The notes under the pieces: model-generated | The model's input: only the letters and a program-made list of their open reading frames with translations | Told to the model about the DNA's origin: nothing | The model's database searches: none | IMG/VR virus record: IMGVR_UViG_3300025085_000055 | Coordinates: 1 to 43,139 of that record | From: a virus | Length of the DNA: 43,139 nucleotides | Direction: 5' to 3' (one strand) | Position numbers and translations under genes: made by a program | Shown: one piece after another, positions 1 to 43,139 of the stretch | Layout of the letters: every line of letters starts with the position of its first letter | Position numbering within the stretch: position 1 is the stretch's first letter

Positions 1-264
1 CCATTAGATAGGACTATAGTGCAACCTATTATGCCTAGAGAAATAGATTTAAAAGAACCTATGTGGATTGTTGTTACGCCTGATAATTGGGAAGAACAAC
101 TTGCAAAAATTGAAAAACAAGAAGGTGAATTAGTTTTTTTAGCTATGACAATACCTGATTACGAGGTGATGGCTTACAATATGCAAGAATTAAAAAGGTA
201 TATAAATGAACTTAAAGAAGTTGTTGTGTATTATAGAACAGTTACTACAAATAAAGAGGAGTAA
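1..264 (+). CDS. Hypothetical protein upstream of endolysin, 5' partial
   Basis: The reading frame is open from base 1, and the first possible start, a GTG at 19, has no Shine-Dalgarno sequence in front of it. The gene therefore probably begins outside the window. At least 81 residues are visible, charged and with a predicted helical second half (residues about 45-75, rich in Glu and Lys). There is no membrane segment, so it does not look like a holin or a classical inner-membrane spanin. The stop codon lies five bases before the endolysin start, so the two are co-transcribed and a lysis-related role is possible. The family was not recognised. Confidence 0.7.
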   Translation, partial: PLDRTIVQPIMPREIDLKEPMWIVVTPDNWEEQLAKIEKQEGELVFLAMTIPDYEVMAYNMQELKRYINELKEVVVYYRTVTTNKEE

Positions 265-268
265 ACAA

Positions 269-712
269 ATGAACATATCACAAGAAGGATTATCATTAAT
301 TAAAAAATTTGAAGGTTGTGAGTTAGAAGCTTATAAATGTGCAGCAGGAGTTTGGACAATAGGATTTGGCTCAATTAAAGGTGTTAAACAAGGTGACACT
401 ATTACTCAAGAAGAAGCTGATAATTTATTGCTACATGAAATGGATGAATATGAAGGTTATATTAATGATGCTGTTAATGTTGATTTAAATCAAAATCAAT
501 TTGATGCTTTAGTATCATGGGTATTTAATTTAGGACCTTCAAATTTATCTTCAAGCACATTACTTACAAAAATTAATAATAAAGATTGGGATGATGTTCC
601 TGCACAAATTAAAAGATGGAATAAAGCTGGCGGTAAAGTTTTACAAGGGTTAATTAGACGTAGAGAAGCAGAGGCTTTACTTTTTGAAGGTAAAGAATGG
701 CACGAGGTATAA
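269..712 (+). CDS. Endolysin, GH24 (T4-type) lysozyme
   Basis: A 147-residue muramidase that should hydrolyse peptidoglycan at lysis. The ATG at 269 is preceded by AGAGGAG and is preferred to an in-frame upstream ATG at 206. Residues 14-16 (FEG) carry the catalytic Glu15. The second catalytic position is Cys24 (YKCAAGVWTIGFG) where T4 lysozyme has Asp, and Thr30 follows. The E-x8-C-x5-T spacing equals the E11/D20/T26 spacing of T4. Cys at this position is common in GH24 phage enzymes. The C-terminal GLIRRREAE segment is also typical. No signal peptide is present, so release would need a holin, which is not seen in this window. Confidence 0.93.
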   Translation: MNISQEGLSLIKKFEGCELEAYKCAAGVWTIGFGSIKGVKQGDTITQEEADNLLLHEMDEYEGYINDAVNVDLNQNQFDALVSWVFNLGPSNLSSSTLLTKINNKDWDDVPAQIKRWNKAGGKVLQGLIRRREAEALLFEGKEWHEV

Positions 713-715
713 ATA

Positions 716-2566
716 ATGCCATTAAGAAAATATGTATTTAAACCAGGTATAAACAAAGAAGGTACTAATTATAGTAACGAAGGTGGCTGGTTTGATGCAG
801 ATAAAGTTAGGTTTCGTAAAGGCAGACCTGAAAGAATTGGTGGATGGGAAAAACAAAGCACAAGTAGTTTTATAGGCACTTGTAGAAAAATATATCCATA
901 CAAATCTTCTGTAGGTACAGATTATATTACTTTAGGAACACATCAAAAATTTTATGTATTAGAAGGAGGGACTTATAATGATGTTACCCCCATACGAGAA
1001 ACAGCGACTAATGCTATTACTTTTTCTGCTACTGATGGCAGCACTACTATAACAGCAACTGATACTGACCATGGAGCAGTTACAGGAGATTTTGTTACAT
1101 TTAGTCAGGCTGTAAGTCTAGGCGGTAATATAACAGCTACAGTTTTAAATCAAGAATATCAAATAAATTCAGTACCTAGTGTTAATACTTATACATTTAC
1201 AGCTACAGCGACAGCTAATTCTAGTGATACTGGTAATGGTGGCTCTGGAGTAGATGGAGCTTATCAATTAAATTCTGGATTAGATGTATATGTATCATCT
1301 ACAGGTTGGGGTGCAGGTACATGGGGTGCAAGTACATGGGGTTCTACAAGTAATTTAGTGTCAAGTAATCAGTTAAGATTATGGTCAATAGATAATTTTG
1401 GTGATGATACTATATTAAATCCTAGGTCTGATGGTATTTATTATTGGGATGAATCATCTGGAACTAATAACAGAGCAGTAAATGTTACAAGTTTAGGTGG
1501 TGCTAGCAATGTGCCAACAAAAACATTTCAAATTATGCTTTCAGATGTAGACAAACACGTTATAGCATTTGGATGTAATCCTATAGGCTCTTCTAATTTA
1601 GACCCTTTATTAGTTAGATTTTCAGATACAGAAAGTATTACTGACTGGACACCAACAGCAACTAATCAAGCTGGTGGAGTACAGTTATCAATGGGTTCTA
1701 CTATAATAGGAGCTTTAAGAACAAGACAAGAAATACTTATATGGACTGATGTAGGTATAGTTTCTATGAGATTTGTAGGAGCACCATTTGTATTTTCATT
1801 TAATGAAGTTGCTAATGGTCCATCTTTAATATCTCCTAATGCAGCAGTTAATGCTAATAATCAAGTTTACTTTATGGATAATGGCGGATTTTATACATAT
1901 GCAGGTAGTGCACAAAGATTACCATGCACTGTATTAGATTATGTATTAAGTGATTTAAACCAAGGTCAAGCATTTAAAGTGTTTGGTGCAGTTAATAGTA
2001 TTGCTAATGAAATTATGTGGTTTTATCCATCAGGAGATAGTTTAGAAGTAGATAAATATGTTATGTATAACTATTTAGAACAAGTTTGGTCTATTGGCAC
2101 TACAACAGATGATTTTGTTAGAACAGCATGGGATGAAGCTTACATATTAAATAACCCTATAGCAGCTAGTAAAAATAGTAGTACAAATAATAATAACTAC
2201 TTGTTCGCACATGAAGTAGGACATAGTAATGATGGTAGTGACTTTACTGCATATATTGAATCAAGTGATTTTGATTTAGACCCAGATGGAGAAAAATATA
2301 TGGCAGTAAATAAGATAATACCTGATATAGAATTTAGGGACCAACAATCTACTACAGATGATGTAACAATAACAATTAAAGGTAGAGATTATCCATTACA
2401 AGATTTGTCTACCTTATCAACAGTATCAGTAACTCCTGACTCTACATTTACAAATACTAGAGCAAGAAGCAGGCAATGTGCTATCAAAGTATCTAATTCA
2501 TCTGCTGATTATGGTTGGAGACTAGGTGATTTAAGATTAGATATAAGACCAGATGGTAAAAGATAA
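716..2566 (+). CDS. Packaged DNA stabilisation / tail protein (P22 gp10-like)
   Basis: A 616-residue virion protein. The N-terminal signature WFDADKVRFRKGRPERIGGW (residues 26-45) is characteristic of the phage stabilisation-protein family used by short-tailed phages to plug the portal after DNA packaging. The middle (about residues 90-230) is Thr/Ser/Gly-rich with beta-structure character, and the C-terminal third has further beta-strand-like segments. It starts three bases after the endolysin stop and its own stop overlaps the next ATG by one base. Assignment rests on the N-terminal signature and the structural gene context, not on a search. Confidence 0.8.
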   Translation: MPLRKYVFKPGINKEGTNYSNEGGWFDADKVRFRKGRPERIGGWEKQSTSSFIGTCRKIYPYKSSVGTDYITLGTHQKFYVLEGGTYNDVTPIRETATNAITFSATDGSTTITATDTDHGAVTGDFVTFSQAVSLGGNITATVLNQEYQINSVPSVNTYTFTATATANSSDTGNGGSGVDGAYQLNSGLDVYVSSTGWGAGTWGASTWGSTSNLVSSNQLRLWSIDNFGDDTILNPRSDGIYYWDESSGTNNRAVNVTSLGGASNVPTKTFQIMLSDVDKHVIAFGCNPIGSSNLDPLLVRFSDTESITDWTPTATNQAGGVQLSMGSTIIGALRTRQEILIWTDVGIVSMRFVGAPFVFSFNEVANGPSLISPNAAVNANNQVYFMDNGGFYTYAGSAQRLPCTVLDYVLSDLNQGQAFKVFGAVNSIANEIMWFYPSGDSLEVDKYVMYNYLEQVWSIGTTTDDFVRTAWDEAYILNNPIAASKNSSTNNNNYLFAHEVGHSNDGSDFTAYIESSDFDLDPDGEKYMAVNKIIPDIEFRDQQSTTDDVTITIKGRDYPLQDLSTLSTVSVTPDSTFTNTRARSRQCAIKVSNSSADYGWRLGDLRLDIRPDGKR

Positions 2567-2769
2567 TGGCAAATCCTAAAACAATAGCATTACCTTTAGC
2601 ACAACAAGAATATAATACGACAGATGAATCAGTTACAAGAAGAATTATAGAACAAGCAGTACAAGATTTAGCTATAGAAATAGATAAATTACAAAAAATG
2701 CAAAGCGTTGTAGCAAGTAAAAGTGTTAAAAGGCATCAATTTTTATTAATGGGAGGCAAAAGTGTCTGA
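2566..2769 (+). CDS. Small structural-operon protein, unknown
   Basis: A 67-residue protein whose ATG overlaps the preceding stop (TAATG). Residues 20-50 form one predicted amphipathic helix (VTRRIIEQAVQDLAIEIDKL), and the last residues are basic. Small proteins of this form commonly sit between the stabilisation protein and tail genes of marine phages. The gene is tightly coupled on both sides, so it is real, but the function is unknown; a minor virion component or assembly factor is an inference. Confidence 0.7.
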   Translation: MANPKTIALPLAQQEYNTTDESVTRRIIEQAVQDLAIEIDKLQKMQSVVASKSVKRHQFLLMGGKSV

Positions 2770-3103
2770 TAATTTAAAAGTCTTAGGACAATCAGCACCT
2801 GCTGCAACAACTGAAACAGTTCTTTATACAGTTCCTGATATGACTCAAACAACTATAAGTTCTATAGTTATATGCAATAGAAATAATAGTAATCATAGTT
2901 ATAGAATAAATGTATCTGTAGCAGGAGCTACAACAAGTAATAAAGAGTATTTGTTTTATGATGTAACAAGTACATCAAATACAACACAAGCTCATGTAAT
3001 TGGTATAACATTAAATCAAACAGATGTAGTAAAAGTGTATGCAAGTGCAGAACACTTAAGCTTTAGTCTTTTTGGTTGCGAAACAACAGAGGAAGATAGA
3101 TAA
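2762..3103 (+). CDS. Hypothetical virion protein, beta-rich
   Basis: A 113-residue protein with a GTG start that overlaps the end of the upstream gene by eight bases and is preceded by GGGAGG. The sequence is Thr/Ser/Val-rich and looks like a small beta-sandwich (for example TTISSIVICNRN, residues 30-41). Similar short proteins in phage tail operons are tail-fibre or head-decoration components. That role is inferred from composition and location only. The stop overlaps the next start by one base. Confidence 0.7.
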   Translation: MSDNLKVLGQSAPAATTETVLYTVPDMTQTTISSIVICNRNNSNHSYRINVSVAGATTSNKEYLFYDVTSTSNTTQAHVIGITLNQTDVVKVYASAEHLSFSLFGCETTEEDR

Positions 3104-5919
3104 TGGACATTCAACAACAAACTAAAAATGTAGCAGCTCAAGGTCGTTTTGGCGATTCTATGCTTCTTCATGTTAATCCTGCTGAAGTAAAAGGATTAGC
3201 ATCTGCTGTACCTTTAACTATAAATCCAGAAACAGGACAACCTGAAGCTTTCTTACCTTTCTTAGCACCTGTATTAGGCTCTATGCTAGCACCTACAGTT
3301 CTTGGAGCAATAGGTGTTACTGGTTTATCAGCAGGAGCTATGGCAGGTATAGGAGCAGGTTTAGCTACATATGCACAGACAGGTGGTTCTGGTTCTAAAG
3401 CATTACTATCAGGACTTACAGCAGGATTAGGAACAAGAGCATTACAAGGAGTAGCACAAGGAACACAAGCAGGAGTAGATGCAGCAATAGCAACACCACC
3501 AGTAGACCCAAGTTTTGTTGGACCAATGCCTACACCAGTTGCTCCAGTAACTCCTCCAGTTGCTCCACCACTAGATAAAAGTATAACAGCAGGTGAATCT
3601 CTTAAATCAATGTTTACTCAACCTGACTTAGCAGGTCAAATGGGTGGTTTTGATGCAGGTATGAAAAGTTTAGCAGGAGCAGCAATGACTCCTGCTGGAA
3701 TGGCAGCAGGAACAGCAGCAGGTACAGCAGGCGTTATAGCATCACAAGAAGAGTTTGAAAGACAAATGGCTCAACTTACAGAAGATGAAGAAGAACGCAA
3801 AAGAAGAATGTATGAAATGTACCCTGAACAAATACCAATGAAAGAAGGTGGTAGAACTGGTTATTTTATGGGTGGTATGATGGAAGATAAATTTGTACCT
3901 GATGCTCCATATGGTTATGAAAGTGATTATAGTGGATTAAATGGTATAGGTGGTGGTTTTAATGCTTATAGTACACCTCCAAGAAGAAGAACTAGACCAA
4001 TAGGTCGTGGTTTTATGCCAGGTTTTATGCCTGAGTATTCTTATTTTGAAGGCATGAATCCAAGTGCTACAGCTTTAGGTTATGACCCATTAGGTAATTT
4101 TCAAAATCCTCAATCTTATCAAGGAGGATATAGCCAACCTTCTAGAAGAAGAGGTGGCTTTGGTGGTCTTTTGGGTGGTAGTCGTAGAGGCTATAGACCA
4201 CAACCTCAATTACAACCTCCTCAATTTGCAGGATATGGCAATCCATTTATGCAATCACCTAGCTATCAAGGATTCTATGGTGTACCACAAATGCAACAAA
4301 CTTTAAATCCTTATGCAAGATTTACACAACAACCAATGCCTTATCAACCATATCAACCATATGTACCTCCAGTAGAAACACCTCCAGATGATGGTGGTGG
4401 AACTGGTGGTGGTGGAACTGGTGGTGGTGGAACACCTCCTATAGACCCACCAATAGATGATGGGGGTGGTCGTAAAGGAGCTGTTAAAAATCCTGACCCT
4501 ATAGCACCACCAGATGATTTTGTTAATCCTATTATTAATCCACCTGTAGGCGGACCAGTAGAACCTCCTGTATATTATCCTGGAGGAACACCAGGTTTTT
4601 ATGATAGACCAGTACCTAAACCTGTAAAACCTATTATAGAACCTATAAATACACCTCCTCCTACAGTAACAATACCTATTGAAGGTGGAGCAGATGTAAC
4701 AATACCTGACTTTAGTAGACCTCAACCACCTGCACCAGTTATACCACCTGTTATGGCTCCACCTATGAAAAGACCAGAGCCACCTATGTCTATAGATAGA
4801 ATTAGTAATTATGATTTAGATAGAAAATTTGGTGCAGTGCCTATTTCAGAACCAGCACCTACAGATGATATGGCTAGACTCGCTCCTGCACAATTAGCAT
4901 CTATAGGAACTCCATTGTCACAAAGTGCTTTAGACCAACAAGCAGCAATGAGTAGTTTACAAGCTAATAGTATAGATAATTTGTTAAAAGGACCTAAAAT
5001 GTCTAATGATAGCGATAGATTTAATAGGGACCGAATTGCTATAGCAAATCCTATAGCACTACCTCCTATAGCACCTCCTGTTCAATCAGTAACTACACCA
5101 CAGCCTATAGGTCAAGAACCACAACCTCCTCAAACTAGTGGTATACCAGTAACAGGTGGTGGACCATTAGGTAGTGGAATATTACCTGTAGCTAATTTAC
5201 CTTCAGGACCAACAGCTCCTCCAAGTAATACTGGTAGACAAATACCATCAGGACCAGCTATGGGTGGTATAAGTGCAGTACCTACACCAGCAGCACCAGC
5301 TAATCAAAAAGGTAATAATCCTCCTACTATGTCCATTGGTGGACCAGGTGGTGGTAGACGCGGTATCTTTGGAGCACCTATGTTTGCAGCAGGTGGAGAT
5401 ACTGACTTACCTAATGAAGGCTTAGAAGCTTTATCTAAAACAGAAAAAGGTAGAGAAGCTGTAGAAGCAATGGGTTATCAAGAAGGCGGTCAAACAGATA
5501 TGATGCAAGACCCAGTAACACAAGATGTAATTATGTTTATTCTTGGTGAGACTGATAATGAAAATGCAATCAATGCTTTCGTAGAAAAATATGGTGCTGA
5601 GCAGTTTATGTTCTTAAGAGATAAAATCTTAAAACAAGCAGCAGGTAATCCAGATGCACAAACAGAAGGCTTAATACAAGGTAATGGCAATAGCGGAATG
5701 GCTGATGACTTACCAGGTGTTATAGGCAATAAAGAAAAGATAGCTGTATCGCAAGATGAGTTTATAGTTCCAGCAGATGTTGTATCTATGTTAGGAGATG
5801 GTAGTTCAGACGCAGGCTCTAAACAACTATATAATATGATGGATAGAGTTAGACAAGCTAAAACTGGCGGAACAACACAAGCTCCACCACTTAATCCACA
5901 AAAGGTATTACCAGCATGA
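3103..5919 (+). CDS. Large Pro/Gly-rich virion protein
   Basis: A 938-residue low-complexity protein. Residues 40-130 are Ala/Gly-rich and hydrophobic (GAIGVTGLSAGAMAG). A central stretch of about residues 250-790 is dominated by Pro, Gly, Gln and Tyr with a TGGGG repeat near residues 430-445. The C-terminal 150 residues look folded and include SQDEFIVPADVVSMLGDGSS, a segment known from structural proteins of marine phages. It also has a GGRTGYFMGG motif near residue 249 that recurs in the 8071 gene. It overlaps both neighbours by a few bases. A tail or internal virion role is inferred from context; the exact family is not certain. Confidence 0.72.
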   Translation: MDIQQQTKNVAAQGRFGDSMLLHVNPAEVKGLASAVPLTINPETGQPEAFLPFLAPVLGSMLAPTVLGAIGVTGLSAGAMAGIGAGLATYAQTGGSGSKALLSGLTAGLGTRALQGVAQGTQAGVDAAIATPPVDPSFVGPMPTPVAPVTPPVAPPLDKSITAGESLKSMFTQPDLAGQMGGFDAGMKSLAGAAMTPAGMAAGTAAGTAGVIASQEEFERQMAQLTEDEEERKRRMYEMYPEQIPMKEGGRTGYFMGGMMEDKFVPDAPYGYESDYSGLNGIGGGFNAYSTPPRRRTRPIGRGFMPGFMPEYSYFEGMNPSATALGYDPLGNFQNPQSYQGGYSQPSRRRGGFGGLLGGSRRGYRPQPQLQPPQFAGYGNPFMQSPSYQGFYGVPQMQQTLNPYARFTQQPMPYQPYQPYVPPVETPPDDGGGTGGGGTGGGGTPPIDPPIDDGGGRKGAVKNPDPIAPPDDFVNPIINPPVGGPVEPPVYYPGGTPGFYDRPVPKPVKPIIEPINTPPPTVTIPIEGGADVTIPDFSRPQPPAPVIPPVMAPPMKRPEPPMSIDRISNYDLDRKFGAVPISEPAPTDDMARLAPAQLASIGTPLSQSALDQQAAMSSLQANSIDNLLKGPKMSNDSDRFNRDRIAIANPIALPPIAPPVQSVTTPQPIGQEPQPPQTSGIPVTGGGPLGSGILPVANLPSGPTAPPSNTGRQIPSGPAMGGISAVPTPAAPANQKGNNPPTMSIGGPGGGRRGIFGAPMFAAGGDTDLPNEGLEALSKTEKGREAVEAMGYQEGGQTDMMQDPVTQDVIMFILGETDNENAINAFVEKYGAEQFMFLRDKILKQAAGNPDAQTEGLIQGNGNSGMADDLPGVIGNKEKIAVSQDEFIVPADVVSMLGDGSSDAGSKQLYNMMDRVRQAKTGGTTQAPPLNPQKVLPA

Positions 5920-6395
5920 ATCAAGTAGCAGAAAAAATAGAAGTAGAAGCAGAAGAAGGTTTTGAAATATCGTTAATGCCTAGCGATAAGATGACTCTTG
6001 TATGGGAACAATGTGAAAAATTTCTAGAAAAATCTTGCAAACGCTCTAATGGTAGAAGTACACCTAAAGATGTATTTTATGATTGCCTTAATAATAGAGC
6101 TTCATTATGGATTATCTTTGATAAAGGTAGTTTAGACATTGTTGGATGTGCTATTACAAAAATAAATCAATATCCGACTGGCAAAAGAATGTTAAACATT
6201 GACCATGTAACTGGTAAGAAAATGAATGACTGGGCTGATAGAGGGCTTAAAGTTATTTACAAATGGGCAAAAGCTAATGATTGCAAAGGTATAGAAGGCG
6301 TTGGTAGAGAAGGATTTTGGAACTGGATTAAAGCTAGAGAAGATTGGAAAAAAACAGCAGTATTCTTTGAATATGAATTTGAGGACAATGAATAA
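5916..6395 (+). CDS. GNAT-like phage virion/internal protein
   Basis: A 159-residue protein overlapping the previous gene by ATGA. The pattern of an N-terminal helix, central strands with a hydrophobic core (LWIIFDKGSLDIVGCAITKI, near residue 63), a helix (WADRGLKVIYKWAKAND) and a closing aromatic strand resembles the acyltransferase (GNAT) fold. Small GNAT-like proteins of this size are encoded next to internal virion proteins in T7-like phages (gp13 type). No catalytic residue can be assigned, so a structural role is as likely as an enzymatic one. Confidence 0.55.
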   Translation: MNQVAEKIEVEAEEGFEISLMPSDKMTLVWEQCEKFLEKSCKRSNGRSTPKDVFYDCLNNRASLWIIFDKGSLDIVGCAITKINQYPTGKRMLNIDHVTGKKMNDWADRGLKVIYKWAKANDCKGIEGVGREGFWNWIKAREDWKKTAVFFEYEFEDNE

Positions 6396-8071
6396 TGAGA
6401 TATTTTAAAGGCGGTGGTGGTTCATCAGCACCAACAGAAACAACAGTAACACAAACAGATTTACCAGAATACGTTCAACCGTATTTTGAACGACTTCTTA
6501 AAAGAGGAGAAGCTGAATCTAATCAACCTTATACACCTTATCAAGGTGAAAGATTAGCTTATTTTTCTCCTGATGAACTAACATCACAAGCAATGACAAG
6601 AGGGTATGCACAAGCTGGCACTCCTCAAGAATATCAATTAGCTTCACAAAGAGCAGCACAATTAGGTGGACCATATGGGTCTGGTTATCAAGCTGATTAC
6701 TTAGGCAATACATATGATGCACAAGGATATGGTTCAGGCTACCAAGCTGGACTAGTAGGTTCAGGTTATCAAGCAGGACAACAAAGAGAAGCTTATGATG
6801 CACAATCATATCAACCAGGTTATCAAGCACGAGGATTACAATCTGGATATCAAGCACAAGATAATTTTTCTACATATAATCCATTTGCAAGACAATCAGG
6901 TTATCAAGCAGGTCAAGTAGGACCAGAATTTCAACAGTTAGGATATGAAGAAAACATAAATAGATTTATGTCTCCATATCAACAAGCTGTAACTGATATA
7001 CAAAAAAGAGAAGCAACACGACAATCAGAAATGATGGGTGATAAAACTGCTGATGCTGCGGCTATGTCTGGTGGTTTAGGTGGTTATCGTGAAGCTATTA
7101 TGCAAGCAGAACGTGAGCGTAATTTAGGTACACAACTAAGTGATATACAAGCTAAAGGCAGTCAAGCAGCTTTCCAATCAGCACAACAACAATTAGCAGC
7201 AGAAAGAGCATCAAGTTTAGATGCTTCTAAATTTGGTTTACAACAATTTACTGCTGGAGAACAAGCTAGACAAGCACAAGAACAAATGCAACAACAAGCT
7301 TTCCAAGTAAGTGAAGCAGCTAGACAAAAAGCAGCAGAAATGGGTATGACTGCTAGACAACAAAATCAAGCAGCAAGACAAGCTGAAGAACAATATAGAC
7401 AGTCTGCATTTGCTCAAACAGAATCTGCACGTCAAGCACAAGAAAAGTTTGGACAAAGTGGTTTCCAATTAACAGAAAGTTCTTTCCAAAAACAAGCAGA
7501 TATAGATTTAAAAAGATATCAAGCTGGAGAAGCTGCAAAACAACAAGCAGCAAAACTTGGTCTTACAGCAGCACAACAAAACGAAGCAGCCAGACAGGCT
7601 CAAGAAAAGTTTATGCAAAGTGCATACGCTACATCAGAGAAATCATTTCAAGAACAAGGCAAACAAGACATTGCTGCTTATCAAGCCAGAGAAGCTGCTA
7701 GGCAGGCTCAAGAGAAGTATGGACAATCAGCTTATGATATGTCACAGCGTTATGGTCTAGCCTCTGTAGACGCTCTTAGAGGTGCTGGTGGAGATATACA
7801 AGATGATGTAAGGCAAAGAATTGCTGCATTACAAGGCATAGGTCAAGGTAATAGAGCAATGCAACAAGCATCTATGGATATGGGATATCAAGACTTTTTG
7901 AGACAACAAAACTATTCTAATCAACAGTTAACTCAATTAGCTGGTTTATTAAGAGGTGTGCCAGTAACACCACAACAACAAATAAGTACCTATCAACAAC
8001 AACCAGGATTATTCCAGACCGCAGTAGGAGCTGGATTACAAGGACTAGGTTTATATAGAGGAATGAGCTAA
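6395..8071 (+). CDS. Gln/Ala-rich repeat virion protein
   Basis: A 558-residue protein starting at an ATG that overlaps the previous stop (TAATG). Residues 95-180 hold repeated SGYQAG/PGYQA units (at least six). Residues 230-480 are long predicted helices built from repeated units of the form ARQAQEKFGQSAF, rich in Gln and Ala. The N terminus is Gly-rich. This architecture, next to the giant internal protein, suggests an ejected or internal virion protein; coiled-coil assembly is likely. No family is recognised beyond similar proteins in uncultured marine phages. Confidence 0.72.
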   Translation: MRYFKGGGGSSAPTETTVTQTDLPEYVQPYFERLLKRGEAESNQPYTPYQGERLAYFSPDELTSQAMTRGYAQAGTPQEYQLASQRAAQLGGPYGSGYQADYLGNTYDAQGYGSGYQAGLVGSGYQAGQQREAYDAQSYQPGYQARGLQSGYQAQDNFSTYNPFARQSGYQAGQVGPEFQQLGYEENINRFMSPYQQAVTDIQKREATRQSEMMGDKTADAAAMSGGLGGYREAIMQAERERNLGTQLSDIQAKGSQAAFQSAQQQLAAERASSLDASKFGLQQFTAGEQARQAQEQMQQQAFQVSEAARQKAAEMGMTARQQNQAARQAEEQYRQSAFAQTESARQAQEKFGQSGFQLTESSFQKQADIDLKRYQAGEAAKQQAAKLGLTAAQQNEAARQAQEKFMQSAYATSEKSFQEQGKQDIAAYQAREAARQAQEKYGQSAYDMSQRYGLASVDALRGAGGDIQDDVRQRIAALQGIGQGNRAMQQASMDMGYQDFLRQQNYSNQQLTQLAGLLRGVPVTPQQQISTYQQQPGLFQTAVGAGLQGLGLYRGMS

Positions 8072-9864
8072 TGGCAAATTTAGTAGAACTATCAAATCAA
8101 TTAGAGGATTTTCCAGAGCAACAACTTGTGCAAATGTCACAAGACCCAAACTCTATGTACCCTTCTTATTTAGTATTGTCTGAAATACAAAGACGTAATC
8201 AAATGAGAAAGATGTATGAAGCTCAACAACCAAAACCTGAAACAACTGTTGCTGAAGAAGTAATAGGTGAGTTTGCAGGTCAACAAGGTTTACAAGGAGC
8301 TATGGCTCAATCACCTGGTCCACAAGATGCTTTCCCACCAAGTGATATGGGTAACATGGCTCCGCCTTCTCCTATGCAAATGATGGCTAGTGGCGGAATT
8401 GTTGGATATAAAAATAAAGGCAAAACAGAATATAAAGAAGCTGCTGATGATTATGGCAAACAATTACTAGAAATTTTTGAAAAAGAAGGAAGATATAAAA
8501 AAAGATATAGTGATTATGAAAAAGGAGAAAGATTTACTTATCCTTTAACTCCAAGAGATTATGTTGTAAGTGATGAAGAATATAAAAGATTAAAAGAAGG
8601 TAACTTTGTAATGGGTGAAGGTGCTTTACAAGAATATAGACCATTTCTTATGTTATTAAATGCTTTAGATGGTGAATCTGGTGCAAGGTATATGCCAGAA
8701 TCAGAAGTAAAAGGACTTAAAGCAAAATTAAAAGCTTCCATAATAGAAGATAAATTATCTCAAATGGGTATGGCTGCTGGTGGTAGAACAGGTTATCAAA
8801 CAGGTGGTAGTTTAGGTTTAGGTGGAGATAGTTTAGCTGGAACATTTACTAATCCAAATGAAGTTTCTATAGAAGAAAAAGATGCAGTTGATAAAAATAT
8901 TGGACAACTTTATGAACAATATGGTGCACCTACTTTAAAAGCTATGAAAGTTTTAAATGAAGATGGAAGTATTAATTATATTAATTCTGCTTTAGCTTTA
9001 GCATCTATTAATCCTACTTTTAGATTAGGTAAAGCTGCTGTTGGATTAGGTGGTAGAACAATACAAAAATTTGCACCAAAATTATTAGAAAAAGGAAAAA
9101 ATTTTATTACAAAACCTGGAGTAAAAATACAAAATCCTGCTTTAAAAACAGGAGTACAGTATGGTGATGATGTTATTGACCCTAAAACTGGAGCTAAAAT
9201 AAAACAAGTTATTACTGGTCCTAGAACATTAAAAATACCAAGTGCAAAAGGTTTATTAAGAGGTGCAGGTAATCTTGCTTTACCAAGTTTAGTTGTAGGA
9301 AATTTAATTGAATCAGGTATGGAAAGAAAAGCAATAGAAAAAGAAGAAGCTAGATTATTAGCAGAACAAAAAGCAGCAGAACAAGAAAGATTATTAGCAG
9401 AACAAGAAGCTAAAATAGCTTCAGAAAAAGCAAAACAAGAAGCTGCTATACAAGCACAAATAAAAAAAGAAAAAGAACAAAAACAAGCTGATATGTTAGT
9501 AGGTCTTGGTGGAGCTATAATGAGTGCTAAGAATATAGGAGAACTTGGTACAGGAATTTCTGATGTATATACTGGAATACAAACAAGAGAAGATGCAAAA
9601 AGTTTAACTGGATTGCAAGGCAGATTATTACAAGCACAAGCATCACAAATTGAAGCAAATATAGCTGGTATGGATTTAAAAGAATTACAAGCATCAGCAA
9701 AAATAATTGGTGATGGATTAGAAAATGGAGCTTTAACTGTAGAAGAATATGGTCCTACATTCCAGGCTATAGCTGACAAAATAGCATTACTACAAGGTTT
9801 ACAACCTAAACTTGGTGGAGAAACTATTTTAGCTGCTAATGAAAAAGTTTCAGGCGGTAATTAA
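8071..9864 (+). CDS. Virion protein with Lys/Glu/Ala coiled coil
   Basis: A 597-residue protein coupled to the previous gene (TAATG). Residues 1-45 are helical, followed by a Pro/Gln-rich linker and an ASGGIVGYKNKGK motif. A GGRTGYQTGGSLG segment lies near residue 240. Residues 425-470 are a highly charged coiled coil (EKEEARLLAEQKAAEQERL), followed by a hydrophobic Gly-rich segment (MLVGLGGAIMSA, about residues 472-483) and a helical C-terminal domain. It probably belongs to the injected or tail-tube set together with the 9876 gene. This is inferred from composition and order. Confidence 0.7.
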   Translation: MANLVELSNQLEDFPEQQLVQMSQDPNSMYPSYLVLSEIQRRNQMRKMYEAQQPKPETTVAEEVIGEFAGQQGLQGAMAQSPGPQDAFPPSDMGNMAPPSPMQMMASGGIVGYKNKGKTEYKEAADDYGKQLLEIFEKEGRYKKRYSDYEKGERFTYPLTPRDYVVSDEEYKRLKEGNFVMGEGALQEYRPFLMLLNALDGESGARYMPESEVKGLKAKLKASIIEDKLSQMGMAAGGRTGYQTGGSLGLGGDSLAGTFTNPNEVSIEEKDAVDKNIGQLYEQYGAPTLKAMKVLNEDGSINYINSALALASINPTFRLGKAAVGLGGRTIQKFAPKLLEKGKNFITKPGVKIQNPALKTGVQYGDDVIDPKTGAKIKQVITGPRTLKIPSAKGLLRGAGNLALPSLVVGNLIESGMERKAIEKEEARLLAEQKAAEQERLLAEQEAKIASEKAKQEAAIQAQIKKEKEQKQADMLVGLGGAIMSAKNIGELGTGISDVYTGIQTREDAKSLTGLQGRLLQAQASQIEANIAGMDLKELQASAKIIGDGLENGALTVEEYGPTFQAIADKIALLQGLQPKLGGETILAANEKVSGGN

Positions 9865-9875
9865 AAGGTTATTTA

Positions 9876-12800
9876 ATGAGTACATATAAAGCACCAGATG
9901 ACAAAATATATAATATTCCATCTGACCCAAATGAGAGAGCTCAATTTGTTGCTGCTGTTAAAGAAAAATATGGTGAAGATTTAGACCAAACATCAATATT
10001 AGGACAAGTAGGAGAATTTGTAAAAGCAATACCAAGAGGTGCTGCTGGATTAGCTTTAGATGTGCCTACAGGTATTGTTGGTTTATTTGATATTGGCAAT
10101 GACAGTAATTTATACAAAGGTCTTGAAGGACTACAAGATAAACTAAGACAAGATTCTATATTAGCAGGCGACCCAGCTTATGCTGATAAATTTTCTACAA
10201 AACTAGGAGAAGGCGTAGGTTCATTCGGACCATTCCTAGGTGCAGGTCTAGCAGGAAGAGCTTTAACAAAAGTACCAGGAGCAGCTAAAGGTCTACTATC
10301 ACCAACATTTACAGCACCAGCAGCTTTAGCAGTACCAACAGGTATAGCAGCACAGGGTGATAGACTGCAAATGGCTAGAGAGATGGGTGAAGATGTAAGT
10401 GGTTTAGCAGAAACTACTGCTGAATTATTTGGTGGAGTTATAGGTCTAACAGAAGTATTACCTATTGCTAATATATTAGGCAAGGTTCACAAGAACGCAC
10501 CACTATCAGCTAAAGAAAAACTAGTATCAGCATTACAATCAGGTGCTGCAGAAGGTGGACAAGAGGTAGCTGCAAGTATATTACAAGACCTAACAGCTAG
10601 AGGACTCTATAGTGATGAGCTTCCTATTGGCGAAAGTATGTTTGAAGAGTTTACTATTGGTGGCATTATCGGTGGTGCTGCTGATTTAGTTGTTTCTAGT
10701 ATGGCTGGTAAAAAAGCTGTAAGAGACAAACAAATGGAAGAAGAAGGTCTTAGAGCCGAAGAAAAGAAAGAACAATTAATTTTAGCAAAAAAAGCAGAAC
10801 TAGCTCAAGAACAAGGGACACTTGATGTAGTACAAGATACACAAGTAGTTACAGTTCCACAAATACCTGCACCTAAAGAAGTTGCAGTAGAACCACAAGT
10901 AGAGATTATTGAAACACCTGACAATAAATTTTCTCTTATAGATATATCCAACCCTGACAGTCCTGTCGTATTAGATACCAAAGATAAACAAACAGATGCA
11001 TCTATAGCTAAACAAAAGCTATTAGATACTTTTGATGTAGCTCAATTAAAAGATACATTAGATAACGATACCTATAACTTAGGTATGGTTAATAGTTCTA
11101 CTGCGTATGAAATTGGTCAAAGTGTATTAGATACTAAAGCTGCTGATGTAAATATCCAACAGTTAATTAATACTGTGCCTGATAAATCTAAAACAGAAAA
11201 AAAATTAAAGAAAATTGTAGAAGATTATACGCAACAAACAGGTAGACCTATGAGTAGTATGCCTCGTATTAATATGAAAGAAGCTAAAGACTTGCTTACT
11301 ACAAAAGAGTTTAATGATTTTACTTCTGCATATGCAGAAAAAACATTTCAAGTATCAGAAAAAAAAGGCGAACCATCTATTATTGCTGATAAACAACAGC
11401 CTGATACATCAGTTAAATATGTAAAAGATATTGCAGCATCTAAAAATATTGATTTAGATTTTAATAGTCCTGCTGTTCAATATGCAGCAGAACAATACAC
11501 AGGTACTGCTGATTACAAAAAAATGAATAAAGGTCAAAAAGAATTATTCTTGGCTAAACTACATTCATTACCTAAGTTCAATTCTAGAACAACTTTTCCA
11601 GACTTTAAACCAAGAGATTATTCTGCACAAGAAACAGCAGACTTTGTTGCTGAAATGAAAAGCAATAACTCTACATTTACTAGAAAAGATTTATCTATGA
11701 TTGGTAAGAATGACCAGTTCTTAGAAGATTTACTTTATAGCGGTAGGGCAGAACAAGTAGAAGGAACTCGTAGCTATAAAATTAGAGATAACTTTGAGTT
11801 TGATATAGCTAGAAGGGCAGAAGGATTTAATGAAACACCACAAGAGTTTGGTGCAAGGCTTACTGCACAAGCATCAGAAAACAAACTTACACCAGAAGGT
11901 ATAGCAGAGCTTGTAGCAGCAGAAGAAACAAGACAAGAAAAATTACTACCACCAGCAGAGGTTATACCTAAGACAATTAACTATGCAGAAACTTTAGAAG
12001 AAGGTAAAACTAATAAATTTGCAAAAGAAGTTAGAAAAAATCTTAATAAAATGGGTCTTAAAGATACTGGCATTGTTATAAGTGATGACATTATCTCTAC
12101 AACTACTCTTAGAAAAGTAGAAGATAAAATAAAGTATGACCCTAGAATGTTGATTGACCCTAGAACTGGTAAAAAAGCTAGAGGTGAATATGATAAAAAT
12201 ACAGATACTATTTTCTTATCTCTTAATGCTGTAAATCCTGATGGCAATGCTACAGATATAGAAATACAACAACGATTAAATTCAATATTAGACCATGAAG
12301 TAATTCATGCTCTGCGTGCAAAAGATTTAATTACTGAAAAAGAATATCAATATCTTAAAAAACAAGTAGAACAACAAAAAGACCCAAATACAAAAAAAAC
12401 TTTTCTTGAGCAAGCTAAACTTGATTATGCAGATATTGGTCAAAAAACTAGAACGGCAGCAGAGGCTACAGAGTTTTATTATGAAGAAGCTATAGCAGAG
12501 CTATTTAGAAAAAAAGATTTACTAGTTAATAATCCTCCAAAGGTTCAAGGTATCTTTAAAAAGATAGTAGAGTTGTTTAAGTCTATGGGTCAAGCTATGC
12601 GTTCTTCAGGATATAAAAACGCACAAGATGTATTTAATGATATTGAATCTGGCAGAATAGGTAGTAGAGAAAGAGATGTAATACGAAGCACTAGACTTGG
12701 TGATAAAGAAAAAACTATGTTCTTAGATAGGATTCCACAAGATAAACCTGTGCCTCCTATTGATAGAGTGCCTGGAGAAGAAATTGTTTCTACGCTTAAG

Positions 12801-15800
12801 CCTAGAGGCATTAGACCTTTAACTATACCAAAGCCTAAACCAACACCTCCTACTACACCAACAACTCCTGTTACACCTGCAACTCCAACAACTATATATA
12901 ATAGAGCTAAATTAACAGATAAAGAATATAAAGCTGAAAGAGATATTATTCTCAAAGGTTTGCAAGATGCAAAAGTATTAGATAAAGATATTTTTGATAA
13001 AGATGGTAATGTAACTAAAACTGTTAAAGGTAACTATGATTCTGTAAAAATGATGAAGTGGCTGGTTGATAATTCTCCTAGTCAAGATTACAAAATTATT
13101 GCACAAAAAGTCCACAAGTCTTTATTAGCATTAAAAAAACAAAAAAGAACATTTCCTTTAAAACTTAAAGTTGGTAAAAAAGTTATAAATAGTCGTGCAC
13201 TTGGACAAGTTAGCCCAAGAAAACCTACTGACATTTTTGAAACATTAAATTTTTCTGAATTTACTATGTCTATTAATGATAGCAATAGAAATATATTAAT
13301 GGATGAATCTAAATGGAGAAGAGGTAATGGTGTAAATTTTGAAACACTATTACATGAAGGAATACATCAAGCTACATTAGCTCAAATATATGCTGTACGA
13401 GAAAATACAACCACAAGAGTTGCTGATTCAGGAACGATGGCTATTGCAACTGATAAAAAAGGATTAAAAGTTAAAGCCGCATATAAAGAATTAAGTACAC
13501 AAGCAAAAAGAATACAAAAATATTATAGAGATAGAATGAAATTCTATGATAAATTATCAGATAAAATTGAAACTCCAGAAGGTCTTAAAGAATATAATGC
13601 TATTTATAATAATGCTCCTGTAATAGAAAAAGAAATAGCTGATATATACATTAATACAGATTCAACTGGTTTTAAATTTAAAAGAAGTGAAGGATTTGGA
13701 TATGGAATGGAGTTTGGTCAAACAGAATTAAGACAAGCATTTAATCAATATAGAATTAGATATCAGTTATTTTCAAATGAAGTTCAAGCAAATGAAGATG
13801 TATCAGAGTTATTAACTTTTGGATTAACAAATAGAGAATTTCAAGAAATGCTTGAATACATACCATTAGGCAAAGATGCAACTGGTAGTGTATGGAATAA
13901 ATTTGTAGAAACTATTAGAAAATTATTAGAGATACCTGCAAAACTTAATACAGAATTATCTTCATTTCTTAAAAATGCTTCTACAGCCTTAGACCTTAAA
14001 GCAGAAGGAATAAAAGCACCTTTTGTACCTGATAGTAAACGAGAAATATCTCAAGACATACCTACCTTTAGTAGAGCAGAAGAACCTATAGGTAAATTTA
14101 CTATAAAAAAAGATGAATATGTTGAAGGTAATATTAATGTAGGAAAAATACTTGGATATGATGTAGAAATATATAGAGATACAGGTGGTCTAGGAGGTGA
14201 AAATTATTCTATGATTATTACAGACCCTAGAGTTGATATGGACACTGATTTTAAGTCTATAGGTTTGTATAGTAAAAACTTACAAGAAGCAAAAGAAGAT
14301 GCTGTAGACAAAATTCAAGGATTAATTAATGATGGAGATATTGTAGACCCTACTTCAGTTTATTTTACAAGAGGTATAGGACCAAGAGAAACATTAGCAA
14401 AACTTAAAGATACAGATACAGATTTACCTACATTTAGTAGAGAATCAGATGATGCATACTTTGCAAGAGAAAAAAAGAATCAAAGAATATCTAATTTAGA
14501 ATCTATTATTTATTCTAAAGAAGCACAGCTAAGTCAAGAAAGAGGTAGTATGAGAAATGCTACTGCCAGAAGATTAGAAAGAGAAATAGAACAACATAAA
14601 AATGAAATAGCTGAACTAAAAGCAGGAGATTTACCTACATTTAGTAGAGGTCAAAGATTTAATGATGGCATTAATTCTCAAAAGAATATTAAATTAGCAG
14701 ATGCTCTAGCAGAAGCTGAAGAAACAGTTAAACAAACACCTAGGGGTGCAATACCTTTTTACAATCTAAACGCCTCAGACATGGCTTTAGAAGTTGCTAT
14801 AGACTTTAATAAAGACTTATCTGCTACAACTCCAGAAGATATACCTACATTCTCTAGACCAGGATATGATGGCATAGACTCTGATATAGCAGAAGCATCA
14901 GAAAGACTTGGTGGTAAATATCAACCTGATAGGTCTTGGGGTGCTAGAACTATAGAAGCTGTTAAAGACCCAGTTACATCTATTAATAGTTTCTTCAAAG
15001 ACTTTAGACAAAACTTTATAGATAAGTTAGACAAAATAGACAAGAAAATAATGAAAGCTTCACAAGATAGTGAAGAGGTAAGATACTTTAACAATACAGC
15101 AGATACAGCAACTATGGCTGCTTTAAGATTAGCAGATAGAGCAAGAGGTCTATTTCAAGGTATGCTTACTAGAGGATATGTATCTGATGTTATAGAAGGC
15201 AATTCAGCATTAGCAAATGTTAAAGATTTAGAATTACAGAATGGAGAAACAGGTGGTCTTATACAGATACTTGCACCATTGTTTAGTAATCCAGAAGTAA
15301 ATTTAGAAAAAGTATTTAAACTTTACGCTACATTAAAAAGAGCAGAAAGTTTTGATGCCCAAGGAAAGTTAGTAGAGACACCTGTTAAAGCAGAGGACTA
15401 TGCCCTAATACAAAGAATAGAACAACAACATCCAGAAGTATTAGAAGTCTATAACAACTATCAAACTTGGAATAATAAATTAATAGATTTTGCTAAAAAG
15501 AAAGGTTTGTTAGACCCTGAACAAGCAGAACTATGGGAAACACATTCTTCATATTATCCTTTCTATAAAAATATGGTTGATGATACTGGAATACAAGGAC
15601 CAAGTGTTGCAGGAGGTTCATTACCTAATAATCCATTATCTATTAAAATAGAAGGTTCAGAAAAACCTATAGATGTAGACCCAATAGAAGCTATATCAAG
15701 AAACTCATTATCTATTCTTACAGCAGCATTAAAAAATGATGGTACTCAAAAATTATTAAGAGATTTAGAATTAATAGGTGAAGCAAAAGAATTAAAAACA

Positions 15801-17570
15801 CCACAAGAAATAAAAGCTAACAAAGCTAATAGAATGTTTGTTTTTGAAAATGGACAAAAGAAATTTTATAGAGTTAACGATATAAATTTATTTCATGGCA
15901 TACAAGGAATAGGTGGAGTTAATACAGGAACAATCACTAAAATATTAGCTTTTCCAGCAGGTATCTTAAGAGATACAGTTACTCGTGACCCAGGATTTGT
16001 TGTTATTAACATACTTAGAGATACATTATCATCTGCTGTAACAAGTGGTGCACCTTATACTCCTGTTGTAGATTCAGTTAAGAATATGTTTAGAGACATG
16101 GAAAACTTAGAAAAGTTTGGTGTTCTTGGTGGGTATGACTTTTCTAATGATGAAGGTAGTGTAAAACAATTCATTACTAGAACTATGAGACAGAAAGGAC
16201 TAACACCAGAAAACGGAATGTCAGCCTCTAGTGCTTTCTTTAAAGTATGGGATGGATTAGGAGCATTAACAACCAAGTCTGATGGTGCAACTAGATTAGC
16301 TGTGTACGAAGGAGTTTACAAGAAACTAAAAGAAGAAGGATATACAGAAGCACAAGCTCAATCCGAAGCTGCGTTCCAGGCACTAGAAATAATAAATTTT
16401 GGAAGGCGTGGATTAGACCCTATGTTCAAAGTCATCACTGCTGCGATACCATTTTTAAATGCAAGAGTGCAGGGTCTTGATGTTCTGTATAGAGGATTAA
16501 CTGGTCAATACTCTTCTGTTGAAAAACTACAAGAAGGAGAGACGCTCCAGGATGTACAATCAAGAATATTAAGACGAGCAGCCCTGAACGCTGGCTTGCT
16601 GGTATCTTTAACAGCACTCTACTATATGATGGTAAGTGACTCAGATGAATACAAAAATCTGAAACGAGAAGTAAGAGATGATAACTGGGTCATGCCTATA
16701 GGCGATGGTCATGCAGTTAAGATACCAATTCCATTTGAAGTAGGTATGCTATTTAAAGCTATACCTGAAAGAGTCTTTGATATGACAATGGGTGAAGATG
16801 CATTTACAAGAAAGTCTGTAGATGAAGCACTTACAACTACAACAAGACAGTTACAAACATCACTAAATATACCATTTTTCCAACCAGGTGGTGGTTTACA
16901 ATTACTGAAACCTATAGCAGAAGTCTATAATAATAAAAATACTTTTACTAACACAGAGATTGTTCCCTACTATCAACAGAAAAAAGAAGCTGGACTACAA
17001 TCAAGAGCAACTACCAATGAGTTAGCTAAAGTTATGGGAGAGTTCTTTAACATATCTCCATCTAAGATAGAGCATGTTATGAGAGGTTATACAGGCACAC
17101 TTGGTGGATATGTATTAACTGCTATTGATACTATCACTAGAGGAGCTACAGGGAGTCCTCTGCTACCTTCTAACTTCCAATTAAGTAAGATGCCAGTCTT
17201 TAACCGACTATTACTAGACTTAGATAAGTCAGGCGGATATCAGCAACAGTTCTATGAATTAAGGAATGAGGTTGACAAAGCTGTTCAGACTATCAATTCG
17301 CTTAAAAAACAACAACGCTTTGATGAACTATCAGCTTATAGAAGCAATATGCAAGGTGTTTTAAATGTTAAGGGTCAAGTCAGAGCAATAGATAGGTATC
17401 TATCTAATTGGAGAGAGCGTAGAGATAGGCTTATGAGGAACGAGAACATATCACTAACTGTTAAGTCAGATATGCTTAGAGACTTAGAACTAGAAAGAGA
17501 TATGCGACTAGCTATGATTCCTGAATTGAGGAAGAAAGCTAACATTCCTGTTATCACTATGAACCTCTAA
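9876..17570 (+). CDS. Giant internal/ejected virion protein (polyvalent, LPD38-like C terminus)
   Basis: A 2564-residue protein, the largest in the window. The N-terminal 150 residues have Gly/Ala-rich hydrophobic segments (GAAGLALDVPTGIVGLF) as in proteins injected with phage DNA. Two zinc-peptidase-like HExxH motifs occur: HEVIH at 807-811 (with EEAIAE about 60 residues later as a possible third ligand) and HEGIH at 1160-1164. Four [D][IL]PTFSR motifs mark boundaries at residues 1394, 1516, 1585 and 1655. The C-terminal part (about 1690-2560) contains RDPGFVVINILRDT near 2037 and resembles the large polyvalent-protein domain LPD38. It probably enters the host with DNA. The 3' end overlaps the convergent minus-strand gene by 63 bases. 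Confidence 0.85.
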   Translation: MSTYKAPDDKIYNIPSDPNERAQFVAAVKEKYGEDLDQTSILGQVGEFVKAIPRGAAGLALDVPTGIVGLFDIGNDSNLYKGLEGLQDKLRQDSILAGDPAYADKFSTKLGEGVGSFGPFLGAGLAGRALTKVPGAAKGLLSPTFTAPAALAVPTGIAAQGDRLQMAREMGEDVSGLAETTAELFGGVIGLTEVLPIANILGKVHKNAPLSAKEKLVSALQSGAAEGGQEVAASILQDLTARGLYSDELPIGESMFEEFTIGGIIGGAADLVVSSMAGKKAVRDKQMEEEGLRAEEKKEQLILAKKAELAQEQGTLDVVQDTQVVTVPQIPAPKEVAVEPQVEIIETPDNKFSLIDISNPDSPVVLDTKDKQTDASIAKQKLLDTFDVAQLKDTLDNDTYNLGMVNSSTAYEIGQSVLDTKAADVNIQQLINTVPDKSKTEKKLKKIVEDYTQQTGRPMSSMPRINMKEAKDLLTTKEFNDFTSAYAEKTFQVSEKKGEPSIIADKQQPDTSVKYVKDIAASKNIDLDFNSPAVQYAAEQYTGTADYKKMNKGQKELFLAKLHSLPKFNSRTTFPDFKPRDYSAQETADFVAEMKSNNSTFTRKDLSMIGKNDQFLEDLLYSGRAEQVEGTRSYKIRDNFEFDIARRAEGFNETPQEFGARLTAQASENKLTPEGIAELVAAEETRQEKLLPPAEVIPKTINYAETLEEGKTNKFAKEVRKNLNKMGLKDTGIVISDDIISTTTLRKVEDKIKYDPRMLIDPRTGKKARGEYDKNTDTIFLSLNAVNPDGNATDIEIQQRLNSILDHEVIHALRAKDLITEKEYQYLKKQVEQQKDPNTKKTFLEQAKLDYADIGQKTRTAAEATEFYYEEAIAELFRKKDLLVNNPPKVQGIFKKIVELFKSMGQAMRSSGYKNAQDVFNDIESGRIGSRERDVIRSTRLGDKEKTMFLDRIPQDKPVPPIDRVPGEEIVSTLKPRGIRPLTIPKPKPTPPTTPTTPVTPATPTTIYNRAKLTDKEYKAERDIILKGLQDAKVLDKDIFDKDGNVTKTVKGNYDSVKMMKWLVDNSPSQDYKIIAQKVHKSLLALKKQKRTFPLKLKVGKKVINSRALGQVSPRKPTDIFETLNFSEFTMSINDSNRNILMDESKWRRGNGVNFETLLHEGIHQATLAQIYAVRENTTTRVADSGTMAIATDKKGLKVKAAYKELSTQAKRIQKYYRDRMKFYDKLSDKIETPEGLKEYNAIYNNAPVIEKEIADIYINTDSTGFKFKRSEGFGYGMEFGQTELRQAFNQYRIRYQLFSNEVQANEDVSELLTFGLTNREFQEMLEYIPLGKDATGSVWNKFVETIRKLLEIPAKLNTELSSFLKNASTALDLKAEGIKAPFVPDSKREISQDIPTFSRAEEPIGKFTIKKDEYVEGNINVGKILGYDVEIYRDTGGLGGENYSMIITDPRVDMDTDFKSIGLYSKNLQEAKEDAVDKIQGLINDGDIVDPTSVYFTRGIGPRETLAKLKDTDTDLPTFSRESDDAYFAREKKNQRISNLESIIYSKEAQLSQERGSMRNATARRLEREIEQHKNEIAELKAGDLPTFSRGQRFNDGINSQKNIKLADALAEAEETVKQTPRGAIPFYNLNASDMALEVAIDFNKDLSATTPEDIPTFSRPGYDGIDSDIAEASERLGGKYQPDRSWGARTIEAVKDPVTSINSFFKDFRQNFIDKLDKIDKKIMKASQDSEEVRYFNNTADTATMAALRLADRARGLFQGMLTRGYVSDVIEGNSALANVKDLELQNGETGGLIQILAPLFSNPEVNLEKVFKLYATLKRAESFDAQGKLVETPVKAEDYALIQRIEQQHPEVLEVYNNYQTWNNKLIDFAKKKGLLDPEQAELWETHSSYYPFYKNMVDDTGIQGPSVAGGSLPNNPLSIKIEGSEKPIDVDPIEAISRNSLSILTAALKNDGTQKLLRDLELIGEAKELKTPQEIKANKANRMFVFENGQKKFYRVNDINLFHGIQGIGGVNTGTITKILAFPAGILRDTVTRDPGFVVINILRDTLSSAVTSGAPYTPVVDSVKNMFRDMENLEKFGVLGGYDFSNDEGSVKQFITRTMRQKGLTPENGMSASSAFFKVWDGLGALTTKSDGATRLAVYEGVYKKLKEEGYTEAQAQSEAAFQALEIINFGRRGLDPMFKVITAAIPFLNARVQGLDVLYRGLTGQYSSVEKLQEGETLQDVQSRILRRAALNAGLLVSLTALYYMMVSDSDEYKNLKREVRDDNWVMPIGDGHAVKIPIPFEVGMLFKAIPERVFDMTMGEDAFTRKSVDEALTTTTRQLQTSLNIPFFQPGGGLQLLKPIAEVYNNKNTFTNTEIVPYYQQKKEAGLQSRATTNELAKVMGEFFNISPSKIEHVMRGYTGTLGGYVLTAIDTITRGATGSPLLPSNFQLSKMPVFNRLLLDLDKSGGYQQQFYELRNEVDKAVQTINSLKKQQRFDELSAYRSNMQGVLNVKGQVRAIDRYLSNWRERRDRLMRNENISLTVKSDMLRDLELERDMRLAMIPELRKKANIPVITMNL
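14055..14858 (+). repeat. Four [D][IL]PTFSR protein motif repeats
   Basis: Heptapeptides DIPTFSR or DLPTFSR are encoded at 14055-14075, 14421-14441, 14628-14648 and 14838-14858. Spacings are 122, 69 and 70 residues. They lie between the peptidase-like half and the C-terminal domain of the giant virion protein and look like inter-domain boundary tags. FSR-type motifs are common between domains of phage polyvalent proteins; a protease-processing role is inference. Confidence 0.8.
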
Positions 17571-17888
17571 CATAGCTATATCCTTTTCTTCTTTTAATGG
17601 CTTTAGTGTAAAGAAGTCTTTATGTTGTGGATGTCTAGCATGAAACAATCTAGCATAGAAACAGATGTAATCATTACTAATCTTAAACTCCCCACCTCTA
17701 GTTTCTATCTCATTATGCCAACGAATACGATTGATAATCGCCCAATGTGAATACTTCTTTCTACCACTATTGATAGCCTCCAAAGTATACTCTTCAAACT
17801 TATCCCAAACTTGTGGATTCTGTTTATGCCAATCCCACCACTTTCTTTTTCTCTTTTCTAGTTTTTCTTTCAATATGTCTTTAAGCAT
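17508..17888 (-). CDS. Conserved phage hypothetical protein
   Basis: A 126-residue protein, last gene of the minus-strand early operon. The ATG at 17888 has a strong GGGAGG eight to nine bases upstream. It contains WWDWHKQNPQVWDKFEEYTL (residues 17-36) and a following RIRWHNEIETRGGEFKISN segment, a pattern I recognise from many phage hypothetical proteins without known function. It has many aromatic and basic residues, so nucleic-acid binding is possible. The 3' end runs 63 bases into the convergent giant virion gene. Confidence 0.75.
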   Translation of the reverse strand: MLKDILKEKLEKRKRKWWDWHKQNPQVWDKFEEYTLEAINSGRKKYSHWAIINRIRWHNEIETRGGEFKISNDYICFYARLFHARHPQHKDFFTLKPLKEEKDIAMLEVHSDNRNVSFLPQFRNHS

Positions 17889-17922
17889 CTTACCTCCCAG
17901 ATAACAATAGACCAGTTAATAT

Positions 17923-18312
17923 TTATTCTCGCTGCGAGACGGCTGCGATTTCCAACACGCATCTAGGATTGTCTTTCTCAACCCCACCAAATTTATAAAT
18001 GACTTCTTTGATTTGTTCAAAGCTATCATCTTCTAACACTTCTGCTTTTACCAAAGCATCGCAAGTAAACTTATCAATAATAGAACAAGGATTACTAACA
18101 TCTAATCTTCTCTTGCTCTTTGCATAATATGTATAGGTCAATACAACAGGCTCTTCGTATTTAGGATGGCTTATCCTAGCAACAAGATTCTCTGCATAAA
18201 TCTTTTTGGCACTTGATAGTATTCTGTAATGGGCATTACGATAATTGTTTAGATTAAGAATGAACTTCTTATTCTTTGAGTAGTAGACTTCTAATGGCAA
18301 ATCAATCTTCAC
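17923..18312 (-). CDS. rusA: RusA-like Holliday junction resolvase
   Basis: A 129-residue endonuclease expected to cut Holliday junctions and branched replication or recombination intermediates. The RusA signature is visible: RRLDVSNPCSIIDKFTCDAL (residues 68-87) and LEDDSFEQI, giving acidic metal-binding positions Asp71, Asp80, Asp85, Asp95 and Asp96. Start is a GTG at 18312 with TTTGGAGG upstream. It belongs with the annealing protein, nuclease and SSB-like genes upstream in the same operon. The stop codon is followed directly by one of the recurrent ACCAGT/AATATT elements. Confidence 0.9.
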   Translation of the reverse strand: MKIDLPLEVYYSKNKKFILNLNNYRNAHYRILSSAKKIYAENLVARISHPKYEEPVVLTYTYYAKSKRRLDVSNPCSIIDKFTCDALVKAEVLEDDSFEQIKEVIYKFGGVEKDNPRCVLEIAAVSQRE

Positions 18313-18345
18313 AAAGCCTCCAAAGATAATAGACTGGTAAATATT

Positions 18346-18492
18346 TCATTTCCCCGACTGCTGTGTTTTGTGTACCTGTGGTGTTGGCGGACTTATTAAT
18401 TCAAACCAAAATTTATCACTCTTGATAACATCAATAACCTCTTGTCTTGTAGGCTCTTGTTCAAACTCTAATTCAATCTTAACTTTGTGCAC
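18346..18492 (-). CDS. Small hypothetical protein (48 aa)
   Basis: A short frame with a GTG start at 18492 that overlaps the end of the HNH gene and has GAGGAG eight bases upstream. It encodes a charged N-terminal helix (KIELEFEQEPTRQEVIDVIK) followed by a Pro/Gln tail. It fills an otherwise empty gap in a tightly packed operon, and its TGA stop borders a recurrent ACTGGTAAATATT element. Function is unknown. Confidence 0.5.
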   Translation of the reverse strand: MHKVKIELEFEQEPTRQEVIDVIKSDKFWFELISPPTPQVHKTQQSGK

Positions 18493-18787
18493 CTAACAAC
18501 TCCTCTACTAACTCTAGTAATTCTTTTTCTGTACCATATTCTTTTTCAAACCTTCTCTTCCAAGGATGTCTGCTTATAGGCTCTTCTCCTCTACCACCTC
18601 TATGATGTTCATAACATAAAGGCAAAACCTTGAAGTGTGATTCTTCTTTAGTCTTGCCTTCTGTGTGGTGGATTTCAGCAGGTACAAACCTAAATCCTTT
18701 TTTATAACAGACAATGCAACCTAGTTGACTTACTTTGTCCATATGCCTAGATTCATCTGCTGTTGGATTTCTTCCCTTTATCGCCAT
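18479..18787 (-). CDS. HNH nuclease of the Ref type
   Basis: A 102-residue protein. The ATG at 18787 (MAIKGRNPTADES) is chosen because longer upstream frames overlap another small gene. Cys24-x2-Cys27, His40-His41, Cys58 and His61-His62 form the treble-clef HNH core, and the tail HPWKRRFEKEYGTEKELLE is typical of phage P1 Ref (RecA-dependent nuclease) relatives. Ref cuts DNA within RecA-generated D-loops; here it would fit with the Sak3-like annealing protein and resolvase in the same operon. Activity on host RecA filaments is inference. Confidence 0.82.
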   Translation of the reverse strand: MAIKGRNPTADESRHMDKVSQLGCIVCYKKGFRFVPAEIHHTEGKTKEESHFKVLPLCYEHHRGGRGEEPISRHPWKRRFEKEYGTEKELLELVEELLGAQS

Positions 18788-18893
18788 CTTTATCCTTTTT
18801 CTTTTTACCAAAAATTGCTTCAAAGTTTTTATCAAACTTATCTTTATCATATGGTTTATAAATAGAACCCTTTCCCCCATGCCATTTAGCCAT
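18753..18893 (-). CDS. Small KWHGGKG-type phage protein (46 aa)
   Basis: A 46-residue gene nested between two others, starting at the ATG at 18893 and ending inside the HNH gene. The N terminus MAKWHGGKGS matches a widespread family of short phage proteins that begin K-W-x-G-G-K-G-S, continue with an F...I/L-F-G segment (FEAIFGKKKK here, residues 24-33) and end basic. The function of that family is unknown. The 35-base overlap with the HNH gene in another frame and AAGGA upstream support it as a real, translationally coupled gene. Confidence 0.75.
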   Translation of the reverse strand: MAKWHGGKGSIYKPYDKDKFDKNFEAIFGKKKKDKDGDKGKKSNSR

Positions 18894-19074
18894 TATCTAT
18901 TTCCTTAAAATGATTATTAATAAGTTGTTTAAAAATTTCTCCTACTGTTACTCTTCTGCCAACTTCTTTAGAATAATAATTCTTTATAGCGGTAAGTTTT
19001 TTATTTGTTAAAGGGTCAATTCTAAATTGTACGCCTTGTGTATTTTCTTTTTTCTTTTCAAAAATTAATTTCAT
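18886..19074 (-). CDS. Putative ribbon-helix-helix protein
   Basis: A 62-residue protein. A short strand (VQFRIDPL, residues 15-22) followed by two helices (TNKKLTAIKNYYSKEV and TVGEIFKQLINNHF) is the layout of small Arc/MetJ-type DNA-binding proteins. The start overlaps the previous stop (ATGA) and its stop overlaps the next ATG, so it sits in the operon as a coupled gene. DNA binding and regulation are inferred from fold pattern only. Confidence 0.6.
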   Translation of the reverse strand: MKLIFEKKKENTQGVQFRIDPLTNKKLTAIKNYYSKEVGRRVTVGEIFKQLINNHFKEIDNG

Positions 19075-19181
19075 TTTCTTTTCCTAAATAATTTATCTGC
19101 TTTTCTTTTCCATGACCACTCTAAGAAATCACTGATAGCATCTTCTAATAACTCAATCAAATATTTTCTTATCATCTCCAT
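19071..19181 (-). CDS. Small basic hypothetical protein (36 aa)
   Basis: A very short frame from ATG at 19181 (an alternative in-frame ATG is at 19175) whose TGA overlaps the next ATG by four bases. It encodes a helix IRKYLIELLEDAISDFLEW and a basic tail KRKADKLFRKRK. Coupling on both sides and the absence of another explanation for the gap support it. The function is unknown and the assignment is tentative. Confidence 0.45.
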   Translation of the reverse strand: MEMIRKYLIELLEDAISDFLEWSWKRKADKLFRKRK

Positions 19182-19290
19182 CCCATATAAAACTTACTGT
19201 TGTCTTTCCATGACTGTCATACTGAATCTTCCATATCTTAAATGGACAAGCATTGAGCCATCTATAAAATTCTCTAGCTTTCTCATTCAT
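19153..19290 (-). CDS. Small hypothetical protein (45 aa)
   Basis: A short gene starting at the ATG at 19290, overlapping the stop of the zinc-ribbon gene. It encodes an aromatic-rich sequence (FYRWLNACPFKIWKIQYDSH, residues 8-27, then VSFIWDGDD). The alternating hydrophobic residues suggest a small beta-sheet. It continues the pattern of overlapping small early genes. Function unknown. Confidence 0.55.
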   Translation of the reverse strand: MNEKAREFYRWLNACPFKIWKIQYDSHGKTTVSFIWDGDDKKIFD

Positions 19291-19474
19291 CTTCTAAATA
19301 CTGACATTCATCACACCATAACCAACTGTTGTTTATATGATGTTTTATATTATCTAAAAAATCGAAAACATTTCTCTTAACATCATCTTTGTCTATAAGA
19401 AAAATACTATCATCAGCAGGCAACACTTCTTTGCACTCTGTACAAATTAATCCTAATTCATTTGGCTTACTCAT
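19283..19474 (-). CDS. Small zinc-ribbon protein
   Basis: A 63-residue protein with two CxxC pairs, ICTEC near residues 10-14 and WCDEC near residues 53-57, which should bind one zinc ion. The space between them is acidic and helical. Such ribbons in phage early operons are often host-takeover or nucleic-acid-binding factors. The ATG overlaps the upstream stop and the 3' end overlaps the next gene. Function is unknown. Confidence 0.65.
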   Translation of the reverse strand: MSKPNELGLICTECKEVLPADDSIFLIDKDDVKRNVFDFLDNIKHHINNSWLWCDECQYLEDE

Positions 19475-19809
19475 GCTCCATACCTCTTACGCTCTTCCCT
19501 AGCATTAACCATCTTAGTACGCCATTCTTCAAACCCTACTTCTAAGGCTCTTAGCTGTACTTTAACTGCACTCAACTGACCTTTAGCTACTGCAACTGCC
19601 AATCGTGATTGATAAACCTCTGCTTGATTTTCAGCGAATGTATCTTGGGCACTTGTCGTCTTTATGCCTTCTGATAAAGCAACTGTTTTCCATAAGGCTA
19701 ACACCCTCTTAACATCTGCTTCTGACTTTAACAATTCGTATTCAGCAGTCTGCATTACAGGAGCAACATCCCTTATCTGATTCTGCCAACTCTCTATCTG
19801 TTCATCCAT
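19471..19809 (-). CDS. Coiled-coil early protein, unknown
   Basis: A 112-residue, almost entirely helical protein (MDEQIESWQNQIRDVAPVMQ ... VNAREERKRYGA). Proteins with this W-x-x-Q-I-x-x-V-A-P start and a basic RERxRY end occur in many phage early operons, without a known function. The ATG overlaps the previous stop by one base (TAATG). It sits among recombination genes; an accessory role is only inferred from that. Confidence 0.68.
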   Translation of the reverse strand: MDEQIESWQNQIRDVAPVMQTAEYELLKSEADVKRVLALWKTVALSEGIKTTSAQDTFAENQAEVYQSRLAVAVAKGQLSAVKVQLRALEVGFEEWRTKMVNAREERKRYGA

Positions 19810-19907
19810 TACACTCTCCCTCTAAATAAGTAGAACAACCCTCTAAGTTGCTCTACTGTTAAATGCTGTAAGTGTTTTGGTATCTTTTGATAATCTATCT
19901 CTTTCAT
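19809..19907 (-). CDS. Small hypothetical protein (32 aa)
   Basis: A very short frame that exactly fills the gap between two genes: ATG at 19907 directly after the upstream TAG, and a TAA overlapping the next ATG. It encodes MKEIDYQKIPKHLQHLTVEQ and a basic RGLFYLFRGRV tail. Spacing and coupling argue for translation; function unknown. Confidence 0.5.
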   Translation of the reverse strand: MKEIDYQKIPKHLQHLTVEQLRGLFYLFRGRV

Positions 19908-19908
19908 A

Positions 19909-20136
19909 CTAAACCCCCAACTGTGATTTGTGATGTTCTTGTCGTTCATCCTCTAGCTTATGAAACAAGTAGTCCATAAGCTGAGAATGAGGAGTAGTGT
20001 TAAAACCATCATCTACTTTTTTCATTTGTTGGATAAGAGTTTTGTAGGCGACCATGAAGTCAAAAAATATATACTCGTCAATATTCTCTTCGACTTCCAT
20101 TACCAAGTCCTTACCATATGTGTAAACTTTAGCCAT
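19909..20136 (-). CDS. Hypothetical early protein
   Basis: A 75-residue acidic protein (MAKVYTYGKDLVMEVEENID ... HHKSQLGV) with a hydrophobic helix around FFDFMVAYKTLIQQM (residues 24-38). It follows the SSB-like gene by two bases. No family is recognised. Gene overlap and spacing make it a confident coding call but nothing further can be said about function. Confidence 0.65.
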   Translation of the reverse strand: MAKVYTYGKDLVMEVEENIDEYIFFDFMVAYKTLIQQMKKVDDGFNTTPHSQLMDYLFHKLEDERQEHHKSQLGV

Positions 20137-20138
20137 GA

Positions 20139-20456
20139 TTAAAATGGTAAATCATCATCATCAAAGACTGGATTGTCGTTGACATTTTCTACTGGCTTTG
20201 GCTCTTCCTTCTTCTGTGGAATATCCAATCTAGCGTACTTGTATTCTTTACCATTCTTGGAAGTTCTATTCCATAATGCCACTCGTAAATCAACACCACC
20301 ATTCTCGTTAGTGTCTCCACCTCGTAGCTTCTCTACAAGTTCTTTCAGCATATCTCTTGATACAGAAACCTTACCTGTCCAATCAGGCTGTTTCTCGCTG
20401 TTTTTATAATCATTAGTGTAGATTGCTCCATCACTTTGGTTTTTATTGTCGTACAT
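20139..20456 (-). CDS. Putative single-stranded DNA-binding protein
   Basis: A 105-residue protein ending in an acidic tail with a hydrophobic tip (VFDDDDLPF). This is the hallmark of bacterial SSB proteins, which use it to recruit partner enzymes. The body (DWTGKVSVSRDMLKELVEKL, then GGVDLRVALWNRTSKNGKEY) has short strands that could form a compact OB-like domain, shorter than cellular SSB. It lies directly downstream of the annealing protein, its natural partner. The ssDNA-binding role is inferred from tail and context. Confidence 0.65.
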   Translation of the reverse strand: MYDNKNQSDGAIYTNDYKNSEKQPDWTGKVSVSRDMLKELVEKLRGGDTNENGGVDLRVALWNRTSKNGKEYKYARLDIPQKKEEPKPVENVNDNPVFDDDDLPF

Positions 20457-20458
20457 AA

Positions 20459-21154
20459 TTACACCTCCTTAAGGTTTGATACGATTGATTTAAGTTCTCC
20501 ATCCAACGCTTCCTTCTTTTCAGGAAACTTCTCTCTCAAAGTAGTTAAGTCCGCAGTATTAGACTTGTAATAAGAAGTCATACCTTCTTTAGTCTTTTGC
20601 AACTTAGCTAAATCTAAGAAACTTTTTACAAATAATTCTGCCCATTCTTCGCCTTTATCATCTTTAGGCTCTTCAACAGGTTTTTCTTTAGGCTTTGTCT
20701 TTTCCTCTACAACATTTTTTAATTCAGTTATAGGCTTCTCTTCTTTATCAGAAGATGGAACATCCTCGCCTGCATATATGTAATGACCTAATCCATACAT
20801 TGCTAGGCACTTAACCAAACAACGCATCTTAGTATCATTAACTTGTCTTGAATTAGGATTCTGAATAGCATTGTTTCTATTATCCATAACACTAAGAGTC
20901 ATTTCTCTTGTTAGGTTATCTATAGAAACTCTACATCTAACTTCTGCTGTGCCATCAGGAAATTTGACATAAGGTACATCATCCTCGCCTTGATAAAACA
21001 GGTAAGTAGACTGTGGATAGTGTTCTTGTAAAACACCCCACGCCCACGCCCATGATAGGTAGGATAGATTCATCTTCTTTTCTACCTTGTCTGAACAATC
21101 TATCTTAGATAAATTATCCCAAACATCTTTATAAGTAAGTTCCTTGCTAGGCAT
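20459..21154 (-). CDS. Single-strand annealing protein, DUF1071/Sak3-like
   Basis: A 231-residue recombinase. The N-terminal core has the DUF1071 hallmarks: KKMNLSYLSWAWAWGVLQEH (residues 26-45), then NDTKMRCLVKCLAMYGLGHY and IYAGEDVP. This family belongs with the phage annealing proteins (Sak3 type, Rad52/ERF superfamily) that pair complementary single strands during replication and recombination. The C-terminal 90 residues are a charged linker and helices that may contact other factors. The neighbours fit a phage recombination module: a Cas4/RecB-like nuclease two genes upstream and an SSB-like protein downstream. Confidence 0.87.
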   Translation of the reverse strand: MPSKELTYKDVWDNLSKIDCSDKVEKKMNLSYLSWAWAWGVLQEHYPQSTYLFYQGEDDVPYVKFPDGTAEVRCRVSIDNLTREMTLSVMDNRNNAIQNPNSRQVNDTKMRCLVKCLAMYGLGHYIYAGEDVPSSDKEEKPITELKNVVEEKTKPKEKPVEEPKDDKGEEWAELFVKSFLDLAKLQKTKEGMTSYYKSNTADLTTLREKFPEKKEALDGELKSIVSNLKEV

Positions 21155-21431
21155 TTGCCACCTCCTTTTTTGCTTCTTTTAATTCATCTTCAAAGATATA
21201 TTCAATAGCATATAAAATTGAATCCCAATTTATACCCCAGTTAGCATCATGTTTTGATACAACATAATCAAGCACTTCCAAACATTGGTCATTGTCTAGT
21301 TCTAAAGGTAAATAATTTTGTTCAATTACATTCCTAACATCTTCCGCTTCCCAAATAATGATTACAGAATTGGTTTCGTTATAACCATATCCATAATCAA
21401 GTTTTGGTTTTTCTTTACTTTCAATACTCAT
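21147..21431 (-). CDS. Hypothetical acidic early protein
   Basis: A 94-residue acidic protein lying between the nuclease and the annealing protein, overlapping both by a few bases. The C-terminal half is helical (VRNVIEQNYLPLELDNDQCL ... YIFEDELKEAKKEV). No motif or family is recognised. Its place between two recombination genes suggests an accessory or adaptor role, or a nuclease-protecting inhibitor, but this is conjecture. Confidence 0.65.
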   Translation of the reverse strand: MSIESKEKPKLDYGYGYNETNSVIIIWEAEDVRNVIEQNYLPLELDNDQCLEVLDYVVSKHDANWGINWDSILYAIEYIFEDELKEAKKEVANA

Positions 21432-22318
21432 TTGCTTTCCTCATTTTTATATTGATTACAAAATTCAGCCACATCACAGTAATCTTTACATCTGATAGAT
21501 TCGCCTTTAGCAAATACAACATTCAATAACTTACTATCTTTATGACCCTCCACAAACTCATCAGCTTCTTCTTGGGTATCAAGCAGTCTTACTGCACTTT
21601 TTCTACCTTTCTTTTCCACACGATAAGTATCTTTTCTTTTCCATCTTTCAGCATCAGTACAAAGTGGTAAATCATTATTGATTAAATACCCTATCTCTGC
21701 ATCTTGATGGATTGAAACTCTTTCATTTACAAATCTTTCTTGCTCTTCATCTGACCACATATCAATTTGGATAACTGATATTGGGGATGGTGGATAGTCT
21801 CCTCCACTTCTCATGTATTGGTTTTTGTTCCAGTCCCGAGCTATCGCAATAATATTTAACCCGTCAATATTCTTTCCTGTCTCCTTGCGATACAAATAAG
21901 CATATAGGTTTAGTTGTTGTTCCCATTCTGCTTTACCTTCTGTTTGTGCAGAAACAATAGACCATACTGAAGTAACTTTGTAGTCCTTTAGTATGTTGTC
22001 GTTTATGTCAATGCTGTCTGTTTGTCCACTTATAGTCCAATCTTTCACTACAGAGTACATACGTTGCTCTGTGATAGTGTCTTTGTTATCTTCGTTGGCT
22101 CTCTCTAGGATGTTGTGAACTGATTGTCCTAGGAGTTTCCATATCTCACTTGATACATCTATAACCAAGTTATCTGAATGTTCTTTTGCCAATAATCTAA
22201 TTTGCGGTGGTTGAAGTAAACCAGTAACAGATATAATTGCTTCGCCTTTTGTATAGTTATCATTATGAATTGCATTGATAATCTCTTGCGGAACATTATG
22301 TTTGTTGGTGTACTTCAT
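21428..22318 (-). CDS. Cas4/RecB-like PD-(D/E)XK nuclease with Fe-S cysteines
   Basis: A 296-residue protein. The ATG at 22318 overlaps the upstream stop (ATGA) and is preferred to a TTG nine bases earlier. Nuclease motifs appear in order: His68, the ISGQTDSID segment with Asp101, DYK with Asp112 and Lys114, and QLNLYAYL with Gln135. The C-terminal part holds Cys220 and the cluster Cys277-x3-Cys281-x5-Cys287, four cysteines that could hold an iron-sulfur cluster as in Cas4 and AddB. It probably resects DNA ends to feed the Sak3-like annealing protein. Confidence 0.83.
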   Translation of the reverse strand: MKYTNKHNVPQEIINAIHNDNYTKGEAIISVTGLLQPPQIRLLAKEHSDNLVIDVSSEIWKLLGQSVHNILERANEDNKDTITEQRMYSVVKDWTISGQTDSIDINDNILKDYKVTSVWSIVSAQTEGKAEWEQQLNLYAYLYRKETGKNIDGLNIIAIARDWNKNQYMRSGGDYPPSPISVIQIDMWSDEEQERFVNERVSIHQDAEIGYLINNDLPLCTDAERWKRKDTYRVEKKGRKSAVRLLDTQEEADEFVEGHKDSKLLNVVFAKGESIRCKDYCDVAEFCNQYKNEESK

Positions 22319-22557
22319 ACTCTCCAAATTCCTACGCCATTATCTAGCTGTCTTACAGTAAATTTAAAGTTTGGATTTCTATGTGTGAATCTTAAACAAT
22401 AGTTTCTAATTATCTTTACCTCACTAGATATCTTAGACTTCGCCATAGGTATTTCTATTGTTTGTCCTTTTTTCATATCCTCTAAGGGTATGTCGTACTT
22501 TCTAGGCTTGCCTACTCCTCTTGGTATAGGTACGCCATCTTTAATTTCAAATTCCAT
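22315..22557 (-). CDS. DUF7303-like small phage protein
   Basis: An 80-residue protein. It has a Pro-rich start IPRGVGKPRKYDIPLEDMKKGQ (split over residues 11-32), a middle helix and a closing ...GVGIWRV, a combination found in many small phage early proteins of unknown function. The start follows the previous gene's stop codon directly (TAAATG), and its stop overlaps the nuclease start by ATGA. A DNA-binding or regulatory role is possible but not shown. Confidence 0.68.
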   Translation of the reverse strand: MEFEIKDGVPIPRGVGKPRKYDIPLEDMKKGQTIEIPMAKSKISSEVKIIRNYCLRFTHRNPNFKFTVRQLDNGVGIWRV

Positions 22558-22716
22558 TTATGCTCCTTTAGGTAAAAAATTAAGTTTGGTTTTAATTGAC
22601 TTAACATAATTGATATCTACATTAAGCATGGTTCTAAGATGTGCCATTTGTTGTGGTGTTATTTTGTCTAACAAGATTTGTAAGAGTAATATTTCCTTTT
22701 CATCTAGCGTTGTCAT
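22558..22716 (-). CDS. First gene of early operon, small hypothetical (52 aa)
   Basis: A 52-residue helical protein (MTTLDEKEILLLQILLDKIT...). The ATG at 22716 is preceded by GGAGG at ideal spacing, within a hairpin whose loop is UUGGAG. Its stop abuts the next ATG. As first gene behind the leader and promoter it is likely well expressed. The fold may be a helical bundle; no function is recognised. Confidence 0.72.
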   Translation of the reverse strand: MTTLDEKEILLLQILLDKITPQQMAHLRTMLNVDINYVKSIKTKLNFLPKGA

Positions 22717-22718
22717 TC

Positions 22719-22732
22719 ATACCTCCAAGTAT
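22719..22732 (-). promoter_or_regulatory. Shine-Dalgarno hairpin, loop UUGGAG (gene at 22716)
   Basis: On the transcript, arms AUAC/GUAU (4 bp) close the loop UUGGAG, placing GGAG in the loop just before the start codon. The same loop with different but complementary arms occurs upstream of five other minus-strand genes. Confidence 0.65.
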
Positions 22733-22958
22733 AATAAAAAAGGGCTTTGTTCATAACTCTTTATGACCCATGCCGACTGTTTAGTAGTATGCATGGGCAG
22801 AGCACTGGAATAGATTTAATAGCTTTCCACTTTTCCGCTAACCCTTTAGCTTATTGGCTATAGCTGTTTATAGTCGGCTAAACCCCACATCATAATGATG
22901 GAAAATTCAGACTCTCATCTAATCACTTTAGGGGAGTAAATTAGATGATGTTTGAGTT
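22733..22958 (-). promoter_or_regulatory. Structured leader of the early operon
   Basis: About 235 nt without a gene between the likely promoter and the first cistron. Inverted repeats include CCCATGC/GCATGGG (22767-22773 / 22791-22797), GCCGACT/AGTCGGC (22772-22778 / 22872-22878), TCATAA/TTATGA (22751-22756 / 22761-22766), CATCAT/ATGATG (22888-22900) and TCATCTAAT/ATTAGATGA (22915-22923 / 22940-22948). The first three share bases and cannot all form together. Beside them lies a weak terminator-like hairpin (GGG...GCCC) followed by six U residues (22736-22741). The layout is that of an attenuator or a regulated leader. Confidence 0.5.
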
Positions 22959-22959
22959 A

Positions 22960-22988
22960 AGTTTAAATGATGTCTTGATAATGTGCAA
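22960..22988 (-). promoter_or_regulatory. Putative sigma70-like promoter for early operon
   Basis: On the minus strand: -35 TTGCAC (22988-22983), 17-base spacer, -10 TAAACT (22965-22960). It lies upstream of the structured leader and the 22716-17508 operon. No other promoter of similar quality was noticed in this gap. Confidence 0.5.
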
Positions 22989-23009
22989 GAAAAAGATTAA
23001 TATATTTGC

Positions 23010-23291
23010 ATGAATGAAAAAGTACAAATAAAGCAAGAAATTTTAGATGGATTGGTAGTCAAACAAGCAGTAAGAGATATTGCAAGTAAAGACCCAAACA
23101 CTTCAAAGCAAGCATTATTATACTTTGTTTCTAATGATTTTTCTAATCTGTGCCAACGAAATGACATCTTATCTGATGGCATTGTTAATGCAGTGAAGGA
23201 ATTAAATGATTATCCAATCCTATCAAAGAAGAGATTAGCAGAAGATGTTTGTAATCTAGTTGATAACTTTTTTGGATTGGGTAGTAAGTAG
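23010..23291 (+). CDS. Small hypothetical protein, divergent from early operon
   Basis: A 93-residue, mostly helical protein (MNEKVQIKQEILDGLVVKQA ... VDNFFGLGSK). No Shine-Dalgarno sequence precedes the ATG at 23010. An AT-rich TTAATA lies about 12 bases upstream, so the message could be leaderless. Its position, opposite the early operon and just before operator-like palindromes, would suit a regulator, but no DNA-binding motif is clear. Function unknown. Confidence 0.65.
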   Translation: MNEKVQIKQEILDGLVVKQAVRDIASKDPNTSKQALLYFVSNDFSNLCQRNDILSDGIVNAVKELNDYPILSKKRLAEDVCNLVDNFFGLGSK

Positions 23292-23350
23292 ATATATATA
23301 GTAAGTAGATACTTACTGTTATTTTTAATTGTATCTAGTATCTACTAGAT
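23283..23350 (+). promoter_or_regulatory. Palindromic operator-like sites before primase-helicase
   Basis: AGTAAGTAGATA occurs twice (23283-23294 and 23300-23311). The second copy is part of a perfect inverted repeat AGTAAGTA-GA-TACTTACT (23300-23317). A second perfect inverted repeat, ATCTAGTA-TC-TACTAGAT, lies at 23333-23350. Blocks of both recur just before the large terminase gene. They are candidate binding sites for one phage regulator. Confidence 0.6.
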
Positions 23351-23375
23351 ATTAATACATTTTAAGGAGGTTTAA

Positions 23376-25166
23376 ATGTATGTCAATAGCGAAATGAATA
23401 AAAGAGATTTTTTAAGTCATATCAACAATCAATCTCGCACTAGCGGAATGAAGCAGGGTCAACACAAAATCCCATGTCCTGAATGTCAGCATGACAGGTC
23501 AAAAAACAAACACGACAAACCATTATCTGTAAACATAGATAATGAAAAAGTTATATATCATTGTCATCATTGTGGCACAAACGGATTAATACCAAGGACA
23601 GAAGGAACAGTTATGAATGTAGTAAAGAGCGTTAAAAAAGTAGAACCAGTAGCACCAGTAAAACCAAAATCTATACCCAAAAACAATTTAGATTCAGAGT
23701 CAGCAAAATGGTTGGAGGGCAGAAAAATATCTCCAAAGGTTGCCGAAGCATCTGGTTGCGTCATCTCAGATAAAAATAATAAACCAGTCATAGGTTTCTC
23801 GTTTGAGTCTGGTGGCGAAGTTGAAGCAGTAAAGTATAGGTCAGCAAATGGTACTAAGACTTTTTGGTGGGAAGGTAATGCACAAAAGTTATGGGGTAAA
23901 CAAACTGTAGACAAGTCATTACCAACAATGGAAAGTACCATAATCATTACAGAGGGAGAGATGGATGTACTTGCTATCAAGACTGCTTTTGATGGAGTAA
24001 TGAATGTGAATTGCTATTCAGTTCCCAATGGTGCTCCTAATAAGATTACAGATAACAAGATAGACCCAAGTGAAGATGGAAGATTCAAGTATGTTTGGAA
24101 TGATAGGGAAAAGTTTGATAATGTTGAAAGGGTAATTCTATGTACTGATACAGATGATAATGGAAACATCCTTGCAGATGAACTTGCTCGTAGATTAAAC
24201 AAAGCTAGGTGTTATAGAGTAGATACTTTAGATTGTAAAGATGCCAATGATGTATTGATTAAACATGGAGCAGAAAAATTAAGGAAAGCTATAACAAGTG
24301 CAGAGCCTATTCCTTTACATGGATTAAACAGTTTAGAACACTATGAAGATGAATTCCAAAGTCTATACGAAAAGGGTATGCCAAGTGGTGTGTCAACAGG
24401 TTTTCCAAGTGTAGATAAGATATTCAGTTTATCTACAGGAAATTTAGTTGTTACTACAGGTCATGCAGGAGATGGCAAGTCAGCGTTTATTGACCAATTA
24501 ATAGTTAATGTTGCTAGGAATAGTGGTTGGAAAACTTGTTTTTGTTCTTTTGAAAAGCCAGTTCAACTTCATGCGGTTCAGTTATCGCAAATCCTAGTTG
24601 GTAAACCATTCTTTGAAGGACAAAACGAAAGGATGAATCAAGAAGAAAAAGACTTTGCGGAGTCATGGATTAAAGAACATATACTATTCCAAGATTATCA
24701 AGATGGTGGTATGCCAACAATAGAAGCTATCTTAGAAAAAGGTGCAAGTGCGGTAATGAGAAAAGGGATTAGGATTTTAGTCATAGACCCATTCAACTTT
24801 ATTCATACAGACCATAAAGGATTAGAGACTGATATGGTTTCTGAAATGCTTACAAAAGTTCAACTCTTTGCAAAGCAACATGATGTATTAGTTTTCTTTG
24901 TAGCACATCCAACTAAACCATTTATAAGAGATGGCAAAAAGAATGTTTGTACTGGTGTTGATGTAGCTAAATCATATGCTTGGTTCTCAAAAGCAGATAC
25001 AGGTTTAACAGTTTATCGTGGAGAAGAGGGAGTTGAGATACATAATTGGAAAGCTAGGTGGGGATGGCAAGGCTCTCTAGGAAGTGTTAATATGTCCTTT
25101 AACCCAGTAAATGGAAGATATGCAGAAATCGAAGCAGTTGCAGATAACTTTGATTGGGAGTTCTAA
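23376..25166 (+). CDS. Primase-helicase, T7 gp4-like
   Basis: A 596-residue replication protein. The ATG at 23376 follows AAGGAGG. An N-terminal zinc finger (Cys34-x2-Cys37 and Cys63-x2-Cys66) reads primer sites on template DNA. A TOPRIM domain follows with TEGEMD (Glu193) and CTDTDD (Asp258, Asp260). The C-terminal RecA-like helicase has Walker A GHAGDGKS (362-369), Walker B ILVIDPFNF and VLVFFVAHPTKP. It should both synthesise primers and unwind the fork. It is expressed away from the recombination operon and may be under the palindromic sites upstream. No DNA polymerase is visible in this window. Confidence 0.92.
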   Translation: MYVNSEMNKRDFLSHINNQSRTSGMKQGQHKIPCPECQHDRSKNKHDKPLSVNIDNEKVIYHCHHCGTNGLIPRTEGTVMNVVKSVKKVEPVAPVKPKSIPKNNLDSESAKWLEGRKISPKVAEASGCVISDKNNKPVIGFSFESGGEVEAVKYRSANGTKTFWWEGNAQKLWGKQTVDKSLPTMESTIIITEGEMDVLAIKTAFDGVMNVNCYSVPNGAPNKITDNKIDPSEDGRFKYVWNDREKFDNVERVILCTDTDDNGNILADELARRLNKARCYRVDTLDCKDANDVLIKHGAEKLRKAITSAEPIPLHGLNSLEHYEDEFQSLYEKGMPSGVSTGFPSVDKIFSLSTGNLVVTTGHAGDGKSAFIDQLIVNVARNSGWKTCFCSFEKPVQLHAVQLSQILVGKPFFEGQNERMNQEEKDFAESWIKEHILFQDYQDGGMPTIEAILEKGASAVMRKGIRILVIDPFNFIHTDHKGLETDMVSEMLTKVQLFAKQHDVLVFFVAHPTKPFIRDGKKNVCTGVDVAKSYAWFSKADTGLTVYRGEEGVEIHNWKARWGWQGSLGSVNMSFNPVNGRYAEIEAVADNFDWEF

Positions 25167-25170
25167 GTCG

Positions 25171-25668
25171 TTGCAAGTTAATGATATTGGAAGTCCTTAT
25201 CTACATCTAAGAAACTCTGTTACAATTACTAAAATTGGAAAAAGTAATGTTGGCAGAGCAGTAGTGTGCGACCAACATATAATAGATAAATCTTTCTTAG
25301 ACAAAAAAATCACAGCAGAACAACATAATGTATGCAATAAATACTTAGAACTTATTGTCAAAAGTGGAACATTCGGAAAATCCACCAGCTCGGGCTTTGA
25401 TGATAGAATATTTACCAGTCATAGTTCTTCTCAGCCTCCACCAAAAGCTATCGTTTTGACTAAAGCTCAAAACAAATTAGTAAAGGAGTGTGGGTATGGA
25501 AAAGAGAAGATGTTTTGGCGTATTATGGTTGATAATCCAAAGAAATTGGATAAAAGAAAAGAGTTAGCAATGCAAGATTGCTCTAATGCACTACTAACCT
25601 TTTGGTATATTAGTCAGAAGAATCCTGTTTCCTTGTTTCAGCAATCCCTGTTAAACCCCAACTCGTAG
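25171..25668 (+). CDS. Hypothetical protein downstream of primase-helicase
   Basis: A 165-residue protein. The most plausible start is a TTG at 25171, five bases after the helicase stop; a longer frame from 25111 would lie inside the helicase gene. The sequence has an N-terminal strand-rich part, a Ser/Pro-rich linker (TSHSSSQPPPK) and a helical C-terminal part with WRIMVDNPKKLDKRKEL. No family is recognised. Co-expression with the helicase suggests a replication accessory role. Its last 59 bases overlap the convergent minus gene. Confidence 0.6.
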   Translation: MQVNDIGSPYLHLRNSVTITKIGKSNVGRAVVCDQHIIDKSFLDKKITAEQHNVCNKYLELIVKSGTFGKSTSSGFDDRIFTSHSSSQPPPKAIVLTKAQNKLVKECGYGKEKMFWRIMVDNPKKLDKRKELAMQDCSNALLTFWYISQKNPVSLFQQSLLNPNS

Positions 25669-25843
25669 GAGTTTCTATAGTAGCTTCAACAGATTCTACT
25701 TTTTTAGGTTCAACATTTTTTTCTTCTGCCAAACTATGAATCATATGAATGATTTGTTTGTTTAAAGAACGACTCTCTTTCTTAGCTAGAGCGTGTGCTA
25801 AATCGTAGGTTTCTTCTGAACATCTAATGAATAGACTTTTCAT
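25610..25843 (-). CDS. Arc-like ribbon-helix-helix protein
   Basis: A 77-residue protein. The ATG at 25843 (MKSLFIRCSEETYDLAHALA) is preferred to one 15 bases upstream since GGAAG precedes it. Residues 1-42 match an Arc-type ribbon-helix-helix: strand KSLFIRC, helix SEETYDLAHALAKKE, then SLNKQIIHMIHSLAEE. It would bind DNA as a dimer and could repress a phage promoter. The C-terminal 35 residues are charged and flexible. It follows and overlaps another small minus-strand gene, and its 3' end overlaps the convergent gene. Confidence 0.68.
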   Translation of the reverse strand: MKSLFIRCSEETYDLAHALAKKESRSLNKQIIHMIHSLAEEKNVEPKKVESVEATIETPTSWGLTGIAETRKQDSSD

Positions 25844-26138
25844 TGTTATCTTCCTCATAAATTACTTGCGGACTATCTTGCACTTCTGCTATAGCTACTG
25901 ATTCTCTACCAACTTGATAATACCTATCTTCTTCTAACTGTTTAATGGCACTTTCAATTAGCCATTCGTTAGCAGTTATCAAAGGGTCATCAAGTAATGA
26001 GATAGCAAAAGATATAGCATCTATTTCAGATTCAAATATCCAAACTAGATGAATCCATTTAGCACTAGATTTAGTTGAAAACATATTTCTAGGGTCAGGA
26101 ATATCTACTTTATAAGTGTGTCTAATTACCGCATACAT
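25824..26138 (-). CDS. Hypothetical protein next to candidate origin
   Basis: A 104-residue acidic protein (MYAVIRHTYKVDIPDPRNMF ... NNEKSIH) with a hydrophobic central helix (AISFAISLLDD). It is the first gene of a two-gene minus-strand unit that starts beside the parS-like site and the DnaA boxes. No Shine-Dalgarno sequence is obvious upstream. Function unknown; its place suggests a role in replication control. Confidence 0.6.
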   Translation of the reverse strand: MYAVIRHTYKVDIPDPRNMFSTKSSAKWIHLVWIFESEIDAISFAISLLDDPLITANEWLIESAIKQLEEDRYYQVGRESVAIAEVQDSPQVIYEEDNNEKSIH

Positions 26139-26146
26139 AAGCAGTT

Positions 26147-26176
26147 AGTATAATGCAAAATGCTATCAAAGTGAAA
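26147..26176 (-). promoter_or_regulatory. Putative promoter for the RHH unit
   Basis: On the minus strand: -35 TTTCAC (26176-26171), 18-base spacer, -10 TATACT (26152-26147), just upstream of the gene starting at 26138. The parS-like palindrome lies directly upstream of the -35 box and could control it. Confidence 0.4.
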
Positions 26177-26183
26177 TACATAT

Positions 26184-26199
26184 TGTTCCACATGGAACA
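26184..26199. promoter_or_regulatory. parS-like palindrome
   Basis: TGTTCCACATGGAACA: arms TGTTCCA and TGGAACA around CA. It differs from the bacterial ParB site form TGTTCCACGTGGAACA at one central base. It might bind host ParB, or be an operator for the adjacent minus-strand promoter. Confidence 0.5.
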
Positions 26200-26315
26200 C
26201 AATGGTGTCGGAGGTAATAAAAATATTTACCAGTTTATTGTTTTTTTACGGAATCTGGAGATGGATGCGTATTGATAGTTCAGGTAATGTTGGAATCGAC
26301 CATTAACAAACTACC

Positions 26316-26349
26316 AAAAAAAAAGGGACAATCTTGCGACTATCCCTTT
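26316..26349 (-). terminator. Rho-independent terminator
   Basis: On the minus strand a 7-bp stem AAAGGGA/TCCCTTT (26349-26343 with 26328-26322) is followed by about nine U residues. It is the second terminator downstream of the accessory operon. Confidence 0.75.
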
Positions 26350-26436
26350 CCAACTTAAAAGTTTTGGAGGTGTATATAAAATGAATAGTATTTATATACC
26401 AACTATCTTAGTTCATATGATTGCAAATTGCAACAC

Positions 26437-26468
26437 TTATTCACAATTTATCCACAGACTTATCCACA
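26437..26468 (+). promoter_or_regulatory. Three tandem DnaA boxes
   Basis: TTATTCACA (26437-26445), TTATCCACA (26448-26456) and TTATCCACA (26460-26468) all match the TTATNCACA consensus exactly, in the same orientation, 11 and 12 bases apart. An AT-rich stretch follows. This is the expected layout of a DnaA-dependent origin. Confidence 0.7.
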
Positions 26469-26613
26469 CCAAAAAAACCAGTAAATATTTATTTAAAAAA
26501 GCAGGTCGGACTGCAAAATCCCCCCCCACTCACAACACCAGCAAAGATAATATACCAGTTAATATTTTTTATCTGGGCGAAGGAATGATTCGCATATCCA
26601 CTTTTTTCAGACC

Positions 26614-26656
26614 AAAAAAAAAGGCGGACACCACCTTTTACAGTAGCATCCGCCTT
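26614..26656 (-). terminator. Rho-independent terminator of accessory operon
   Basis: On the minus strand an 8-bp stem AAGGCGGA/TCCGCCTT (26656-26649 with 26628-26621) is followed by nine U residues, starting five bases after the last stop codon of the accessory operon. Confidence 0.85.
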
Positions 26657-26660
26657 AATT

Positions 26661-26852
26661 TTATTCTTCAGTTTCTTCTAAATGATTAATCATCATGTTA
26701 AAAGCAACTATGACTTCTTCATGTATTCGTTTATACAGTTTGGTCTTATCGTGATAATCTCCCCAAACTTCTTTTATATGTTCAGCTTCATTCTTGAAAT
26801 CATTTTGAATATCTTCTGCGATATTTTTAATTCTATCTAGGTCAATATTCAT
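26661..26852 (-). CDS. Small hypothetical protein, last gene of accessory operon
   Basis: A 63-residue acidic helical protein (MNIDLDRIKNIAEDIQNDFK ... MINHLEETEE). The start overlaps the previous stop (ATGA) and a terminator follows immediately. The sequence is predicted as two or three helices; no family is recognised. Confidence 0.65.
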   Translation of the reverse strand: MNIDLDRIKNIAEDIQNDFKNEAEHIKEVWGDYHDKTKLYKRIHEEVIVAFNMMINHLEETEE

Positions 26853-27112
26853 TCTTGCACCTCAATCTCTATAATCTCATCATCTTTTGTAAAGGCTAAA
26901 TGTTTTGGATTAGGAATGTTTAAGTTCTCCCTTTCCTTGTATAAAACATCTTGCACCTTATGATTGATTGAAACCAAAGTATTAAAGTATCTAACAAGTG
27001 CCAAATCAATATCTGATTTTTCATCTAGTTGTCTATTTATCTTTGTATAGATTTCGTTGCAAGTTCCAATGTTCACTTTTAAAGTAAACTCTAGTAGTTC
27101 TCGATTAGTCAT
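26849..27112 (-). CDS. Hypothetical acidic helical protein
   Basis: An 87-residue protein (MTNRELLEFTLKVNIGTCNE ... IIEIEVQE) that overlaps both neighbours. It is mostly helical in its first 60 residues and ends in an acidic strand. It lies in the cluster that also encodes the ADP-ribosyltransferase-like and MoxR/VWA-like proteins but has no hammerhead leader of its own. Function unknown. Confidence 0.65.
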   Translation of the reverse strand: MTNRELLEFTLKVNIGTCNEIYTKINRQLDEKSDIDLALVRYFNTLVSINHKVQDVLYKERENLNIPNPKHLAFTKDDEIIEIEVQE

Positions 27113-27347
27113 TTTTAATTTCTCCGCTATCTACTTCCATTTGACTATCTTCGCCAAAGTCAGTGTATTTAAAAGTTGATGTAATTCCACCATCTTTTTC
27201 ACAATCGCCCTCTTTTGAAATATTAGGCAAACATATCGCGTCATGAATTTCACTTTCAGTTAGCTTTTTGTCAGACACAATTTCAAAATATCTTGTATCA
27301 GTAGATTGTTCACTTACTTCGTAAACATATTCTTTTGTTTTATTCAT
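27105..27347 (-). CDS. Hypothetical protein behind hammerhead A
   Basis: An 80-residue acidic protein. The ATG at 27347 is preferred to one 57 bases upstream because that longer start lies inside the ribozyme and the Shine-Dalgarno hairpin sits directly before 27347. The sequence (MNKTKEYVYEVSEQSTDTRY ... GEIKND) suggests alternating strands. It is the first of three coupled small genes, so the ribozyme and SD hairpin in front of it may set expression of all three. Confidence 0.68.
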   Translation of the reverse strand: MNKTKEYVYEVSEQSTDTRYFEIVSDKKLTESEIHDAICLPNISKEGDCEKDGGITSTFKYTDFGEDSQMEVDSGEIKND

Positions 27348-27350
27348 AAT

Positions 27351-27368
27351 AATTACCTCCAAGTAATT
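27351..27368 (-). promoter_or_regulatory. Shine-Dalgarno hairpin, loop UUGGAG (gene at 27347)
   Basis: Arms AAUUAC/GUAAUU (6 bp) close the loop UUGGAG, three bases before the AUG. It differs from the other copies by paired changes in the stem. Confidence 0.7.
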
Positions 27369-27380
27369 GAATAAGTTAAT

Positions 27381-27439
27381 AAACTGTTTCATGCCTTTTG
27401 GCAATCATCAGTAGAAAATACACATTTTCTATACAGTTT
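27381..27439 (-). ncRNA. Hammerhead ribozyme A (type III)
   Basis: Read on the minus strand: stem III AAACUGU/ACAGUUU (7 bp); cleavage triplet GUA, cut expected between 27432 and 27431; stem I UAGAAAAU-GUGU-AUUUUCUA (8 bp); core CUGAUGA (27411-27405); stem II UGCC-AAAA-GGCA flanked by a U-U mismatch; core GAAA (27390-27387). All invariant core positions of the hammerhead are present in the correct order. It lies in the leader of the gene at 27347. Confidence 0.9.
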
Positions 27440-27478
27440 TGCAAAAATTGACTTCGTGAGACTTCGCCTGTTGCAAAG

Positions 27479-27526
27479 TTAAGAGTAGGTTAAGGGCATA
27501 AGATACCCAAAAAAACCCACTCTTAA
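27479..27526 (-). repeat. Leader hairpin upstream of hammerhead A
   Basis: Inverted repeat TTAAGAGTAGG (27479-27489) and CCCACTCTTAA (27516-27526): 11 pairs on the transcript including one G-U. An inner GGGUA/UGCCC hairpin sits in its loop. It belongs to an unusually long gap of about 240 nt between two cistrons. Confidence 0.6.
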
Positions 27527-27589
27527 ATCGCATCAGAAAAAAACGAATCTACCAGTTTCTCGTACCTGCGTACAAAAAATATTTACTGG

Positions 27590-28252
27590 TCAATCTTCTT
27601 TGCGATAGATTATCTCGCTTTCATTTCTATCACTAAGATAAGCAATAGCATCTGATTTATTGATAGTCTTTTCAAAGATATTAGTTTCATGCCTATTTGT
27701 AACATTTGATTCATCACCCATGTTTCCATTCATTACCCACCTGTTAGCAAACCATTCCGCTTTTTCTTTATCCAAAGTCCATGAATAACCCTTATCATCA
27801 ATACCACCTCGATAAATCGTTATGGTATTTGGCAACTCATTAAAGAACTTAGTATCTTCTTCATCCATCATTAAATGTGAATCAGAAAATTCCAAGAACA
27901 AAAGTTGTTCCCATGCTAAATGATTTTCATAGACATTTTCAGTATCAGTCCAAACATTAGCTATCACTTCCCAATATTCTTTTTTGTTTGGCTTCCACCA
28001 ATCCTCCAAAGCATCAAGAATAGATTGAACTCGATAGGCTCGTTCATGCAACCAAAGATAAGAACTGATATCTTTATCCTTGATAGCTTCAGCAACCTTT
28101 TCTTTTTTGAAGTCATAAACTTTATTAGCTTGGCTTATAACCATTTCATGGTTAGACCAAATACCAATAAAATACTTATGATGAATCATTTCAATCCCAC
28201 CCTCGCTAACAGTCGCAATACTGTTAGCAAGTTCATTGTTTAATTTACTCAT
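27590..28252 (-). CDS. Putative ADP-ribosyltransferase
   Basis: A 220-residue protein with the R-S-E pattern of mono-ADP-ribosyltransferases: Arg148 in TIYRGG, the S-x-T of YSWTLDKEKAEWFAN (Ser157, Thr159), and Glu211-Ser-Glu213 in RNESEIIY as the E-x-E motif. Such phage enzymes (for example T4 Alt and ModA) modify host RNA polymerase or other proteins using NAD. The N-terminal 130 residues are helical and may recognise the target. The gene has its own hammerhead and SD hairpin. The assignment is from motif order; the target is unknown. Confidence 0.68.
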   Translation of the reverse strand: MSKLNNELANSIATVSEGGIEMIHHKYFIGIWSNHEMVISQANKVYDFKKEKVAEAIKDKDISSYLWLHERAYRVQSILDALEDWWKPNKKEYWEVIANVWTDTENVYENHLAWEQLLFLEFSDSHLMMDEEDTKFFNELPNTITIYRGGIDDKGYSWTLDKEKAEWFANRWVMNGNMGDESNVTNRHETNIFEKTINKSDAIAYLSDRNESEIIYRKED

Positions 28253-28256
28253 TTTC

Positions 28257-28272
28257 TACACCTCCAAGTGTA
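28257..28272 (-). promoter_or_regulatory. Shine-Dalgarno hairpin, loop UUGGAG (gene at 28252)
   Basis: Arms UACAC/GUGUA (5 bp) around UUGGAG. The C-G pair at the third position replaces U-A of the other copies on both sides of the stem. Confidence 0.7.
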
Positions 28273-28273
28273 A

Positions 28274-28339
28274 TTTTCTGTTTCGCATATCCCTAAATTA
28301 GGATGGCTCATCAGTTTGGTTAATTCCAAATACAGAAAA
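28274..28339 (-). ncRNA. Hammerhead ribozyme B (type III)
   Basis: Minus strand: stem III UUUUCUGU/ACAGAAAA (8 bp); cleavage triplet GUA, cut between 28331 and 28330; stem I UUUGG-AAUUAA-CCAAA; core CUGAUGA (28314-28308); stem II of 23 nt closed by GC/GC with an AUCC/GGAU helix inside; core GAAA (28284-28281). It starts seven bases after a 17-bp hairpin and ends next to the SD hairpin of the gene at 28252. Confidence 0.92.
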
Positions 28340-28345
28340 ACAGAG

Positions 28346-28386
28346 GGTGGAAAAAAATATTTACTGGTCAAATATCTTTTCCCACC
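28346..28386 (-). repeat. Long intercistronic hairpin, loop GACCAGU
   Basis: A 17-bp stem with only Watson-Crick and two G-U pairs (28370-28386 with 28346-28362), loop GACCAGU, starting about 10 bases after the VWA gene stop and just before hammerhead B. No U-run follows, so it is not a standard terminator. Confidence 0.75.
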
Positions 28387-28395
28387 ATTCCATTG

Positions 28396-29748
28396 CTAAA
28401 GATTTTCCATGTTGATATGTACTGTTTCGCCAAATGGATATTTATAATATTCTCGCATATAACTTTCGTTTGTACTTAACGCCCATATAACTGGAACGCT
28501 AGGCTCAACTTCAGCATCAACGCTACAATATCCATCAGTGAAATATACAAAAGCAATAACATCTTCAGTATCTTCAGTTTCATCGTTGAACAAATTAAAG
28601 GGTGGTTCGAACCTAGTTCCTCCTCCACCTCTTAAATTGAACTCCAACTCTTCATTATCCAAATCAAATTCATCCCACCATTCTCCAGTTGTAGGATTCT
28701 TTGCAATTGATGTATCACAATAAGTTACTCTAACTTTATTGATACCGCACTCTTCACATAAGTTTTGAGTTTCAGTAGCAAATATATTGAGTTCTTGTTG
28801 AGATACACTCGCGGAAGTATCTATTGCAACTACAATTTCTCCGCCTTGCGGTTCGTTGTCATTGCTAGGTAAATTGACACCCCTCCAAGAATGTCTTTTA
28901 TTTAGTCTGCTCCACGTTGGATTATTGCTCTTAGCGGAATTTAATAAATCTCGCATTACATCAACCCAATCAACATATGTCTCATTGAGTTTTTGCACCG
29001 CACCATTCATTGTAGAAGTACCACCTTCAGAACATCCCTCTAACTTATCTGCCATCAAGATTGCTCGTTGTATGTTTTCTTTTACTTCCGCCATAGCACT
29101 ATCAGATAATGGATTACCCTCTTCATCAGTTGGCATCCAAACTTCACCCATTGATGGTTTCATATCTGCTAGTTCATCCAATAAGGATTTACCGCTTCCA
29201 TTTCCATCTTGGCTTTCATCTTCGTTGCCATCATCAGAATCAGAGTTACCATCATCATTTTGGGAATCGCCTTCGCCACCTTCAGATTCATCAGAATCTT
29301 CAGACTTAGATTTCATTTCTTCAATGGCATCTTCTAAGGCTTCATCATCATTCATTAAAGTTCTATAGACTGCTTCAGAACTCATGCCTTGATATCTTCT
29401 ATCAAGCAATCCATCTTTAGGCAGTTCCATATTCAAGTCATACTTAATCCATGCATTGATAACATAGTCAGTTGCTACATTCCAAACCTCGTGATTTCGT
29501 TTAGCTTTTCTTAATGGATGCTCCCATATTACATGGCTAGCTTCGTGGACTAATACCGCTTGAATTTCATCATCAGTTAATGTCTTAACAAATTCATCAT
29601 TCCAGTAGATATTGACTCCATCAGTAGCCATCGTTTCACATCTATCGCTAGCTTCAATCAATTCAAGACTAAGAAGCATACTTGCCATTCCTATATTGCC
29701 TTTCATCAATTTCGCTCTAGCTTTTATTATTCTATTTTCACTATTCAT
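28396..29748 (-). CDS. VWA-like / metallopeptidase-like protein (DUF2201 type)
   Basis: A 450-residue protein of two domains. The N-terminal domain has HEASH at residues 68-72 (VLVHEASHVIWEH), a zinc-peptidase-like motif. An acidic linker (about residues 149-186) follows, then a C-terminal von Willebrand A-like domain with the MIDAS core Asp310-x-Ser312-x-Ser314 (AIDTSAS) and a FTDGYC strand. Proteins of this form act with MoxR AAA+ ATPases in metal-insertion or complex-remodelling chaperone pairs. The partner ATPase is encoded two genes upstream. Hammerhead C and an SD hairpin precede it. Confidence 0.85.
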   Translation of the reverse strand: MNSENRIIKARAKLMKGNIGMASMLLSLELIEASDRCETMATDGVNIYWNDEFVKTLTDDEIQAVLVHEASHVIWEHPLRKAKRNHEVWNVATDYVINAWIKYDLNMELPKDGLLDRRYQGMSSEAVYRTLMNDDEALEDAIEEMKSKSEDSDESEGGEGDSQNDDGNSDSDDGNEDESQDGNGSGKSLLDELADMKPSMGEVWMPTDEEGNPLSDSAMAEVKENIQRAILMADKLEGCSEGGTSTMNGAVQKLNETYVDWVDVMRDLLNSAKSNNPTWSRLNKRHSWRGVNLPSNDNEPQGGEIVVAIDTSASVSQQELNIFATETQNLCEECGINKVRVTYCDTSIAKNPTTGEWWDEFDLDNEELEFNLRGGGGTRFEPPFNLFNDETEDTEDVIAFVYFTDGYCSVDAEVEPSVPVIWALSTNESYMREYYKYPFGETVHINMENL

Positions 29749-29765
29749 AATACCTCCAAGTATTA
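29748..29765 (-). promoter_or_regulatory. Shine-Dalgarno hairpin, loop UUGGAG (gene at 29748)
   Basis: Arms UAAUAC/GUAUUA (6 bp) around UUGGAG; the 3' arm reaches the A of the start codon. Confidence 0.7.
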
Positions 29766-29770
29766 ATTTT

Positions 29771-29844
29771 ATTGATACCTAAAAAATATTTAACTGGTAA
29801 ATATTCTCTAGGTTTCTGCTTATCTCAAAGCTTCATCAGTCAAT
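29771..29844 (-). ncRNA. Hammerhead ribozyme C (type I)
   Basis: Minus strand, circularly permuted relative to the others: stem I AUUGA (29844-29840) pairs with UCAAU (29775-29771); core CUGAUGA (29839-29833); stem II GCUU-UGAGAU-AAGC with flanking A-A; core GAAA (29816-29813); stem III is a 16-bp hairpin with loop CCAGU (29813-29777); cleavage triplet GUA, cut between 29776 and 29775. Stem I begins directly after the upstream stop codon. Confidence 0.85.
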
Positions 29845-30813
29845 TTATTTCTTAAACATATTGTCTAAGAAACCTCCCTTTAATTCATCAATGGAATCTT
29901 CTAAATCATCCGCAACTTGCTTTCGCTTGTTTGCACCATAACTTGATTCATCCCTTAGTGAATCTACATCATTAATTGAAGCAAATACGCCTACCAACTT
30001 TTGATGTGCATCAGCAATCATTTTGTCATCGCCTAAAATGTCTGCATTGATACTAGGTAATGTATCTAAGAACCCTCGCAATTTATCAAAGCTTGAGTTC
30101 TTAAAGAACCCTCCCTTTTGTTTGTCGTTAGGGTCATAGGATTTTAGCTTGTCCGCTAAATGTCCTACTGATTCAAGTAAAGCTTCTACAGTAGTTCTAG
30201 CAATCGTTTCAACATTTTTATTTGCTCGTTTAAGAGCATCGTTTTCAATTTTTGCTTTCAGCTTTTCTGATACATTTAATCTGATATCCTTGGTATCGAA
30301 TCTAGGAACAGTACCCAATTCAAAATCGAATCTGAATTTAGTTTCTATTTCCTCAACGCTAGGATAATCAGATAATTTAAAGGCATTACCAAGTTTCACT
30401 TTATTGGCTTCAATCAAGTTGTCATAGTTATCAATAAACTGTTTAACCTCTTTTTCAAAATCCATCTTAGCTTGGTCAACCCTATTCATCAGCGTATCTA
30501 GTTCGCGGTTAGGACATAGTCTCCAACCACTTAGAACCTTCCCTTCAAAATCACTTGTATTGTCATCCCAAGGGACAGTTAAAGGGTAGTACACATCGTT
30601 TCTAAATTTGTTGATAATTCTACGAAAATACTTATTCGTATCTTTACCAAAAATGTATTTAGCAACGTGTAATGATTCGCTCATTGCTTCTTGGTCTATC
30701 GCTAAACCTTCCTTCAAATACTTGTCTGATTTTACTCCGCTAGGGTGCTTCGTATTAAGGCGAACTAAAGTCGCATTTTCAGATAAAGTATTTACATTAT
30801 TTTCTTTTTTCAT
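29845..30813 (-). CDS. DUF3150-like protein of MoxR/VWA cluster
   Basis: A 322-residue protein. The ATG at 30813 is chosen because the SD hairpin sits directly before it and the longer frame to 30849 would run through the ribozyme. The sequence is mostly helical, with a conserved-looking FRNDVYYPLTVPWDD segment near residue 68 and a long helical region from about residue 130. It resembles DUF3150 proteins, which are often encoded beside MoxR ATPase and VWA genes. It could be the substrate adaptor of the ATPase/VWA pair. Family assignment is from memory of the pattern. Confidence 0.65.
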   Translation of the reverse strand: MKKENNVNTLSENATLVRLNTKHPSGVKSDKYLKEGLAIDQEAMSESLHVAKYIFGKDTNKYFRRIINKFRNDVYYPLTVPWDDNTSDFEGKVLSGWRLCPNRELDTLMNRVDQAKMDFEKEVKQFIDNYDNLIEANKVKLGNAFKLSDYPSVEEIETKFRFDFELGTVPRFDTKDIRLNVSEKLKAKIENDALKRANKNVETIARTTVEALLESVGHLADKLKSYDPNDKQKGGFFKNSSFDKLRGFLDTLPSINADILGDDKMIADAHQKLVGVFASINDVDSLRDESSYGANKRKQVADDLEDSIDELKGGFLDNMFKK

Positions 30814-30830
30814 ATTACCTCCAAGTAATA
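30813..30830 (-). promoter_or_regulatory. Shine-Dalgarno hairpin, loop UUGGAG (gene at 30813)
   Basis: Arms UAUUAC/GUAAUA (6 bp) around UUGGAG, with the A of the AUG in the closing base pair. Confidence 0.7.
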
Positions 30831-30836
30831 AAGTTT

Positions 30837-30886
30837 GCTGTTTCATCATTTTTGAATCATCAGTCAGAATTACATTCTGATACAGC
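30837..30886 (-). ncRNA. Hammerhead ribozyme D (type III)
   Basis: Minus strand: stem III GCUGU/ACAGC (5 bp); cleavage triplet GUA, cut between 30881 and 30880; stem I UCAGAAU-GUA-AUUCUGA (7 bp); core CUGAUGA (30863-30857); stem II UCA-AAAA-UGA flanked by a U-U mismatch; core GAAA (30844-30841). It lies between a long hairpin and the SD hairpin of the gene at 30813. Confidence 0.88.
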
Positions 30887-30888
30887 TA

Positions 30889-30936
30889 GCGGAAAAGGAA
30901 TATTTACCAGTCAATAATAAATATTTCCTCTCCCGC
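30889..30936 (-). repeat. Long intercistronic hairpin, loop with ACUGG
   Basis: An 18-bp stem with one bulged A (30918-30936 with 30889-30906), loop UUAUUGACUGG. It starts about 12 bases after the stop of the MoxR-like gene and ends three bases before hammerhead D. Equivalent in place and size to the hairpin before hammerhead B. Confidence 0.7.
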
Positions 30937-30947
30937 CAATCAATCAA

Positions 30948-32012
30948 TTAAATCTCAATATCTTGATTTTCTACCTTGAACTTTGAGTATGAACTGGAAT
31001 CTTTTAATTCAGTTCTCAAAGTCGTTAGTTTTCTAACAAAGAATATTGAAAATTCAACAGTCGATAGTTGCTTCACATAGGCTAATGCATTGTCGAACCA
31101 GTCGTATACATCGCTATCTTTTGCTTTACCAATTACATCAACTAATGCAATCGTTGTGGCATAAGATAATCCAGCACTATCAACAAGTTCTACATCCTTA
31201 CCCTTACATATATCAGCAAGGTTAGGCACGTTGTTTTTCAATGAAATAAAGTTCATCAATTCAATGCTAGCATTTTGCCCAACATCGCCTTCAAATAATT
31301 TTTGCATTATTTGTTTAGGCGGATTGGTTTTCAATGTATCGCTTAACCTTGTCCAACTTCTTGGACTTGGCTGAGGGTCATTGCATTTAGGGTCGAACTC
31401 CCAAAGTAGTTGTGGCATATATCCAATTAATCCTTGGACATCCATATGAACATCATTCTTATCAGCCCATGCTAACCAGTCCTCAACATCGTGAGTAAAC
31501 TGAATTGCAGTCGTTCTATCTTGGCAATGCCTAAGAATTTTATTCGCACCACTTCTATCAGTATGCCTATTGCCTGCTAGTACAATTTTCCATCCATTTG
31601 GGAAAACATAATCGCCAATTCTACGCTCTTCGTTTTGCCCTTTTGGGTCTAATAATTGTCCTATCGTTGCTTGCACGCTTGAATGTGCTTGAGCAAATTC
31701 ATCTAAGAAAAATACCCCTTCGCCACCTCTAGGTAAATTCCCTAGAAACGCCTTCTTTTGAGTACCATCTTCAATGTAAGGCAATCCGCCTAAGTCGATA
31801 GATTCAACTAACCCCAATCTAAAAGAAATGAATCCAAATTCATTATCTTTAGGATTGACTGAATCAGTCAAAGTCCTATCTTCCGCTAGTTCCTCCGCAA
31901 TCTCTTTAACAATTGCGGATTTACCTACGCCAGTTCCACCAATTAAGAATGGAATATTATTCCCTTTCAGAACTGATAGACATGACATTTTCGCTTCGCT
32001 TGGTTTAAACAT
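30948..32012 (-). CDS. MoxR-type AAA+ ATPase
   Basis: A 354-residue ATPase. The ATG at 32012 (MFKPSEAK) follows GGAGG and the SD hairpin. Walker A is GGTGVGKS (residues 25-32), Walker B GVFFLDEF (99-106), and sensor 1 is in VLAGNRHTDRSG. The layout and the L-x-x-S-I-D-L-G-G-L-P segment before Walker B match the MoxR/CbbQ clade. Such ATPases form hexamers that remodel protein complexes with a VWA partner. That partner is encoded two genes downstream in the same operon, so the pair is probably functional together. Confidence 0.88.
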   Translation of the reverse strand: MFKPSEAKMSCLSVLKGNNIPFLIGGTGVGKSAIVKEIAEELAEDRTLTDSVNPKDNEFGFISFRLGLVESIDLGGLPYIEDGTQKKAFLGNLPRGGEGVFFLDEFAQAHSSVQATIGQLLDPKGQNEERRIGDYVFPNGWKIVLAGNRHTDRSGANKILRHCQDRTTAIQFTHDVEDWLAWADKNDVHMDVQGLIGYMPQLLWEFDPKCNDPQPSPRSWTRLSDTLKTNPPKQIMQKLFEGDVGQNASIELMNFISLKNNVPNLADICKGKDVELVDSAGLSYATTIALVDVIGKAKDSDVYDWFDNALAYVKQLSTVEFSIFFVRKLTTLRTELKDSSSYSKFKVENQDIEI

Positions 32013-32016
32013 AATT

Positions 32017-32032
32017 AATACCTCCAAGTATT
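32017..32032 (-). promoter_or_regulatory. Shine-Dalgarno hairpin, loop UUGGAG (gene at 32012)
   Basis: Arms AAUAC/GUAUU (5 bp) around UUGGAG, four bases before the AUG of the MoxR-like gene. Confidence 0.65.
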
Positions 32033-32033
32033 T

Positions 32034-32091
32034 ATAAGTTTCTTGAACCCCATAATTAGGATTCTCTTCAGTGTGTTAATTCACAGACTAT
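32034..32091 (-). ncRNA. Divergent hammerhead-like element E
   Basis: Minus strand: cleavage triplet GUC (32088-32086); stem I UGUG-AAUUAA-CACA with the same loop as ribozyme B; core CUGAAGA (32071-32065; the fifth position is variable in hammerheads); stem II GAAUCC/GGGUUC (6 bp); core GAAA (32042-32039). Two As are inserted between stem II and GAAA, and stem III (AUAGU with ACUUAU) has a bulge. It may be weakened or decayed. Confidence 0.6.
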
Positions 32092-32225
32092 TGGAGTAGT
32101 CGCAACTGGAAGTTATCGTTTCCGCATCCATGCTTTTGTTTCAGATTATATCGAATCCTTTCAGCACTTCTAATGGTACGTGTTTTGTTTTGAAGCTTCT
32201 CTCTATCTTCGAGGGTAATTCTCAA
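32088..32225 (-). CDS. Small ORF upstream of MoxR-like gene (45 aa)
   Basis: A TTG-initiated frame (TTG at 32225, or at 32234) with GAGGG nearby, encoding ITLEDREKLQNKTRTIRSAE from residue 3 and a basic, helical remainder, with its TAG inside stem III of element E. The composition is protein-like. It overlaps another short frame, 32203-32325, in a different phase, so the two may be one gene joined by a frameshift. Confidence 0.42.
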   Translation of the reverse strand: MRITLEDREKLQNKTRTIRSAERIRYNLKQKHGCGNDNFQLRLLQ

Positions 32226-32325
32226 GACCCTCAATCAAGTTCGTATCTACGTTGGGAACTCTACTTGATAGTTGCTTAAATTTGTCTAATAAAAAATCTC
32301 CATATTCGTTGTTTGTTGAGAACAT
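32203..32325 (-). CDS. Small ORF, first of accessory operon (40 aa)
   Basis: An ATG-initiated short frame (MFSTNNEYGDFLLDKFKQLS...) ending in TAG at 32203. The Shine-Dalgarno is weak (TTAAG). The sequence looks like a folded N-terminal helix that would continue naturally into the overlapping downstream frame after a +1 shift near 32220. It could be a separate peptide, a programmed frameshift gene, or a broken gene. Confidence 0.38.
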   Translation of the reverse strand: MFSTNNEYGDFLLDKFKQLSSRVPNVDTNLIEGLENYPRR

Positions 32326-32428
32326 CTTAATTCATGTAAACATCAAAGTAAACATTTACCAGTACATGATATTTGATAGCAGTATGTGAGCATTACAAAA
32401 TCAATCCAGTTCGTTTAATATTTATCAT

Positions 32429-32908
32429 ATGAGCAATACAAAAAAACCAAGTCTAAGTGTAGTTAAAAAAGAACTAGAACTAACCATCAAGCAACGCCAG
32501 TTTGTGGATGAAATTATCAAGGGCAAGTTGGGTAGTTATAAAGAAGCATATGCAAAGGTCTATGATGTTACTTTAACCAAGCAAGGGAAGATACCTAAAT
32601 GGGTAGAGGTGGAAGCAAGCAAGCTTGTAGCGAACCCTAAGATTGCACAAAGCATACATAAGGCTATTGAACGTAAAGAGCAGTCAGCAGTTGCTAGTAG
32701 CCTTAGAACAAGAAACTATGTCATAGACCAGTTATATAGAGAGTCCAAGGAATCAGACTCAGATTCAGCTAGGATTAGAGCCTTGGAACTACTAGGCAAG
32801 TCAGTTAGTTTGTTTAGTGATGTAGTAGAGACCAAGGAAGCAAGGACAAGTGATGAAGTTGAGAGAGATATTGAAGAGCGTATCGAAGCATTACTAAGCA
32901 ACCAATAG
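32429..32908 (+). CDS. terS: Terminase small subunit
   Basis: A 159-residue protein. The segment LTIKQRQFVDEIIKGKLGSYKEAYAKVY (split, residues 18-45) is the helix-turn-helix start typical of small terminase subunits, which recognise packaging DNA. The middle and C-terminal parts are helical (IRALELLGKSVSLFSDVVE) and should form the oligomerisation region. It begins the plus-strand packaging and head operon and is separated from the large subunit by a 527-base gap with repeated sites. No Shine-Dalgarno sequence is obvious before the ATG. Confidence 0.85.
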   Translation: MSNTKKPSLSVVKKELELTIKQRQFVDEIIKGKLGSYKEAYAKVYDVTLTKQGKIPKWVEVEASKLVANPKIAQSIHKAIERKEQSAVASSLRTRNYVIDQLYRESKESDSDSARIRALELLGKSVSLFSDVVETKEARTSDEVERDIEERIEALLSNQ

Positions 32909-33071
32909 ACAACCAACAACCAACTATCTAATAGGTCAACACATAGGCTGTGTGTGTGCTGTATGTGGTGCGATATGTCCATGCACTATATATAGGGGTA
33001 GACACAAGATGTTGTGTTACCAGATGATCGTTGAACCACTACATATTGTGTTTGGATTCCGCCACTATTAA

Positions 33072-33248
33072 TAGACCCCCTCCCCCCTTTTGTGTGTGCG
33101 GGACTCCTACTATCTTATATACATAGTGATATGCACAGGATATTACTCATTTTCATAGACCCCCCCTATATATTGCATTTTGATAGCGTTTTGTATAGAT
33201 ATCATATATAATTTGTTCCAGGAAAGACCCAAGGGACCCTAGACCCCC
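33072..33248 (+). repeat. Three TAGACCCCC iterons, 84-base period
   Basis: TAGACCCCC starts at 33072, 33156 and 33240; both intervals are exactly 84 bases, equal to eight turns of B-DNA at 10.5 bp per turn. The copies would face the same side of the helix, as expected for an oligomeric DNA-binding protein such as the small terminase subunit. Confidence 0.75.
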
Positions 33249-33324
33249 AATATTATTTTGTAAAAATGGTTGTTTTTCCTGTGAAGATGTGCAATTATGT
33301 TAAAATCTAGCGTGATTTACATCT

Positions 33325-33426
33325 AGTAGGTACCTACTTGTAGAGTATTTACTTATTAAGTGCCACTTAGTGGTAGGAACTTAGTAAGTTTTTATTTTTA
33401 GGAAGTACATACTTACTATCTAGTAT
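33325..33426 (+). promoter_or_regulatory. Palindromes before large terminase
   Basis: AGTAGGTACCTACT (33325-33338, perfect), ACTTATTAAGT (33351-33361), CCACTTAGTGG (33363-33373), ACTTAGTAAGT (33379-33389) and AAGTACATACTT (33403-33414). AAGTACATACTTACT matches AAGTAGATACTTACT at 23303 in 14 of 15 bases, and TATCTAGTAT (33417-33426) also occurs at 23332. These suggest shared regulation with the primase-helicase gene. Confidence 0.6.
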
Positions 33427-33435
33427 AGGAGATGT

Positions 33436-34932
33436 ATGAGTAACCAAATATTAAGCCAAGTACAAAACCTTTCTTTGGATGAGAAGAGAGAGTTTCTAAG
33501 TTTATTAGATGAATTAGAAGAAGCTAAAGCCAGAGAGAAGTGTTCTACAGATTATATGGCGTTTGTTAAAGAAGTTTGGAGTGCTTTTATCCATGGTCCC
33601 CACCATCAAGTTATGGCGGATGCCTTTGAAAGGGTAGCCAATGGTGATTTAAAGCGTCTCATCATCAATATGCCACCTAGACATACCAAATCCGAGTTTG
33701 CGTCTTACCTATTACCTGCATGGTTTCTGGGAAGCAGACCTGAAAAGAAGATAATACAGACAGCACATACCGCAGAATTAGCGGTAGGTTTTGGTAGGAA
33801 GGTTAGAAACCTTGTAGGAAGTAAAGATTATAAGAAAATATTCCCGAATGTTAGTTTGCAGTCGGATTCCAAAGCTGCGGGTCGTTGGAACACGAACAAA
33901 GGCGGTGAATATTTTGCTATCGGTGTAGGTGGTGCAGTTACTGGTAAAGGTGCTGACTTACTTATCATTGATGACCCGCACTCTGAACAAGAAGGTGCAA
34001 GTTCAGACATAAATGTTTTTAATCGTACCTATGAATGGTATACATCTGGTCCAAGACAGCGTTTACAGCCTAATGGTGCAATCGTTGTAGTGATGACAAG
34101 ATGGCATAATAAAGATTTAACTGGTCAAGTTGTGGATGCTAGTGTCAAACGTGGCGGAGCCGACCAATGGGAAGTTATAGAACTGCCTGCAATCTTACCT
34201 TCTGGTAAGCCTTTGTGGGATGCTTTCTGGAAGTTAGAAGAGTTGGAAGCTTTGAAGGCTGAATTGCCTAGTTCAAAGTGGATGGCTCAGTATCAACAAG
34301 ACCCTACTTCTGAAGAGGGTGCTTTAGTTAAAAGAGAATGGTGGCAAGTATGGGATGGAAGAAATCCTCCTGACTGTGAGTTCATTATTCAATCATGGGA
34401 CACAGCCTTTTTAAAAACCCAAAGAGCTGACTTTTCAGCTTGTACTACATGGGGAGTTTTCTACAAAGAAAATGATGATGGTTTTGTGGCACCCAATCTT
34501 ATACTCTTAGATGCCTATAAGGAGCGTCTAGAGTTCCCAGATTTAAAGAAAATGGCTTTTGAGAAGTATAACGCCTATAAACCAGATGCGTTCATTGTAG
34601 AGGCTAAAGCAGCAGGCTTGCCTTTAATCTTTGAACTTAGACAAACAGGCATACCAGTACAGGAATATACACCGAGTCGTGGTAATGATAAAATATCTAG
34701 GGTAAATGCTGTATCTGATTTGTTTGCTTCAGGCGTTGTTTGGGCACCAGAAACAAGATGGGCAGAAGAAGTTGTAGAAGAGTTTGCTGGTTTCCCTAAC
34801 ATGGAACATGACGATTTAGTTGATAGCAGTACGCAAGCTCTGTTAAGATTTAGACAAGGCGGTTTTGTTCCTCTAGATTCTGATGAAGAAGATGAGCCAA
34901 TAGAACACAATCGTAAAGCAGATTATTACTAG
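33436..34932 (+). CDS. terL: Terminase large subunit
   Basis: A 498-residue packaging motor. The ATPase half has a Walker A variant PPRHTKSE (residues 80-87) and Walker B DLLIIDDPHSE (174-184). The nuclease half has the RNase H-like acidic residues Asp322 (SWDTAF), Glu389 (FIVEAKAAG) and Asp459/Asp460/Asp463 (HDDLVDS). It cuts concatemers and drives DNA into the capsid through the portal. The start is an ATG with GGAGA upstream, within a field of palindromes. A portal gene follows after nine bases. Confidence 0.93.
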   Translation: MSNQILSQVQNLSLDEKREFLSLLDELEEAKAREKCSTDYMAFVKEVWSAFIHGPHHQVMADAFERVANGDLKRLIINMPPRHTKSEFASYLLPAWFLGSRPEKKIIQTAHTAELAVGFGRKVRNLVGSKDYKKIFPNVSLQSDSKAAGRWNTNKGGEYFAIGVGGAVTGKGADLLIIDDPHSEQEGASSDINVFNRTYEWYTSGPRQRLQPNGAIVVVMTRWHNKDLTGQVVDASVKRGGADQWEVIELPAILPSGKPLWDAFWKLEELEALKAELPSSKWMAQYQQDPTSEEGALVKREWWQVWDGRNPPDCEFIIQSWDTAFLKTQRADFSACTTWGVFYKENDDGFVAPNLILLDAYKERLEFPDLKKMAFEKYNAYKPDAFIVEAKAAGLPLIFELRQTGIPVQEYTPSRGNDKISRVNAVSDLFASGVVWAPETRWAEEVVEEFAGFPNMEHDDLVDSSTQALLRFRQGGFVPLDSDEEDEPIEHNRKADYY

Positions 34933-34941
34933 GAGATTACA

Positions 34942-37422
34942 TTGGCTATAGATAAACAATACGAACCTGCTACGCCAATAGATGGCTTAGTAGAGATGGA
35001 GCCAGAAGAAGGCTTAGATATTGAAATACAAAATGCATTAACAACAGAAACCGATGATGGTGGAATGATTGTTGACTTTGACCCTAGTGCAAACGAAATG
35101 CAAGCAGAAAGTTTTGATTCAAACCTTGTAGAGTATTTAGATGATGATGAACTTAATTCTATAGGTAATGAATTATTAAATGCTTTTAATTCAGATAGAG
35201 ATTCAAGAGCTGATTGGGAAGAAACTTATACTAAAGGTTTAGACCAGTTAGGATTAAAGATTGAAGATAGAACAACACCTTGGGCAGGAGCTTGTGGTGT
35301 ATTCCATCCAATGCTTAGTGAAGCAGTTATTAAATTTCAATCGCAGGCAATATCAGAAATATTTCCAGCAGCAGGTCCAGTAAGAACAAAGATAGTAGGA
35401 CCAATAGATTCAACAAAAGAAAAACAAAGTCAAAGAGTTCAAGATTATCTTAACTACTTGCTTACATATGAAATGACTGAATATCGTACTGAAACAGAAA
35501 AAATGCTGTTTTCATTACCATTAGCAGGTTCAGCATTTAGAAAGATTTACTTTGACCCAACACTAAACAGACCTAGTGGTATCTTTGTACCAGCAGAAGA
35601 TGTTGTAGTTAATTATGGTGCAAGTGATTTAGAAACTTGTGAAAGAGCTACTCATGTAATGAAGAAGTCTACTAATGACATCAGAAAGATGCAGGTTAGT
35701 GGATTCTACAGAGATATAGAATTACCAGATGCAACACCAACATCATCAGATATTACTAAGAAATATAATGAGATGACTGGTGAATCAGAGAGTTATAGCT
35801 ACGATACACGACATACTATATTAGAAATGCAAGTAGACTTAGACCTTAAAGGGTTTGAAGATAAAGATGAAAATGGTGAAGATACAGGTATCGCATTACC
35901 TTATGTAGTAACAATAGATAATCCTTCAGGCATTATTCTTAGTATCAGAAGAAACTATTACGAAGATGACAAGGCTAAGTTAAGAAGGATGCATTTTGTT
36001 CATTATCAATATTTACCAGGATTAGGCTTTTATGGCTTTGGTTTGATACATATGATTGGTGGATTAGCTAAATCAGCTACATCTATACTAAGGCAATTAG
36101 TAGATGCAGGTACTTTAAGCAATCTGCCAGGTGGTTTAAAAGCTAGAGGTTTGCGTATTAAAGGCGATGATAGTCCTATAATGCCAGGTGAGTTTAGAGA
36201 TGTAGATGTACCAGGTGGTGCTATTAGAGACAATATTACATTCTTACCTTATAAAGAACCTTCACCTACATTATTTTCTTTACTACAAAACATAGTAGAA
36301 GAAGGCAAGAAGTTTGCAAGCATAGCTGAAATGAAAACATCTGACATGAATAGTCAGGCACCTGTTGGAACAACTCTAGCATTACTAGAAAGAAACATGA
36401 AAGTAATGAGTGCTGTTCAAGCAAGACTTCATGCTGCAATGAAAAGAGAGTTTGAAATACTTGTAAATGTAATTAAGGACTTCACAGAGCCTAATTATCC
36501 TTACGAAGTAGAAGAAGGTCAGCAGATTAAAGTACAAGACTTTGACAATAGAGTAGATGTACTTCCAGTATCTGACCCAAATGCAGCAACTATGGCTCAA
36601 AGAATTATGCAATATCAAGCTGCAATGCAATTAGCACAACAAGCACCTCAGTTATATGACTTAGCACAGTTACATAGACAAATGCTTGAAGTATTAGGCA
36701 TTAAAGATGTAGATACTATTGTACCTCCACAAGAAGATGTGCCAGCAGTTGACCCAGTTACAGCAGTACAAAATATTATTACTGGTAAGCCAGTACAAGC
36801 ATATGAGTTCCAAGACCATGAAGCTCATATACAAACACTTGCTTCTGCACAGCAAGACCCAAATATACAAGCAAAAGTACAACAGAGTCCAAATGCTCAA
36901 GTTATACAAAGTGCTGGTTCAGATTATATTATGCAACATCTTGCATTACAGTTTAGAGACCAAGTTGAAAGAGAAATGGGTATAGAGTTACCTCCAGTAG
37001 GAGAACCTCTACCAGCAGATGTAGAAAAACGTATTTCTACATTGGTTGCTGAAGCAGCTAAACGAGTAGCTTCTACTAATGCTGCACAAGCAGAGCAAGC
37101 TAGAATACAAGAACAAGCACAAGACCCAATCATACTAGCTAAACAAAAAGAACTAGAGATTAAAGAAAAACAAGTAGCTAATAAACAACAGATAGATGAA
37201 TCTAAAATAATGATTGATGCTGCTAGACTAAAAACTAACAAAGAATTAGAAGAAGCTAGAATAAAAGCACAACAAGAAGCTACTGGTCTAAATGTAGGAC
37301 AGCGTATTGCTAGCGATTTGCTAAGTAAAGAAGCAGATAAAGAAAAACAATCTACACAAGATTATAAATTAGGACTTGACATTGCTAAAGATTTAGTCAA
37401 AGATATCAATCTGAATGAGTAA
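34942..37422 (+). CDS. Portal protein
   Basis: An 826-residue protein forming the ring through which DNA enters and leaves the head. It starts at a TTG (34942) with AGGAG eight bases before. Recognisable portal features include TPWAGACGVFHPMLSEAVIK near residue 112, the long helical clip/stem region with MNSQAPVGTTLALLERNMKV near residue 473, and a Gln/Ala/Glu-rich helical C terminus (barrel). The length is above the usual 400-600 residues because of this extended C-terminal region. Its stop overlaps the next ATG. Confidence 0.87.
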   Translation: MAIDKQYEPATPIDGLVEMEPEEGLDIEIQNALTTETDDGGMIVDFDPSANEMQAESFDSNLVEYLDDDELNSIGNELLNAFNSDRDSRADWEETYTKGLDQLGLKIEDRTTPWAGACGVFHPMLSEAVIKFQSQAISEIFPAAGPVRTKIVGPIDSTKEKQSQRVQDYLNYLLTYEMTEYRTETEKMLFSLPLAGSAFRKIYFDPTLNRPSGIFVPAEDVVVNYGASDLETCERATHVMKKSTNDIRKMQVSGFYRDIELPDATPTSSDITKKYNEMTGESESYSYDTRHTILEMQVDLDLKGFEDKDENGEDTGIALPYVVTIDNPSGIILSIRRNYYEDDKAKLRRMHFVHYQYLPGLGFYGFGLIHMIGGLAKSATSILRQLVDAGTLSNLPGGLKARGLRIKGDDSPIMPGEFRDVDVPGGAIRDNITFLPYKEPSPTLFSLLQNIVEEGKKFASIAEMKTSDMNSQAPVGTTLALLERNMKVMSAVQARLHAAMKREFEILVNVIKDFTEPNYPYEVEEGQQIKVQDFDNRVDVLPVSDPNAATMAQRIMQYQAAMQLAQQAPQLYDLAQLHRQMLEVLGIKDVDTIVPPQEDVPAVDPVTAVQNIITGKPVQAYEFQDHEAHIQTLASAQQDPNIQAKVQQSPNAQVIQSAGSDYIMQHLALQFRDQVEREMGIELPPVGEPLPADVEKRISTLVAEAAKRVASTNAAQAEQARIQEQAQDPIILAKQKELEIKEKQVANKQQIDESKIMIDAARLKTNKELEEARIKAQQEATGLNVGQRIASDLLSKEADKEKQSTQDYKLGLDIAKDLVKDINLNE

Positions 37423-37618
37423 TGATATCAATGAGCAATCACTTTCTAGATTTTTAACTAAAAAGTTAAGAACTATAATGAATGAATGTTCTGACCATAT
37501 CTCAACAGGAAGTTGTAAAGACTTCGCTGAATATAAGAAAATGACAGGAATAATCGAGGGTTTAGCCCTTGCAGAGCGTGAAGTTCTTGATTGGAAAGAA
37601 CAACACCTTAAAGAATAG
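37415..37618 (+). CDS. Small protein between portal and GroES-like gene
   Basis: A 67-residue, helical protein overlapping the portal stop by eight bases. It contains HISTGSCKDFAEYKKMTGII (residues 28-47) followed by EGLALAEREVLDWKE, a pattern seen in small genes next to portals in marine phages. Probably an assembly factor; not known in detail. Confidence 0.7.
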   Translation: MSNDINEQSLSRFLTKKLRTIMNECSDHISTGSCKDFAEYKKMTGIIEGLALAEREVLDWKEQHLKE

Positions 37619-37649
37619 GAACTCGACACCTAAAAGTCGTGCAAAATAT

Positions 37650-38051
37650 ATGACTGAAAAAAAAGTAAATATACCAAAACCAGATAGTGTTAAAAAGCCA
37701 GAGGTTAGTGACGAAGTTAAAAGTCAGTTACCTCAACCTAAAGGCTGGAAAATACTTGTTGCAATGCCACAAGCTCAAGAAAAGACAGATGGCGGAATCA
37801 TTAAAGCTACACAAACAGTTGTTGATGAAGAAACTTCAAATATATGTGGTTTCGTTCTAAAACTAGGAACTGAAGCTTATGGTGATGAAAAAAGGTTCCC
37901 AACAGGACCTTGGTGCAAAGAAGGTGATTGGGTAATATTTAGAGCTTATTCAGGCACTCGCATGAAAATGTATGGTAAAGAGTTTCGTTTAATTAACGAT
38001 GATACTGTGGAAGCAGTAGTCGATGACCCAACAGGAGTAGTAAGAGCATGA
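37650..38051 (+). CDS. GroES-like co-chaperonin
   Basis: A 133-residue Cpn10-type protein. The ATG at 37650 (MTEKKVNIPKPDSV) is chosen from an N-terminal extension. GWKILVAMPQAQEKTDGGII (residues 32-51) is the first strand and mobile-loop region, followed by GFVLKLG and GDWVIFRAYSGTRMKMYGKE, typical of the GroES barrel. Phage versions (for example T4 gp31) replace host GroES so that GroEL can fold the capsid protein. It lies before the scaffold and capsid genes. No Shine-Dalgarno is evident, so the start is less certain than the gene. Confidence 0.87.
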   Translation: MTEKKVNIPKPDSVKKPEVSDEVKSQLPQPKGWKILVAMPQAQEKTDGGIIKATQTVVDEETSNICGFVLKLGTEAYGDEKRFPTGPWCKEGDWVIFRAYSGTRMKMYGKEFRLINDDTVEAVVDDPTGVVRA

Positions 38052-39079
38052 GTGAGAGCATTGAACAAGTAATTGATACAAACGCACAACCAGTTTCAGA
38101 ACAATCTTCAGAAGATAAATTCTTTGGTGTAGCAAGTGAAATAAATACAGCACCAGTAAGTGAAGTAGAAGTTGAAGTTATTGATGAAAGACCTCCTGAA
38201 GATATAAGACCAGCAAAAGTAGAAACAAATGAAGCACCTGTTGATGATGAAACAGTTGATAAAGAAATTGCAGACTACAGTAAAAGAGCTGGCGACAGAA
38301 TAAGCAAAATTAAATATGAATACCATGAAGAGCGTAGAGCTAAAGAACAGGCTCTGAGAGAGTCTCAGGAAGCTACAAAGGTATTAAAGAATTTAATGTC
38401 AGAGAATGAAAGACTACAAAGTGTAGTTACTCAAGGCGGAGATGTTTTAAACCAACAAGCACTTAATAATGCACAATGGGCAAAATATAACGCACAACAA
38501 AAATTTAAAAAAGCATATGAAGAAGGTGATGCTGATGTAATGGCTGGTGCTCAAGCAGAATTAGCACAAGCAACTTTAGCTGAACAACAAGCTGGCACTT
38601 ATGCACAACAGATGCAACAACAAATAGCATCACAATATGCAGAGCCAGCACAAGAACAACCTCAGATTCAAAAACAATCTGACCCAGACATGGATAATTG
38701 GTCAAACAAAAATCCTTGGTTTATGAGTACAGTACCAGAACACCAAGAAATGACCTCTTATGCTTTAACTATTGATAAGAGACTTCGTAATCAAGGTATA
38801 TTACCTGAAAAAGATTCTCAACAATATTATGCAGAAGTAGATAAACATATGCATAATGAATATCCAAATTTTTTCGGTGTCCAAAATGTAGCTTCTAGTG
38901 AAACAGAAGTAGTTGAAGATACCCCAAAACGACAGGTAATGAATCCTGTTGCACCCGCCACGAGGAATAGCGGTAAACCACCTCGCAAAATTCATCTGAC
39001 TCAGAGCCAAGTCGCCCTCGCAAAGCGTCTTAATATAACTCCAGAGCAGTATGCAAACCAACTATTAAAGGAGTCTTAA
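38048..39079 (+). CDS. Capsid scaffolding protein
   Basis: A 343-residue acidic, helical, Gln/Glu/Ala-rich protein that overlaps the GroES-like gene by ATGA. A long coiled coil (about residues 80-210) is followed by a linker and a C-terminal basic/helical segment (KIHLTQSQVALAKRLNITPE, residues 315-334) of the kind that binds capsid subunits. Position between portal and capsid genes is typical. No protease gene is seen next to it. Confidence 0.78.
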   Translation: MSESIEQVIDTNAQPVSEQSSEDKFFGVASEINTAPVSEVEVEVIDERPPEDIRPAKVETNEAPVDDETVDKEIADYSKRAGDRISKIKYEYHEERRAKEQALRESQEATKVLKNLMSENERLQSVVTQGGDVLNQQALNNAQWAKYNAQQKFKKAYEEGDADVMAGAQAELAQATLAEQQAGTYAQQMQQQIASQYAEPAQEQPQIQKQSDPDMDNWSNKNPWFMSTVPEHQEMTSYALTIDKRLRNQGILPEKDSQQYYAEVDKHMHNEYPNFFGVQNVASSETEVVEDTPKRQVMNPVAPATRNSGKPPRKIHLTQSQVALAKRLNITPEQYANQLLKES

Positions 39080-39080
39080 T

Positions 39081-39590
39081 ATGTCTGATAAAGATAATAA
39101 AGAACTTAATACTGCTAGCGAAGAGCAAGCACAAGAGCGTACCCCTAGGGAAATAGAAAGCCGAGAGGCTAGCCAGCGTATACAAAGCTGGGAAAACCCA
39201 TCGAACTTACCTAATCCGACACCTCAAAAAGGATGGATATTTAGGTATATTAGAACAAGCCTTTTAGGTCAATCTGATAATCCTAATGTGTCTAGAAAAT
39301 TTAGAGAAGGATGGCAACCCTGTAGATTAGAGGACCATCCAGAACTACAAATTCATATGATGGACCATAATTCAGAGTGGTCAGTTAAAGGTAATGTTGA
39401 AATTGGTGGGCAACTGTTATGTAAGATGCCAGAAGAAAAAGCGAAAGCTAGAGATGAATACTTTAATAAGTTAGCAGAATCTCAACTGGAATCGGTAGAT
39501 AACACATATTTTAAAGACCAAGATTCTAGAATGGCTACCAAACAAGTTTTTGAAAGAAAATCACGAACAACATTTGGTAAAGATTCATAG
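39081..39590 (+). CDS. Hypothetical head-gene-cluster protein
   Basis: A 169-residue hydrophilic protein (MSDKDNKELNTASEEQAQER...). A central segment, GWIFRYIRTSLLGQSDNPNV (residues 51-70), then KFREGWQPCRLEDHPEL, is recognisable from other marine phage head clusters, without known function. It lies between scaffold and the next head gene, so an assembly or capsid role is likely. Confidence 0.7.
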   Translation: MSDKDNKELNTASEEQAQERTPREIESREASQRIQSWENPSNLPNPTPQKGWIFRYIRTSLLGQSDNPNVSRKFREGWQPCRLEDHPELQIHMMDHNSEWSVKGNVEIGGQLLCKMPEEKAKARDEYFNKLAESQLESVDNTYFKDQDSRMATKQVFERKSRTTFGKDS

Positions 39591-39626
39591 TTTCTTATTT
39601 TATAATTATTTAATAAGGAGACAATT

Positions 39627-40214
39627 ATGTCATCAAGTGCAACTCCTATGGGAGCAAGACCTTGCGGAACTGTTGTTGGAAGCCCTTATCAAGGTAAAGT
39701 TACACATTACAAAATTAAAAATGCATATGGTACATCCATATTCTTTGGTGATTTCGTAAAGTGGGGTGACGATAACCCTAATACCACTATCCAAAAAGAT
39801 ACTGGTACTGCAACTTTAACACCTATTGGTGTTTTCCTTGGATGTGCTTACACTGACCCTTCTACAGGGCAATTCACACCAAATCAATATTTCCCAGCAT
39901 CAACTGCTGCGGATGATATTGTTGCGTATGTTGCTACTGACCCTTTCGTATTAATGCAAATGCAATCAGACGAATCTCTTGGACAAGACGACCTTGGCAA
40001 GAACTGTGCTGTTGTGCAAACTGCAGGAAGTACAGCAATAGGTACAAGTAAAAACGCAGTCGATGGTAGTACAGCAAATACCACCAACACACTACCACTT
40101 AAAGTCGTTGACTTTGTAGATGGACCAGATAGTGAAGTTGGTGATAGTTATACTGATGTACTAGTAATGTTTAATGTTGGACACCAGTTGTTAAATACAA
40201 CAGGTATAGGTTAA
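39627..40214 (+). CDS. Putative head decoration/minor capsid protein
   Basis: A 195-residue Thr/Gly/Ala-rich protein with AAGGAG before the ATG at 39627. Beta-rich sequence (TPIGVFLGCAYTDPSTGQFT) and location directly before the major capsid gene suggest a decoration or minor capsid protein. A frame from 39550 overlapping it is not preferred. Family is not certain. Confidence 0.7.
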   Translation: MSSSATPMGARPCGTVVGSPYQGKVTHYKIKNAYGTSIFFGDFVKWGDDNPNTTIQKDTGTATLTPIGVFLGCAYTDPSTGQFTPNQYFPASTAADDIVAYVATDPFVLMQMQSDESLGQDDLGKNCAVVQTAGSTAIGTSKNAVDGSTANTTNTLPLKVVDFVDGPDSEVGDSYTDVLVMFNVGHQLLNTTGIG

Positions 40215-40224
40215 GGAGTAAATT

Positions 40225-41139
40225 ATGGCAGCTATTTCAAGAGCTAACGAGTTAAAACAACTCTTACCTGGTCTTAACGCATTATTCGGTGAAGAATATA
40301 ATCGTTATGAAAACGAGCACGAAGAAATCTATGTAACTGAAAATTCTGAAAGAAGTTTCGAAGAAGAATTGAAGTTATCTGGTTTTGGAGCAGCTCCAGT
40401 CAAAGATGAAGGTTCAGCTATCAATTATGATACTGCACAAGAATCTTTTGTCGCTAGATATACGCATGAAACTATTGGTTTAGGATTCAGCATTACAGAA
40501 GAAGCTATGGAGGATAACCTCTATGTATCTGTATCAGCTAGATATACTAAAGCATTAGCTCGTGCAATGTCATATACAAAACAAGTTAAAGCAGCTTATC
40601 CATTAAACAATGGATTCTCAACTGCCTTTTCTTCAGGTGATGGTGTTGCTTTATTCAGCACAGCTCACCCACTTGTAAATGGTGGCACCAATAGTAATAG
40701 ACCATCAACAGGAGCAGATTTAAATGAAACATCTTTAGAAGATGCAATCATCCAAATCGGCAAATGGACTGATGAAAGAGGTCTAAAAATTGCAGCAAAA
40801 GCTAGGAAGCTTATTATTCCTTCTGACTTGCAGTTTGTAGCAACTAGATTGTTACAAAGTGACTACAGAGTAGGAACTGCTGACAATGACATAAATGCAG
40901 TGAAAACTAATGGAGTGATTCCAGAAGGTTATTCAGTTAATCATTATTTAACTGATACTAATGCTTTCTTTATCACTACTGATGTTCCAGATGGAATGAA
41001 GCATTTTGTTAGAGCTCCTATGACTACTACTATGGATGGAGACTTCGATACTGGTAATGTTAGATATAAAGCGAGAGAAAGATATTCTTTCGGTGTATCT
41101 GACCCACTAGGTATCTTTGGTTCGCCAGGTAGTTCGTAA
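40225..41139 (+). CDS. Major capsid protein (Mu gpT/HK97-fold type)
   Basis: A 304-residue capsid protein with AAGGAG before the ATG. Start of the fold: LPGLNALFGEEYNRYENEHE (residues 14-33). Later ARYTHETIGLGFSITEEAME and LFSTAHPLVNGGTNSNRPST are typical of Mu-like major head subunits, which adopt the HK97 fold. A strong terminator follows eight bases after the stop, as expected for a highly expressed gene. The GroES-like protein probably helps it fold. Confidence 0.88.
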   Translation: MAAISRANELKQLLPGLNALFGEEYNRYENEHEEIYVTENSERSFEEELKLSGFGAAPVKDEGSAINYDTAQESFVARYTHETIGLGFSITEEAMEDNLYVSVSARYTKALARAMSYTKQVKAAYPLNNGFSTAFSSGDGVALFSTAHPLVNGGTNSNRPSTGADLNETSLEDAIIQIGKWTDERGLKIAAKARKLIIPSDLQFVATRLLQSDYRVGTADNDINAVKTNGVIPEGYSVNHYLTDTNAFFITTDVPDGMKHFVRAPMTTTMDGDFDTGNVRYKARERYSFGVSDPLGIFGSPGSS

Positions 41140-41146
41140 GAACTGT

Positions 41147-41175
41147 AAAGGGGAGCATACGCTCCCCTTTTTTTT
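41147..41175 (+). terminator. Rho-independent terminator after major capsid gene
   Basis: A 10-bp stem AAAGGGGAGC/GCTCCCCTTT with loop ATAC and a run of eight U residues, directly after the capsid stop codon. Confidence 0.93.
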
Positions 41176-41192
41176 GTGTTATATTATTAAAT

Positions 41193-41269
41193 CTAGGATT
41201 ATTAACTTGTTCTACAGACTGACCTAGCAGACAAGCCAAGACGGTAGAACTTATTTCCCAGGAGGAAAT
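41193..41269 (+). promoter_or_regulatory. Structured leader of gene 41271
   Basis: Between the capsid terminator and the next ATG there are interleaved complementary segments: CTAGG (41193-41197) with CCTAG (41223-41227), CTTGT (41206-41210) with ACAAG (41231-41235), GTTCTAC (41209-41215) with GTAGAAC (41244-41250), and ATTTCC (41253-41258) with GGAAAT (41264-41269), the last holding the Shine-Dalgarno CAGGAGG. Some pairings exclude others. Confidence 0.5.
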
Positions 41270-41270
41270 T

Positions 41271-41777
41271 ATGGCAAAGACGACATTTTCAGGTCCAATA
41301 CAATCTTTAGCAGGATTCATTTCAGCAGGTAACGCTAACGTAGTTAGTTTAACTGCAGATACTTCACTAACAGTAGCGGCTCATGCAGGTAAAATATTAA
41401 CCTGTAATGATGCTGATGGTAAATTTACTTTACCAAGCATAGTAGCAACAGCTCCAGGTGAAGATAGCGACCCAAATCAAACAAACAATTTAGGAGCTAC
41501 TTTTACTTTTGTAGTAGAAACAGCAGCTACCGATATGGATATTCTTACAGATGGTACAGATAAATTCGTAGGCGGTTTATATACTGGTGTTACTAATGCA
41601 ACAGGTAAAACTTTTATTTCTGGTGCATCTAATGATGTCATTACATTAAATGGCTCAACTAAAGGTGGATTAGCAGGTAGTATTATTAAAGTAACTGCAG
41701 TAGGTAGTGCTAAATACGCAGTAGAAGGAATCATTTTAGGTTCAGGCACTTTAGTAACTCCATTTGCAGACGCTTAA
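41271..41777 (+). CDS. Putative head/tail structural protein
   Basis: A 168-residue Thr/Gly/Ala-rich beta protein (MAKTTFSGPIQSLAGFISAG ...) with a strong GGAGG inside a hairpin before its ATG. The FSGP start and TSLTVAAHAGKIL are common in marine phage virion proteins of decoration or neck type. Not assigned to a named family. Confidence 0.7.
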   Translation: MAKTTFSGPIQSLAGFISAGNANVVSLTADTSLTVAAHAGKILTCNDADGKFTLPSIVATAPGEDSDPNQTNNLGATFTFVVETAATDMDILTDGTDKFVGGLYTGVTNATGKTFISGASNDVITLNGSTKGGLAGSIIKVTAVGSAKYAVEGIILGSGTLVTPFADA

Positions 41778-41789
41778 TAGGAGTAACTT

Positions 41790-42197
41790 ATGGCTGATGC
41801 AGTAACAACACAAACCATAATTGATGGTGAAAGAAATTGTGTTATGAAGTTTACAAATGTCAGCGATGGCACAGGAGAATCCGCAGTAGCCAAGGTAGAT
41901 GTATCTGCTTTGGCTTCTAATGCAGCAGGTGTAGCCTGTTCAGAAGTTAGAGTATTGCGTATTAGTCATGCTGTTGTAGGTATGTCTGTTCAATTATTTT
42001 TAGATGCTACTACTAATGTTTTATTAGCAGAGCTAGCTGAAAGTAGTAACGGACATATGGATTTTAAAGACTTTGGTGGACTTCCAAATAATGCAGGTAG
42101 TGGTAAAACAGGAGACATATTATTTACTACTAAAGGACACTCTTCGGGAGATACTTACTCTATTACTTTAGAGATGACAAAAGTATATTCTGACTAA
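41790..42197 (+). CDS. Putative structural protein
   Basis: A 135-residue protein with TAGGAG before the ATG. It is beta-rich (VVGMSVQLFLDATTNVLLAE near residue 58). Placed among head-completion genes. Family not recognised; a head-closure or decoration role is inferred from location. Confidence 0.68.
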   Translation: MADAVTTQTIIDGERNCVMKFTNVSDGTGESAVAKVDVSALASNAAGVACSEVRVLRISHAVVGMSVQLFLDATTNVLLAELAESSNGHMDFKDFGGLPNNAGSGKTGDILFTTKGHSSGDTYSITLEMTKVYSD

Positions 42198-42209
42198 TAG
42201 GAATTAATT

Positions 42210-42509
42210 ATGGCAAAAAAATATGTAATATCAGAAACTGGTGAATTTCCATCACAATATAAAGTTTTACATCTTAATGAAGATGGTATCTATAGACCTA
42301 TATTTGGTCCAGACCCAGATTTAGAAGATGCAGAACGTAAATGTGCTGAGATGAATGGTGAGAGAGCAAGAAATGACAAAGGTCAACTTGTAGCTGATGA
42401 CCCATCTACTCCAGATGTTAATGAAGCTTATGTTGGTGGTAAAAAACCAGTTAAGAAAAAAACAACTAAAAAAACTACAGCTAAGAAAAAAACTGTAGCT
42501 AAAAAATAA
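42210..42509 (+). CDS. Small protein with histone H1-like lysine tail
   Basis: A 99-residue protein. Residues 1-75 look folded; residues about 78-99 are KKPVKKKTTKKTTAKKKT-type, strongly basic. Such tails bind DNA. It may help condense DNA in the capsid or act at the neck. TAGGAAT precedes the ATG. Confidence 0.68.
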   Translation: MAKKYVISETGEFPSQYKVLHLNEDGIYRPIFGPDPDLEDAERKCAEMNGERARNDKGQLVADDPSTPDVNEAYVGGKKPVKKKTTKKTTAKKKTVAKK

Positions 42510-42520
42510 AGGTACTTATT

Positions 42521-42703
42521 ATGAAAAAATCTAAATATATGTCTAATGGCGGTAAAACTGGCATAGTAGAAGTTGGTAAAGCTTCTAAAGTCGAACAACA
42601 CAAAGATTATGTAAAAAGAATGTTTGGTGGCGGTATGACTAGCAATGAACCAGCTATGAAAAAGAAAAGGTCTAAAGGTATGGCTAGAGGCGGAAAGTCC
42701 TAG
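42521..42703 (+). CDS. Small basic Gly/Lys-rich protein
   Basis: A 60-residue protein (MKKSKYMSNGGKTGIVEVGK ... SKGMARGGKS), rich in Gly, Lys and Met, with GG-x-TG and GGGMTS motifs related to those in the tail proteins at 3103 and 8071. Probably a virion or DNA-binding component. AAGGTA precedes the ATG. Confidence 0.65.
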   Translation: MKKSKYMSNGGKTGIVEVGKASKVEQHKDYVKRMFGGGMTSNEPAMKKKRSKGMARGGKS

Positions 42704-42713
42704 TTAAATACAT

Positions 42714-43004
42714 ATGCCAATAAGAAAACAGGCTTCAATGCCTGCTAGAAATAAGAAGAACTTTCGTTCTACTAAATCTGGTGCTGGTATGACTAAAGCT
42801 GGGGTTAAAGCTTATAGAAGATTAAACCCTGGCTCTAAGTTAAAAACAGCAGTTACAGGTAAAGTTAAGAAAGGCAGTAAAGCTGCTAAACGCAGAAAAT
42901 CTTATTGTGCAAGGTCTTTAGGTCAACTTAAAAGAAGTTCAGCCAAAACCAGAAACGACCCTAATTCAAGAATTAGACAGGCTCGTAGAAGGTGGAAGTG
43001 TTAA
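42714..43004 (+). CDS. Basic DNA-binding-like protein (DUF6321-like)
   Basis: A 96-residue, highly basic protein. AGMTKAGVKAYRRLNPGSKL (residues 24-43), then VKKGSKAAKRRKSYCAR and a final RRRWKC match a phage family of unknown function that I know as DUF6321-like. It is likely to bind DNA within the head. Other small basic genes precede it in the same operon. Confidence 0.72.
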   Translation: MPIRKQASMPARNKKNFRSTKSGAGMTKAGVKAYRRLNPGSKLKTAVTGKVKKGSKAAKRRKSYCARSLGQLKRSSAKTRNDPNSRIRQARRRWKC

Positions 43005-43017
43005 TTAGGAATAAATA

Positions 43018-43139
43018 ATGGCAACAAGTGGAACAACAGCATTTACATTAGACTTAGCCGATATCATGGAAGAAGCCTATGATTTATGCGGTAGTGAGTT
43101 ACGTTCTGGTTATGACTATAAAGGAGCTAAAAGAGCTCT
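43018..43139 (+). CDS. Head-tail connector/tail tubular-like protein, 3' partial
   Basis: Forty codons before the window ends. The start MATSGTTAFTLDLADIMEEA and YDYKGAKRA are typical of head-to-tail adaptor proteins encoded after the capsid genes in marine podovirus-like phages. Cut by the window end; it does not continue in frame at base 1, so sequence is missing between the two ends. Confidence 0.62.
   Translation, partial: MATSGTTAFTLDLADIMEEAYDLCGSELRSGYDYKGAKRA

Follow-up and report, generated by a model that had tools for sequence, protein, structure and literature searches.

How would a polycistronic phage message be handled if hammerhead ribozymes stood in the gaps between its genes? 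The question is raised by a minus-strand operon in a 43,139-nt stretch of viral DNA (IMG/VR record IMGVR_UViG_3300025085_000055, analysed whole and termed the window below), for which an initial annotation had proposed four complete hammerheads, a divergent fifth copy and serial cutting of the message between genes. The phages are uncultured and probably marine, the latter as judged from IMG/VR sample numbers and marine terminase relatives, and the operon had no blastn match among GenBank phages. We infer that the operon, from MoxR to the accessory genes, is transcribed as a single polycistronic message.

Ribozymes and hairpins of the operon

The five genes of the operon are:

30948..32012, minus strand: MoxR-like AAA ATPase (phrog_1297)
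29845..30813, minus strand: DUF3150 protein (PF11348, E 4.5e-7)
28396..29748, minus strand: DUF2201 metallopeptidase-like / VWA protein (phrog_1314)
27590..28252, minus strand: accessory gene, phrog_4776, with ADP-ribosyltransferase-like motifs by eye only
27105..27347, minus strand: 80-aa accessory gene that varies from phage to phage

An earlier label of ADP-ribosyltransferase for the 27590-28252 product could not be confirmed, phrog_4776 being listed as 'unknown function' and the protein giving neither a Pfam match nor a significant PDB match. The gaps between these genes measure about 95-240 nt, and all four contain a complete hammerhead:

30837..30886, minus strand: hammerhead B, type III with a GUA triplet; predicted to cut at 30881/30880, the DUF3150 start lying 67 nt further 3'
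29771..29844, minus strand: hammerhead C, type I with a GUA triplet; predicted to cut at 29776/29775, the VWA start lying 27 nt further 3'
28273..28339, minus strand: hammerhead D, type III with a GUA triplet; predicted to cut at 28331/28330, the 27590-28252 gene lying 78 nt further 3'
27380..27439, minus strand: hammerhead E, type III with a GUA triplet; predicted to cut at 27432/27431, the 80-aa gene lying 84 nt further 3'

Copies B, C, D and E all retain an intact core (C3U4G5A6N7G8A9 and G12A13A14), and each has the A15.1-U16.1 pair and a non-G H17 at the cut; they lie on one strand and flank genes, as in the multi-hammerhead arrangement of Perreault et al. 2011. The best-conserved copy of the window is E. 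Copy C has a long AU hairpin, looped by ACCAGU, as its stem III, and its stem I is open; the circularly permuted type I nature of this copy had been missed by the initial annotation, whose coordinates and cuts for all four copies were otherwise recovered at the same positions. Self-cleavage of these hammerheads in the cell is predicted from their sequences.

A chance origin of the array was ruled out by descriptor scans of shuffled windows. The strict descriptor demanded CUGANGA, stem II, GAAA, a stem III that includes U16.1, H17 and a stem I, with a minimum of 4 bp in each of stems I and III. It recovered three of the four copies vs 0.017 matches per dinucleotide-shuffled window, and a relaxed form recovered all four together with one extra match, vs 0.05 per shuffle and a maximum of 2 in 100. 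The extra match, at 8440-8511 on the plus strand, lies inside coding sequence and was taken as spurious. Together with a covariance model and the relatives described below, these scans uphold the proposal of four complete minus-strand hammerheads.

An Rfam search, named in the initial annotation as a check, gave a divided answer. At gathering, Rfam 15 returned no match in the window or in 12 relatives; in E-value mode, RF00008 matched 28275-28338 (copy D) with 33.0 bits and E 3e-4, below a gathering score of 48.5 bits that is a library threshold and not a biological criterion. A covariance model of our own (R1), built from 30 relatives with copies D and E outside the model, matched copy E at 27378-27442 (52.3 bits, E 5e-11) and copy D at 28272-28341 (34.8 bits, E 2e-6); copy B at 30832-30891 scored 63.8 bits, but its sequence belongs to the model. 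Nothing further below E 1 was found by R1 over the whole window. Because the tests with our own model and of covariation are strong, we read the Rfam silence as a threshold failure, and current Rfam thresholds overlook a whole group of phage hammerheads.

Additional structures lie 5' of three of the cuts:

30887..30938, minus strand: stable hairpin lying 3' of the MoxR stop and 5' of ribozyme B (z -7.4), present in the whole-gap MFE
28346..28386, minus strand: stable hairpin of 18 bp lying 3' of the VWA stop and 5' of ribozyme D (z -4.5)
27440..27592, minus strand: structured element 5' of ribozyme E (z -5.6), conserved in relatives with some covariation

The stable hairpin of gap C is the ribozyme's own stem III. 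An intrinsic terminator would have a GC-rich stem and, after it, a U run; the gap D hairpin has 4 G-C among its 18 pairs and a U run inside the 3' arm. When whole gaps were folded, the MFE of gap D brought together the 3' hairpin, the hammerhead and a hairpin bearing the Shine-Dalgarno sequence (SD), and that of gap B contained the same three parts with stem II shifted; in gap C the stem II and stem III hairpins were kept and stem I was absent, and in gap E the full hammerhead was absent in the long context.

The SD hairpins of the five genes are:

32017..32032, minus strand: SD hairpin of MoxR, AAUAC-UUGGAG-GUAUU
30813..30830, minus strand: SD hairpin of DUF3150, UAUUAC-UUGGAG-GUAAUA
29748..29765, minus strand: SD hairpin of VWA, UAAUAC-UUGGAG-GUAUUA
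28256..28273, minus strand: SD hairpin of the 27590-28252 gene, UUACAC-UUGGAG-GUGUAG
27351..27368, minus strand: SD hairpin of the 80-aa gene, AAUUAC-UUGGAG-GUAAUU

Within the window the UUGGAG hairpin is found at the five array genes and at the 22558-22716 gene, and nowhere else. More generally, the SD 3' of the ribozymes lies in a short loop with GGA(G), most often of the sequence UUGGAG, on a stem of 4-7 bp. The stem is present in 65 of 66 unique sites, the expectation with the right arms redealt being a mean of 22 and a maximum of 31, and the hairpin alignment has a covariation score of 0.745 vs 0.234 shuffled. The initial annotation had overlooked both this hairpin and the stable hairpins 5' of the cuts. 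At CsrA/RsmA sites a hexaloop with GGA overlaps the SD, and the stem is variable. The array hairpins have a similar GGA loop over the SD, the loop here being UUGGAG; CsrA as the reader of these GGAG loops was rejected, since the loops are mostly UUGGAG vs ANGGA and the window contains no CsrA gene.

Upstream of MoxR, in gap A, lies a fifth element:

32037..32101, minus strand: GACUACUCCAAUAGUC hairpin plus hammerhead-like core in which an additional AA precedes GAAAC; would-be cut 32086/32085

Two A are inserted before G12, by which the core departs from that of a hammerhead, and stem III has only 3 bp in the window; neither the descriptor nor the covariance model matched the element (32034-32091). 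The earlier description of a divergent fifth copy holds. The succession of GACUACUCCAAUAGUC, stem I, CUGANGA, stem II and AAGAAACU recurs in about 20 contigs and 12 sequence versions, with stem I as UGUG/CACA, CACG/CGUG, UCUG/CAGA, UAUG/CAUA or CUUG/CAAG, stem II as GAAUCC/GGGUUC or GCAUCC/GGGUGC, and a stem III of 3-4 bp. Stems I and II covary in these relatives, and the element is therefore a conserved RNA. As judged from its sequence, it is a hammerhead derivative that probably cuts poorly, weak activity being expected from the two inserted A and the short stem III. Its invariant loop CUCCAA is perfectly complementary to the UUGGAG loop of the SD hairpin, and in the MFE of gap A it is paired with the MoxR SD. 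If the RNA were cut after AGUC, this anti-SD would come free and might refold into a hairpin of its own.

Conservation at the junctions

A search with the VWA protein gave 36 IMG/VR loci, almost all with several operon-strand hammerheads. More distant phages came from a pattern scan of DNA, and in most of them 3-5 hammerheads surround the MoxR-DUF3150-VWA trio; the trio proteins of the distant array phages are 35-57% identical. Matches of the pattern scan in bacterial genomes were nearly all chance, L191 being the exception. In 15 whole records, the window included, model matches were confined to one short stretch, at the operon. Among cultured phages, the terminase relatives HTVC027P, HTVC023P, 023Pt_psg01 and DSL-LC04 had no hammerhead in the first 50 kb of each, and pVa5, Axy13, Fifi011 and Tunturi_3, which have MoxR or DUF3150 homologues, had none near those genes.

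In the alignment of type III copies, 92.6% of helix cells are paired vs 69.9% when shuffled, both sides change in 13 of 18 pairs, and there are 139 double-change cells vs 42 shuffled, percentages of pairing that hold partly by construction because the descriptor demands the core and minimum helices. The covariation score of the helices is 0.701 vs 0.235 shuffled, and at most 0.15 when the columns are slid by 1-3. Compensatory change across relatives is thus found in all three helices, the pair 10.1-11.1 often being U.U; in most type III copies this position is U.U and not G-C, which could slow cleavage. A reading of the array as decayed relics was rejected or ranked low.

Cleaner and fairer evidence than the pairing percentages is a table of junctions anchored on proteins, in which junctions A-D were located from the proteins alone and then scanned with the descriptor. 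A descriptor ribozyme was present at junction B (5' of DUF3150) in 45 of 55 cases, at junction C (5' of VWA) in 37 of 53 and at junction D (3' of VWA) in 45 of 46, and at junction A (5' of MoxR) a type I descriptor ribozyme was present in 43 of 50. Read by eye, most of the junctions without one have hammerhead variants, the fifth-element form also among them, or gaps of 14-47 nt, which are too short. Long type I variants occur in L042 and L043, and the B-gap hammerheads of L047, L053, L056, L081 and L091 have two additional helices between A9 and stem II. A natural core mutant, L025 (CUGACGU), is the single case in which a core base is lost and the linker kept. Over the scanned ribozymes the median distance from cut to ATG is 76 nt, and almost all of them have an SD and an ATG on their 3' side.

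Ribozyme type can also be exchanged at a fixed position. For junction C, 31 loci of more distant relatives have type III, whereas type I stands there in the window and in 5 relatives close to it; at junction B L026 has type I. Such replacement at the same junction argues for selection on the cut itself.

Processing of the message

We consider it probable that co-transcriptional self-cutting by the hammerheads yields end-protected, independently translated mRNAs of one gene each. This reading draws on sequences, pairings, covariation, positions and distribution that are seen directly, and from them we infer cleavage, end protection and insulation. Each long junction would carry a cassette of 3' hairpin, hammerhead, SD hairpin and start codon, and each hammerhead would cut itself while the polycistronic message is being made. 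The upstream mRNA would thereby receive a new 3' end composed of a hairpin adjoining a 2',3'-cyclic phosphate, 30887..30938 being the future 3' end of the MoxR mRNA, and the downstream mRNA would begin with a 5'-OH in or beside a hairpin and display its SD in the GGAG loop. 5'-OH ends and hairpin ends generally slow RNA decay, and would do so here. Each gene would be expressed independently of its neighbour, which would make the accessory genes exchangeable. The array, the gene order and the processing logic put forward in the initial annotation are supported by the comparison with relatives.

If each gene instead had its own promoter, the ribozyme would merely trim that gene's 5' leader, standardising it. 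This is unlikely, even with the motif AATATTTACYRGT recurring 29 times vs 10.4 expected and falling within the gap B, C and D hairpins, and with RiboJ-type parts functioning on single genes (PMC7536230): at junction C of the window AATATTTACYRGT sits within stem III of the ribozyme, and sigma-70-like sites are not enriched, numbering 20 in the region vs 28.5 in shuffles. Moreover, the type I ribozyme of junction A begins right at the upstream stop codon and leaves no promoter space in the gap, and this position, together with a count of sigma-70-like sites below expectation, favours read-through over separate promoters.

Less likely still is that the ribozymes are conditional switches, their cleavage regulated by a ligand, a protein or anti-SD refolding that toggles the downstream gene. 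The exact anti-SD of the fifth element (CUCCAA/UUGGAG), SD-paired in the gap A fold, and the two extra helices in the five B-gap hammerheads would suit such control, but the four complete copies of the window resemble ordinary constitutive hammerheads and no conserved aptamer is common to the copies. Very improbable is a role of the hammerheads as linkers, mainly homology for cassette exchange or parts of mobile cassettes with cleavage incidental, for although the ribozyme at junction A is common to phages whose upstream accessory genes differ and three similar type I copies stand in tandem in L013, the type III copies are not alike from one junction to the next, compensatory changes occur in their helices, and linker homology leaves the mutual replacement of types I and III unexplained.

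Self-processing into one-gene mRNAs also admits a wider and more speculative form, which we hold to be possible and rather doubtful. Here the phage lineage as a whole would use an all-RNA operon with one cut per gene, the ribozyme and SD-display hairpin would form an exchangeable gene header, and some headers would now be switches, with the anti-SD of the fifth element masking the MoxR SD until cleavage.

Relation to known systems

The initial annotation had taken single hammerheads in phages as known and a serial set as a new mode of operon processing. That claim is too strong, because multiple hammerheads flanking individual prophage genes were described in 2011, when it was also proposed that long phage RNAs are processed into single-gene mRNAs, and three tandem sets were cleaved in vitro and a triple set in Escherichia coli (Perreault et al. 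2011, PMC3088659). The present array resembles those prophages in its several gene-flanking hammerheads and in the idea of single-gene processing. The prophage genes are inconstant in identity, whereas here one operon has a ribozyme at every long junction in many phages, accompanied by a 3' hairpin, a covarying SD hairpin and type I/III swaps.

What appears to be new is that every long junction of one operon keeps a ribozyme, that the SD hairpin covaries, that one ribozyme type can take the place of the other, and that the core has two variants. We found no description of these features in the literature searched, largely outside subscription journals. Why phages retain hammerheads was left open in 2011 (PMC3088659). 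That the same junctions keep a ribozyme across deep divergence, with a type swap and an RBS hairpin, makes the idea of single-gene mRNAs directly testable.

Like Rfam Hammerhead_3 (RF00008) and type I, the ribozymes of the array have CUGANGA, GAAA, U16.1-A15.1, H17 and three helices; unlike the Rfam hammerheads, they score below gathering, frequently have U.U at 10.1-11.1 and include variants with the AA insertion or two extra helices. HDV-like theta ribozymes also self-cleave in gut-phage genomes but have another fold, and the authors of that report tie them to tRNA-based recoding and not to mRNA junctions (PMC10879173). The synthetic insulator RiboJ (Lou et al. 2012) combines a hammerhead with a 23-nt hairpin that lies 3' of it, ahead of the RBS (PMC7536230), and in the array a hammerhead is likewise followed by a hairpin at the RBS. 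RiboJ is engineered, stands behind a gene's own promoter and has a fixed hairpin sequence, whereas the present elements are natural and serial, and their hairpin bears the SD itself on a stem that varies by junction. The cassette would be a natural analogue of this insulator, which is in wide use.

Expanded and tandem hammerheads in related phages

At the junction between the MoxR and DUF3150 genes, the hammerheads of five related phage loci (L047, L053, L056, L081 and L091) carry two additional hairpins between A9 and stem II, and these ribozymes are a natural expanded form of the hammerhead that could be a sensor. Another related locus, L013, bears three successive type I hammerheads at 2470-3615, spaced by ~500 nt, and small accessory genes there seem to have been inserted jointly with their own ribozyme header.

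Further elements of the window

A structured element adjoins ribozyme E, the type III hammerhead upstream of the 80-aa accessory gene, on its 5' side:

27440-27592, minus strand, structured element

Its place 5' of the ribozyme is constant among relatives and it has base pairs changed on both sides; it may be a 3'-end stabiliser or a separate RNA in its own right.

The motif AATATTTACYRGT, counted with ≤2 mismatches, occurs 29 times in the window vs 10.4 expected, with copies on both strands, both in the array hairpins and 5' of other genes. It is a candidate operator, promoter or hairpin loop. Example positions are:

18333
25407
26222
26477
27578
28356
29793
30899

Beyond the array, only the gene at 22558-22716 (minus strand) has the UUGGAG hairpin that displays the ribosome-binding site, and no hammerhead was found in the 280-nt gap upstream of it.

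Hammerhead matches in a bacterial contig

Contig JACROF010000008.1 (L191) belongs to a MAG of Candidatus Levyibacteriota. Four type III hammerhead matches lie on one strand, all within 8 kb of the contig:

7788-7850, minus strand, type III hammerhead match
7083-7133, minus strand, type III hammerhead match
5243-5309, minus strand, type III hammerhead match
1567-1632, minus strand, type III hammerhead match

Immediately 3' of one match is a cupredoxin-like ORF with TTGGAGG.

Follow-up and report, generated by a model that had tools for sequence, protein, structure and literature searches.

A type I hammerhead between the second and third genes of a phage operon

We analyzed a stretch of viral DNA of 43,139 nucleotides (IMG/VR virus record IMGVR_UViG_3300025085_000055, positions 1 to 43,139; hereafter the window). 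Its minus strand carries an operon for a MoxR-like AAA ATPase, a DUF3150-like protein and a DUF2201 metallopeptidase/VWA protein, along with smaller genes. The second and third genes are separated by a 96-nt gap (gap C), which reads stop codon, AUUGA, CUGAUGA, AGCUU-UGAGAU-AAGCA, GAA, ACCUAGAGAAUAUUUACCAGUUAAAUAUUUUUUAGGU, A, UCAAU, leader, Shine-Dalgarno and AUG.

We observed that a type I (CGS) hammerhead occupies positions 29771-29844 of the minus strand, identified by a strict scan and by orthologous type I copies in five related contigs (L033, L003, L035, L005 and L006). As the original prediction had it, the ribozyme begins directly after the upstream stop: the TAA of the 322/334-aa DUF3150-like gene lies at 29847-29845, and the 5' strand of stem I, AUUGA, at 29844-29840. 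The core segment CUGAUGA (29839-29833), stem II (AGCUU-UGAGAU-AAGCA, 29817-29832, with an A-A mismatch at 10.1/11.1), the core GAA (29816-29814), stem III (29777-29813), A17 (29776) and the 3' strand of stem I, UCAAU (29775-29771), follow in this order. Stem III is a 16-bp hairpin with the loop CCAGU; the same hairpin, which we call the ACYRGT hairpin, stands free before the type III copies and is here merged into the ribozyme. Stems I, II and III have 5, 4 (plus the mismatch) and 16 pairs; stem I is open and the other two are closed. All the features that had been proposed for this element, including the open AUUGA/UCAAU stem and the long stem III with its loop, are present in the sequence. 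The predicted cleavage site falls between 29776 and 29775. The Shine-Dalgarno UUGGAGG and the AUG of the downstream DUF2201/VWA gene (28396-29748) lie at 29746-29759.

The hammerhead core (CUGANGA and GAAA, an A15.1-U16.1 pair and H17) is represented in the window by CUGAUGA, GAAA, A15.1-U16.1 and A17. The usual G-C pair at 10.1/11.1, which is present in L003, L035, L005 and L006, is an A-A in the window; the L003 copy has C17 along with its G-C. In the literature this is the most conserved pair after 15.1/16.1, with U-U as the best tolerated mispair. The A-A weakens the type I assignment of the window copy but does not exclude it, since natural U-U mismatches are known at this position. Because the position is reported to be highly conserved, the allele of the window may be slower than the sister alleles. 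In energy folding, the fold with stem I formed (-18.1 kcal/mol) was 2 kcal/mol less stable than the minimum (-20.1 kcal/mol). The support for stem I thus comes from comparison and not from folding energy. This stem is short (5 bp), invariant in three distinct sequences and absent from the minimum-energy fold.

Other hammerheads of the operon and their detection

The whole window was scanned with a strict descriptor for all three hammerhead topologies, and 30 Markov-simulated windows served as the control. This yielded three hammerheads, all on the minus strand, against 0.03 per simulated window. Besides the gap-C copy, these were a type III copy at 27381-27439, before the gene ending at 27105 and with U-U at 10.1/11.1, and a type III copy at 30837-30886, before the 322/334-aa gene, with U-U at 10.1/11.1, A17 and covariation in three stems among 20 distinct orthologues. 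A further type III copy on this strand, with an interrupted stem II, lies at 28275-28338 before the 220-aa gene (27590-28252) and was matched to Hammerhead_3 by Rfam, below the gathering score. The expectation that the remaining copies would be type III was borne out for those at 27.4, 28.3 and 30.85 kb, and within the window there was no second type I copy besides that in gap C. Spacer folding placed free ACYRGT hairpins directly before the 30.85 kb copy (30889-30936, minus strand) and before the 28.3 kb copy (28345-28386, minus strand). The separate long hairpins that had been described before copies B and D are thereby real at these two sites, which are presumably B and D if the labels follow coordinate.

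Before the MoxR/AAA gene lies a hammerhead-like element (32039-32103, minus strand) whose stem II and GAAA are separated by an inserted AA; its stems I and II covary. The operon thus carries four hammerheads and one hammerhead-like element between 27.4 and 32.1 kb, where at least two same-strand hammerheads flanking genes of one phage operon define a prophage cluster. The element at 32039-32103 also contains the hairpin GACTN-CTCCAA-NAGTC. The loop of this hairpin (CUCCAA) complements the Shine-Dalgarno, and its stem changes are compensatory; the element is found in L005, L006, L020 and L021 as well. It may be a different, translation-linked variant.

Rfam at its gathering threshold gave no match anywhere in the window. 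The best match was the 28.3 kb copy, with 33 bits to Hammerhead_3 (RF00008) against a gathering score of 48.5, and the other type III copies scored lower or were absent; the U-U at 10.1/11.1 probably lowers the score of these two. The layout and core of Hammerhead_3 are nevertheless present in the type III copies despite their sub-gathering scores. The gap-C copy of the window was unmatched by RAGATH-1-hammerhead (RF03152) in the Rfam search, while a type I copy in gap D of L035 reached 35.5 bits against a gathering score of 56.3. Whole sets of phage hammerheads therefore fall under standard RNA annotation thresholds.

Type I and type III copies at the orthologous gap of related phages

Four IMG/VR scans yielded about 150 loci, many of which are overlapping stretches of the same contigs. 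Each gap was compared across 41 related phage contigs, the window being one of them. These belong to an uncultured marine phage group in which nearly all gene junctions of this operon carry a predicted hammerhead. Gap C holds a type I copy in six of the 41 contigs (the window, L033, L003, L035, L005 and L006), all in the window's clade, and a hairpin followed by a type III copy in 32, the nearest outgroup L036 among them. The core is broken in one contig (L045), and the gap is absent from two (L063/L064). The comparison of equivalent gaps that had been suggested as a check therefore turned out favourably for the original prediction: outside the window's clade, which has type I, every contig whose gap-C ribozyme is intact has the hairpin with a type III copy. 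In L045, the copy (about 3410-3500) is a type III whose core A9 is changed to U (CUGACGUG) in an otherwise intact junction, and judging by this change it is probably inactive.

L033 carries the gap-C allele of the window though its genome differs from the window. The upstream gene of L036 shares 82-87% DNA identity with the window's clade. On the tree, which is midpoint-rooted, the type I state forms one group with modest support (89/95 by protein and 65/91 by DNA). L003 and L035, both sister genomes, have type I copies in gap D as well. Gap B, before the DUF3150-like gene, carries type III in all contigs compared except L051, whose type I copy (1199-1262) marks a second site of topology exchange.

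The VWA gene of more distant phages (44-51% VWA identity) is preceded by no hammerhead; in most of these phages it directly abuts or overlaps the preceding gene, and hammerheads occur at other junctions. The two-gene stretch around gap C had no DNA match among cultured phages. The closest isolates by terminase are HTVC027P, HTVC023P, 023Pt_psg01 and DSL-LC04 (50-59% identity), and the strict scan found no hammerhead in the stretches fetched from these four.

Conservation of the ribozymes as RNA

Across three distinct gap-C type I sequences, 97.6% of the cells were paired, as compared to 24-41% when the partners were slid. The pair 10.2/11.2 is G-C, A-U or C-G among them and the third pair of stem III is C-G or U-A, both compensatory; such changes preserve the stems in L003 and L006. 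Compensatory changes were also seen in stems I, II and III of the gap B copies (20 distinct), in stems I and II of the gap C type III copies (13 distinct) and in stems II and III of the gap D type I copies (n=15).

The 10.1/11.1 pair and H17 were found to vary together over all loci and in both topologies. U-U occurs with A17 in 13/13 type I and 46/50 type III copies, G-C with C17 in 26/29 and 14/19, and a bulged U before G-C with C17 in 15/15 and 23/23, respectively. Common ancestry may explain part of this association. We also considered the U-U at 10.1/11.1 as a possible novelty and rejected this, as it was already reported in 2011.

Placement of the two topologies relative to stop and start codons

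Type I copies start 0 nt after the stop codon in 48 of 75 distinct contexts. For nearly all type III copies the distance from the preceding stop is about 50 nt or more, and 17-37 nt separate their 3' end from the following AUG. A strong hairpin (median z -5.3) forms in each of the 84 distinct spacers between a stop codon and a type III copy; it usually ends 0-7 nt before the ribozyme, and 74 of the spacers have the ACYRGT motif. Folding of the spacers replaced a simple palindrome scan for this hairpin; the scan had missed many, since the loop registers vary. The rule is that type I abuts the upstream stop codon, and type III follows a hairpin and sits in the leader of the next gene.

The hairpin-loop motif ACYRGTWAATATT has 10 exact matches in the window and 0 for the pattern read backwards. 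It also occurs in hammerhead-free gaps of the region, at 17911, 18333, 25407, 26222, 26477, 26554 and 27578 of the window.

Origin of the type I copy and the intermediate in L006

The stem II loop UGARAY is present in 46 of 54 distinct type I modules of the phage group, while 54 of 75 distinct type III modules have an AAAA/GAAA tetraloop at stem II. The gap-C modules of the window, L003 and L006 had type I modules as all of their top matches. Three features tie the gap-C copies to the type I lineage and set them apart from the type III copies: the stem II loop UGAGAU, the sequence of stem II and, in L006, the GAAACUUUAAAC tail.

Type I copies in this group have one of two forms of stem III, a plain hairpin or a three-way domain. 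The latter has a UA bulge and an arm capped by a GNRA loop; in this arm 4/7 pairs covary. The gap-C copy of L006 has the three-way domain, beginning ACUUUAAAC as in other copies, except that the long ACCAGU hairpin takes the place of the final one. Neither L003 nor the window retains the GNRA arm, and in both the core leads directly into the long hairpin. L006 is also the clade member nearest to L036 in the adjacent gene (87% against 82-84%). The search for intermediates that accompanied the original prediction was therefore answered by one contig, L006. A stretch of its stem III, GCGAUGUGU, was considered as a remnant of a type III stem I and rejected; it is the GNRA-capped arm of the type I three-way domain.

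The three-way stem III defines a subfamily of type I that includes L057 4036-4119, L065 1563-1646, L016 4654-4738, L125 4152-4237 and about 20 others. The layout is UUAAA, a helix with the UA bulge and GNRA-capped arm, then a second hairpin. Loci with this domain had no Rfam match up to E = 1, and the domain could serve in docking or sensing.

The stem II loop and flanks place the gap-C copy in a separate type I lineage, for which reason we favor replacement over permutation of the resident copy. Most likely, a copy from this lineage, which is similar to RAGATH-1 hammerheads, took over the gap through recombination and then merged with the hairpin already there. The suggestion of recombination or conversion between topologies within one operon held in part: the orthologous gap does hold both types, with L006 as the intermediate, but the type I copy is probably not a permuted form of the resident type III, its stem II, loop and GAAACUUUAAAC tail being those of the type I lineage.

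Four distant contigs (L116, L117, L119 and L140) have type I copies with the ACYRGT motif inside stem III, which suggests that mergers of hairpin and ribozyme may have happened more than once. Small genes have been inserted ahead of the AAA gene in L005 (1050-1430) and L024 (2300-2760). They bring a type I hammerhead of their own at the stop codon, which looks as though gene and ribozyme move as one cassette.

Alternative explanations

The window copy might be a decaying relic in which the A-A at 10.1/11.1 and A17 are inactivating and only the hairpin matters, as an upstream 3' end or a pause/terminator. A mispair in place of the sisters' G-C would be expected to hurt, and the minimum-energy fold lacks stem I. 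However, all other core bases, stem I and the pairs 10.2-10.5 are intact, with a compensatory G-C at 10.2; the same allele recurs in L033, in a genome differing from the window; and 59 distinct copies of the phage group pair U-U at 10.1/11.1 with A17 and are conserved. We regard decay as unlikely, though it deserves more weight than the other alternatives. That the ACYRGT hairpins are DNA operators, promoters or transcription terminators, merged with the ribozyme incidentally, appears improbable. Their near-palindromic centre is conserved in either orientation and occurs also in gaps without a hammerhead, but complementarity reaches beyond this centre, the hairpin usually keeps 0-7 nt from the ribozyme, and the stem lacks the trailing U-run of an intrinsic terminator, its Ts being inside the 3' arm. 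Chance resemblance to a hammerhead has nothing beyond the simplicity of the motif to recommend it and can practically be dismissed. The simulations gave 0.03 matches per window against three strict matches and a fourth by Rfam, and the orthologues are conserved and covary, which refutes chance for the family.

The direction and route of the change have rivals as well. Type I could be ancestral in gap C and type III gained elsewhere; the tree, rooted only at its midpoint, permits this, and in some type III relatives the gap opens with TAAGCCAA, much as type I copies in gap D do. But type III is present in every other subclade having a gap-C ribozyme, most of the more distant phages are without any gap, and type I is limited to closely related contigs, so we hold this order to be quite doubtful. 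Slightly more doubtful still is the origin of type I by circular permutation of the resident type III, for example through tandem duplication and loss of the outer halves. The gap, the hairpin and the general core are indeed the same, but the stem II loop, the stem II sequence and the GAAACUUUAAAC tail fit the type I lineage, stem III of L006 is the type I three-way domain, and no contig has both types in gap C.

Proposed role in processing of the operon transcript

Our preferred reading, to which we assign a probability of roughly 0.74, is that the gap-C type I hammerhead would cut the polycistronic transcript between the DUF3150-like and DUF2201/VWA genes, having replaced a hairpin and type III ribozyme and merged with the hairpin. 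The anatomy, conservation, covariation, orthology of the gap, type I lineage of the module and the intermediate are read from sequence. A cut after A29776 would leave an upstream mRNA that ends in the folded ribozyme, with the 16-bp hairpin of stem III a single nucleotide away from the newly made 3' end, and a downstream mRNA with a short 5'-OH leader containing the ribosome-binding site. At type III junctions the arrangement would be mirrored to the same effect, the free hairpin ending the upstream mRNA and the ribozyme staying in the downstream leader. The layouts dictate that a type I ribozyme is retained by the 5' product and a type III ribozyme by the 3' product; both would therefore end the upstream mRNA in a hairpin and start the downstream mRNA with a 5'-OH leader. 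The use of the hairpin as stem III is then a natural economy and not an oddity.

The two types would thus be modules that can stand in for one another. The ancestral hairpin and type III unit would have been replaced, in the window's clade, by a type I copy of the separate lineage; the resident hairpin would have become an arm of the type I stem III, the state in L006; and a deletion of about 30 nt would have fused hairpin and core, the state in the window and L003. Cleavage, protection of 3' ends by the hairpin and the order of these evolutionary steps are what we infer. We lean modestly to the broader view that topology is an exchangeable trait at a fixed site, with type I on upstream stops and type III on downstream leaders, and that the merger made an mRNA 3'-end hairpin into a catalytic arm. 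The locus offers an example in which one topology took over a site from another, with the change mapped to a tree and an intermediate still found in nature. The operon also makes the old transcript-cutting proposal testable, since each junction predicts exact ends, the 3' end on the side of the hairpin and the 5' end on that of the ribosome-binding site.

Comparison with known hammerhead systems

The nearest known family is RAGATH-1-hammerhead (RF03152), which shares the type I layout, the open 5-bp stem I, CUGAUGA, a short stem II, GAAAC, the closed stem III hairpin and GUC. Unlike in that family, stem III here is a long hairpin common to neighbouring junctions, and 10.1/11.1 is A-A. Different block orders of one ribozyme in nature are also known from the non-circularly permuted hammerheads SGC and CSG (PMC10085705), whereas the only block orders involved in the phages described here, CGS (type I) and SCG (type III), are both classical circular permutations.

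Prophages with mixed clusters of hammerheads were known before. Type I, II and III copies flanking genes of a phage operon, with types shown per site, were described by Perreault et al. 2011 (PMC3088659), where phage hammerheads were proposed to cut long transcripts into single-gene or operon-length mRNAs and other prophage clusters cleaved in vitro and in E. coli. These clusters resemble ours in having several hammerheads that flank genes in a phage operon and in the U10.1-U11.1 mismatch, which that report records in prophage hammerheads. HHphage of the haloviruses HF1/HF2 is likewise a hammerhead in a polycistronic unit, 13 nt before a phage gene start, and its mapped 5' end lies at most 3 nt from the cleavage site; it differs in core insertions near C3 and in its high-salt habitat of origin (PMC3088659). 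Exchange of type at an orthologous site, a rule linking type I to stop codons, and a hairpin before type III or merged into stem III are all absent from the text of that report available to us.

The processing proposal dates from 2011, and hammerheads near each other flanking small ORFs have been covered in a review. What is new is therefore that topology has been exchanged at a single site, together with the intermediate and the rule of placement.

Follow-up and report, generated by a model that had tools for sequence, protein, structure and literature searches.

A near-fixed array of C-runs between the terminase genes of a virus lineage: a possible packaging-initiation region merged with a terL promoter

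Results

The gap between terS and terL

The window (the whole stretch of DNA analysed here) is a virus record of 43,139 bases, from a marine phage. Its two terminase genes are separated by a non-coding gap with a G+C content of 37%, against 35% window-wide, and a search for open reading frames found none of 60 aa or more confined to that gap. The features of the region are listed below, with array offsets (slots) counted from a block A start at window position 33114, and a C-run defined as four or more C.

32429..32908, + strand: terS, small terminase subunit (159 aa); PF03592 Terminase_2, phrog_51
32909..33435, no strand: non-coding gap of 527 bases, containing the whole element
33076..33080, + strand: C-run 1a (C5), within the first TAGACCCCC copy, slot -38; C4 or more in 50/64 relatives
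33082..33087, + strand: C-run 1b (C6), slot -32; 63/64 relatives
33109..33127, no strand: block A, the AT-rich quasi-palindrome ACTATCTTATATACATAGT; near-invariant columns in 64 relatives
33160..33166, + strand: C-run 2 (C7), slot +46; 57/64 relatives
33171..33187, no strand: block B, TATTGCATTTTGATAGC; conserved columns, and the only exact match in the window
33232..33240, no strand: odd-centred dyad AGGGACCCT beside C-run 3; the sole GGGWCCC in the window
33244..33248, + strand: C-run 3 (C5), slot +129; 58/64 relatives
33280..33308, + strand: promoter-like block TGTGAAG...TGTTAAAATCT, with hexamer TAAAAT at 33301-33306 and TG before the hexamer; unique in the window
33325..33425, no strand: several short GTAnnTACTT-type repeats plus the palindrome TAGGTACCTACT, past the promoter-like block and ahead of terL; seen in relatives as well
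33436..34932, + strand: terL, large terminase subunit (498 aa); phrog_38 (E=6e-105), PF17289

A sequence-only reading of this DNA had placed three C-rich copies between terminase genes with terS just upstream, and the matches of the two neighbours to PF03592/phrog_51 and to phrog_38 confirm that setting. The terS product scores 27.3 bits against PF03592 Terminase_2, just above the cut-off of 26.1, and matches phrog_51 with E=1e-12; PF03592 is also matched by the TerS of 28 of 30 relatives. This Pfam family, to which the TerS of SPP1 belongs, is that of the SPP1/SF6 type, and the window TerS bears a weak likeness to SF6 TerS. Searched by tblastn against 50,697 phage records, the window TerS gave no match, and Foldseek with a structure model of modest confidence (pLDDT 71) gave no confident structural match (nothing at E <= 0.001). 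The nearest annotated relatives are HTVC023P-type pelagiphages, with TerL proteins 51-59% identical to that of the window; the window portal is also closest to theirs (39-43% identical).

Elsewhere in the window, a MoxR-like AAA ATPase, an unmatched protein and a DUF2201 VWA/metallopeptidase-like protein lie in tandem on the - strand beside terS (28396-32027), and a 2564-aa protein encoded at 9876-17570 has PHROG matches that are all of unknown function.

The three C-rich copies are part of a larger element

The sequence TAGACCCCC occurs on the + strand at 33072-33080, 33156-33164 and 33240-33248, with start-to-start distances of 84 and 84. The repeat and its spacing are thus exact, as had been claimed, and these are the only exact matches on both strands of the 43,139 bases, where 0.06 would be expected and none of 100 shuffles reached three. 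The whole window has eight runs of C5 or more and one of G5 or more, and four C-runs fall within 33076-33248.

Relatives were retrieved by TerL (80), by block A (106 stretches) and by TerS (80). Removal of those more than 93% alike reduced 197 segments to 70, and six of these, whose contigs start inside the gap or a gene so that block A was wrongly placed, were dropped, leaving 64 for comparison. The conserved parts follow a single order: C-run doublet 1, block A, C-run 2 with block B, short dyad with C-run 3, promoter-like block. Besides the four slots listed above, C-runs occupy slot -76 in 30 of the 64 relatives and slot +91 in 20, and a G-run occupies slot +172 in 13. Not every slot is filled in these non-redundant relatives, and the start positions of the C/G-runs within a slot have standard deviations of 1.0-2.7 bp. 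C5/G5 runs are about 56-fold denser within the element (11.8 per kb) than outside it (0.21 per kb). An A precedes each C-run in most relatives, while the other flanks differ from slot to slot. At the C-run 2 slot of four loci (L005, L012, L018, L019) a G-run partly replaces the C-run, giving forms such as GGGGTACCCC, and in L012 the same partial replacement is seen at slot -38.

Seen against this background, the 84/84 spacing belongs to a larger element, of which it is the part that shows in the window because four of the slots are filled there. The first TAGACCCCC copy corresponds to the weaker half of the C-run doublet (33076-33080 plus 33082-33087), less conserved than the second half. Three literal copies are present in 15 of 190 full-length gap segments, counted among redundant relatives, and in five of those 15 they stand 84/84 apart. 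Conservation of an 84-base phase had been proposed as a check, and it gave a divided answer: an approximate spacing of 80-85 bp is kept, but exact 84/84 occurs in 3 of the 47 relatives that have all three tracts. Because the exact spacing is so rare, strict helical phasing is not conserved, and we rejected exact 84-bp phasing as a conserved rule. The further claim that the sites lie on one face of the helix did not hold up in the relatives: there the first spacing ranges over 82-89 bp and the second over 77-86 bp, with intermediate C-runs 37-44 bp apart, so that a single helix face is not conserved.

Six slot pairs fit a period near 83.5 bp, with a chance of 0.02 by Monte Carlo over periods of 60-110 bp, a figure that is post hoc and affected by shared ancestry. 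We regard this period as a weakly supported lead.

The array is a compact unit, unique to the terminase gap

Distances between the parts separate the array from its surroundings. From the end of block A to the start of block B the standard deviation is 2.1 (mean pairwise identity about 70%, 58/64 relatives), and from the end of block B to C-run 3 it is 2.8 (identity about 61%, 58/64). The distance from C-run 3 to TGTGAAG ranges over 12-44 bp (standard deviation 4.9), and that from the end of terS to block A averages 152 bp with a standard deviation of 56 bp (61/64 relatives). The array therefore behaves as a fairly rigid unit, loosely placed relative to the promoter-like block and more loosely still relative to terS; its interior being tighter than its distance to the promoter-like block suggests that it is a unit of its own. 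Within block A the right half, ATACATAGTG, is the most conserved part, or core, and the conserved form of block B after C-run 2 in relatives is TATTGCATTTTGnTAGC.

Block A lies 311-335 bp from terL in 83 of 96 loci, 296 bp in two and 498 bp in 11. In the 11 loci with the longest distance, a small extra ORF lies between promoter-like block and terL, with array and promoter staying together; one such ORF (L026:349-540) encodes 63 aa, is hydrophobic and has no PHROG match.

The window contains the element once, and among the matches listed it turned up in terS-terL gaps alone. Eight of the 106 stretches matching block A lack terS/terL and are chance matches. Among the 204 loci listed for block B, 192 lie beside terS/terL, another two are fragments from the ends of such contigs, and the remaining ten have neither C-runs nor block A. 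Chance matches aside, no satellite carrying the site was seen among the block A matches and the block B matches listed.

A promoter-like block and a dyad accompany the array

Downstream of the array, TGTGAAG is present with up to one mismatch in 64 of 64 relatives, where the conserved block reads TGTGAAG...TAAAATCT. A TAxAAT-type hexamer occurs in 58 of the 64, at 20-21 nt from the start of TGTGAAG in 57. A consensus promoter scan did not call this block. The dyad beside C-run 3 takes other letters in relatives (TAGGAATCCTA, AAACACTGTGTTT and more), and a stem of five or more is found in 36% of 58 relatives, compared with 4% of shuffles and 8% of random segments.

The dyad extends beyond the lineage of the window

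HTVC023P-type pelagiphages (HTVC027P, HTVC023P, 023Pt_psg01) provide a wider comparison, and the HTVC027P- and psg01-type loci have a GGGWCCC dyad before terL, as does the window. Among loci L289-L448, the 300 bp before terL contain the dyad in all 71 HTVC027P-type loci (71 of 71) and in 47 of 67 of the psg01 type; for control segments the figure is 0.2%. The locus counts exclude 9 and 13 loci, respectively, of 80 each that had too little upstream DNA. Its centre is 23-24 nt before TTGAYT in the 26 loci with a strict promoter pattern (20/71 and 6/47). The dyad might perhaps be an operator or a packaging dyad of a large pelagiphage group.

Other parts of the element are distributed differently. 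Block A was not found before terL in HTVC027P-type or psg01-type loci, nor were blocks A and B found in HTVC027P at up to two mismatches. In the 500 bases before terL, psg01-type loci have 1.6 C5/G5 runs per kb versus 0.25 outside, and HTVC027P-type loci show no enrichment (0.20 versus 0.18). In HTVC027P and psg01, terS lies 3-5 kb off on the other strand, whereas in the window it adjoins the gap. Two loci with TerL 66% and 73% identical to that of the window (L449, L450) have a terS-like ORF close before terL, with no comparable gap or C-run array. From these sequence comparisons, dyad and promoter look old in the broad group, and the regular array is a property of the window's own lineage.

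One of these two loci, L450, comes from a Dehalococcoidia MAG (CP070693.1) in which the phage TerL (73% identity across residues 36-301) is followed by a stretch of N and then by what by eye is an isoleucyl-tRNA synthetase-like gene, perhaps a chimeric join or a masked stretch.

Contig ends and circles

Many contigs end in the gap. Of 80, 29 stop no more than 560 bp upstream of terL and 3 stop no more than 560 bp downstream, one storage-set end having been dropped on each side. The ends scatter over many positions, often within or next to C-runs, and this coincidence suggests that they are probably assembly breaks, as expected from strain differences in C-run length. In the HTVC027P-type group, which lacks the C-runs, about 17 of 80 loci likewise end within 500 bp upstream of terL, a count that may include storage-set ends. 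Contig ends were accordingly rejected as proof of virion ends, being scattered, located at C-runs and frequent in control groups too. Among the long contigs, 3 of 11 carry the same sequence at both ends (over 98, 98 and 36 bases) and can be joined into 57-59 kb circles that include the gap. These circles are consistent with a permuted genome, headful packaging not being separable here from replicating intracellular DNA.

Discussion

By analogy with SPP1, and with a window TerS of the SPP1/SF6-type family, we favour reading the gap between terS and terL as a cis-acting, pac-like region that TerS would recognise, where packaging would begin and which is combined with the terL promoter; we give this reading a little under an even chance. 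From the observed position, uniqueness, layout and near-fixed spacing of the element we infer TerS as its ligand, together with wrapping, cleavage and feedback. TerS, made from the gene just upstream, would assemble on the C-run array and wrap or bend the DNA, touching it at intervals of 37-45 bp, with alternate contacts 80-85 bp apart. TerL, recruited in this way, would cleave close by, block A or the dyad being possible places. SPP1 TerS represses in this manner at its own pac and promoter, and array-bound TerS would likewise damp the terL promoter.

The packaging site suggested by the sequence-only reading keeps part of its footing, in a unique site with terminase neighbours and near-fixed C-runs, but the promoter-like block and the dyad point to transcription. 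Further observations weigh against a pac-like region. The site is downstream of terS, unlike the pac of SPP1, and the TerS model had no confident structural match. The DNA-binding domain of SF6 TerS has been reported to have little sequence preference; relatives of psg01 have C-runs before terL, yet TerS matches in only 2 of 80 loci; and L449 and L450, which lack the array, indicate that it is lineage-specific.

A more specific version of the packaging proposal is that the signal is coded by spacing, such that interleaved registers of about 83.5 bp mark turns of DNA round a TerS ring and spacing, more than sequence, identifies viral DNA. One register would comprise the C-runs at -38, +46 and +129, and the other the C/G-runs at -76, +91 and +172, with block A in its empty slot. 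We consider this version a long shot.

The main rival, a serious one although we hold it to be rather unlikely, is that the gap is a late-gene control region with no packaging role. In that case terL and the structural operon would be transcribed from the promoter-like block, and an activator or repressor, of phage or host, would bind the dyad and the C-runs. It draws on the presence of the promoter-like block in all 64 relatives, and on the extra ORF of 11 of 96 loci, which leaves array and promoter together. It draws also on other lineages, where GGGWCCC, at its fixed 23-24 nt from TTGAYT, looks from sequence like an operator and favours transcription over packaging. Against it stand a promoter block and array that each occur once in the window, other late genes having no further copy in front of them, a loose distance between array and promoter, a promoter that the consensus scan did not call, and an array of about 250 bp, which is large for a simple promoter. 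Packaging and transcriptional roles may both be true.

If TerL instead made staggered nicks in the gap, virion DNA would have fixed cohesive ends there. Such a cos site would fit the frequent contig ends upstream of terL and the presence of dyad-like sequences. It appears quite improbable: those ends are spread over many positions and often lie inside C-runs, about 17 of 80 HTVC027P-type loci likewise end near terL although they have no C-runs, and three of the long contigs circularise through the gap.

The direct repeats of the gap, its AT-rich, non-coding character and the turning point of strand bias located there would suit a replication origin with iteron-like C-run sites, but that turn also tracks gene direction. 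The neighbours are terminase genes with no adjacent initiator gene, the primase/helicase gene (23376-25166) being about 8 kb from the array; no DnaA-like box was found in the gap at up to one mismatch; and the repeats share only A plus a C-run, near-identical longer repeats not having been found. We judge an origin very improbable. The short dyads with changing letters beside C-run 3 would suit a gap-encoded structured RNA or leader, but such a product is scarcely credible given that RNAalifold on the 64 sequences found no consensus fold on either strand and no Rfam family came near its gathering score in the gap.

A 2022 review describes the way in which TerS picks out viral DNA as unresolved (PMC9611059). 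The present element is small and natural and has many diverged homologues that keep the spacing although much of the sequence differs, and it would allow wrapping to be tested against sequence reading. No pelagiphage group known from the ocean is more abundant, according to one description (PMC12753301), than that of the nearest cultured relatives, and its packaging or late-gene control would therefore be of wide ecological relevance. Our literature search, judged mostly from titles and abstract beginnings, turned up no apparent description of the element.

Two known systems offer points of comparison. Lambda cos (cosN/cosB) is, like the window site, a multi-part site beside terminase genes, but it lies before terS, whereas the window site lies between terS and terL. 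A cos of the lambda kind has an IHF site between its TerS sites; positions 32909-33435 hold no match to the IHF consensus WATCARNNNNTTR, although the host factor may differ. The pac of SPP1 has three sets of direct repeats and overlaps the PL1/PL2 late promoters and the start of gene 1, and SPP1 TerS is described there as lowering transcription of the motor operon (PMC4737164, PMC6316719). That pac overlaps the start of terS, while the window site comes after terS and before terL. Because the position relative to terS differs, and TerS binding and TerL cutting are predicted steps in the window, we do not claim membership of the SPP1 type. Where the pac of SPP1 and SF6 overlaps promoters, the window gap has a conserved promoter-like block, predicted from sequence, and its repeats differ in being C-runs at near-fixed steps of 37-45 and 80-85 bp. 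What the window shares with the pac of SPP1 and SF6 is a site beside the terminase genes, direct repeats across the region and a TerS of the same Pfam family.
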